NCBI GenBank assembly: GCA_947630945.1
Contig: CANRJN010000004.1
Span: 1 to 38,403, forward strand
Length of the DNA: 38,403 nt
DNA from: an uncultured Bacilli bacterium
GTDB taxonomy: Bacteria > Bacillota_I > Bacilli_A > RF39 > UBA660
Direction: 5' to 3'
Both the position numbers and the translations under genes were made by a program. Positions 1 through 38,403 of the stretch are shown in pieces; position 1 is the first letter of the stretch, and every line of letters begins with the position of its first letter. The notes beneath the pieces were generated by a model, which worked only from the letters and a program-made list of their open reading frames with translations, did not search any database and was not told the DNA's origin.

Positions 1-271
1 CACACTTTGCATAAAAAGAAAAGCCTATTTTCAATAAAAAATATACTTTTTTCTTTTCTTCATCTGTCAAACTCGGGAATGAAAGATTTTCTCCTCTTTC
101 AAATCTTTCTTTTAATTCTTGGTAGTTTTGTAATTTTAACACTTTTTCACTATCGTCATCTTTATTTACATTTGAATTTATTACTTCATTTTTTTCTTCT
201 ACTTTATTATTAGTTTTTTCTATAAAATCTTTTATATTAATTTCTTTACTACTAGGTTTATCATTTTTCAT
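1..271 (-). CDS. Partial gene running off the left edge, unknown function
   Basis: Reading the minus strand from an ATG at 271 gives about 90 uninterrupted codons that run off position 1, so the C-terminus is missing. The visible part is charged and Asn/Lys/Glu-rich for the first 50 residues, then has SFPSLTDEEKKKVYFLLKIG, which looks like the start of a folded helical domain. An AAAGGA site lies about 10 bases before this ATG. A second in-frame ATG at 280 is too close to that site. A promoter (TTGTAA at 322-327, TATAAT at 299-304, both read on the minus strand, 17-base spacer) lies just upstream. I do not recognise the family. The open frame on the opposite strand (7-213) is a shadow. Confidence 0.6.
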   Translation of the reverse strand, partial: MKNDKPSSKEINIKDFIEKTNNKVEEKNEVINSNVNKDDDSEKVLKLQNYQELKERFERGENLSFPSLTDEEKKKVYFLLKIGFSFYAKC

Positions 272-298
272 ATTTATCATATCCTTTATTCTATATAA

Positions 299-344
299 AT
301 TATATACTAAACAATCTTTTTTTACAACTTTTTTGTGATATAAT
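299..344. promoter_or_regulatory. Overlapping divergent promoters
   Basis: The minus-strand promoter has -35 TTGTAA (322-327) and -10 TATAAT (299-304). The plus-strand promoter has an extended -10, TGATATAAT (336-344). The expected plus -35 region overlaps the minus -35, so the left-edge gene and the DUF3800 gene probably compete for polymerase or share control. Confidence 0.55.
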
Positions 345-384
345 AAATATTAAAATGTTGTATAAATTAGAAAGGAGAGTATTT

Positions 385-1089
385 GTGAAAGAAAAAATTG
401 AAATAAATGTTTATGCAGATGAAAGTTGTCATATGGAACATGATAATGTTGAATTTATGGTTTTGGGTTGTGTTTATTGTTTAAAAAAAGATAAAAATTA
501 TATTACTAATAAGATAAAAGATATTAAAAAAAAGTATGGATTAAAGCCAACGACTGAAATAAAATGGACAAAAGTTTCTTTATCAAAAATCAATATGTAT
601 AAGGAATTTATAGATTTATTATATAATGAAAACATTTCGTTTAGAGGCTGGATTGCGCATGATAAACAATCTTTAAATCATGATTTTTTTAATCAAACTT
701 ATGATGATTGGTATTACAAAATGTATTATTATCTTTTTAATTATATTATTTCAGAAAGTATAATAAATTATAATATTTTTTTAGATATTAAAGATACTCG
801 TTCAAGTTTAAAAAATGAAAAACTTAAAGAAATTTTAAATCATTATAATATATATAATGTTAATAAAGTGCAATCAATTCGTTCTGATGAAGTTCAATTA
901 ATTCAATTAACTGATTTAATAATAGGTTCTATAAGTTATAAATTGAGAAATTTAAAAACTAGTAAAGCAAAATTAGAATTAGTAAATTATATTGAAAAGA
1001 AGTTTAATTTATCTTATCTTTTAAATTCGTCTAGGAATAGTAAAAAAATTAATATATTTCATTGGAGTAGTAAAAAGGATGAAATGTGA
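385..1089 (+). CDS. DUF3800-type RNase H-like protein
   Basis: The protein begins with a beta strand ending in YADES (residues 10-14), has a central EIKWTKVS segment, and carries a late SDEVQLIQLTDLIIGS segment with Asp177. This order of acidic residues is typical of DUF3800 proteins, which are predicted to adopt an RNase H-like nuclease fold and are common in mobile and defence regions. A GTG at 385 is chosen as start because AAAGGAGAG (371-379) sits just before it. An in-frame ATG at 355 lies only about 4 bases after the predicted transcription start. The stop overlaps the next gene by 11 bases, so the two are probably translated together. The family is recognised from motifs; the biochemical role is not known. 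Confidence 0.7.
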   Translation: MKEKIEINVYADESCHMEHDNVEFMVLGCVYCLKKDKNYITNKIKDIKKKYGLKPTTEIKWTKVSLSKINMYKEFIDLLYNENISFRGWIAHDKQSLNHDFFNQTYDDWYYKMYYYLFNYIISESIINYNIFLDIKDTRSSLKNEKLKEILNHYNIYNVNKVQSIRSDEVQLIQLTDLIIGSISYKLRNLKTSKAKLELVNYIEKKFNLSYLLNSSRNSKKINIFHWSSKKDEM

Positions 1090-1585
1090 TAAAATAAACT
1101 TTGTAACAATAGAAAAACAAAATGATGAAACTTTAAATGATTATATTGAAAAAGCATATATTATTTTTAAAAAAAGTTTAATAGACAATGAGATAAAATA
1201 TAATGATAAATTGATTAAAGTTAGAGAATTACCTATTGAAGATAATAAAGTACAAGGCTTTTTTCATGTTATATCAGAAAAAGATAAAACATTAGGTCTG
1301 AGATTGTATAAAGAAGATAGAATTAAATATGTTCCATATATTGCTGAAATAATAAAAAACTATAATAAGTGCAAAACTTGTTCTAATAAAACTTGTTTAA
1401 AAATAAAAATATGGTCTGCACCATATAAAGGAAAAATAGAAAGAATTAAGTTATATTATGAGCAAGATAATTATATTGTTATTTTAGAAAAACGTTCAAA
1501 TTATTATCAATTAGTATCTGCATATGTTGTTGATAGAAAAGATAGAAAAGAAGATATTTTAAAAGAATATAATAAATATAAGTGA
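1079..1585 (+). CDS. Small unknown protein, possible BECR-fold RNase
   Basis: This 168-residue protein follows the DUF3800 gene with an 11-base overlap. Residues about 96-104 hold a Cys cluster (CKTCSNKTC). The C-terminal half reads as beta strands: IERIKLYYEQDNYIVILEKR, then a strand with YYQLVSAYVV, then a Lys/Arg-rich helix. That order resembles phage-type BECR (barnase/EndoU/colicin/RelE-like) nuclease domains, which also have a late strand with a Ser/Thr-Ala-Tyr motif. I infer this loosely from strand pattern only. No signal peptide or membrane segment is seen. As the downstream member of an overlapping pair it may work with the DUF3800 protein. Confidence 0.5.
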   Translation: MKCDKINFVTIEKQNDETLNDYIEKAYIIFKKSLIDNEIKYNDKLIKVRELPIEDNKVQGFFHVISEKDKTLGLRLYKEDRIKYVPYIAEIIKNYNKCKTCSNKTCLKIKIWSAPYKGKIERIKLYYEQDNYIVILEKRSNYYQLVSAYVVDRKDRKEDILKEYNKYK

Positions 1586-1826
1586 AAACGGAAAAAGGAT
1601 TGGTCTAAACCAATCCTTAATCTGATGCTCCTTCTAAACTAGTTAGATGAGTGACTAAAATATATCATATATTGATTTTTTTGTCAAATATACCTGACAT
1701 TATAATTATATTTATTAAATTTTAAATTATACTATTATTGTTTAATTTTGATATATTTTTTCAATTTCATTTTTTTTACATTTAAACTATGGTATAATAA
1801 TTATACATTTATGTGGAGGTGTTTTT
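1586..1826. other. Intergenic region with a 10-bp hairpin and the rplI promoter
   Basis: A perfect 10-bp stem (AAGGATTGGT at 1595-1604, CTAA loop, ACCAATCCTT at 1609-1618) follows the DUF3800 pair. It has no T-tract in the plus direction. Read on the minus strand it is followed by five T residues, so it would terminate leftward transcription better. The rplI promoter has an extended -10 TGGTATAAT (1790-1798) with a weak -35. I see no gene in this stretch. Confidence 0.5.
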
Positions 1827-2264
1827 ATGAAAGTAATATTTTTACAAGATGTAAAAAAACAAGCAAAAAAGGATGAAATAAAAGAGGTTAAAGATGGATA
1901 TGCTGCATACTTAATATCACAAAAGTTAGCAGTACCATATACAACAAGAAGTGTAGAAGTGCTTAATAAAGAAATACAAAATAGATTAGACATGGAAGAA
2001 GAAAAAATAGAAGAATGTAATAAAATAAGAAAAAAATTAGAAAACAAGAATATTACTTTTAAAGTAAAAACAGGTGAAAAAGATAAAGTATTTGGAAGTA
2101 TTTCAACTAAACAAATTAGTGAAGAACTTTCAAAATTAGGATTTGACATTGATAAAAAGAAAATTACACTTACTAGTGATATTAACTCATTAGGTACACA
2201 TAAAGTAAAAATAAGTTTACACAAAAAAGTAACATTTGACATAAATGTAGTATTAACTAAATAG
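1827..2264 (+). CDS. rplI: 50S ribosomal protein L9
   Basis: This is the large-subunit protein L9, which binds 23S rRNA and bridges to the neighbouring ribosome. The 145-residue length is normal. The N-domain begins MKVIFLQDVKKQAKKDEIKE and has the conserved DGYAAYLI segment (family GYARNFLI). A long charged connecting helix (residues about 45-75) leads to a C-domain with GEKDKVFGSISTKQI and a final beta strand. The start has a GGAGGTG site 6-8 bases upstream. The gene sits 8 bases before dnaB, as in Bacillus. The 168-residue open frame on the opposite strand is a shadow. Confidence 0.97.
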   Translation: MKVIFLQDVKKQAKKDEIKEVKDGYAAYLISQKLAVPYTTRSVEVLNKEIQNRLDMEEEKIEECNKIRKKLENKNITFKVKTGEKDKVFGSISTKQISEELSKLGFDIDKKKITLTSDINSLGTHKVKISLHKKVTFDINVVLTK

Positions 2265-2272
2265 GAGGTAGT

Positions 2273-3616
2273 ATGGCAAGAAAAGAACCTCAAAACATTG
2301 ATGCAGAAATATCTGTTCTTGGATGTGGTTTTTTAGAAAAAGAAGCACTTGATAAAATAATGGATGAAGTTAGTGATGATATGTTTTATAGTGAAGCAAA
2401 TAAAATAATATATAAAACTATGAAAGAATTACATACTAACAATATTCCAATAGATGCCGCGACTGTAAGTAATGAACTTGATAAAAGTAAATCATTATCC
2501 AAAGTTGGTGGTGTAGAATATATTACAGAAATAATTAATTCTGTTCCAAGTACTGCTAACTTAAATTACTATATTAAAATAATATTTGAAAAAAGTATAC
2601 TAAGAAACTTAATCTCAAAAGCAACTCAAATACAAGAAGACTGCTATGAAGAACAAGAACCAATTGTTGATATAGTTGAAAATGCAGAAAGAAATATTCT
2701 TGGAGTATACAATGATAGACTTGGAAGAGATATAAAAAGAATACAAGATGTATTACCAGAAATGCAAAAACAAATGGAAGCACTTGCTGAATCAAAATCA
2801 GAGTTTACAGGTATTAGAACAGGTTATTATGATTTTGATAATATGACAAGAGGACTTCAAAATAAACAAGTTATTATAATTGCAGGTCGTCCAGGTTGTG
2901 GTAAAAGTGCTTTTGCACTTAATGTCGCGTTAAATGCAGCAATTAATGAACATAAAAGTATTGCATTCTTTTCACTTGAAATGGGTGTTGAAGAAATTAC
3001 AAGAAGAATGTTTGAATGCGTTGGTAAAATTGATGGAGACGTATTAAAAACAGGAAAACTTAAAAATACTGATTGGAAAAAATGGAATGAAGCAATGAGT
3101 GTACTTGGAGATACAAAGTTTTTTATAGATGATTCTGGTGGTCTTACTGTTAGTGAAATAAGAAGAAAATGTAGAAAACTTAAAAATTCACAAGATGGTC
3201 TTGATTTAATAGTAATAGATTACTTACAATTATTATCAAGTTCTGCTAAATATGCAGGTCAAAGAGTACAAGAAGTTAGTGAAATATCAAGAGATATTAA
3301 AAAACTTGCTATGGAATTAGATATTCCTGTTATTGCATTAGCACAATTATCAAGAAGTGTTGAACAAAGAAAAGGTGGGGACGCGAAACCAAAATTATCA
3401 GATTTAAGAGAATCAGGATCAATTGAACAAGATGCCGATATTGTACTTTTCTTACACAGTGATGAATATGGTACATATAATGGAAATATAAATAGAAAAA
3501 TAGAGTTATTAATTGCTAAACATAGAGCAGGTAATACAGGTTCTGTTGATTTAGTATTTAAAATGAACACAGGTTCATTTGATAACTTTGCAAGTAAGGA
3601 AGAAGCATATGAATAA
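2273..3616 (+). CDS. dnaB: Replicative DNA helicase
   Basis: This hexameric helicase unwinds DNA ahead of the replication fork (DnaC in Bacillus naming). The N-terminal domain begins PQNIDAEISVLG, the usual interaction domain. The RecA-like domain has Walker A GRPGCGKS at residues 205-212, the FFSLEM segment, a Walker B-type IVIDYLQLL, and the ALAQLSR and DLRESGSIEQDAD segments typical of the family. The 447-residue length is full and no intein is present. It follows rplI by 8 bases with a GGAGG site and overlaps the M23 gene by 8 bases (ATGAATAA), so the group is an operon. Confidence 0.97.
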   Translation: MARKEPQNIDAEISVLGCGFLEKEALDKIMDEVSDDMFYSEANKIIYKTMKELHTNNIPIDAATVSNELDKSKSLSKVGGVEYITEIINSVPSTANLNYYIKIIFEKSILRNLISKATQIQEDCYEEQEPIVDIVENAERNILGVYNDRLGRDIKRIQDVLPEMQKQMEALAESKSEFTGIRTGYYDFDNMTRGLQNKQVIIIAGRPGCGKSAFALNVALNAAINEHKSIAFFSLEMGVEEITRRMFECVGKIDGDVLKTGKLKNTDWKKWNEAMSVLGDTKFFIDDSGGLTVSEIRRKCRKLKNSQDGLDLIVIDYLQLLSSSAKYAGQRVQEVSEISRDIKKLAMELDIPVIALAQLSRSVEQRKGGDAKPKLSDLRESGSIEQDADIVLFLHSDEYGTYNGNINRKIELLIAKHRAGNTGSVDLVFKMNTGSFDNFASKEEAYE

Positions 3617-5066
3617 AGAAAAAATGTCCTTTGGGTCAATTTTTATAGGTTTTTTACTTTCAACACTAGTTATATTTATGTGTGTTGTTTTTGAGCCTGT
3701 TAAAAGACAAATTCATAATTATTATCAAGTATATTTAGGAGCAGATAAAATAGGTTTAATTAGATCAGATGAAGAATTATATAATTTAATAGATGAAGAA
3801 CAGCAAGAAATAAAAGATAAATACAAAGTAGATAAAGTATATAGTCCATCAGGTTTAGAAGTACGACAAACTGCAACTTATAATAATAAACTTATGAGTG
3901 CAAAAGAAGTATATGATGAAATAAAAGATTTAGATCCATTTACAATTGAAGGTTATGAAATAACTATAACAAAAGATGATGAAAAAACAGTATTTTATAT
4001 ATTAAACAAAGATGATTTAGATGCTGCTATTAGAAATACTGTACTTGCTTTTGTAGATGAAGATGCATACGAAAAATATTTAAATGGAGAACAAGAAGAA
4101 GTAACAGAAGAAGGAAGAGAAATTACAGATATATATTTAGATAGTAATGTTACAATTAAAAAGACATTAGTATCAACAGAAGAAAATATTATAACAGATC
4201 CAAATGAATTAAATATGTATTTCTTATTTGGAACAACAGAACTTAATAAAAAATATAAAGTAAAACCTAGTGATACAATAGAAACAATTGCTTATAAAAA
4301 TGAACTTGGTGTTAAAGACTTTTTAATAGCAAACCCTGATATAGCAGGAGAAAATGCTTTACTTGCAGCAGGACAAGAAGTAACAGTAGCGCCTGTTCAA
4401 CCATTATCAAATATAGTAGTAGAATCATTTGATACAGAATATCAAAAAATTGCTTATGAAACAAAAATACAATTTGATAAAAATTTGAATGCTGATCAAT
4501 CATATGTAAAACAACAAGGTTCTAATGGACTTTCAAAAGTTACATTTGCAACAAAAGAAATGAATGGTGTTATTTTAAGTAGTGCACAAGTTAGTAATGA
4601 AGTTATAACAGAAGCAGTAGATAGAATAATGGTATATGGCGCTAAAAATGTTGTATATTATGGAAATACAACATATTGGGCTTGGCCAACAGTTAAACCA
4701 TTTAGAATATCTTCAAATTATGGTTATCGTGTTCACCCAATTAGAGGAGAAGAACATTTCCATTCGGGTGTAGATATTACAGGTACATCTTCTAAAAATG
4801 TATTTGCTATTCAAAGTGGTACTGTGACTGTTGCAGCAACAGGATGGAATAGTGGTGCTGGTACTAATATTAGAATAGATCATGGAAATGGTTATTCATC
4901 TGTCTACATGCATTTAAGTAAAATGCTTGTTAAAAAAGGAGATAAAGTGGATAAAGGGCAATTGATTGGAATAATGGGATGTACAGGTTCTTGTACAGGA
5001 ACACACCTTCACTTAACTGTTTATAAAAATGGTAGTCTAATGAACCCACTTAACCTATATAGATGA
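3609..5066 (+). CDS. Membrane-anchored M23 endopeptidase with LysM and G5-like domains
   Basis: This is predicted to be a cell-wall hydrolase of the lysostaphin/M23 family. A membrane helix lies at about residues 8-28. A LysM-like segment (KYKVKPSDTIETIAYKN, then IANPDI) is around residues 215-262, followed by a G5-like beta domain. The C-terminal peptidase has the zinc ligands in HSGVD (His385, Asp389) and HLH (His466, His468), so it should be active. Cys pairs flank the GCTGSCTGTHLHL loop. The ATG at 3609 is chosen because an AAGGAAG site precedes it; it overlaps the dnaB stop. It overlaps rlmH by 4 bases (ATGA). The likely role is peptidoglycan remodelling during growth. Confidence 0.9.
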   Translation: MNKEKMSFGSIFIGFLLSTLVIFMCVVFEPVKRQIHNYYQVYLGADKIGLIRSDEELYNLIDEEQQEIKDKYKVDKVYSPSGLEVRQTATYNNKLMSAKEVYDEIKDLDPFTIEGYEITITKDDEKTVFYILNKDDLDAAIRNTVLAFVDEDAYEKYLNGEQEEVTEEGREITDIYLDSNVTIKKTLVSTEENIITDPNELNMYFLFGTTELNKKYKVKPSDTIETIAYKNELGVKDFLIANPDIAGENALLAAGQEVTVAPVQPLSNIVVESFDTEYQKIAYETKIQFDKNLNADQSYVKQQGSNGLSKVTFATKEMNGVILSSAQVSNEVITEAVDRIMVYGAKNVVYYGNTTYWAWPTVKPFRISSNYGYRVHPIRGEEHFHSGVDITGTSSKNVFAIQSGTVTVAATGWNSGAGTNIRIDHGNGYSSVYMHLSKMLVKKGDKVDKGQLIGIMGCTGSCTGTHLHLTVYKNGSLMNPLNLYR

Positions 5067-5500
5067 TAAAAATAATATGTGTTGGTAAAATAAAAGAAAA
5101 ATATTTAACAGACTTAATAAATGACTATAAAACTAGAATATCAAAATATCATAAAATAGAAATTATAGAACTCAAAGATAATAATATAGAAACAGAATCA
5201 AATGAAATATTAAAACACATTAATTCAAAAGAATACAATATATACTTAGATATTAATGGGGATGTTTATAATTCAATAGAATTATCTAATATGATTAATG
5301 ATATATTTACAAATAAAAATGGGACAATAACATTTATAATAGGTGGCTCTAATGGAGTAAATAAAAATGTAAAAGAAAAATGTGATAAATTACTATCATT
5401 TTCAAAATTAACATTTCCACATGGACTTTTTAGAGGAATCTTATTAGAACAAATATATAGAAGTTTTAAAATTATTAACAATGAAAGTTACCATAAATAA
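5063..5500 (+). CDS. rlmH: 23S rRNA pseudouridine-1915 N3-methyltransferase
   Basis: RlmH is a SPOUT methyltransferase that methylates pseudouridine 1915 in helix 69 of 23S rRNA on assembled ribosomes. The 145 residues are slightly shorter than the usual 155-160. The SAM-binding knot is visible: ITFIIGGSNGVNKNV, then KLTFPHGLFRGILLEQIYRSFKI, ending in the family-typical SYHK. It has no clear Shine-Dalgarno site and its ATG overlaps the M23 stop, so translation is probably coupled. The final codons are part of a transcription terminator. Confidence 0.95.
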   Translation: MIKIICVGKIKEKYLTDLINDYKTRISKYHKIEIIELKDNNIETESNEILKHINSKEYNIYLDINGDVYNSIELSNMINDIFTNKNGTITFIIGGSNGVNKNVKEKCDKLLSFSKLTFPHGLFRGILLEQIYRSFKIINNESYHK

Positions 5501-5513
5501 GTGGTAACTTTTT
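5484..5513 (+). terminator. Intrinsic terminator overlapping the end of rlmH
   Basis: A 10-bp perfect stem (AAAGTTACCA at 5484-5493, TGGTAACTTT at 5502-5511) is followed by Ts. The left arm encodes the last rlmH residues before its stop. Confidence 0.85.
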
Positions 5514-5534
5514 AATTTTAAAATATAATTTAAT

Positions 5535-6725
5535 GTGTGGATAGTATTTATAATATTTATATTTTTACTTTCAATAATACTTACTATAAAATCAAAATTT
5601 AATAATTACAAATTAAATATAAAAAGTCTAATAAAAAATGATAAATCTGCTTTATTTATGACACTTGGTACTAGACTTGGAGTAGGAAGTATTGTAGGTA
5701 CTCTATCATCTATTATAATAGGTGGTTTTTCATCTGTAATTTGGATAATAATTTTTTCTTTTATTTCTACATCCCTAATATATTATGAAGCATTACTTGG
5801 AAATAAATATAAACAAAAAATAAATGATAAAGAATATATTGGAGGGCCTTTTTTTATATTACAAAATGGACTAAAAAGTAAATATTTAAAATATATAAGT
5901 TTAATTGTATTAATAATTTTATATTCATTTTTATTTCAAATGATACAAGTAAATTCTATTAGTTATATAGTAGGAAAAACACTTAAAATTAAAAAGATTT
6001 ATATATTTATATCTATGGCAATATTACTTTTTGTAACAACAAGATTATCACTAAATGATACTAAAAATATTATGAATAAAGTTGTTCCAATTAAATGTAT
6101 ATTATTTTTTAGTGTTTGTATATTTAGTATAATTACACATTATAATGATTTAAGTAATAGTTTTCATTTACTAATTGAAAACATATTTAATTTAAAATCA
6201 ATATTTGTAGGTTTAATTATAGGTGTTAAAAGAAGTATATTTATGAATGAAATATTAATTGGTACTACTAGCGTATCTTCTGCAACTGATAAAAATGACA
6301 TTAACTTGTCTATTAAATATCAATTATTTAGTGTTTATTTTGTTACAATTATAAATACATTGTTAATAACATGTTTAATACTTATATATTTAAATAAAAA
6401 TATAATTACAAATGACTATAATATATTAATAAGTAATATATTTAATTACATTTATGGTTATTTTGGAAATTACATATTAATTATAATATTTATATTATTT
6501 GGCTCTACCGCGCTACTTGGAGGATATTATATATTTAAAAGTAATATTGATTACTTATTTAATAATAGAGTTATAAGTTATATATCTAAAATACTTTTTA
6601 TATTAATTGTGCTTAGTGGAATATTTATAAATAATGATTATATTTGGAAATATATAGATATTTTAATATTTATTATGATTATTATTAATTCTTATAGTAT
6701 AATTAAACTTATAAGGAAGTGTTAA
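5535..6725 (+). CDS. Amino acid:sodium symporter, AGCS (AlsT) family
   Basis: This polytopic membrane protein resembles alanine/glycine:cation symporters. The family signature is seen as MTLGTRLGVGSIVGTLSSII (family TxLsxTvGtGNiaGVa) followed by GGFSSVIWI, then YYEALLGNKYKQ and EYIGGPFFILQNGL (family GGPxYYi). About ten membrane helices are visible. At 396 residues it is shorter than the usual 440-480. The start is probably GTG at 5535: the only upstream ATG is out of frame and a stop closes the frame at 5526. No Shine-Dalgarno site is present, and a TATAAT at 5524-5529 would put the transcript start almost on the start codon. The substrate cannot be read from sequence. Confidence 0.75.
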   Translation: MWIVFIIFIFLLSIILTIKSKFNNYKLNIKSLIKNDKSALFMTLGTRLGVGSIVGTLSSIIIGGFSSVIWIIIFSFISTSLIYYEALLGNKYKQKINDKEYIGGPFFILQNGLKSKYLKYISLIVLIILYSFLFQMIQVNSISYIVGKTLKIKKIYIFISMAILLFVTTRLSLNDTKNIMNKVVPIKCILFFSVCIFSIITHYNDLSNSFHLLIENIFNLKSIFVGLIIGVKRSIFMNEILIGTTSVSSATDKNDINLSIKYQLFSVYFVTIINTLLITCLILIYLNKNIITNDYNILISNIFNYIYGYFGNYILIIIFILFGSTALLGGYYIFKSNIDYLFNNRVISYISKILFILIVLSGIFINNDYIWKYIDILIFIMIIINSYSIIKLIRKC

Positions 6726-6728
6726 TAT

Positions 6729-7388
6729 ATGATTGGAAATGATTGGGACGTAGTACTTGATAGTGTATGGAAAAGTGAAGGATTTCATAAATTTATGAAT
6801 GTAGTTAAAAATGAATATAACACTTATACATGCTATCCAAAATATGAAAATATATTTAATGCTTTAAAACAAACAAGTTATAAAGATACTAAAATTGTAA
6901 TATTAGGACAAGATCCATATCATGGAGAGGGGGAAGCACATGGACTTTCTTTTAGTGTACAAAAAGGTGTAAAGTTGCCACCTAGTTTACAAAATATATT
7001 CAAAGAACTTTACGATGACTTAGGTATTCAAAATGGGGAAAGCGGAGACTTAACATCTTGGGCAAAAGAGGGTGTACTTCTTTTAAATAGTGTACTAACA
7101 GTTAGAAAAGACACACCTGCCTCTCATAAAGATTTAGGTTGGCAATTACTTACAGACCATATAATAAAATTATTAAATTTAAAACAAACACCGGTAGTAT
7201 TTATACTATGGGGAAATTACGCAAGAGAAAAAAAGAAATACATTACAAATCAAAAACATTTAATTATTGAAAGTGCACATCCAAGTCCATTCTCAGCAAG
7301 ATATGGTTTCTTTGGAAGCAAACCATTTTCAAAAGCAAATAATTTTTTAAAATCAAATAATATAAAAGAAGTAAATTTTAAACTATAA
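6729..7388 (+). CDS. ung: Uracil-DNA glycosylase
   Basis: Family 1 UDG removes uracil from DNA in base-excision repair. The catalytic water-activating motif GQDPYHGEGEAHGLSFS contains Asp62, LLLNSVLTVR is the uracil-specific pocket, and HPSPFSARYGFFGSKPFSKAN contains the catalytic His184 and the minor-groove loop. The 219-residue length is typical. It starts 3 bases after the symporter stop with an AAGGAAG site, so it is probably co-transcribed with it. Confidence 0.97.
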   Translation: MIGNDWDVVLDSVWKSEGFHKFMNVVKNEYNTYTCYPKYENIFNALKQTSYKDTKIVILGQDPYHGEGEAHGLSFSVQKGVKLPPSLQNIFKELYDDLGIQNGESGDLTSWAKEGVLLLNSVLTVRKDTPASHKDLGWQLLTDHIIKLLNLKQTPVVFILWGNYAREKKKYITNQKHLIIESAHPSPFSARYGFFGSKPFSKANNFLKSNNIKEVNFKL

Positions 7389-7391
7389 AAA

Positions 7392-7416
7392 ATAGTGAAA
7401 TTATGAGTTTCACTAT
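7392..7416. terminator. Terminator hairpin between convergent genes
   Basis: A 9-bp stem (ATAGTGAAA at 7392-7400, TTTCACTAT at 7408-7416) lies between ung and the LemA-like gene. The T-tract is on the minus-strand side (TTTTTT after the stem). In the plus direction it is followed only by ACTTCT, so it should mainly end leftward transcripts. Confidence 0.7.
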
Positions 7417-7970
7417 ACTTCTAAATCATTATTAAAATTATTAGATATTTCTTTTCCTTCAATTAAAGTTTTTAAATTATATTTCTTAATCTTAGAAACT
7501 AAATTGTAAGGAAATTTTTTTATTAAATTATTATATATAAGAGTATATTTATTATGATAAGTTCTAAGAGCAATTATATTAAGTTCATTATCTTCATAAT
7601 TTTTAATTAACTCTTTAAAGTTTTTAGTTTCTCTTTGAGTACGATTATCTTCTTTAATTTGTAATATTTCTTTATAACATTTATTTAAAGTTTTTTCACT
7701 TTTAAATGAATTTAATGAATCAATTTTTAATTTTTTAACATCTTCAAATACTTTACTTTCTACTTTATATTTAGTTTCAGTTACCTTAATTAATTTTATA
7801 ATTATATCTTGTTTTTCTTTTAACTTTTCTAATGCTTCATTTTCTGAATCAGTTAATTTATTTAAAATATTATTTAATTTTTCATTAAAGTTTTTAAATA
7901 AAATAACAAATAATGCTATTAAAATAATTGATATAGTAATAATAAGTATAATTATATTTAATTTAGTCAT
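7413..7970 (-). CDS. LemA-like membrane protein
   Basis: The protein has an N-terminal membrane helix (about residues 5-26), a long helical charged region, and a C-terminal segment RTYHNKYTLIYNNLIKKFPYN followed by LVSKIKKYNL. That segment matches the LemA ending (YNxxVxxYNxxixxFPxxlvAxxfgf). LemA proteins are membrane-anchored four-helix bundles of poorly known function. The middle is more diverged than usual: the typical LKRRxDLIPNLV helix is replaced by KLKEKQDIIIKLIKVTE. The ATG at 7970 is preferred because GGTGA precedes it; an in-frame ATG at 7982 is the alternative. It reads towards ung and away from gerQ. Confidence 0.7.
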   Translation of the reverse strand: MTKLNIIILIITISIILIALFVILFKNFNEKLNNILNKLTDSENEALEKLKEKQDIIIKLIKVTETKYKVESKVFEDVKKLKIDSLNSFKSEKTLNKCYKEILQIKEDNRTQRETKNFKELIKNYEDNELNIIALRTYHNKYTLIYNNLIKKFPYNLVSKIKKYNLKTLIEGKEISNNFNNDLEV

Positions 7971-8018
7971 TTCATTCACCATTATTAATTATATCAAAAA
8001 AATTATTTAATTAAAAGT

Positions 8019-8345
8019 TTATTTAGCATAAGTTATTGTTTCATCAAATTCTACAAAATCAACATATATCATTAATATTAAATAGTTTTTATTATTATCT
8101 ATATCATTAATAACTAAATTATCTCTTCCTGCATGTTCAATTATACCTACAAAAACTCTATCTCTCCATTCAACAGAGTCACTAAATGACGCGTGTACTC
8201 TTACTTTTTTACCTATATTATTTCTTAAAATATTCTCTATATAACTTTGTTCCATTGGATAAGTTGTGTTATATAATTTTGGTTCTTCTGTATCCCTTTC
8301 TATATCATTTATAAATACCGGTGTTTGATAATAACTACCATTCAT
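8019..8345 (-). CDS. gerQ: GerQ-like spore coat protein
   Basis: The 108-residue protein carries nearly the whole conserved GerQ core: MEQSYIENILRNNIGKKVRV (31-50), then EWRDRVFVGIIEHAGRDNLV, then YLILMIYVDFVEFDETITY. In Bacillus subtilis GerQ is a coat protein needed for CwlJ function in germination and is cross-linked by transglutaminase through N-terminal lysines. Here the N-terminal 22 residues contain no lysine, so that cross-linking could not occur the same way. The gene lies close to ung, as in Bacillus. Family assignment is strong; whether this organism forms spores cannot be told from the window. Confidence 0.88.
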   Translation of the reverse strand: MNGSYYQTPVFINDIERDTEEPKLYNTTYPMEQSYIENILRNNIGKKVRVHASFSDSVEWRDRVFVGIIEHAGRDNLVINDIDNNKNYLILMIYVDFVEFDETITYAK

Positions 8346-8434
8346 TAATATATTCCCCCTTTATTAGTATTTAATGATTGAATTTATTATTTGTGATAAA
8401 AAACTATCTACTTTTAATTTTATTTAAGATATAT

Positions 8435-8472
8435 TATAATTATTTTAGTAGTAACATTTAGGAGGAATTTTT
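8435..8472 (+). promoter_or_regulatory. pduL promoter and strong ribosome binding site
   Basis: TATAAT at 8435-8440 with only a weak -35 region, followed by TTAGGAGGA (8459-8466) before the ATG at 8473. It probably drives pduL and the two ABC transporter genes. Confidence 0.55.
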
Positions 8473-9030
8473 ATGGATATATTAATTGGAGTATCAAATC
8501 ATCATGTACATTTAACAAGAGAAGTTTTGGATATTTTATTTGGAGAAGGATATGCGCTTACTAAAAAAAGAGATTTAGTACAATTAGGACAATTTGCATG
8601 TGAAGAAACTGTTAATTTAGAAAGAAATGGTAAAGTTTTAGAGAATGTTAGAATAATTGGACCTGTAAGAAAATATACACAAGTTGAATTATTAGAAAGA
8701 GATAATGCTTTCTTTGGATTTAATGCACCAACTAGAACTAGTGGGGATTTAGATAATACTGAAATGGTTACAATAATTGGACCAAAAGGAAAGTATGAAG
8801 CAGTAAATTCAACAATTGTATCAAATAGACATATACATATGAGTAGTGAAGATTTAAAAGCATTTAATAAAAATAAGGGAGACATAGTAAGTGTTAAATG
8901 CGAAAATGGAATAATACTTGATAATGTTACTATTAAAAGTGATGAAACATGTAAATTAGAAATGCATATAAATAAAGATGATGCTGAAAATTTAAATATT
9001 GAGACAGGAATGAGGGTTAAAATATGTTAA
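8473..9030 (+). CDS. pduL: Phosphate propanoyltransferase (PduL-type phosphotransacylase)
   Basis: PduL interconverts acyl-CoA and acyl phosphate. The two zinc-binding His motifs are present: SNHHVHL (residues 8-14) and SNRHIHM (117-123). The GPVRKYTQVELL and RTSGD segments are also family-typical. The 185-residue form lacks the N-terminal encapsulation peptide of microcompartment PduL, and no shell genes are nearby. It is therefore likely the housekeeping phosphotransacetylase for acetate and ATP production. The stop overlaps the ABC ATPase start (ATGTTAA), so the genes form an operon although their functions look unrelated. Confidence 0.93.
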   Translation: MDILIGVSNHHVHLTREVLDILFGEGYALTKKRDLVQLGQFACEETVNLERNGKVLENVRIIGPVRKYTQVELLERDNAFFGFNAPTRTSGDLDNTEMVTIIGPKGKYEAVNSTIVSNRHIHMSSEDLKAFNKNKGDIVSVKCENGIILDNVTIKSDETCKLEMHINKDDAENLNIETGMRVKIC

Positions 9031-9929
9031 AAGTAGAACATGTCACTAAATATTATGATAAATTTAGAGCAGTAAATGATTTATCTTTTGAAATACATGA
9101 AGGAGAAATATTTGGTTTATTAGGTGTTAATGGTGCTGGTAAAACTACTACATTTAGAATGATTATGGGACTTTTAGATGTAACAAAAGGTGAAATTACA
9201 TTAGATGGTAAAAAAATAGATTATAGTGTTACTGATAAAATTGGTTTTTTAACAGAAGATAGAAGTTTACTTCCATCTAAAACTGTATTAGAGCAAGCAA
9301 TTTATTATGGAGTACTTAAAGGTTTAGATGAAAAAACAGTTGAAAAAAGACTTGATAAATATTTGAAAGAATTTAATATTGAAAGTTATAAAAATAAAAA
9401 AATAAAAGAGTTATCAAAAGGTAATCAACAAAAAATACAATTTATTATAAGTATATTACATGAACCAAAATTATTAATATTAGATGAACCTTTTAGTGGA
9501 CTTGATCCAATTAGTGTTGAAATGTTTAAAAAAGTTATTTTAAGATTAAAAGAAAATAATACTATGATTATATTTTCATCTCATATGATGGAACATATAG
9601 AATATTTTTGTGATTCACTTGTTATATTAGTTAAAGGTAAAAGTGTACTTGAAGGAAAACTAACTCAAATAAAAAAAGATTATAGAAGAAAAAATATAAA
9701 AGTAATTGCAGATTTAGATGAAAAAGAAGTAAAAAAATTAGATGGTGTTGTTAGTGTTGAAAAGAATAAAGATGAATATACTATTAAAATTGAAGATGAA
9801 AAATATGTAAGTACAATATTTAAAAAAATATCTAAATATAAAGGTGTTAGTAAATTTGTTGTTGAAGAGCCAACATTAAGTGAAATATTTGTAAGCAAAG
9901 TAGGTGAATCTTATGATGAAGAAGTTTAA
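9024..9929 (+). CDS. ABC transporter ATP-binding protein (NatA/YhaQ-like)
   Basis: This is the nucleotide-binding subunit of an ABC-2 type exporter. Walker A is GVNGAGKTT (about residues 34-42), the signature is ELSKGNQQKIQF, Walker B is LLILDEPFSGLDP, and the switch His is in IFSSHMMEH. The last 80 residues form the extra C-terminal domain often seen in NatA/YhaQ-type subunits, ending EEPTLSEIFVSKVGE. The start overlaps pduL and the end overlaps the permease gene. The likely partner is the next gene; substrate unknown. Confidence 0.92.
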   Translation: MLKVEHVTKYYDKFRAVNDLSFEIHEGEIFGLLGVNGAGKTTTFRMIMGLLDVTKGEITLDGKKIDYSVTDKIGFLTEDRSLLPSKTVLEQAIYYGVLKGLDEKTVEKRLDKYLKEFNIESYKNKKIKELSKGNQQKIQFIISILHEPKLLILDEPFSGLDPISVEMFKKVILRLKENNTMIIFSSHMMEHIEYFCDSLVILVKGKSVLEGKLTQIKKDYRRKNIKVIADLDEKEVKKLDGVVSVEKNKDEYTIKIEDEKYVSTIFKKISKYKGVSKFVVEEPTLSEIFVSKVGESYDEEV

Positions 9930-11262
9930 ATTTTTAACACGTGAAAGTATTAAAAGTAAAATTAATACTAAGGCCTTTAAATTAATAAATTTAGCGTTAT
10001 TTATAATTATAGTTGCACTTATAAATTTAGATAGTATTGTTAAATTATTTGGTGGAGATTTTGATGAACTTGTACATATTTATGTAATAGATGAAGTAGG
10101 TGTTTATGATGATTTTAAACAAATTATTGACAATAGTTATTTAGATGTTTTAGAAAATTATAATGCAGAAATTGAAGAGGCTACTAAACCACTCGAAGAA
10201 TTAGAAAAAGAAATAAAAGATGATGAAAAGAAAGATATAATAATTAATATAAAAGAAGTAGAAAATTTAACATATGATAATGTATTTGATGTAGATTTTA
10301 TATCATATGAATATGTAGATACAATATTATATCAAGATATAGTTAATGCTATTAACACAGTTAAAATAAGTAGAGCAATGTCTCTTGCTAATATTGATGA
10401 AAGTATTTTATCTAGTGTGTATAAAGGTGCAGAAATTAATAGAATAGTATTAAATGAAGATGTAAAAGAAAATGAAGAATTTATGGAATTAATTGGTAGC
10501 GCGATAACATTAATATTTGTAGTTCCATTCTTTATATTAATATTATTAATTGTTCAAATGATTGGAGCAGAAATTAATGAAGAGAAATCTTCAAAAAGTA
10601 TGGAAATTATTATATCAAGTGTAAGTCCAGAAGCACATTTTATGTCAAAATTAGTATCTGCTAATGTATTTGCTATTGTACAAGGTGTATTATTAGTTGT
10701 TTATTCATTAGTCGGTATTGTAATTAGAGTGTTTACTTCTTCTGGAATGAATGACTTAATAAATAATACGATTGGTAATACTACTAGTCTTGGTACAATC
10801 AATAATTATATTAAAATGTTTCTAGATAGTGATATGGCTAGTAAACTTGTAAGTGGTATTCCTTTATTTATAGTGTTAATATTATTAAGTTTTCTTGCAT
10901 ATTCATTACTTATTGGAATTCTTGCTAGTATTACTACTAATATGGAAGATTATAATCAATTACAAACTCCTGTTATGGTATTTTTAATGATAGGTTATTT
11001 CTTAGCAATATATTCTTCAATATATCAAGGTTCATTATTTATTAAAATAATGTCATATATTCCATTTATATCAGGTATTTTAGCACCTGTTATGTATACA
11101 CTTGGAGAAATTAGTATTTATGGATTATTAATATCAATATTTTTACTTATTGTAGTATGCTTGTTATTATATAAATATGGTCTTAAAGTATATAAAGTAG
11201 GAATATTAAATTATTCATCCAGTAAATTATGGACTAAGATATTTAACGCGTTAAAAAGTTAA
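9913..11262 (+). CDS. ABC-2 type permease (NatB/YhaP-like)
   Basis: The membrane subunit of the exporter. An N-terminal membrane helix (about residues 20-40) is followed by an extracellular domain of roughly 150 residues, then a C-terminal block of about five helices. The conserved EINEEKSSKSMEIIISSVSP loop after the second helix is typical of NatB/YhaP proteins. Two ATGs (9913 and 9916) follow AGGTGA at 9902-9907; I chose the first. The gene overlaps the ATPase by 17 bases. A terminator follows the stop. Confidence 0.88.
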   Translation: MMKKFKFLTRESIKSKINTKAFKLINLALFIIIVALINLDSIVKLFGGDFDELVHIYVIDEVGVYDDFKQIIDNSYLDVLENYNAEIEEATKPLEELEKEIKDDEKKDIIINIKEVENLTYDNVFDVDFISYEYVDTILYQDIVNAINTVKISRAMSLANIDESILSSVYKGAEINRIVLNEDVKENEEFMELIGSAITLIFVVPFFILILLIVQMIGAEINEEKSSKSMEIIISSVSPEAHFMSKLVSANVFAIVQGVLLVVYSLVGIVIRVFTSSGMNDLINNTIGNTTSLGTINNYIKMFLDSDMASKLVSGIPLFIVLILLSFLAYSLLIGILASITTNMEDYNQLQTPVMVFLMIGYFLAIYSSIYQGSLFIKIMSYIPFISGILAPVMYTLGEISIYGLLISIFLLIVVCLLLYKYGLKVYKVGILNYSSSKLWTKIFNALKS

Positions 11263-11264
11263 TT

Positions 11265-11292
11265 AGAAAAGAAATGTTTCTTTTCTTTTTTT
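11265..11292 (+). terminator. Intrinsic terminator after the ABC exporter
   Basis: AGAAAAGAAA (11265-11274) pairs with TTTCTTTTCT (11277-11286), followed by TTTTTT. The next promoter's -10 starts only about 10 bases further on. Confidence 0.8.
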
Positions 11293-11296
11293 CTTG

Positions 11297-11305
11297 TGTT
11301 ATAAT
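11297..11305 (+). promoter_or_regulatory. Extended -10 promoter of the 863-residue gene
   Basis: TGTTATAAT (11297-11305) with no clear -35. An AAAGAGG ribosome binding site follows shortly before the ATG at 11340. Confidence 0.55.
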
Positions 11306-11339
11306 TTTTATAGTAAAAATAGAATAAAGAGGTTTAATT

Positions 11340-13931
11340 ATGTCAATACTTAATGATATGAAAAATAGGCAAATACAAAAAAAAGCAAATAATTTCATAG
11401 CAAGTCTTAAAAAGAAAAATGAAAAAGAAATAGAACAAGCATATTTAGACAATAAAGAACTTGCAAATAATGAAATTGTTTTAAGTTACCTATTTTTTAA
11501 TCATCCTTCTTTAATAAGAATTCTTCCACTTGAATTTCAAAAATCTAGAATTAATAGTAATCTTACTATGTTTAATCTAGGTTCAAAAGAAGCAAAAAAA
11601 GAATTAGTAAGTTCATGGATACATGCAAACAAGTTCTTTATGAACGCGTTAGTTGTTGGATTTGATGAAGAAGAATGTAATAATTATTTAAAACTTTATT
11701 TTAATCAACCAGAAGATGTAGCACTTTTATATATGGAAGACTTGAAAAAAGTTATAACAGTACTTGCAAGTACAGATATAAAACAAACACAAAATGTAAT
11801 AGAAAAAATTAAAGATAAATTAACAGATAAACAATGGGAATATATATTAGAAGTAGATCCAATATTTATAAAATATGCAAATCAAAATATACAAAATAGA
11901 TATACAGATAAAGAAGAATTTATAACATACTTAAATGGAGAAGCAAGAGAAAAATATATAAATAATCAAATTGATAAATTAAAAAACGATTTTACTATTT
12001 TTAATACTATGAATATTGATATACAAAAAGAGTATATAAAAAGATATCCATATATGATTAATTATATTAATGATGAAGAATTAATAAAACTATTAAAATA
12101 TGATATTGAACTAATAAAATATGTAAACTTATCAACACTTAAAAATAAAGAAGATAAAACACAAGAAGTAGTATGTGGAATTTTAGAAAATATAGAAACA
12201 GTATCATCAAAAGAACTTGTAAACATATTAGTTAATAAATGTTTATTAAATGCAAAAGGAAAATTATATAGATTTGATACTAAAAGTAATGATATAAGTT
12301 ATCAATATACAAAAAGAATAATTAAATTACTTCAAGAACTTACAATAGATCAAATTACTTCATTAATTAATGTAGATGTAAACTATATACTTCCATATGT
12401 AGTACCTCTATATAACAAAGATGAAGAAAGAAGTGTAAAAGAAAAAATAATTATTGATAGTAATTATAGATGTTTAAATGTATTTAAAAACTATTATGGA
12501 GAAAAATTATATTCATATTATTATAAAGTTATAAACAAAATATATAATGTTTATATTGATAATATGGATGAATATGATTATGAAAAAGATTATAATTGTA
12601 TATTTGAATTATTTAAAATATTATTTAATAAAAAAATAATGACATCTAATACAGTAGATAAAATATCTGTATTTGTGGGTACATCAATATTATATAAAGA
12701 TAAAGATAATAATAGAATAAAATTACAAAGAATTAATATATTAAATGAAATACTTTCAAATGCATATAAAACTAAAATTAAAAATAATAAAGATATATTT
12801 AATATAAATTCATTAGAATTATTCGATAGTAAATTATCTTTTATAGATAAAGATTTATTACAAGATTTCTCAAAATATAATTTTGTTAACATATCAAATC
12901 TTTTATTAATAATTAAATCAGATAAAATGTATAATTTATTTAAAGAATATTATTTTATAATGATGGAAATATATGGTAAAAATAAAGAATCATTATATAA
13001 AACAATAGAAAATTTTACATATTATAAAGACATATTAATTGATATAAAAGATAAAGAATTAACAGATGAAGAAACAGAAAATTTAATTCTATTATTATCA
13101 TCTGGACTTAATCAATATAATATAACTAAAAAAGAAGAATTATCAACATATGATACATTTTATATTAAAAAAATAGTAAATGAATTATCAGATATTAAAG
13201 ATGAAAATGTATATAAAAATTTATTATGTAAATATTTATTTAATAAATCTTATGATGAAAAAGGAAATACAGGATGGTTAGAAGTAGATACTATTAAAAA
13301 TATATGTGATGTTTATGATGTTGATACTTTAAAAACACTTGTAGTAGATGGAAATAATATATTTGATGAAGATGAAGTTAATTTATTTTCTATGACTAAA
13401 TTATTATTTTCTATGGATGATTTTGATTTAATATTATCATTTTTAAATAATGTAATTTCAAATAAAGTAAAAAGAAATATATTTAGTTTAAATGAATTAT
13501 TTAATAAAATAAAAGAATATAAAGTAGAACTTATAAATAATATGATAGTATCCTTAGATGAAATAAAAGAATTATATAATAATAGACCAGATTTAGTAAT
13601 TAAAAATGAAAAAGATGGAGCAATTGTCTATACAATAGTAGGACAAGATTTTAAAGTATTAACATCTACTAATGATGATGGTATTCATTATTTATGTACT
13701 GATGTAAGTAGTCTTGATAAAAATACATATGGATATAATAAATTAATAAAAAATGGCTCAATTAGATTTACTACTAATGAAAATAAAACTATTATAAAAG
13801 TTAATAAAGATAATATAGAAAAAAATATAATGAGACCAGAGTTTATAATAGTAGTAGGAGTATTAAGTGATGAATTATTGAGTATTGCTAAAAACAATAA
13901 TTTAGTAATTGTTGAAGTACAAAATGGGTAG
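11340..13931 (+). CDS. Large helical protein of unknown function (863 residues)
   Basis: I do not recognise this protein. It has no signal peptide or membrane helix and looks cytosolic. Residues 1-700 are almost entirely predicted helix rich in Lys, Asn, Ile, Leu and Glu, with recurring motifs of about 30-45 residues such as LxxxYPYMINYINDEELIKLL, suggestive of a helical-repeat solenoid. Residues about 750-863 differ: beta-rich, containing GAIVYTIVGQDFKVLTST, CTDVSSLDKNTYGYNK and RPEFIIVVG. That compact C-terminal domain could be an enzyme or binding domain, but I see no diagnostic catalytic motif. A small 56-residue gene follows 8 bases downstream. Confidence 0.75.
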   Translation: MSILNDMKNRQIQKKANNFIASLKKKNEKEIEQAYLDNKELANNEIVLSYLFFNHPSLIRILPLEFQKSRINSNLTMFNLGSKEAKKELVSSWIHANKFFMNALVVGFDEEECNNYLKLYFNQPEDVALLYMEDLKKVITVLASTDIKQTQNVIEKIKDKLTDKQWEYILEVDPIFIKYANQNIQNRYTDKEEFITYLNGEAREKYINNQIDKLKNDFTIFNTMNIDIQKEYIKRYPYMINYINDEELIKLLKYDIELIKYVNLSTLKNKEDKTQEVVCGILENIETVSSKELVNILVNKCLLNAKGKLYRFDTKSNDISYQYTKRIIKLLQELTIDQITSLINVDVNYILPYVVPLYNKDEERSVKEKIIIDSNYRCLNVFKNYYGEKLYSYYYKVINKIYNVYIDNMDEYDYEKDYNCIFELFKILFNKKIMTSNTVDKISVFVGTSILYKDKDNNRIKLQRINILNEILSNAYKTKIKNNKDIFNINSLELFDSKLSFIDKDLLQDFSKYNFVNISNLLLIIKSDKMYNLFKEYYFIMMEIYGKNKESLYKTIENFTYYKDILIDIKDKELTDEETENLILLLSSGLNQYNITKKEELSTYDTFYIKKIVNELSDIKDENVYKNLLCKYLFNKSYDEKGNTGWLEVDTIKNICDVYDVDTLKTLVVDGNNIFDEDEVNLFSMTKLLFSMDDFDLILSFLNNVISNKVKRNIFSLNELFNKIKEYKVELINNMIVSLDEIKELYNNRPDLVIKNEKDGAIVYTIVGQDFKVLTSTNDDGIHYLCTDVSSLDKNTYGYNKLIKNGSIRFTTNENKTIIKVNKDNIEKNIMRPEFIIVVGVLSDELLSIAKNNNLVIVEVQNG

Positions 13932-13939
13932 GTGAAAAT

Positions 13940-14110
13940 ATGTTAGATAAAGTAAAACAAATAATTAATAAAAATAAAAAAGATAAAAGAATTTATAAAG
14001 AATATATAAAATGTTTCTGTGAAAGTGAAAAAGCAGAAGAATTATTTAAAGAAACAGAGGAATTTAAGAATTTAAAAAATAGTTTAAATAAAAAAGAATT
14101 TTATGATTAA
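13940..14110 (+). CDS. Small protein (56 residues) coupled to the large helical protein
   Basis: An ATG at 13940 follows AGGTGA (13930-13935) and opens a 56-codon frame ending in TAA at 14108-14110. The product begins MLDKVKQIINKNKKDKRIYK and continues as a Lys/Glu-rich helical protein with two closely spaced Cys (KCFCESEKAEELF). It is too short for most gene callers. Good ribosome binding site, tight spacing and a terminator right after it support it as a real gene. Function unknown; a partner or regulator of the 863-residue protein is a guess from position. Confidence 0.7.
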   Translation: MLDKVKQIINKNKKDKRIYKEYIKCFCESEKAEELFKETEEFKNLKNSLNKKEFYD

Positions 14111-14114
14111 TATA

Positions 14115-14145
14115 AAAACTTCTACCAAAAAAATAGAAGTTTTTT
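14115..14145. terminator. Bidirectional terminator between convergent genes
   Basis: AAAACTTCTA (14115-14124) pairs with TAGAAGTTTT (14134-14143), followed by Ts; A-rich on the left side, so it can work in both directions. It separates the 56-residue gene from the HD-domain gene. Confidence 0.85.
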
Positions 14146-14154
14146 GTTTAAAAA

Positions 14155-14724
14155 TTAACCTATAAGTTGATTATCTTCAAATTTAATATCTAAAAATTTC
14201 TTACTTGATAAATAATCACACATATGTACAAATCTTTGATATTTATCTTTTGGTGCTTCAAGAATTTCTTCACCTTTGTAATTTTTAGTCCAAGGTCCCA
14301 TATGTGTATCAATACATCTACATACTAAATTTAATTCATCTTCACTTAGTTCTAATTTATCTTTATTTTCTTTTAAAAATGCACTCATTAATAGTGGATG
14401 CTCAAATAAATGATATTCACTTTTAACTTTACCACTTTTAAGACCATCATGTACTGTTAATGCAAATAATATTAAATCTTTTTCATTTTGATTAAAATTA
14501 TTTAAAGCAGGGTTATCTAAAAGTTCTTTTGCAATTCTAATTGCTGCTTTTGTATGTCTTACAAGACCACCATTACCACAAGCAAAATCAGGATGATATT
14601 TACCTGTGGAACTAGCAGGAACTTCATAAAAATAATCTGGTAATAATTTTAATACAGTAATTAAACTCCTTCTAATTCTTTCATCTTTAATATAATTTAA
14701 CTCTTTATTAAATACTTCATACAT
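14155..14724 (-). CDS. HD-domain hydrolase
   Basis: The HD metal-binding pattern is complete: LVRH with His57, FALTVHDGLKSG with His92-Asp93, EHP with His109, CIDTHMGPW with His141, and VHMCDYLSS with Asp170. This arrangement resembles HD domains of the YhaM exoribonuclease and related phosphohydrolases, but there is no OB-fold domain, so the substrate is unclear. The 189-residue length suits a single-domain hydrolase. AGAGGT lies about 8 bases before the ATG. The gene is transcribed away from the surface locus. Confidence 0.82.
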   Translation of the reverse strand: MYEVFNKELNYIKDERIRRSLITVLKLLPDYFYEVPASSTGKYHPDFACGNGGLVRHTKAAIRIAKELLDNPALNNFNQNEKDLILFALTVHDGLKSGKVKSEYHLFEHPLLMSAFLKENKDKLELSEDELNLVCRCIDTHMGPWTKNYKGEEILEAPKDKYQRFVHMCDYLSSKKFLDIKFEDNQLIG

Positions 14725-14789
14725 ATAAAAATACCTCTAATTAATTATATAACATTATATATAATTTTTCTATTTAAAATTAAAATCTC

Positions 14790-14818
14790 TTGATATTTAT
14801 AAATATAATTTGTATAAT
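14790..14818 (+). promoter_or_regulatory. Strong promoter of the first surface-protein pair
   Basis: -35 TTGATA (14790-14795), 17-base spacer, -10 TATAAT (14813-14818). The expected transcript start is near 14825, which rules out an in-frame ATG at 14810 and supports the start at 14864. Confidence 0.75.
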
Positions 14819-14863
14819 TTTATTAGTAAAAGTAATAATAAAGAAATTAATAAAGAGGTAGAT

Positions 14864-15550
14864 ATGAATTCAAAAAATATTAAAACTTTAATTATAATAT
14901 TGTTTATATTTATTTTTTGTCCTAATATAAATGCACTTTGTTATGATGAAGAATTAAATGAATGGGCTACTAATATAGAAGTATTATTTCAAAAAGATGA
15001 AAGATCAGTTGCCGCTACACAAGAAATTACTTCTGAAAATGAATATTTTGCATATTTTTTATCTATTACTCCTATAAGAAATGACATAAAGATAATCGTC
15101 ACAGATGGAAGTGGTAATAAGGCAGAAGGAAAAGAATATTCTGATGTAGATTTATATGGTGTTGGGTGCTTTGCAAATCCTGAAGAAGAAACATATTTAA
15201 TTGAAGTTTATGGTGCAGAAGATAGTGCTTGTCCAAATGATCTTTTAAAAACATTGAAATATACAGTTCCTAGATTTAATAGATATATAAAATCTGAATA
15301 TTGTGAAAAATATCCTGAACATGAATTATGCGAAACTTATACTAATAAAACAAAAAATTTAGAAGAAAAAGATTTTAATGATGTATTAGGTGAATATGAT
15401 AGAATAATTAAAGAAAAAGAATTAACGACAAGTAAAATATTTAAATTAATTATTGAATATGGTATGTATGTTTTAATTCCTTTTATAATAATTTCGGTTT
15501 TTTATATAACTAAAATTATAAAGTATAAAAAGCAAGAAAGAGAGAAATAA
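14864..15550 (+). CDS. Small exported protein with C-terminal membrane anchor, copy 1
   Basis: The start at 14864 has AGAGGT just upstream. A signal peptide (about residues 6-24, ending INAL) is followed by an extracellular domain beginning CYDEELNEWAT, with conserved FAYFLSITPIRND, VTDGSGNKAEGK, YGVGCF and SACPNDLLKTLKYTVP segments, and then YCEKYPEHELCETYTNKT. A membrane helix (about 196-215) and a positive tail (KYKKQEREK) end the protein. The topology matches a type I membrane protein or a sortase substrate, but no LPxTG- or NPxTx-like motif is visible before the helix. It is about 60 percent alike by eye to the gene at 19719. It lies 4 bases before a giant secreted protein and probably holds or matures it. 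Confidence 0.8.
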   Translation: MNSKNIKTLIIILFIFIFCPNINALCYDEELNEWATNIEVLFQKDERSVAATQEITSENEYFAYFLSITPIRNDIKIIVTDGSGNKAEGKEYSDVDLYGVGCFANPEEETYLIEVYGAEDSACPNDLLKTLKYTVPRFNRYIKSEYCEKYPEHELCETYTNKTKNLEEKDFNDVLGEYDRIIKEKELTTSKIFKLIIEYGMYVLIPFIIISVFYITKIIKYKKQEREK

Positions 15551-15554
15551 AAAT

Positions 15555-18500
15555 ATGAAAAATAATAAGATATTAATTGCGTTAATTATATTATTATTTG
15601 CTTTTGCTTTTACATCTAAAGTATTTGCAGGTGTAACTAATGATGTATGTGAAACATTAACGATGTCATCTTGCGCAGAACCAAATAATTTTCAAACAAA
15701 TATTGCAGTTTGTAGACCAGAATGGGATGGAACATTTTATAGTGTAACACATGGCAATTTTTATTCAGCAGTGGAAGCAGAATTACATAAGGCACATTAT
15801 ACACAAATTCCATCATCTGCAGGTAATAAAGGGGGAAATGTTACCGTTGCATATTATTATTGTGGTGGAAGTGATGAAAATTCTAGAATTTCAGCGAATG
15901 TTACATGTGATATGAGTGCAAAGAGAGGGGTATTACATACAAGTGCAAAAGAAGTATCTAAAGTTAATGGCGATTGTGCACGTTCTGGAACTAATACTAA
16001 AAATGTATTTAATACTGGGTGTCCATCTGGATATTCTACTGCCAATGTCATTTTTTATAGTAAAGGGAAATATTTGCGAGTTTGTCAAAAAACCACATGT
16101 TATGAGTATAGTAAAGTATGTCCACCTGGTAGTCATGAAGCCGGAGGAAAATGTTATACTTGTTCTGGAATAACAAATCAATTTGATGCTGCTAGTTTAA
16201 CTTGTCATGCTGCTTGTCCAGAAAAAACATCTTACAGCAATGGAATATGTAGTTATTCAGATACAATAAATCTTTTCTATAGTACTGTAGCAAGTTCTTT
16301 CCAATATAGTAGGACAAAATTTAAAGAAAGTGCTGAAAAAGATTGTGAAGAAATATTAGATAAAATACCTTCTGGTAAAGGATATGCACCAATTAATGTT
16401 TGTAATTGTGGATGGCCACAATATAACCTTGATTGTAAGAAATTTGTATGTCTTAGATATGTAAAAGAAACTATTGGTGTTCATACTCAAAGTTTTAAAA
16501 CAGATAATGGTTCCCCAGCATATTGTGTAAATCCAACGAGTGGATTTCAAAATAGTTCTAAAAATTATCAAGTAGATAAAGACTTTGATGTAACTAATTG
16601 TTCTACAAGTTATAGTACAATAGATTGTGGATATGCAAATATTTTAATTGAAGGAAATTATAATAATATAAGTAAAAAGACAATAGAATTAGCCATGAGA
16701 CTTTGGGGAGCACATTCAGGCCAAGGTGGATATGATAGTATTGGAATTTCTTCTTACAGTGGTAGTGGTGATAGTTGTATTCCAAATGTTACATTTAAAT
16801 CAGATGCACCAAATATTTATAAAGAAACAGAAAAGTATATTTGGCAACATTTTATGGAAGATAAAACAAATAGTGAAAAATTAAAAAATAAGACTTATAT
16901 AGATGTTAGAGAAGCAACAAACTTATTTTTTGAAATATCATGTGAAAGTTCACAATTAAGTTTAGTTTGTGGAAAAGTAAATACATATAAAGAAGCATTT
17001 GCGTTATTCTTTAATACAGTATTCGGTAATAAGTATATGTTTGAACATTTAGATTATTTGTTTAATAATGAAGTTAATACTAAACCTACTGATATAGAAA
17101 TTGAATCAGAAAAAGATTCAACAGAAATCAAATTAGTTTTTGATAGAACAATAAAAAACTTAGAAAAAAAGCAGTATGATTGCAGTAAAATCGAAGAAGA
17201 TGAAAAATTACCTGATAATAAGAAAAATTATCCTGAATTAAAAAAAGAAGACAGAAATTACATTAAACAATATTGTAATGTAAAAGTTGATCAATTATTT
17301 TTAGTTCATCCAGATGGAACAACAGAAGAAATAACTAAAGATGTGGATAATGATAATAAAGTATATGATGCAAGTAAAGGAACATTAATAGTAAAATCAA
17401 AATATTATGCGGTTTGTACTTCTGAAAATAAAAATAGATATTCAAAATATCAAGTGACTGTTAAATATAAAAAATCAAAATCATCTGGAAGTATAAAAAA
17501 ATATTTTTCTTGTGCTAGTAATCCTGAAAAACAACAATTTATGTTTGCTTTTGTTTATGATAAAAATTCTAATTCTAATATAGAAACTGGCGAAGATGTG
17601 AAAGATTATTCTACACAAGACTATAGTTTTACCATAAATTGTAATGGAACCTGCACAAATTATAATATAGTAACCTCTGTTCCAAAGTGTGGTGATAAAG
17701 ATAATAATATTTATACTGGTTATGTAAAAGACCCATCATTAAAATGTATTGTTAACATGGCTTCTCAAGATATTAAAAATTTTTATGATTATAGTGATTA
17801 TTTTAAGGTAAATAAAAATTTATGTAGAGTATATTGTAGTGATGAAGTAAATTATTATATAGCAGATAAAGTAACAATAAACTCAGGATTATCATTTAAA
17901 TATGATATACATCCAATTAATTTAACATTAAATCAAAATGATAAAAAAATATCAAGTATAGTAGAAGAAAAGAGAAGATGCGTGTCAGAAATCTTTTATA
18001 ATAATAATTTTCCAGATAATATAAATTGGAAAAAAATATATGGAATTACTGATAAAGATTTAAAGGAGGCTTTAGAAAATACAACACCAGAAATTAAAAA
18101 TATAAAAGATTTATTAACAGTGTTAGTATTTAAAGCACAAAATGAAGGTGGAAGAGATGAAAATATAAATCAAATAATATATGATTTATATAATTGTAAT
18201 TTTCTAAAAAATATACCAGTAAGGCAACCTCAAGAAGATGAAATAGGTAATCTATACAAATATTTAGAAGAAAAATTTAAAAAGGAAAATAATTATGGAT
18301 TATTAAAAAATACAACAACTGAAATAACATATGATGGTGGAGCAGAATATATTAATTCACAAAACAAATCAACATTTGTTGGAGCCAATTCAAATGATAT
18401 TAGTGTAGATGAAACAATTAAATCGTATTTGTCTGATCTTACATATTGTGCTGGAGATAACTGTCTGAATTATGATTCTACTGAAACAGAAAAAAACTAT

Positions 18501-19424
18501 GAATATAGTGGATTTGAAAAAGAAAGTTCAAAAATTTATAATTCATTAGAAGATGAAATGATAAATAAAATTAATTTGTCAGGTAGCAGATTAAACAATA
18601 TTATGAAGATTAAAATACCAATTAATGATTATGCAATGTTTGATACATCAATACAAATGGATTTTTATAATACAAGTGAATTTCAAGTTCAAGCATATAC
18701 TGGTAAAGTATTAAATAAAAAAGATAATACTAATTCACAGGCATTGATTGATTTAGAAAAATATTCATATCCAATGTCAAAAAATGCTTATAATAAATGT
18801 GAAAAAATAAACGATACTATAAGTAGATGTGATATAACACAGAAATTAATAAATATGTCAACTTTTTATAGAAATAAAATATCAGATTCATTTCAAAAAG
18901 AAATTTTAAGTAATGATTTTACAATATTCACATGTCATATCGATGTTAAAGTTCCTGAAATAACAATAAAAAAAGATGAATCTGCTGAATCAATAAATAG
19001 AGGAGAAGCAACTTTATATAGGAATGTAGATTTGTCAAATCTATTTCCAAATGATGCATCAATGAAAAATAATAAATCAAATTGGAACACAGATTATGGA
19101 ATAAAAGCAAAAGAAGAAATAGAAAAAACCTCTGATTTAATAAATACAAACAAATTTTTAGAATATCGTATAGTGTTAACTCCAGAAACAATAAAAGAAA
19201 TAAAAAGTTACAATCGTAGAATGGAAAATAATGGTGGATACACTAATAATACATTAATTTGTAGTGAAGAAGAAAATATAATAGATAATAAATTTCTTGG
19301 ATGTAAAAGTACATTTATTCAAAATATATCAAATGGTCAAGAAAATTTTGGAATAGATGTAACAAATAATAATAAATTAGATGGTTTATCTGAATATACA
19401 AAAGAAAAGAAAAATATTAAATAA
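15555..19424 (+). CDS. Giant Cys-rich secreted surface protein 1 (1289 residues)
   Basis: A signal peptide (residues 1-26, ending KVFA) leads to a large extracellular protein with many Cys. Residues about 175-250 are a dense Cys module (CPPGSHEAGGKCYTC and further pairs) resembling eukaryote-like EGF or furin-type repeats. Residues about 320-385 carry PAYCVNP (Cys324) and IELAMRLWG (Glu378), which align with a thioester-like pair in the paralogue. The rest alternates beta-rich segments shared with the paralogue: GYVKDPSLKCIVNM, EEKRRCVSEI, TYDGGAEYIN, YSYPMSKNAYNKCEK. There is no C-terminal membrane helix or sorting signal; it ends in YTKEKKNIK. It has a weak ribosome site and is probably coupled to the small gene. 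Adhesin or scaffold is my inference. Confidence 0.8.
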   Translation: MKNNKILIALIILLFAFAFTSKVFAGVTNDVCETLTMSSCAEPNNFQTNIAVCRPEWDGTFYSVTHGNFYSAVEAELHKAHYTQIPSSAGNKGGNVTVAYYYCGGSDENSRISANVTCDMSAKRGVLHTSAKEVSKVNGDCARSGTNTKNVFNTGCPSGYSTANVIFYSKGKYLRVCQKTTCYEYSKVCPPGSHEAGGKCYTCSGITNQFDAASLTCHAACPEKTSYSNGICSYSDTINLFYSTVASSFQYSRTKFKESAEKDCEEILDKIPSGKGYAPINVCNCGWPQYNLDCKKFVCLRYVKETIGVHTQSFKTDNGSPAYCVNPTSGFQNSSKNYQVDKDFDVTNCSTSYSTIDCGYANILIEGNYNNISKKTIELAMRLWGAHSGQGGYDSIGISSYSGSGDSCIPNVTFKSDAPNIYKETEKYIWQHFMEDKTNSEKLKNKTYIDVREATNLFFEISCESSQLSLVCGKVNTYKEAFALFFNTVFGNKYMFEHLDYLFNNEVNTKPTDIEIESEKDSTEIKLVFDRTIKNLEKKQYDCSKIEEDEKLPDNKKNYPELKKEDRNYIKQYCNVKVDQLFLVHPDGTTEEITKDVDNDNKVYDASKGTLIVKSKYYAVCTSENKNRYSKYQVTVKYKKSKSSGSIKKYFSCASNPEKQQFMFAFVYDKNSNSNIETGEDVKDYSTQDYSFTINCNGTCTNYNIVTSVPKCGDKDNNIYTGYVKDPSLKCIVNMASQDIKNFYDYSDYFKVNKNLCRVYCSDEVNYYIADKVTINSGLSFKYDIHPINLTLNQNDKKISSIVEEKRRCVSEIFYNNNFPDNINWKKIYGITDKDLKEALENTTPEIKNIKDLLTVLVFKAQNEGGRDENINQIIYDLYNCNFLKNIPVRQPQEDEIGNLYKYLEEKFKKENNYGLLKNTTTEITYDGGAEYINSQNKSTFVGANSNDISVDETIKSYLSDLTYCAGDNCLNYDSTETEKNYEYSGFEKESSKIYNSLEDEMINKINLSGSRLNNIMKIKIPINDYAMFDTSIQMDFYNTSEFQVQAYTGKVLNKKDNTNSQALIDLEKYSYPMSKNAYNKCEKINDTISRCDITQKLINMSTFYRNKISDSFQKEILSNDFTIFTCHIDVKVPEITIKKDESAESINRGEATLYRNVDLSNLFPNDASMKNNKSNWNTDYGIKAKEEIEKTSDLINTNKFLEYRIVLTPETIKEIKSYNRRMENNGGYTNNTLICSEEENIIDNKFLGCKSTFIQNISNGQENFGIDVTNNNKLDGLSEYTKEKKNIK

Positions 19425-19466
19425 AAGGTTAAAGTTGTATATAAAAATGTTTACAAAGTCGATATG

Positions 19467-19498
19467 AACCCCATTTCTTGTAAAAAGAATGGGGTTTT
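19467..19498 (+). terminator. Terminator after giant protein 1
   Basis: AACCCCATT (19467-19475) pairs with AATGGGGTT (19488-19496), followed by TT. The stem can extend inward with one bulge. It separates the two surface-protein pairs into independent transcripts. Confidence 0.8.
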
Positions 19499-19515
19499 AA
19501 TGAGTAAAATTAGAT

Positions 19516-19547
19516 TTAACAATAACAATTAAAAAAATGATTGTTAA
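19516..19547. repeat. Inverted repeat in the spacer between the two pairs
   Basis: TTAACAAT (19516-19523) and ATTGTTAA (19540-19547) form an 8-bp perfect inverted repeat about 140 bases upstream of the second pair's promoter. It could be a hairpin or an operator. The rest of 19499-19680 shows no gene. Confidence 0.35.
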
Positions 19548-19681
19548 TGAATTTTTATTAGAATTTTTTAATATTAAATTTTCATTTAATATATTGATAA
19601 TCTAAAATATAATTTTTCATTTCACAACAAATTATTATATTTTAAAATTATTTATTTTGTATAGAATTATATACAAATATT

Positions 19682-19690
19682 TGATATAAT
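19682..19690 (+). promoter_or_regulatory. Extended -10 promoter of the second pair
   Basis: TGATATAAT at 19682-19690, no good -35. AGGTGA at 19708-19713 is the ribosome site for a TTG start at 19719. Confidence 0.55.
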
Positions 19691-19718
19691 TTAATTAATG
19701 TAAAAGTAGGTGATTAAA

Positions 19719-20423
19719 TTGAAAAAACTTATTTGCTCATTTTTATTAATATTTTCTTTACTAATAATGTTTGATGTTAATGCATTATGTTATGATGAAG
19801 AATTAAATGAATGGGCAGTAGATGTTAATGTTTCTTTTAAAGAAGATAAAAGATTTGTACCTATGGGTGAAAATTCATCTGAAAATGATGAATTCTTTGC
19901 TTATTTCTTATCTGTTAGTCCTATTAGAGACGACATTATTATTAAAGTTACTGATGGTTCTGGAAATATTGCAGAAGGAAAATCATATAATATTGATTTA
20001 GATAATGATGGTAAAAAAGAAGATGAATATGGTGTTGGGTGCTACAATAATTTAGATGATGAAACATATATAATAGAAATTTATGGTAAAGAGAATAGTG
20101 CATGTCCAAATGAATTATTAAAAACTTTAAAATATACCGTACCCCAATATAATGATTATATTAAAAGTGAATATTGTGAAAATTATCCAGATCATGAATT
20201 ATGTCAAACATATACAAATAAGACTAAAAGTATGACAGAAACTGAGTTTAATGATATATTAGATAAATATGATAAAGAGATAAAAGGAAAAGAATTAACT
20301 AGTAGTAAAATATTTAAAATAATAGTTGAATATGGTATTTATATTTTGATACCATTAGCACTAGTTTCTATATATTATATTATTAAAATAGTAAAATTAA
20401 AAAAAGAAGAAAGAAATAGATAG
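19719..20423 (+). CDS. Small exported protein with C-terminal membrane anchor, copy 2
   Basis: A paralogue of the protein at 14864 with the same plan: signal peptide (ending VNAL), CYDEELNEWAV, FAYFLSVSPIRDD, VTDGSGNIAEGK, YGVGCYN, SACPNELLKTLKYTVP, YCENYPDHELCQTYTNKT, a membrane helix and a basic tail. A TTG at 19719 is the preferred start because AGGTGA lies 6 bases before it; a GTG at 19710 overlaps that site. It differs by an inserted acidic loop DLDNDGKKED (residues about 93-102) that looks like a calcium-binding loop. It ends 1 base before the second giant protein. Confidence 0.8.
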   Translation: MKKLICSFLLIFSLLIMFDVNALCYDEELNEWAVDVNVSFKEDKRFVPMGENSSENDEFFAYFLSVSPIRDDIIIKVTDGSGNIAEGKSYNIDLDNDGKKEDEYGVGCYNNLDDETYIIEIYGKENSACPNELLKTLKYTVPQYNDYIKSEYCENYPDHELCQTYTNKTKSMTETEFNDILDKYDKEIKGKELTSSKIFKIIVEYGIYILIPLALVSIYYIIKIVKLKKEERNR

Positions 20424-20424
20424 T

Positions 20425-23400
20425 ATGAAAAATAATAAATGTAAATTAATTTGTTTTGTATTTTTATTTATCTTTTTAATGCCAAGTATAAATGCTGGTT
20501 TTAATATGGATGAATGTAATGTAAGCATCGATATGAATGAAATCAAAAAATGGGCTACAGGATATAATGTTAGAGTTCCAATATGTGATATTGAAAAAGC
20601 AGAAAAAAATGGAGAATCTCCTTTAGAATCTAAAAGTTCATATTCTGCTGCATTAGCAACTAAAGATGAGTGGATTAAAGTTGAAGTTCCTGATATCGCT
20701 GATAAAAGTATAACAGAGACATGGATAAAAAGATGTGATAGGTCTGATGCCAGAGTAGAATATACTGCTAGTTGTAGTTATACTAAAAATATAGATGGAC
20801 ATTGTTATGATCGAAAAAATAAAAAATGGTATATTTGTCCAAGAACAGAAAGAGGTACATATAATGAAGGACCTATTACAGTAACTTCAGAACAAAATCC
20901 TGTATCTAATTGTAATATTATAAATGGTGTAACGAATTGTACTTGTACTAAAACTTATACATTTATGTGTCCCGTTGTTTCTTGTGTAGAAAAAGAAGAA
21001 GAAATACAAGCATGTGCTCCAACTTTTAATGTAAGTGGCGATCCTGCGTATTGTGTAAATCCAAATCAAGGTTTTGCTGCTAAATTATCAAATGGAAATA
21101 ACTATATGGAAGCAGATTTTAATGTAGATGCTTGTGAAAGTAGTTATAGTACAATAGATTGTGGATTTGCTAATATATTAATTGAAAGTGCATGGCAGAC
21201 AAATAGAAATAATTATAAAATATCAGATCATCAAACACAATTAGCCCTTAGATTATGGGGTGTTCATTCTGGACGAGGAGGATATGATAGAACAGGTCTT
21301 GCTAATGTTTATGGTCAAAATTGTGATATATATGTAAATTATATTCAAAAAGTTAATATTTATAAAGAAACTCATAATTATATATGGAAAACATATTTAG
21401 AAAAACTTAGTGGTAAAGATTATATAGATGCAAGTAAAGCAAGACTTGACTTTGAAGAAATATCTTGTAGTAAAGCAGATTTAGGGGTAATTTGTGGTAT
21501 TGGAAAAAATTATTTAGAAGCATTCTCATTATTCTTTAATACTGTTCTTGGAAATAAATATATGCATGAACACTTAAATGATTTAGTGGGATTAGATATA
21601 AATACTAAACCAATTAATGCTGTAATTGAAACTGTTGAAGAGTCTTCAAGATTAGAATTAAGTTTTGAAAGATCAGTTCATACAACAACTGAGGAAACAT
21701 ACAATTGTAATGATATAAAAGATGAAAGTAAATATCCGGAATTAACAAAAGAGCAAAGAGAATACATATCTAATTATTGTAATGTAATAGTAGAGCATGT
21801 ATATGTAGTTGATACTAATGGAAATAAGACAGAAATAAGAAAAGAAGATGCTGATAAATTTTATGATTCTAAAAAAGGTACATTAGTAGTTGAAGTAATT
21901 CCTTTTGCAGTTTGTGAAGTTGATAAAGGTAAAACATACAATTACTATCAAGTAATTGTTAATTATAAAAAAACTACTGCAAGTAGAAGTGTAAAAAAAT
22001 ATGTAGCATGTACTTCAAATAGTCAAAATCAGGTACTTTATGCATTTGATAGTACAACTATTATAAAGGAAGATACAAGTCCTGAAATTACTGAAAATAT
22101 AACAGAATCTAATGATTACAAAATTAATATTAATTGTGCAGGTGCATGTAAAGATTATAATTTAAGAACAAGTGAAGCAAAATGTAGTAATCAAAAAGAA
22201 TATAATAAACATTATACAGGTTATGTAAAAGATCCATCACTAAGTTGTATAATAAATATGGGATCAAATGAAAACAAAAATTATTATGATTATAGTGAAC
22301 ATTTTAAAGTTAATACTAATTTATGTAGAGTATATTGTAGTGATGAAGTTGATTATTACATAGCAGGTAGAGTAAATACTTTTTCTGGATTCTCATTTAA
22401 ATATGATATAAATCCAGGTGAAATATTAAAGAAATCTGATAATACTCTTACAAGTATCGTTGAAGAAAAGAGAAGATGTGTATCAGAAATATATTATGAA
22501 AATGAATTTAAAAATAATCCTGATTGGAAAGGATTATATGGAATAACAGACAAAGATTTAGAAAAATTACCAGGTGATGATAAACAAATTAGAAATTGGA
22601 GAGATTTGTTCTTTGTATTATTTAATAAATCATTAGAAGAAGGCCAAAGAACAGAGAACTTAAATGAAATTATTTGGGATTTATATAATTGTAATTTTGT
22701 AAAAGATATACCATCTACTATTAGAAAACCTAAAAATGATACTATTGGTAATTTATATGACTATATGTCAAAAATGTATAGTAAAAATTATGGATTAATA
22801 GCAGATAGTGATGTTCAAAATACATGGATAGATAATATTACTTATGATGGTGGGGCAGAATACATTAATAGTTCTAATACTGTTGGTTCTAATTCGACCG
22901 ATATAGATATTTTAAAAGATTTTAGTAATACTATTTCTGATGTTAAATATTGTGATGGATTTGGATATACATGTTTAGAATACGACAGCAAAAATGAAAA
23001 ATATACATATGATGATAAATTTGGTGATTTTAATACAGGTGAGTCTGGAATAAATATTATTTCTAATAGTGGAAATACTTATTCTAAAGAACTAAATAAT
23101 ATTATTAGTACTAAATTACCAACAAATGATTATGCTATGTTTGAAATAACTACTCAAATAGATTTCTATAATTCTAGTAAATTTGAAACAGAGGCATATA
23201 CAGGTAATGTTAATAAAATTAAAGATAATGAAAATAGTAATTATACTAAATTAGATGATTATTCTTATCCAATGTCAAAAAATGCCTATAATAGATGTAC
23301 TAAAAATGGTGAGATTGCTAGTTGTCCAATTACTCAAAGATTTAGTAATATATCATTATTTTATAGAAATAGAGTGTTAGACTCATTTGTTAGTAAAGTA

Positions 23401-23889
23401 AAAAGTAATGAGTTTACAAAATTTGATTGTACTATTGATGTTGATATTCCAGAAATTGAAGTAGATAATAAAAATTCTAAAACGATTTATAGAAATATAG
23501 ATTTAACAAATTTATTTCCTAGTAATGTTTCAAGTAATTCAAACTGGTTTACTGAAAAAGGATTAAATGCTAGAAAGGAAATTGAAGAATCTGCAGAAAG
23601 TATTAATAGAAATGAAAAAGATTATTTGGAATATAGTATAAAACTTACTCCAGAAGTTATAAACAATATTAAATTATATAATGCATCAAATATATCAAAT
23701 AAAACTTCTATGGGTTATATAAATAATACATTAAAAAATTGTACAATAGAAAATGGAATATTTATAGATTGTAAAAGTGATTTCTTACAAGGCATTAGAA
23801 GTGGAAGCAATAATTTTGGTATAGATACAAGTGTTGGAAAATATGATGGTATATCAGAATACACAAAGAAGAAAGAAGGATTAAATTAA
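20425..23889 (+). CDS. Giant Cys-rich secreted surface protein 2, possible thioester domain
   Basis: This 1154-residue paralogue of giant protein 1 has a signal peptide (1-24, ending INA). It lacks the EGF-like Cys module but keeps CTCTKTYTFMCPVVSCVEKE just before the shared region. PAYCVNP gives Cys210 and HQTQLALRLWG gives Gln272. A Tyr-Cys followed by a Thr-Gln-x-Ala motif near a Trp is how Gram-positive thioester domains bind host amines. The Cys-Gln distance (62) and the Gln-Trp spacing differ from well-known examples, so this is a candidate only. The remainder mirrors protein 1: GYVKDPSLSCIINM, EEKRRCVSEI, TYDGGAEYIN, YSYPMSKNAYNRC. No membrane anchor or sorting signal is visible; it ends YTKKKEGLN inside a terminator. 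Confidence 0.8.
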   Translation: MKNNKCKLICFVFLFIFLMPSINAGFNMDECNVSIDMNEIKKWATGYNVRVPICDIEKAEKNGESPLESKSSYSAALATKDEWIKVEVPDIADKSITETWIKRCDRSDARVEYTASCSYTKNIDGHCYDRKNKKWYICPRTERGTYNEGPITVTSEQNPVSNCNIINGVTNCTCTKTYTFMCPVVSCVEKEEEIQACAPTFNVSGDPAYCVNPNQGFAAKLSNGNNYMEADFNVDACESSYSTIDCGFANILIESAWQTNRNNYKISDHQTQLALRLWGVHSGRGGYDRTGLANVYGQNCDIYVNYIQKVNIYKETHNYIWKTYLEKLSGKDYIDASKARLDFEEISCSKADLGVICGIGKNYLEAFSLFFNTVLGNKYMHEHLNDLVGLDINTKPINAVIETVEESSRLELSFERSVHTTTEETYNCNDIKDESKYPELTKEQREYISNYCNVIVEHVYVVDTNGNKTEIRKEDADKFYDSKKGTLVVEVIPFAVCEVDKGKTYNYYQVIVNYKKTTASRSVKKYVACTSNSQNQVLYAFDSTTIIKEDTSPEITENITESNDYKININCAGACKDYNLRTSEAKCSNQKEYNKHYTGYVKDPSLSCIINMGSNENKNYYDYSEHFKVNTNLCRVYCSDEVDYYIAGRVNTFSGFSFKYDINPGEILKKSDNTLTSIVEEKRRCVSEIYYENEFKNNPDWKGLYGITDKDLEKLPGDDKQIRNWRDLFFVLFNKSLEEGQRTENLNEIIWDLYNCNFVKDIPSTIRKPKNDTIGNLYDYMSKMYSKNYGLIADSDVQNTWIDNITYDGGAEYINSSNTVGSNSTDIDILKDFSNTISDVKYCDGFGYTCLEYDSKNEKYTYDDKFGDFNTGESGINIISNSGNTYSKELNNIISTKLPTNDYAMFEITTQIDFYNSSKFETEAYTGNVNKIKDNENSNYTKLDDYSYPMSKNAYNRCTKNGEIASCPITQRFSNISLFYRNRVLDSFVSKVKSNEFTKFDCTIDVDIPEIEVDNKNSKTIYRNIDLTNLFPSNVSSNSNWFTEKGLNARKEIEESAESINRNEKDYLEYSIKLTPEVINNIKLYNASNISNKTSMGYINNTLKNCTIENGIFIDCKSDFLQGIRSGSNNFGIDTSVGKYDGISEYTKKKEGLN

Positions 23890-23909
23890 TATAAAAATCT
23901 TTCTTTTTT
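23872..23909 (+). terminator. Terminator overlapping the end of giant protein 2
   Basis: AAAGAAGGATT (23872-23882) pairs with AATCTTTCTTT (23896-23906) over 11 bp with one G-T pair, followed by more Ts. The left arm encodes the last residues of the protein. Confidence 0.8.
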
Positions 23910-23966
23910 CATATATTAAAAAAATAAAAATTATGATACAATAATATTATAAAAGTGGAGGTGTAT

Positions 23967-24464
23967 ATGAAATCAAAACTTTCTAATAATTATTTTTTTG
24001 TGTTAATGGTAAGTATATTAATAATTGTAGTTACTCTTTGCATTAGAGGTATATATTTAAAAATACAAGATAAACAAATAAATAAATCTATTTTTTCTGA
24101 TAATAAAATTAGTCAAATTAATTTAGATGACATTGATTATGCATTAAATGAAATAAATGATGCAATATTATATGTAAGTTATACTGGATCTAAACAAATA
24201 AATAAGATGGAAAAAAGATTATATAAAGAAATTAAAAAGAAAAATTTAATTGATAAAGTAATATATTTAGATGTAAGTAATAATAAAAATGAGTATATTG
24301 ATAAATTAAAGAATAGGTTTCCTAATGTAAAATTTGAAATAGAAAGCGCGCCTTTACTAATTTATACTAAAAATGGTGAGGGTGTTTATGCTGTTAGCAG
24401 TGAACTTAAATTAATCAATTATAAAGTTTTAGACGATATAGTAAATAAATATGGAATTGAATAG
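23967..24464 (+). CDS. Membrane-anchored thioredoxin-fold-like protein without CxxC
   Basis: An N-terminal signal-anchor helix (about residues 10-32) precedes an extracellular domain. DAILYVSYTGSKQINKMEKR looks like the thioredoxin first strand, active loop and helix, but the loop reads YTGSK where CxxC would be. VIYLDVSNNK and the later SAPLLIYTKNGEGVYAV fit the next strands, with the conserved cis-Pro before the fourth strand. If correct it is redox-inactive and may bind substrates as a chaperone. Start 23967 has GGAGGTG 3-9 bases upstream. It sits between the Cys-rich proteins and the sortase gene. The fold call is inference from strand order. Confidence 0.6.
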   Translation: MKSKLSNNYFFVLMVSILIIVVTLCIRGIYLKIQDKQINKSIFSDNKISQINLDDIDYALNEINDAILYVSYTGSKQINKMEKRLYKEIKKKNLIDKVIYLDVSNNKNEYIDKLKNRFPNVKFEIESAPLLIYTKNGEGVYAVSSELKLINYKVLDDIVNKYGIE

Positions 24465-24480
24465 TTTCATATTTTTTTTT
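24449..24480 (+). terminator. Terminator overlapping the end of the thioredoxin-like gene
   Basis: ATATGGAA (24449-24456) pairs with TTTCATAT (24465-24472) with one G-T pair, followed by eight more Ts. The left arm lies in the last codons of the gene. Confidence 0.75.
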
Positions 24481-24524
24481 AATTAAAATTGTGTTATTAT
24501 TAATATAGAATAAGGAGAATTAAG

Positions 24525-26180
24525 ATGAAAGAATATATTGTAATTACAATTTTAGATAATATAGTATTCTTTGATTATAGAACTATTAATGATGATGAAA
24601 AAGTTTTTGTAAATAAAAATAGTTTATATAAAGATTCTCTTTATTATACATTAAAAAAATATAAAAAAAATATAAAAAAAATAATTAATTTAATTAAAGA
24701 ATTAAATAAAAATGTAAGTTCTTTTAGAATATTAAAACTTATTACTTTTAAATATGTAATTCCAATAATAAATGAATTAAATATAGAAAATTTAATATTA
24801 GATTTCTCTTCAACTCTTGATTTATCTGATTATGAGTTATTTTTAAATACTAATTTAAAAAATATATATTGTTATTATATGCCAAGAGGAGTAGTTAAAA
24901 AGTTTGAAAGTAATGGAACTAAAATATATAAAAGTAATTTAAAAGAGGTATCTTTTGAATTTTTAAATCAACAAGATGCTTTTGAAATAGATACACTATA
25001 TTATAAAAAAGTTATTAAAATAAAGAAAGAATATCCTAATTTAATAAATGATTTAGAAGAGTTTTTAAAGATAAATTATAATTTAAAAGCAATTCATATA
25101 TATGTTTATTCAAAAGAATTAATTGAATCAATTGTTGATTTAGTTAAAAATGATGAATCAAGAAATGTAATTATATTTTTGCATCAAGGATATGATAAAG
25201 GTAATTTTATAGAAGAAAATTTTGATTGGTTAAAAAAAATAAGTAATAAATGTAGAGAAGATTATACTTGTGAATTTAGAATTATATATTCTAACTCATT
25301 TTTAAAAAATAATTTATTTAAACAATTAACATTTAATAATTTAAAATTAATATCAGTATTATGTATTTATGTTAGTTTAGTTTGTTTAGCAATAGTTAAA
25401 GCGTATGATTATATTGAACAAGTTAGTATTGATACATTAAATAGTACATTAATAAATGAATCTTATGCTTCAAATAATACAAATACAGATGAAGAAGATG
25501 ATGAAATTCTTAACAACTTACCAACAGTTAGTGAAAACTTAGAACTTAATGATAATGAAGTTGAGCCAAAAGAAGAGGAAGAAAAAGATCAAATTAAATC
25601 TAAATATTCATTTGAAAATTCACTTAAATCATTAAAAAAGATTAATAAAGAAACTATTGGATATTTAATAGTTAATAATACAAATATTTCTTATCCAGTA
25701 GTGCAACATAGCGATAATAATTATTATTTAAAATATGATATTTACAAAAAAAGAAATAGTATGGGATGGATTTATTTAGATTATAGAAATAATTCTAAAA
25801 CTCTAGATGATAACAATATAATATATGGACATAATATGTCAAATGGTACAATGTTTGGTACTCTTAAAAAAGTTTTAAATTCTACATGGAGAAAAAATGA
25901 AGAGAATTTAATAATATCTTTTGATACAGAAAGTGGTAAATATAGATTTAAAATATTTTCTATTTATAAAGTAGACTATACAACTGATTATTTAAAAGTA
26001 AAATTTGATTCTAAAAGTGAAAAAAAAGATTTTATTAAATTAATTAAAGGAAGAAGTAGTTATAAATTTAATACTGATGTAGGTGAAGATGATAAAATAT
26101 TAACATTATCTACATGTTCAGGTAATAATAATAAAAGACTAGTTGTACATGCTGTATTATTGAAAGGAGAAGAGAAATGA
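24525..26180 (+). CDS. Class B-like sortase fused to a large N-terminal cytosolic domain
   Basis: The C-terminal third is a sortase: YPVVQHSDNNYYL, IIYGHNM with His436, TLSTCSG with Cys531 and KRLVVHA with Arg538 make a complete catalytic triad, and TLSTC plus the GTMFGTL segment resemble class B. Before it are an acidic linker (about 310-345) and a membrane helix (about 275-295). Residues 1-272 have no signal peptide and would lie in the cytosol. This alpha/beta domain (LILDFSSTLDLSDYELFL, VIIFLHQGYDKG) is not one I recognise. Ordinary sortases have only a short cytosolic tail. AAGGAG precedes the ATG; an extended -10 TGTTATTAT (24492-24500) is the likely promoter. The stop overlaps the next gene (ATGA). 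Its substrates are not obvious in this window. Confidence 0.85.
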   Translation: MKEYIVITILDNIVFFDYRTINDDEKVFVNKNSLYKDSLYYTLKKYKKNIKKIINLIKELNKNVSSFRILKLITFKYVIPIINELNIENLILDFSSTLDLSDYELFLNTNLKNIYCYYMPRGVVKKFESNGTKIYKSNLKEVSFEFLNQQDAFEIDTLYYKKVIKIKKEYPNLINDLEEFLKINYNLKAIHIYVYSKELIESIVDLVKNDESRNVIIFLHQGYDKGNFIEENFDWLKKISNKCREDYTCEFRIIYSNSFLKNNLFKQLTFNNLKLISVLCIYVSLVCLAIVKAYDYIEQVSIDTLNSTLINESYASNNTNTDEEDDEILNNLPTVSENLELNDNEVEPKEEEEKDQIKSKYSFENSLKSLKKINKETIGYLIVNNTNISYPVVQHSDNNYYLKYDIYKKRNSMGWIYLDYRNNSKTLDDNNIIYGHNMSNGTMFGTLKKVLNSTWRKNEENLIISFDTESGKYRFKIFSIYKVDYTTDYLKVKFDSKSEKKDFIKLIKGRSSYKFNTDVGEDDKILTLSTCSGNNNKRLVVHAVLLKGEEK

Positions 26181-26815
26181 AAAAAATATTATTAATAATT
26201 TTAATGTTAATACCATTTGTGGTTTATGGTGCTGAATGTGATCATAATAAACATGATGAATATGCTACGTTTGCTAATAATGTAAATTATGATACAGATT
26301 TTAATGTTGATAAAAGAAAATATACTATAAACATATATAATATTGTAAAAGGATTATATGTAGAATATGATGGTAAAAAATATGAAAGAAATTCTAATAA
26401 TGAAGTTATAATCGATAATGTAGATGAAGGAACTTATATGACAATATATGTATATGGAGATGATAATTGTGATTCAACTCTTAGAACTCTATTTGTTAAT
26501 TTACTTTATTATAATAAATTTTATGGTACTGGAGTTTGTGTTGGATATGAAGATAAATTAACTATGTGTAACTCACAATTTACTACTAGTTTAGTAACAG
26601 AAGAAATATTACAAACTGCCAAAGAAAATTATGATAATACAATTATTCAAGATGCTGATAAGCAAGAGAATAATAATTCAGATGTAACATTATATAGTAA
26701 AATAAGAAGTTTTGCATTGAATTGGGGAATAAAATTTGTATTAGTATTGGTTACTATAATACTTTCTACAGCATTTTATAGTAGTAAATATAGAAAACTT
26801 AAACATGGTATCTAA
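26177..26815 (+). CDS. Small exported protein with C-terminal membrane anchor, copy 3
   Basis: A signal peptide (about 1-19, ending VYGA) leads to an extracellular domain starting ECDHNKHDEYATFANNVNYD, a diverged version of the CYDEELNEWAT start of the other two small proteins. It has YVYGDDNCDSTLRTL (compare EVYGAEDSACPNDLLKTL) and a late GYEDKLTMCNS segment. A membrane helix (about 184-203) and a basic tail (KYRKLKHGI) follow. It has no giant partner and instead overlaps the sortase gene by 4 bases, which suggests it works directly with the sortase. The relationship to the other copies is inferred from matching Cys positions and layout. Confidence 0.7.
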   Translation: MKKILLIILMLIPFVVYGAECDHNKHDEYATFANNVNYDTDFNVDKRKYTINIYNIVKGLYVEYDGKKYERNSNNEVIIDNVDEGTYMTIYVYGDDNCDSTLRTLFVNLLYYNKFYGTGVCVGYEDKLTMCNSQFTTSLVTEEILQTAKENYDNTIIQDADKQENNNSDVTLYSKIRSFALNWGIKFVLVLVTIILSTAFYSSKYRKLKHGI

Positions 26816-26823
26816 ATTTTTAG

Positions 26824-26861
26824 AAAAAAGACTTTTAAATGTCTTTTTTTTTTGATATAAT
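26824..26861 (+). promoter_or_regulatory. Terminator immediately followed by an extended -10 promoter
   Basis: AAAAAAGAC (26824-26832) pairs with GTCTTTTTT (26841-26849) and a T-run ends the sortase transcript. TGATATAAT (26853-26861) begins right after it and should start transcription of the 26901 gene. Confidence 0.7.
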
Positions 26862-26900
26862 TAACATATATAAAGATATAAACATTGAAAGAAGGATTAT

Positions 26901-27314
26901 ATGAAGGAATCAGTATGGGGATATTTAATTTTAGTATTAGGTTTAGTAATAATATCTATACTTTTATTAGTACAAAGATTAACTACTACTAATGAAGAGG
27001 ATTATTATTTAAGTAGAGAAATAATGAAAGCATCTATGGCAGATGCAATTGATTATGGTGCTTATAGATCAACAGGTGAACTTGTAATGTCTAAAGAAAA
27101 GTTTGTTGAAGTTTTCATACGTCGATTTGCAGAAAGTATAACTAATTCAAAAGCATATACGTTAGAATTTTATGATATACATGAATATCCACCTAAAGCA
27201 ACAGTTAGAATAGTTACTAATACAGGTTCTACAAATGTTAATAGTGATGAATTTGATGTTAATGTAAATACATTTATAAGTGCAATATTAGAAACAAATG
27301 CAGGAGTTAATTAA
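26901..27314 (+). CDS. Pseudopilin-like membrane protein (137 residues)
   Basis: The protein begins MKESVWGYLILVLGLVIISI: a 6-7 residue polar start, then one membrane helix, then a helical and beta extracellular domain (EEDYYLSREIMKASMADAIDYGAYR ... YPPKATVRIVTNTG). This layout matches TadE-like or pseudopilin proteins, where the N-terminal helix packs in a filament. It has no Cys. The start resembles those of the proteins at 33243 and 33604 (MKEAxG, MREAIGG). A terminator with a 12-bp stem (27316-27327 with 27333-27344) follows. It lies upstream of the Tad-like operon with its own promoter. Confidence 0.6.
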   Translation: MKESVWGYLILVLGLVIISILLLVQRLTTTNEEDYYLSREIMKASMADAIDYGAYRSTGELVMSKEKFVEVFIRRFAESITNSKAYTLEFYDIHEYPPKATVRIVTNTGSTNVNSDEFDVNVNTFISAILETNAGVN

Positions 27315-27315
27315 T

Positions 27316-27348
27316 AAAAATATTTAGATACACTAAATATTTTTTATT
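27316..27348 (+). terminator. Terminator after the pseudopilin-like gene
   Basis: AAAAATATTTAG (27316-27327) pairs with CTAAATATTTTT (27333-27344), followed by TT. Confidence 0.75.
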
Positions 27349-27374
27349 TAATAGGAAAGTTCTCATTAAAATAA

Positions 27375-27465
27375 AACACAAACAATTTTATTTGTAATTT
27401 ACTTTTATGAAAATTTAAAGAAAAAGAAAAACAGTATTGACATACATTTGTTTGTGTTATAAAAT
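27375..27465. promoter_or_regulatory. tnpB promoter with an 11-bp inverted repeat
   Basis: AACACAAACAA (27375-27385) is the exact reverse complement of TTGTTTGTGTT (27448-27458). The right arm sits in the spacer of a good promoter: -35 TTGACA (27437-27442), 17 bases, -10 TAAAAT (27460-27465). It could be an operator or a remnant of the transposon left-end hairpin. Confidence 0.5.
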
Positions 27466-27492
27466 TGATTGTAGTAAAGGATGGTGAGAAAA

Positions 27493-27981
27493 ATGAAAAT
27501 AAATAAAGCATATAAGTTTAGATTATATCCAAATAGAAAACAAGAAGAATTAATAAATAAAACAATAGGATCATCAAGATTTATATATAATTATATATTA
27601 AGAAGAAAAACAAACGAGGAGATAGTAAAGAAGATAATAGAAAGTCATGATATAATAGTAAGTGAAAATTTACAAGTAAATAAAATGATAGAAAAAGAAA
27701 ATAAAAGTTTAAGAAAATTAATAATAAATTCCACAATGTCAGATATAATAAGAAGAATAAAATATAAATGTGATTGGGAAAATAAAGAATATTATCAAGT
27801 AGATAGATACTATGCAAGTAGTCAAATATGTTCAAGATGCGGTAAAATAAAAAAAGATATGAAAGATATAAATAAAAGAGAATATGAATGTGATAATTGT
27901 GGATTAAAAATGGACAGAGATTTAAATGCAAGCATAAATATTATGACAGAGGGATTATTTAAAGAATATAGATATGAATAA
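27493..27981 (+). pseudogene. tnpB: Internally deleted TnpB (IS200/IS605 accessory nuclease)
   Basis: The N-terminus KAYKFRLYPNRKQEELINKT is the normal TnpB start (residues about 4-38). It then jumps to the RuvC-II region (IVSENLQVNKM with the Glu), followed by IRRIKYKCDWENKEYYQVDR, the zinc finger CSRCG ... CDNCG, and the final Asp in DRDLNASINIM. The middle of the protein, including the helical lobe and the first RuvC Asp, is missing, leaving about 162 residues where 370-400 are usual. The reading frame across the junction is open. The ATG at 27493 has GGTGA upstream. It cannot be an active nuclease; decay is the default reading. No TnpA gene is nearby. Confidence 0.85.
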
Positions 27982-27984
27982 ATA

Positions 27985-28090
27985 AAAAGGAAAAATAAAA
28001 AGAAGTACGGGCGCGACGTTCGGAAATATGGTCTGTGGAGGAGTAAAATCCGTTGAAGCAGAAAAGAGTAACTGTGAAGTTACTCAGGAT
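27985..28090 (+). ncRNA. Omega-RNA-like 3' region of the TnpB element
   Basis: Directly after tnpB comes a stretch far more GC-rich than its surroundings: GTACGGGCGCGACGTTCGG (28006-28024) and then GGAGGAGTAAAATCCGTTGA with AAGCAG (about 28037-28062). The ...CCGTTGAAGCAG... string is characteristic of IS605-type tnpB 3' ends, where the guide-scaffold RNA is made. A hairpin GAGTAAC (28066-28072) with GTTACTC (28079-28085) closes it. The right end of the element and the guide should lie just beyond, near 28086-28110. Exact ends cannot be fixed by eye. Confidence 0.6.
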
Positions 28091-28138
28091 AAATTAAATA
28101 ATTTTAATTATTGAGATTTATTTTTTTGTTCGTTACTA

Positions 28139-28168
28139 TTGCAAATATAAAATAAATTATGTTATAAT
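28139..28168 (+). promoter_or_regulatory. Promoter of the Tad-like operon
   Basis: -35 TTGCAA (28139-28144), 18-base spacer, extended -10 TGTTATAAT (28160-28168). AGGAGG follows about 11 bases before the first ATG, slightly further than usual. Confidence 0.65.
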
Positions 28169-28213
28169 TATTTAGAATAGAGATGAAATAGAAAATAGGA
28201 GGAAAGAATAAAG

Positions 28214-29038
28214 ATGGAAAGTATTTTAATTGGAATTAAAAGATTTTTTAAAAATAAAAATACAGTAACAATAATAGCAATTTTAGCCGCATTAGGTATA
28301 TTATATTGGGCTTATAACTATAGAATAGAAAGACAAACAGAACCAATAAATGTGCCATATGCTACTATGGAAATAGCACCTAGGACTTTAATTACTGCTG
28401 ATATGGTATCGACAAGGAAAGTACCAGGTGGAGTAAACAGTAAAAATTTACTTACTAGTACATCACAAATTGTAGGAAAATATGTATCAAATAAAGCAGT
28501 AATACCTAATGGAGGTTTGTTTTATTCTGATATGGTTGTTAATTGGGAAGATTTACCATCAAGTTTATTTGAAGATATTCCAGATGGAAACACAATTGTT
28601 GCATTACAAGTAAATTTAGAAAGTACATATGGAAATTCAATATTCCCTGGTAATTATATAGATTTATATTATGTTACAACATTAGATAATGGAAAATTAA
28701 TGTTAGGTAAATTTATTGAGAGTATAAAAGTATTATCAGTAACTGATTCAGAAGGAAATAATGTATTTGAAACAATTGAAGATAATAAAACTCCAACATA
28801 TTTAATGTTTAGTGTTCCAGAAGATATGCATTTATTATTAAGAAAGGCATCATATTTAGATGGACAAATATTCCCAGTTCCTAGAAATGCAGAATATTCA
28901 AATAATCCAAAAGAAACAAAAGTTGTAAGTTCTAGAATACAAAATTATATTTTAGATAAAGCAATAGATGTTGAAAGCCAAGACAGAGTAATTGGAGGAG
29001 GAGTTAATGTAATTGGCGGAAGTGGAGGTAATGAATAA
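28214..29038 (+). CDS. CpaB-like SAF-domain pilus assembly protein, copy 1
   Basis: An N-terminal membrane helix (about residues 17-37) is followed by NVPYATMEIAPRTLITADMVSTRKVP, the SAF-domain opening seen in Flp pilus assembly protein CpaB/RcpC. The second half (DGNTIVALQVNLESTYGNSIFPGNYIDLYYV ... IESIKVLSV ... FSVPEDMHLLLRKASYL) matches the RcpC-like C-terminal part. In Tad systems CpaB is a periplasmic or extracytoplasmic assembly factor. It ends in a Gly-rich tail (GGGVNVIGGSGGNE). The stop TAA overlaps the start of the next gene by one base. Together with the paralogue it opens the main operon. Confidence 0.82.
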   Translation: MESILIGIKRFFKNKNTVTIIAILAALGILYWAYNYRIERQTEPINVPYATMEIAPRTLITADMVSTRKVPGGVNSKNLLTSTSQIVGKYVSNKAVIPNGGLFYSDMVVNWEDLPSSLFEDIPDGNTIVALQVNLESTYGNSIFPGNYIDLYYVTTLDNGKLMLGKFIESIKVLSVTDSEGNNVFETIEDNKTPTYLMFSVPEDMHLLLRKASYLDGQIFPVPRNAEYSNNPKETKVVSSRIQNYILDKAIDVESQDRVIGGGVNVIGGSGGNE

Positions 29039-29796
29039 TGAAAGCACTAGGCAAATTATTTCAAAATAAAAGTATAGTAACAATTTTATCATTTATTGCA
29101 TGTTTAGTTATATTGGTTGTTGCTTACAATTATAGAATAAATAAGGCAACAAATTTAATAAATGTTCCAGTTGCTGCTAAAACATTAGAAGGAAGAGAAG
29201 AAATAACTGAGAAATCATATAGAACAATAAAAGTTGCTGCTTCATTAATTACAGATAATGTAATTACTAATACTAAAGATTTATTAAATCATTATGTTGA
29301 TTATAATACTTTTATCCCAGAAGGAAGTTTATTCTATACATCTGCTGTTGTAGAATGGTCAAGTATGCCAGACTCTGCATGGTCAAATATTAGTGATAAT
29401 AATACAATAGTATCACTACCTGTTAACTCAACAACTACATATGGAAATTCAATATTTCCAGGAGATAAAATAGATTTATATTATCAAACATTTGAAAATG
29501 ATAAATTAGTTTTAGGAAAATTAATTGAAGGTATTGAGGTACTTGCAGTTAAAGATGATAAAGGAAATCACATATTTAAAAGAGGAGCAGAACAAAGAAA
29601 TGCATCTGCATTAATATTCTCTGTTCCAGAAGATTATCATTTACTTTTAAGAAAAGCAATGTATTTAAATGGGGGATCATTAATACCAGTACCAAGAAAT
29701 GCAACATATGATAAAGAAACAAATATCTCTAGTGAATATTTAAGAGGTTTAATTGAAAGTAAAACAGAACAAATTACTCCAGATATTATAGATTAA
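29038..29796 (+). CDS. CpaB-like SAF-domain pilus assembly protein, copy 2
   Basis: A paralogue of the preceding protein with the same order: membrane helix (about 13-31), NVPVAAKTLEGREEITEKSYRT (SAF), then NTIVSLPVNSTTTYGNSIFPGDKIDLYYQT, IEGIEVLAV and FSVPEDYHLLLRKAMYL. It lacks the Gly-rich tail. Two tandem copies suggest a hetero-dimer or a division of labour after duplication. It is translated from an ATG overlapping the previous stop (TAATG). Confidence 0.82.
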   Translation: MKALGKLFQNKSIVTILSFIACLVILVVAYNYRINKATNLINVPVAAKTLEGREEITEKSYRTIKVAASLITDNVITNTKDLLNHYVDYNTFIPEGSLFYTSAVVEWSSMPDSAWSNISDNNTIVSLPVNSTTTYGNSIFPGDKIDLYYQTFENDKLVLGKLIEGIEVLAVKDDKGNHIFKRGAEQRNASALIFSVPEDYHLLLRKAMYLNGGSLIPVPRNATYDKETNISSEYLRGLIESKTEQITPDIID

Positions 29797-29834
29797 ATAA
29801 AATAATAAAAAAATATAAGAAAGGAATAAAACAC

Positions 29835-31454
29835 ATGGATGCAATGGTTTTTTCGCAAATTGATTTTGGATTACTAATGCCTTTGTTAGAAAATGATGAT
29901 ATAACAGATATCTCATATTCTAATGGTGGACAATTATGGGTGAAATCTTTATCAAAAGGTGTATATCCAGAACATATAGAAGGACTTAATAATGATGTTA
30001 TGGAAAAACTTGCTTTTCAATGCTCTAATGTCATGGGTAAAACTTTTAATATGGCACACCCATTACTTGATGCAGAAAGTGCTGAGTTGCGTCTTAATTT
30101 TGTTCATGATTCAATTGCCACTAATGGTATAGCAGTTTTAATAAGAAAAACACCTGCTAAAATTAGACTACAAAAAGAAAAATTAGTTCAAGAAGATTAT
30201 GTATCATTAAAACTTCATGATTTTCTAATAACATGCGTTCAAGGACACTGTAATATATTAGTAAGTGGAGAAACTGGTAGTGGTAAAACAGAACTTGTTA
30301 AATATTTAGCAAGTCATATAAAAGAAGATGAAAAAATAATTACAATTGAGGATACTTTAGAACTTCACTTAGATAAAATATATCCAACTCGTGATATTGT
30401 TGCTATGAAAACAAACAACATAGCATCATACTCAGATGTATTAGTTGCTTGTATGCGTCAAAACCCAAGATGGATTTTACTATCAGAGGTTCGTTCTGCT
30501 GAAGCAGTTATGGCTGTTCGTAACTCTATTTCATCAGGACATAATATTTTATCAACAATCCACTCTGATAAAGCATCAAGTATTCCAATGCGTCTTTATT
30601 CTTTGCTTGAATCTAGTCAAGATATTGATCAATTTGTAAAAGGTATGCATAGATATATTCAACTTGGAATACATGTCAAAGGTTTTTATTCAAAACAATA
30701 TAATAGATTTCAAAGAGAAATTACACAAGTTGTTGAGTTTTATGTTGATGATGATGCTAATGAAGCAAAGGTAAATGTGCTTTATTCTCGTGATTTAGCA
30801 GGTAATGAAAAATATAATAATCCAACTAGTCATTTAATTGATTATCTAGCATCACAAGGTGTTGTAATGAGAGAAGATCCATTCATACCAAAGGGTAGTG
30901 AAATAACAGAAAGTCAAAATACTGGTTTAGATGAAAATAATACTCAAATTGAAAACACAATAAATGAAGAGAATAATACAAATGAAATAGTTGATACTCA
31001 AGCAGTAGAAAATCCAACTACTGAAACTAATAACAAAACAGAAAATCAAGTTGTTAATGAAAATAATAATGCTTCAAATATTGATACTAGTTTAAATGAA
31101 AATAATGAGGTAAAAGAAAATATATTAGAGAATAATGATATTAATAGTGAGATACAAAATAATGTAGAAACTCCTATTCAAAATACAGAAATTATTACTA
31201 CAAGTCAAGTTGAAAATAATATAGAGTCACAGAGTACAAATACAGAAGTACCTGAAAGTAGTGATACTCAAACTAATGTAGATAATAATATACAAGCAGA
31301 ATCATTAGTTAGTAATGAATCAAATACTCCTGAATTAGATAATGTAGCATCATCTAGTGATATGTCAGGACTATTTGTTAATATAAATGATATAACATCA
31401 AATAGTGATAATTCAAATAGTTCTCAAAGTGGAATAGAGGTATTAAATTTATAG
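29835..31454 (+). CDS. TadA/CpaF-type secretion ATPase with long low-complexity tail
   Basis: This VirB11-family hexameric ATPase powers filament assembly. Walker A is GETGSGKT (residues 145-152), the Asp-box ITIEDTLEL follows, the Walker B region is RWILLSEVRSAEAV (Glu218), and the His box is GHNILSTIHSDKA. The enzyme domain ends around residue 350. The remaining 185 residues are almost wholly Asn, Glu, Thr, Ser, Asp and Val (ENNTQIENTINEEN and similar), probably disordered, which is not usual for TadA. The end GIEVLNL is more hydrophobic and could be a docking peptide. AAAGGAA lies about 10 bases before the ATG. Family is certain; the tail's job is unknown. Confidence 0.93.
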   Translation: MDAMVFSQIDFGLLMPLLENDDITDISYSNGGQLWVKSLSKGVYPEHIEGLNNDVMEKLAFQCSNVMGKTFNMAHPLLDAESAELRLNFVHDSIATNGIAVLIRKTPAKIRLQKEKLVQEDYVSLKLHDFLITCVQGHCNILVSGETGSGKTELVKYLASHIKEDEKIITIEDTLELHLDKIYPTRDIVAMKTNNIASYSDVLVACMRQNPRWILLSEVRSAEAVMAVRNSISSGHNILSTIHSDKASSIPMRLYSLLESSQDIDQFVKGMHRYIQLGIHVKGFYSKQYNRFQREITQVVEFYVDDDANEAKVNVLYSRDLAGNEKYNNPTSHLIDYLASQGVVMREDPFIPKGSEITESQNTGLDENNTQIENTINEENNTNEIVDTQAVENPTTETNNKTENQVVNENNNASNIDTSLNENNEVKENILENNDINSEIQNNVETPIQNTEIITTSQVENNIESQSTNTEVPESSDTQTNVDNNIQAESLVSNESNTPELDNVASSSDMSGLFVNINDITSNSDNSNSSQSGIEVLNL

Positions 31455-31466
31455 GAGGTGTAAAAT

Positions 31467-32366
31467 ATGTATATAGAAATATTTATTATAGCGGCAATAT
31501 TAATATTTGTATTTATTTATAGAAAAAATACAGGTACTAATTCATATAAATTTATTGCTAAAACAATAGGAAACACATATGAAAAATATGCCCCATACTC
31601 TTTTAAAGTAGTACGTGAAAAAGCAAAAGAATTAGGTCAAGAATATACATCAAGACAATATTTAATTCAAGTAATTATATTTGGTGTTGCAGCAGCATTT
31701 GTATCATACTTATATTTTTATAGTATTATATGGAGTATAGTTTATGCTTGTGCAGCAATAGCATTCATTCCATATCTTGCTTATATGAGATGTAAAAAAG
31801 CATATAGTGAATTTATATTTGAACAAATACAAGTATATACAACTAACGTTATAATGGAATATAATACAACTCAATCATTTGTAAAATCATTAGAAGGTGT
31901 AAGAGATTCAGGTGTTTTAGAAGATCCATTACTTAGTGATATTAAAGAAATGATACAAATGTCATATGATTATGGTACTATTGATGAAGCAGTAAGATTC
32001 ATGAATGAAAAATATGATTATTATGTAGTTAAAAATATGCATCAATTATTTATTCAAATTACAAAAGAAGGTTCAAAAGATTCAGGTGAAGCACTTGAAG
32101 GTATGCTTCAAGACATAGATATGCTTGTTGAAAGCGTTTATCGTGATAGAATTGATAGAACTACATTCTATAAACAATTCTTAACATTTGGTTGTGCATT
32201 ATATTTATTAGTATTGTTAGTACAGTTACTATTAGGTAACGATAGTTATTTAAAAATGTTAGAAGATTGGTATGTTGTAATATTACTTCATGGTGTAATA
32301 TTTATTAATACATTCTTCTTAGTAACTGGTATAAAATATTACCATGAGGATGTAGGTGCTGAATAA
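31467..32366 (+). CDS. TadB-like inner-membrane platform protein
   Basis: A 299-residue protein with an N-terminal helix, two helices around residues 70-110, a cytosolic helical domain (VYTTNVIMEYNTTQSFVKSLEG ... DIKEMIQMSYDYGTIDEAVRFM) and two C-terminal helices. This is the T2SSF/TadB layout. It partners with TadC to form the membrane platform driven by the ATPase. AGGAGGTG precedes the ATG. Its stop overlaps the start of the next gene (TAATG). Confidence 0.82.
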   Translation: MYIEIFIIAAILIFVFIYRKNTGTNSYKFIAKTIGNTYEKYAPYSFKVVREKAKELGQEYTSRQYLIQVIIFGVAAAFVSYLYFYSIIWSIVYACAAIAFIPYLAYMRCKKAYSEFIFEQIQVYTTNVIMEYNTTQSFVKSLEGVRDSGVLEDPLLSDIKEMIQMSYDYGTIDEAVRFMNEKYDYYVVKNMHQLFIQITKEGSKDSGEALEGMLQDIDMLVESVYRDRIDRTTFYKQFLTFGCALYLLVLLVQLLLGNDSYLKMLEDWYVVILLHGVIFINTFFLVTGIKYYHEDVGAE

Positions 32367-33169
32367 TGGGATTAGAAATATTAGCCGTTGGAGCCATATT
32401 AATTTTCTTATTTAACTATATTGGAGTATTTAGTTTTAATAAGTTTGTTGATGATAATAAAGTAGTTTTTGGAAAATTAAAAGAAGATGATTGGGATTTT
32501 CTTGTAACCAGTAGATATGGTGATAAAGTTGATCCTAATGTTAAATATCAAAAAAGGGTAAAAACTTCAATTATTGTATTTATTCTTTTATCAATTTTAG
32601 TTATAACTGCTGTTGATGGTATAAATATAGCAATTAAAATAGTATTAGTTTTAGCAGTAACGTATTTAATTTTTAAAGATGATTATAATAAACTTAAGAA
32701 CTATTATAAAGTTCACTTACATGATATTAACTTAAAATTACCATATTATTTAAAAAGTTTAGAAATATTAATTCAACACTATACTGTACCAGTTGCAATT
32801 ACTAGAAGTTTAGAAGATGCACCAGAAATGTTTAAACCTGGTCTTCGTGAACTAATTGCTTCAATTGATGCAGGAGACTCAACAATAGAACCTTATATGG
32901 CATTTGCAAGAAGATACCCTGTAAGAGATTCAATGCGTATGATGAGACTTCTATATAGGCTTAGTCTTGGTAGTCAAGAAAGAAAACAAGAACAATTAAT
33001 AGTTTTTTCAAGAACAATATCAAATTTACAAGCAAAATCAAGAGAAACAAAATATAAAGAAAGACTTGATAAAATGGAAAAGAAAACAATGACAATGCTT
33101 GTTGGTACAGGTGCAGGGGTTATGGTGTTATTGTTACTTTCTATTTTACAAATGTTTGGCAATTTATAG
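32366..33169 (+). CDS. TadC-like inner-membrane platform protein
   Basis: A 267-residue T2SSF-type protein: N-terminal helix, two helices around residues 70-105, a cytosolic helical domain (LPYYLKSLEILIQHYTVPVAITRSLEDAPEMF ... LYRLSLGSQERKQEQLIVFSR) and a final helix (MLVGTGAGVMVLLLLSILQMF). The KYKERLDKMEKKTMTML segment before the last helix is typical of TadC. It probably forms a heteromeric platform with the TadB-like protein. Confidence 0.82.
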   Translation: MGLEILAVGAILIFLFNYIGVFSFNKFVDDNKVVFGKLKEDDWDFLVTSRYGDKVDPNVKYQKRVKTSIIVFILLSILVITAVDGINIAIKIVLVLAVTYLIFKDDYNKLKNYYKVHLHDINLKLPYYLKSLEILIQHYTVPVAITRSLEDAPEMFKPGLRELIASIDAGDSTIEPYMAFARRYPVRDSMRMMRLLYRLSLGSQERKQEQLIVFSRTISNLQAKSRETKYKERLDKMEKKTMTMLVGTGAGVMVLLLLSILQMFGNL

Positions 33170-33178
33170 AAAAAAGAC

Positions 33179-33207
33179 TTGATTATAAAATACACGTATT
33201 ATATAAT
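33179..33207 (+). promoter_or_regulatory. Internal promoter before the pilin-like gene
   Basis: -35 TTGATT (33179-33184), 17-base spacer, -10 TATAAT (33202-33207). AAAGGAGG (33225-33232) is a strong ribosome site for the ATG at 33243. This would raise pilin output over the upstream operon. Confidence 0.65.
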
Positions 33208-33242
33208 TAATTTAGATAGATAGTAAAGGAGGAATTATATAA

Positions 33243-33512
33243 ATGAAAGAAGCAACAGGTGAATTAAATATGACAGTAATTACATTAATAGCAGTTGCTG
33301 CCGTGGCTGCATTATTCTATTTTGTTATGTGGCCTATGATACAAAGAATGATAGTACAACAAACTTGTAGAACAAGTGGTAGTGATTGGACTGCTGTAAG
33401 ACTTGAAGGTGAAGCAACTAGTACAGGTACTAATGCAAAGGTTAATGAATGGTTATGTTGTCCACCAAACGCTACAACAGTTGAACAAGGTTGTATACCA
33501 GCAGATCAATAA
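33243..33512 (+). CDS. Pilin-like protein (89 residues), candidate major subunit
   Basis: The protein starts MKEATGELNMTVITLIAVAA and continues as one long Ala/Val-rich membrane helix (about residues 9-32), then a short extracellular tail with four Cys (QTCRTSGSD ... WLCCPPNATTVEQGC). Small size, near N-terminal helix, own promoter and strong ribosome site all fit the major subunit of a Tad or Flp-like filament. If there is leader cleavage it would be after Gly6, leaving Glu at +1 and no Glu at +5, unlike normal type IV pilins. The CC and nearby Cys may form disulfides. Confidence 0.65.
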   Translation: MKEATGELNMTVITLIAVAAVAALFYFVMWPMIQRMIVQQTCRTSGSDWTAVRLEGEATSTGTNAKVNEWLCCPPNATTVEQGCIPADQ

Positions 33513-33535
33513 AAAAATAATATTTTAAATGAATT

Positions 33536-33576
33536 AACTATAAATTATAGTTATTATAGTTTATAGTTTTTTTTAG
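33536..33576 (+). terminator. Terminator/attenuator with two competing hairpins after the pilin gene
   Basis: AACTATAAA (33536-33544) can pair with TTTATAGTT (33560-33568) to form a terminator followed by Ts. It can also pair, less stably, with TTATAGTT (33545-33552). Partial read-through would give more pilin than downstream products. Confidence 0.6.
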
Positions 33577-33603
33577 ATAGTTAGAATATAAAAGGAGTTA
33601 TAT

Positions 33604-34128
33604 ATGAGAGAAGCAATAGGTGGAAGTTGGTTATTTGGAATTGTAATTACTTTTATTGCATTATTTTCAAGTTTTTTAGCATATTCTATAAGTTATACAA
33701 GAGCATTTAACACAAAAAATGAGATAATAAATTTAATTGAGCAGAATGAGGGATTTACCACATACAAAAGTGGTAATGATATATATAATGCATCTGATGA
33801 TAAATTAAAACAAGATGGAAGTGTTGAAGCACTTGCGTTTTTAAAAATTAAAGCACTTGGATATAATTATACCACTGCTGAAAATATAAATTGTAATAGT
33901 TCAAAAAATTCTGGAGATTTAAATGCTTCTATGAAAACAGGAGGTTATTGTTTAACAAAAGTATGTTCAAATGGAAATAATGGAGAAGGAGTTTATTATA
34001 AAGTTACAACATTTATAGCAATAAAATTACCTGTTATAAATGTAATGATAAAAGTACCAGTTTCTGGTGAAACAAGAACTCTTTATTATGATAATAAAAA
34101 TGAAGGCTGCTCCACTAAAATAAATTAG
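33604..34128 (+). CDS. TadE-like pseudopilin membrane protein
   Basis: The start MREAIGGSWLFGIVITFIAL is a very short polar leader followed by one membrane helix (about residues 9-28). RAFNTKNEIINLIEQNEGF follows, a helix continuing out of the membrane as in TadE/TadF. The extracellular domain has four Cys (INCNSSKN, GYCLTKVCSN, EGCSTKIN). It sits between the pilin-like gene and the TadZ-like gene, with AAAGGAG before the ATG. The likely role is a minor pilin or priming subunit. Confidence 0.65.
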   Translation: MREAIGGSWLFGIVITFIALFSSFLAYSISYTRAFNTKNEIINLIEQNEGFTTYKSGNDIYNASDDKLKQDGSVEALAFLKIKALGYNYTTAENINCNSSKNSGDLNASMKTGGYCLTKVCSNGNNGEGVYYKVTTFIAIKLPVINVMIKVPVSGETRTLYYDNKNEGCSTKIN

Positions 34129-34139
34129 GAGGAATTAAT

Positions 34140-35132
34140 ATGAATGTAATGGTTTGTAATAAATTTAAAGAACTTTTAAAAGGCTTAAATATTGAAGTAA
34201 TTAAGTCATTAGAAGGTGTTTATAATGTAGATGAAATAATAGATACATTTACAAATTTTTATTTTGATAAAATGATTCTAGATATTACATCTATACGTGA
34301 TTATCAAAATGTTGATAATTTACAAAAATTAGCCATGAATCTTAATATGGAAAATGTAATTTTATTATTAGATGATAATCCTGAAACTGATAATGCTGCT
34401 TTTATATCTAAATTAATATCACTAGGTATTTATAATTTTACTAAAAATATAAATGGTATAAATTATTTATTAGTTCATCCACATACATTAAAAGATGTTG
34501 TTAATATTCATAATATTCAAGAATTAGATAATCAAATAAATCAAACTAATACTCCTGCTACAATGCAAAATAGTTTTATTCCAAGTGATGTAGGGCCAAC
34601 ACTAAGTAATAATAGTGGTGGTGGAAAACTTAGAATAATAGGATTTAAAAATGTTACTAATCATGCGGGTGCAACATCACTTATTTATATGTTAAAGAAA
34701 ACATTACAAAATAGTAGAATAGTTAATGCTATTGAAATAAATAAAGTAGATTTTTTATATTTTAATGATAAAGATATGGCAAGTTCTAATACCCAAGATG
34801 TATTAAAAGAAATAATGAAAAGACAAGCAAATTGTGATGTAATATTACTAGATTTAAATGATTATGAAGATTTAGAAATATGCACAGATGTTATTTATTT
34901 AATAGAGCCATCTACAATAATGATAAATAAAATGCTTAGAAAAAATAAGGGAATATTAGAATCATTAAGAGATAAAAAAGTTGTATTAAATAAGTGTGTA
35001 TTAAATAGTGAAGATGTTGCTACATTCGAGTATGAAACAAAATTAAAAGTTTTTGCAGCAATACCTGCACTTGATGATAGACAAGAAAAAATAGAGTCAT
35101 TAATAAAATTTGCGAGTAAAATTGGCTTATAA
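34140..35132 (+). CDS. TadZ/CpaE-like protein with degenerate P-loop
   Basis: Residues 1-120 look like a receiver-type domain (KMILDITSI ... NVILLLDDNPETD). After a Gln/Asn/Thr linker, RIIGFKNVTNHAGATSLIYM begins a ParA/MinD-like domain. In active ATPases the loop is KGGxGKT; here it reads NHAGAT (Asn174-Thr179) with no lysine. DVILLDLNDYED and CTDVIYLIEPS match the later MinD strands. TadZ/CpaE proteins place the Tad machine in the cell, often at the pole. The missing P-loop lysines suggest it does not hydrolyse ATP. AGGAGG precedes the ATG. Confidence 0.75.
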   Translation: MNVMVCNKFKELLKGLNIEVIKSLEGVYNVDEIIDTFTNFYFDKMILDITSIRDYQNVDNLQKLAMNLNMENVILLLDDNPETDNAAFISKLISLGIYNFTKNINGINYLLVHPHTLKDVVNIHNIQELDNQINQTNTPATMQNSFIPSDVGPTLSNNSGGGKLRIIGFKNVTNHAGATSLIYMLKKTLQNSRIVNAIEINKVDFLYFNDKDMASSNTQDVLKEIMKRQANCDVILLDLNDYEDLEICTDVIYLIEPSTIMINKMLRKNKGILESLRDKKVVLNKCVLNSEDVATFEYETKLKVFAAIPALDDRQEKIESLIKFASKIGL

Positions 35133-35155
35133 GTGTAAATATATATACAATTTTA

Positions 35156-35184
35156 TTGACAAAATACTATAAATTATATAAAAT
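35156..35184 (+). promoter_or_regulatory. Strong promoter of the VirB2/TrbC-like gene
   Basis: Consensus -35 TTGACA (35156-35161), 17-base spacer, -10 TAAAAT (35179-35184). A GAAGGAGAGG ribosome site follows before the ATG at 35211. Confidence 0.7.
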
Positions 35185-35210
35185 TTAATTAGTGAAGGAG
35201 AGGGTATATC

Positions 35211-35579
35211 ATGTTAAATTTAATAAATTTATTAGATTATAGTAGTGGAGAAGCATTATGTTCTGATTTAGCACCAGTATTAAAAATGGTAGGTATAGTT
35301 TATTGGGGAATTATGGTTGCTGTACCAATTATCTTAATTATAATAGGTATGATGGATATGGCAAAAGCAGTTGCTGAAAAAAGTGAAGATGATATTAAAA
35401 AAGCACAAAATAAACTTATTAAAAGAGCAATTGCTGCTGTTATCGTATTCTTAATTGGTGTTATTGTATCAGTAATAATGAATTTAGTTGGTCATAATGA
35501 ATATAAGACTTGTATGGAATGTATAACAGGACCATTTGGAAAAGAATGTAAAGCATTAGTTAAAGATGCTAATGACTAA
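35211..35579 (+). CDS. Two-helix VirB2/TrbC-like membrane protein
   Basis: A 122-residue protein with two membrane helices (about residues 27-48 and 69-92) joined by a charged loop (DMAKAVAEKSEDDIKKAQNKLIKRA). This matches TrbC/VirB2-type pilins and related small proteins of Gram-positive conjugation systems. Cys17 near the N-terminus and a short Cys pair at the end (CMECITGPFGKEC) are unusual. It has a consensus promoter and its own terminator (AAAGGGTT 35595-35602 with AACTCTTT 35609-35616), so it is made in quantity. It may be a second filament subunit or an accessory membrane protein of the Tad-like machine. Confidence 0.6.
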   Translation: MLNLINLLDYSSGEALCSDLAPVLKMVGIVYWGIMVAVPIILIIIGMMDMAKAVAEKSEDDIKKAQNKLIKRAIAAVIVFLIGVIVSVIMNLVGHNEYKTCMECITGPFGKECKALVKDAND

Positions 35580-35594
35580 TAATTAATTAAAAGT

Positions 35595-35621
35595 AAAGGG
35601 TTTGTAAGAACTCTTTTTTTT
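35595..35621 (+). terminator. Terminator closing the surface locus
   Basis: AAAGGGTT (35595-35602) pairs with AACTCTTT (35609-35616), one G-T pair, followed by Ts. Confidence 0.75.
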
Positions 35622-35623
35622 AA

Positions 35624-35652
35624 TTGAAAAAAGGCTTACATAATGCTATAAT
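35624..35652 (+). promoter_or_regulatory. Promoter of the LtaS-like gene
   Basis: -35 TTGAAA (35624-35629), 17-base spacer, extended -10 TGCTATAAT (35644-35652). Confidence 0.7.
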
Positions 35653-35670
35653 TAGTAAGAGGATAATTAT

Positions 35671-37659
35671 ATGAAAGGAAGTATTAATAAAATATTAAAA
35701 AGAATAAATAAATTTATTAAAAATAATAAATTATTTGTTTCATTTGTAATAGTTTGTGTATTAATAAGTTTTTTATTACGCGTTCTTACAATAGGTTTTT
35801 ATATAGATTTAAAAGCAATACTAGCAGACATACTTGTATCTATATTTATAGGTTCATTTGCATATTTTATTAAAGTTGATAAAAGATATGTTTATTATTT
35901 AATATGGATAATATTCTTTTCAATATTATCAATAGCAGATTTAATTTATTATGAATTTTATCATTCATTTATATCTATTAGTTTACTTGCTACTACATCA
36001 ATGGTAGGTAAAGTAAATGATTCTTTATTTGCAAAATTAAAAATACATCAATTTATTTTTTTACTATTTCCTATTATTTTTATACTTATAAAGAAAAGAT
36101 TAATAAAAAAAGATTATTTTAGTAAATTAGAAGAGTTTAATAAAAAAACTTTTTTTAAAAAAATGTATTTAATTATATTAATAATTTTAGTTATATTAAC
36201 ATTCTCATTTACTCAAAATGATAAATCTAAATTTTCAAATTTTAGAAATAAAGAATATGTTGTTAAGAATTATGGTCTATATGTTTATACATTTTATGAT
36301 TTAATTAAAAATGAAAGTAGTTATGATGAAGCAGCAATGAAATTTAGAGAATATTATTCTTGTAAAAAAGAAAGTAGTGATAATGAATATACTAATATAT
36401 TTAAAGGTAAAAATGTATTATTTATACATGCAGAGAGTATACAAAACTTTTTAATAGATTTAAAGATTAATAATCAAGAAGTAACACCTAATATAAATAA
36501 ACTTGCTCATGAAGGAATGTATTTTAGTAAATTTTATCCACAAATTAGTGTAGGTACATCAAGTGATACTGAATTTACTTTAACAACAGGTCTTATGCCA
36601 TCAACAAATGGTACTGTATTTGTAAATTATGATAAAAATACATATAAAGCAATGCCAAATTATTTTAATGATTTAGGATATTATACATTCAGTATGCATG
36701 CAAATGATAGAACTTATTGGAATAGAGAATCAATGTATAAAAGACTTGGATATCAAAAATTTTATGCAAAAGAAAGTTTCATAGTATCAGAAGATATAAA
36801 TAGTGAGAATTATATTGGACTTGGTTTAAGTGATAAATCATTCTTTAAACAAATAATACCAATACTTAGTGATATTAAAAAGAATAATACACCTTATTTT
36901 GGTACAATTATTACATTATCTAATCATTCGCCTTATAAAGAATCTCAAAAATTTGGTGATTTTGATTTATCAATGAGTTATAAATATACAGATGAAGAGG
37001 GGAATACTATTGTTGGAAGAAGAAAATATTTAGAAGATACAGAAATGGGTTATTATATAAAATCTGCTCATTATGCAGATGAAGCAATTGGAGACTTATT
37101 TAATGATTTAAAAGAAAATAATCTACTTGATAATACAATTATTGTATTTTATGGAGATCATGAAGCAAGACTTCCTAAAAAAGAATTTGAAAGACTTTAT
37201 AATTATGATCCAATTAACGATAGTTTATTAAGTGAAGATGATGAAAACTATTATAGTATGGATAATTATAATTATGATTTACTTAGAAATACACCATTAA
37301 TTATATGGTCAAATGATGAAAAGTATAGTAAAGAAATTACAAAAGTAATGGGAATGTATGATGTACTTCCAACTATTGCAAATATGTTTGGTTTTAAAGA
37401 AAAATTTTCATTAGGGCAAGATATATTTAGTAGTGAAGAGGGCATTGTTGTATTTCCAAATGGAAATGTACTTACAGATAATGTATATTATAGTGATTTA
37501 TATGAAGAATATATAACATTTAATTCTAATCCAATAAGTAGTGATTATATAAATAATTTAAAAGAATATGCAAATAATATATTAGAAGTATCAAATGAAA
37601 TAGTAGAGCATGATTTAATAAAAACAGAAAGTGATAAGTTAGGAGAATGTATAAAATGA
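35671..37659 (+). CDS. LtaS-like lipoteichoic acid synthase
   Basis: Five N-terminal membrane helices (residues about 20-190) are followed by an extracellular sulfatase-fold domain. Key segments: LFIHAESIQNFLID with Glu255, GTSSDTEF (295-302), LSNHSPY with His419, and FYGDHEARL with Asp496-His497. These match metal and substrate residues of LtaS, which polymerises glycerol phosphate from phosphatidylglycerol onto the lipoteichoic acid anchor. The nucleophile position reads Ser or Thr in GTSSD; the usual LtaS has KTSD. The 662-residue length is typical. It may make lipoteichoic acid or another polyglycerol phosphate. The stop overlaps the next gene's likely start. Confidence 0.88.
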   Translation: MKGSINKILKRINKFIKNNKLFVSFVIVCVLISFLLRVLTIGFYIDLKAILADILVSIFIGSFAYFIKVDKRYVYYLIWIIFFSILSIADLIYYEFYHSFISISLLATTSMVGKVNDSLFAKLKIHQFIFLLFPIIFILIKKRLIKKDYFSKLEEFNKKTFFKKMYLIILIILVILTFSFTQNDKSKFSNFRNKEYVVKNYGLYVYTFYDLIKNESSYDEAAMKFREYYSCKKESSDNEYTNIFKGKNVLFIHAESIQNFLIDLKINNQEVTPNINKLAHEGMYFSKFYPQISVGTSSDTEFTLTTGLMPSTNGTVFVNYDKNTYKAMPNYFNDLGYYTFSMHANDRTYWNRESMYKRLGYQKFYAKESFIVSEDINSENYIGLGLSDKSFFKQIIPILSDIKKNNTPYFGTIITLSNHSPYKESQKFGDFDLSMSYKYTDEEGNTIVGRRKYLEDTEMGYYIKSAHYADEAIGDLFNDLKENNLLDNTIIVFYGDHEARLPKKEFERLYNYDPINDSLLSEDDENYYSMDNYNYDLLRNTPLIIWSNDEKYSKEITKVMGMYDVLPTIANMFGFKEKFSLGQDIFSSEEGIVVFPNGNVLTDNVYYSDLYEEYITFNSNPISSDYINNLKEYANNILEVSNEIVEHDLIKTESDKLGECIK

Positions 37660-38273
37660 AAAAAAAGACTGATTTAAAATTAATTATTATATTTAGTATA
37701 GTTGGTGTTATATTAATTCTATTTTTAGGTTTTAAAGTTTATAAAGATTTTTTTAACAATAATACTGTTAATAAAAAGTTAGTATCATTAGATTTATATG
37801 GTTATACATTAAGTAAAAATGATACTGATGTATATAAAGATGCTTTTAACGAATTAAAGAGTGTTTTAAACGAAGAAAATATTAATTATGAAGAATATGC
37901 TAAACTTATATCAAAACTCTTTATAATCGATGTTTTTACCCTTGATAATAAACTTGCTAGTACAGATATAGGAGGACTTGAATTCTTACATAAAGATATT
38001 AAAGAAAATTTTAGAGAAAATATGGGTTCTTCTTTATATAAAAATGTACTTAGTAATATAGATGGAAAAAGAAATCAAGAATTACCTATTGTAAGTAAAG
38101 TAAATGTTGATAATGTGTTTAAAACTAAATATACATATAATGAAAAAGAATATGATGCTTATTTAGTTACATTATCTTGGGAATATGAAAAAGATTTAGG
38201 TTATCAAAATAGTATTAAATTAACTATTATAAATGATAATAATATCTTATATATAGTTAAAGGAGAAAAGTAG
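37656..38273 (+). CDS. Membrane-anchored protein of unknown function
   Basis: A 205-residue protein with an N-terminal signal-anchor helix (about residues 9-30) and a soluble extracellular domain that ends in beta strands (DAYLVTLSWEYEKDLG ... KLTIINDNNILYIVKGEK). No Cys and no known motif is seen. The ATG at 37656 is preferred because AGGAG (37641-37645) is 10 bases upstream; an ATG at 37647 is too close to that site. The start overlaps the LtaS-like stop (ATGA), so the pair is translationally coupled and this protein may assist the synthase. Confidence 0.75.
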   Translation: MKKKTDLKLIIIFSIVGVILILFLGFKVYKDFFNNNTVNKKLVSLDLYGYTLSKNDTDVYKDAFNELKSVLNEENINYEEYAKLISKLFIIDVFTLDNKLASTDIGGLEFLHKDIKENFRENMGSSLYKNVLSNIDGKRNQELPIVSKVNVDNVFKTKYTYNEKEYDAYLVTLSWEYEKDLGYQNSIKLTIINDNNILYIVKGEK

Positions 38274-38274
38274 G

Positions 38275-38297
38275 AAGATAAAAATCTTACTTTTTTT
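38275..38297 (+). terminator. Short terminator after the LtaS operon
   Basis: AAGAT (38275-38279) pairs with ATCTT (38284-38288), then AC and seven Ts. The stem is short, so termination may be partial; a second weak hairpin (AAAGCCC with GGACTTT, one mismatch) lies at about 38308-38326. Confidence 0.5.
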
Positions 38298-38325
38298 ATG
38301 CAATAAAAAAGCCCTTTTTAGGACT

Positions 38326-38403
38326 TTGAGAGTGTAAAAAACTTTGTGTAAAGTTACCAATCCATGGTAATAAAGATATTTGAGATTGATTATATCAGTC
38401 TCT
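38326..38403. mobile_element. Possible end of an IS256-family element at the right edge
   Basis: The string GAGAGTGTAAAAAACTTTGTG followed by TAAAG (from about 38327) resembles terminal inverted repeats of IS256-family elements. It is followed by a hairpin (TTACC 38354-38358 with GGTAA 38366-38370) and a near-palindrome GAGATTGAT-TAT-ATCAGTCTC (38382-38402). No transposase is visible, so it would lie past the edge, or this is only a remnant. Identification is from memory of such ends. Confidence 0.35.

Follow-up and report, generated by a model that had tools for sequence, protein, structure and literature searches.

A sortase usually has at most a short tail on the cytosolic side of the membrane. 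In the window, that is, the whole stretch of 38,403 nucleotides analysed here, from an uncultured Bacilli bacterium, one sortase gene encodes 272 residues before the membrane helix. This raises the question of what such an N-terminal domain is, in which genomes it occurs, and what it could do next to an enzyme that works outside the cell.

A class B sortase with a long N-terminal part

The open reading frame 24525-26180 is one gene, with its ATG at 24525 and its stop codon at 26178-26180 (Table 1). The source assembly is fragmented (156 contigs), as would suit two genes joined by a frameshift, an assembly error or a wrong start. Against this, the gene has a good ribosome-binding site, the nearest in-frame start codons after its ATG lie near residues 119 and 219 rather than 270, and the gene occurs as one unbroken frame in the genus and in 51 genera of the family. 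Since the frame is kept so widely, we regard the reading as two genes or as a wrong start as already refuted at the level of sequence conservation, its remaining probability being negligible. Neither the separate start near residue 270 nor the joining frameshift named as dangers in the original prediction was found.

Table 1. Features of the fused sortase gene and of the gene that follows it, in positions of the window
Feature	Positions	Strand	Remarks
Ribosome-binding site AAGGAG	24512..24517	+	7 nt 5' of the ATG; read from the sequence
Fused class B sortase gene	24525..26180	+	551 aa
Predicted cytosolic N-terminal alpha/beta domain	24525..25340	+	residues 1-272; no known family
Transmembrane signal-anchor helix	25347..25403	+	about residues 275-293; positive side inside
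Extracellular class B sortase domain	25590..26165	+	residues 356-547; H436, C531, R538
Partner protein	26177..26815	+	212 aa; signal peptide, ectodomain, C-terminal membrane helix; overlaps the sortase stop (ATGA)
Codons of the partner's cytosolic tail KLKHGI	26795..26812	+	

The protein is a class B sortase, an assignment that rests on the catalytic domain. The whole protein scored 167.2 bits against the NCBIfam class B sortase model (TIGR03064), above the curated cut-off of 153.75, and Pfam PF04203 also matches its C-terminal part. The predicted triad proved to be complete: H436, C531 and R538 fall in the columns that hold the catalytic His, Cys and Arg in solved SrtB chains, and each of these positions shows at least 95% conservation over 48 homologues. 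In agreement with this class, the best Foldseek matches of the predicted sortase part, whose pLDDT is modest across much of its length, were SrtB chains (E = 8.5e-14 to 2oqw). With SrtB (TIGR03064; PDB 2oqw, 4ux7, 1ng5) the protein shares the catalytic domain, the triad and the signal-anchor topology, and an NPxTG-type motif is likewise found in its likely substrates within the GTDB family; the candidate substrates of the NPxTN/NPxTG type that it would transpeptidate are those suggested by gene adjacency. The difference lies in the long part before the membrane helix, whereas an ordinary SrtB of about 250-300 aa has no room for a folded cytosolic domain. Ordinary SrtB of about 240-300 aa is present in many of the genomes that also have the fused sortase. 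One such gene lies elsewhere in the window's own genome (G000:C1; L003, L170:2666-11476), between two likely substrates with APKTAD and NPKTLD signals, and is preceded by the gene of a 1962 aa protein.

The fused protein contains one strong hydrophobic stretch, which starts at residue 273, and the membrane helix follows a conserved juxtamembrane stretch, NNLFKQ. The net charge is +3 over the 20 residues before the hydrophobic stretch and -4 over the 20 residues after it; the N-terminus is therefore predicted to lie inside, with residues 1-272 in the cytosol. Whole-protein and profile searches with residues 1-272 gave no family match in Pfam or NCBIfam, a domain profile built from 17 relatives had no match among PDB sequences, and comparison of the domain with itself by profile revealed no clear internal repeats. 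The original prediction was right in describing a cytosolic domain of unclear fold that is unusual for a sortase. AlphaFold2, run with 8 sequences, modelled residues 1-272 as beta-alpha repeats with a mean pLDDT of 73. Averaged over ten-residue blocks, pLDDT was 71-92 for residues 1-130 and about 45-76 for residues 131-260; the term folded, which had been applied to the entire domain, therefore has good support for the first half and moderate support for the second. Within the genus, residues 151-272 are more conserved than residues 1-150, and the columns conserved among the 48 homologues are N30, F146, Y160, D176, F180, N184, L187, Y255, N263 and Q267.

A fold search with the predicted structure of residues 1-272 returned weak matches, mostly half TIM barrels, with a best Foldseek E of 5.1e-3, while VIA gave a best Z of 7.5 over 100 residues and a weak 5.8 to an F-box leucine-rich-repeat protein. 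As far as the model can be relied on, these matches fall within the range of common arrangements, and we name no fold. The weak likeness of the beta-alpha repeats to parts of TIM barrels, and a juxtamembrane stretch that could pass on a change, would suit a sensor in the cytosol that gates the sortase across the membrane upon binding of a small ligand. We consider such a sensor quite improbable, as the domain has no recognised nucleotide-binding or catalytic signature and its structural matches are no closer than common arrangements would give.

Distribution of the fusion and the Tad locus

The search for the same fusion elsewhere, which had been proposed as a check, found it in 17/17 other genomes of the window's genus (one copy is split over two contigs and one is cut by a contig end), and in 99/291 genomes and 51/150 genera of the GTDB family. 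Searches across the class and the phylum yielded no fusion outside this family, and no relatives of the domain were found in viral contigs. Nor was a free-standing copy of the domain found: frames that bear it are about 515-612 aa long, a few shorter ones having been set aside, which were cut by contig ends where checked. In literature searches of partial coverage, no class B sortase was described as having a folded domain in the cytosol. A survey describes the orders RFN20 and ML615J-28 as being without srtA/B sortases, unlike RF39 (PMC10868615), which would make RF39 the likely home of the family.

It had also been suggested that the domain could link the sortase to the Tad ATPase or TadZ. 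Within the window's genus, a DUF6568 gene and the gene at 26177 flank the sortase gene, with a DUF5411 gene and then the Tad operon downstream. In other genera the fused gene stands mostly in a different setting with no Tad genes nearby, and Tad proximity is limited to the window's genus and two others: in g110 (L090) the fused sortase has Tad genes next to it, and in g164 (L088) it overlaps a TadZ-like gene. Because a TadA relative is present in 260/282 genomes of the family, as against 99/291 for the domain, Tad cannot be the general purpose of the domain, and the suggested link is not supported as a general one, with most fused genes lying away from tad genes. Kinship to TadZ or TadA was not borne out either. 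The domain as a TadZ/CpaE relative received an hhalign probability of 0.1%, and profile comparison revealed no kinship with TadZ, TadA, CpaB, DUF6568, DUF5411 or the family of the 26177 protein.

The DUF6568 protein just upstream of the sortase (23955-24464) recurs in the genus and has an N-terminal hydrophobic stretch. Within the Tad locus of the window, between DUF5411 and CpaB, lies a TnpB/OrfB-like transposon piece of 166 aa (27481-27981; PF07282, PF12323), probably a fragment, and the TadZ-like gene is closely followed by that of a 122 aa membrane protein (35211-35579) with a sub-threshold match to a T4SS pilin family (PF18895). The TadZ-like gene of g164 (L088 1-10892) precedes genes for small T4SS-pilin-like proteins and genes that look VirB4-like by eye. 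One TadA match (G272:C2:46622-47653) falls inside what is listed as an open frame of 24,789 aa, which probably stems from masked sequence or a run of N.

Sorting signals beside the fused gene

Outside the window's genus, the fused gene often stands head-to-head with the gene of a small secreted protein that ends in a sorting signal. These partners have unalike ectodomains and conserved ends, made up of a [NTSV][PASK]xTG-like motif, a membrane helix and a cytosolic tail, K-[LMFIV]-x-[KRN]-[IV], at the C-terminus. By profile, a matching signal was found within 3.5 kb in 49/98 fused loci outside the genus, 42 of the 49 being head-to-head; among genomes left out of profile building, it was found near the fused gene in 19/68. 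About half of the fused loci are without a matching signal nearby, in part owing to contig ends or weak profile matches. The strict tail pattern was present in 24/30 partners and in 0/25 other sorting signals, which came from the window's genus or from loci elsewhere that are unpaired with a fused sortase. With training genomes excluded, strong matches to the tail-type signal occurred in 28 genomes with the fused sortase and in 1 without it. The tail pattern was picked after the partners had been seen and the genomes are related, so that the statistics of both comparisons are descriptive.

Two genomes illustrate the pairing. G257, assembled as a single contig, has one match to the Pfam sortase model, the fused sortase, and four sorting-signal proteins, all NPETG, whose tails fit the pattern or nearly do, ending in KFFRV, KFFRL, KFYNI and KLFRL. 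G158 has three paralogues of the fused gene, and next to each lies a separate signal. Together with the genome that has one sortase, the head-to-head gene pairs provide ready-made sets of enzyme and client.

From these patterns we propose that a class B sortase of this kind would check its client on both sides of the membrane. On the outside, the catalytic domain would cleave the NPxTG-like motif and join the client to the wall. On the inside, the 270-residue N-terminal domain would serve as receptor of the short basic tail at the client's C-terminus, beyond its membrane helix, the target in most genera being K-hydrophobic-x-[KRN]-[IV]-COOH, and binding of the tail would hold the client, still membrane-borne, beside the enzyme. 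Both the binding of the tail and its effect on sorting are deduced here from sequence patterns. In favour of the proposal, the domain is placed, by charge, on the same side of the membrane as the tail ends. The domain may respond to an inside signal, as in the original prediction, and the conserved tails of substrates and partners offer a more specific candidate for such sensing.

The same observations could be accommodated by an N-terminal domain that serves as a localisation or assembly module and gathers the sortase at the septum, the Sec translocon or the Tad machine via cytosolic proteins, the tails merely holding substrates in the membrane. The charged tail of sorting substrates is indeed known and treated as an element of membrane retention (PMC5569036), and the overlap with a TadZ-like gene in g164 points in this direction, as does SrtE1 of Streptomyces coelicolor, whose cytoplasmic extension is required in vivo and was proposed to contact other proteins (PMC5148588). 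However, a tail that served simple retention would not be expected to end in a fixed K-hydrophobic-x-[KRN]-[IV], and this ending is absent from other sorting signals within the family. Nearly all genomes of the family have Tad genes, but only some have the domain. We therefore regard a localisation module as rather unlikely.

SrtE1 is the nearest precedent for a cytosolic part on a sortase: its N-terminal cytoplasmic portion, like that of the fused protein, is long, measuring 100-200 residues in relatives (PMC5148588). It differs in being a class E enzyme with LAXTG as its motif, in contrast to the class B catalytic domain here; its extension is described in terms of acidic and basic stretches, and the passages considered mention no folded domain (PMC5148588). 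Clostridium difficile SrtB is closer to the situation in G257, being a single class B sortase with substrates built of motif, helix and tail (SPKTG/PPKTG); there, however, the tail is a retention element, and no tail-reading domain is described in the enzyme (PMC5569036, PMC4155245).

The partner in the window's genus

Returning to the tail-receptor proposal, the gene that overlaps the sortase stop in the window's genus encodes a protein with a tail of the form K[LIV][KQE]H[GK]I in 16/16 evaluable loci. This tail resembles those of the other partners but is one residue longer, and no sorting motif precedes the helix; the usual Thr before the helix looks like a helix cap. A search of the small proteins of the window's Tad locus found no sorting motif, and the NCBIfam sortase B target model had no match over its cut-off in the window's own genome. 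We take the 26177-26815 protein to be a putative docking partner and not a substrate. NPKTG proteins do occur elsewhere in genomes of the genus, including the window's own (C68), with the tail pattern absent from them; the domain there must therefore have another client. In this genus, the domain probably docks on the K[LIV]xH[GK]I tail of the 26177-26815 protein, and such docking would tie the sortase to the surface proteins of the window's Tad locus.

The missing sorting motif in this partner and the missing tail in the NPKTG proteins of the genus count against the reading of tails by the domain, as does the fact that ordinary sortases function without any such domain. With these points weighed, a check of the client on both sides of the membrane, with the cytosolic domain as tail receptor and docking on the 26177-26815 protein in this genus, seems to us to have slightly less than an even chance. 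Somewhat more tentatively, we suggest a new domain, found only on class B sortases of one uncultured Bacilli family, that may read the tail of the sorting signal, so that one reading outside the cell and another inside would together decide the substrate, and that may have been redirected to a Tad-locus membrane partner in the window's genus. The motif alone does not fully explain how a sortase picks its substrates among similar motifs. A domain that reads the opposite end of the signal would, if true, be a direct answer to the problem of substrate choice and offer a new handle for protein sorting.

Further upstream, the window encodes two large secreted proteins of 1289 and 1154 aa with no Pfam match (15555-19424 and 20425-23889), each preceded by a small membrane protein (14810-15550 and 19710-20423, respectively). 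By eye, both large proteins have a CVN ... [QE]xAxRxW pair that recalls thioester domains; the [QE] residue is Glu in 15555-19424 and Gln in 20425-23889.
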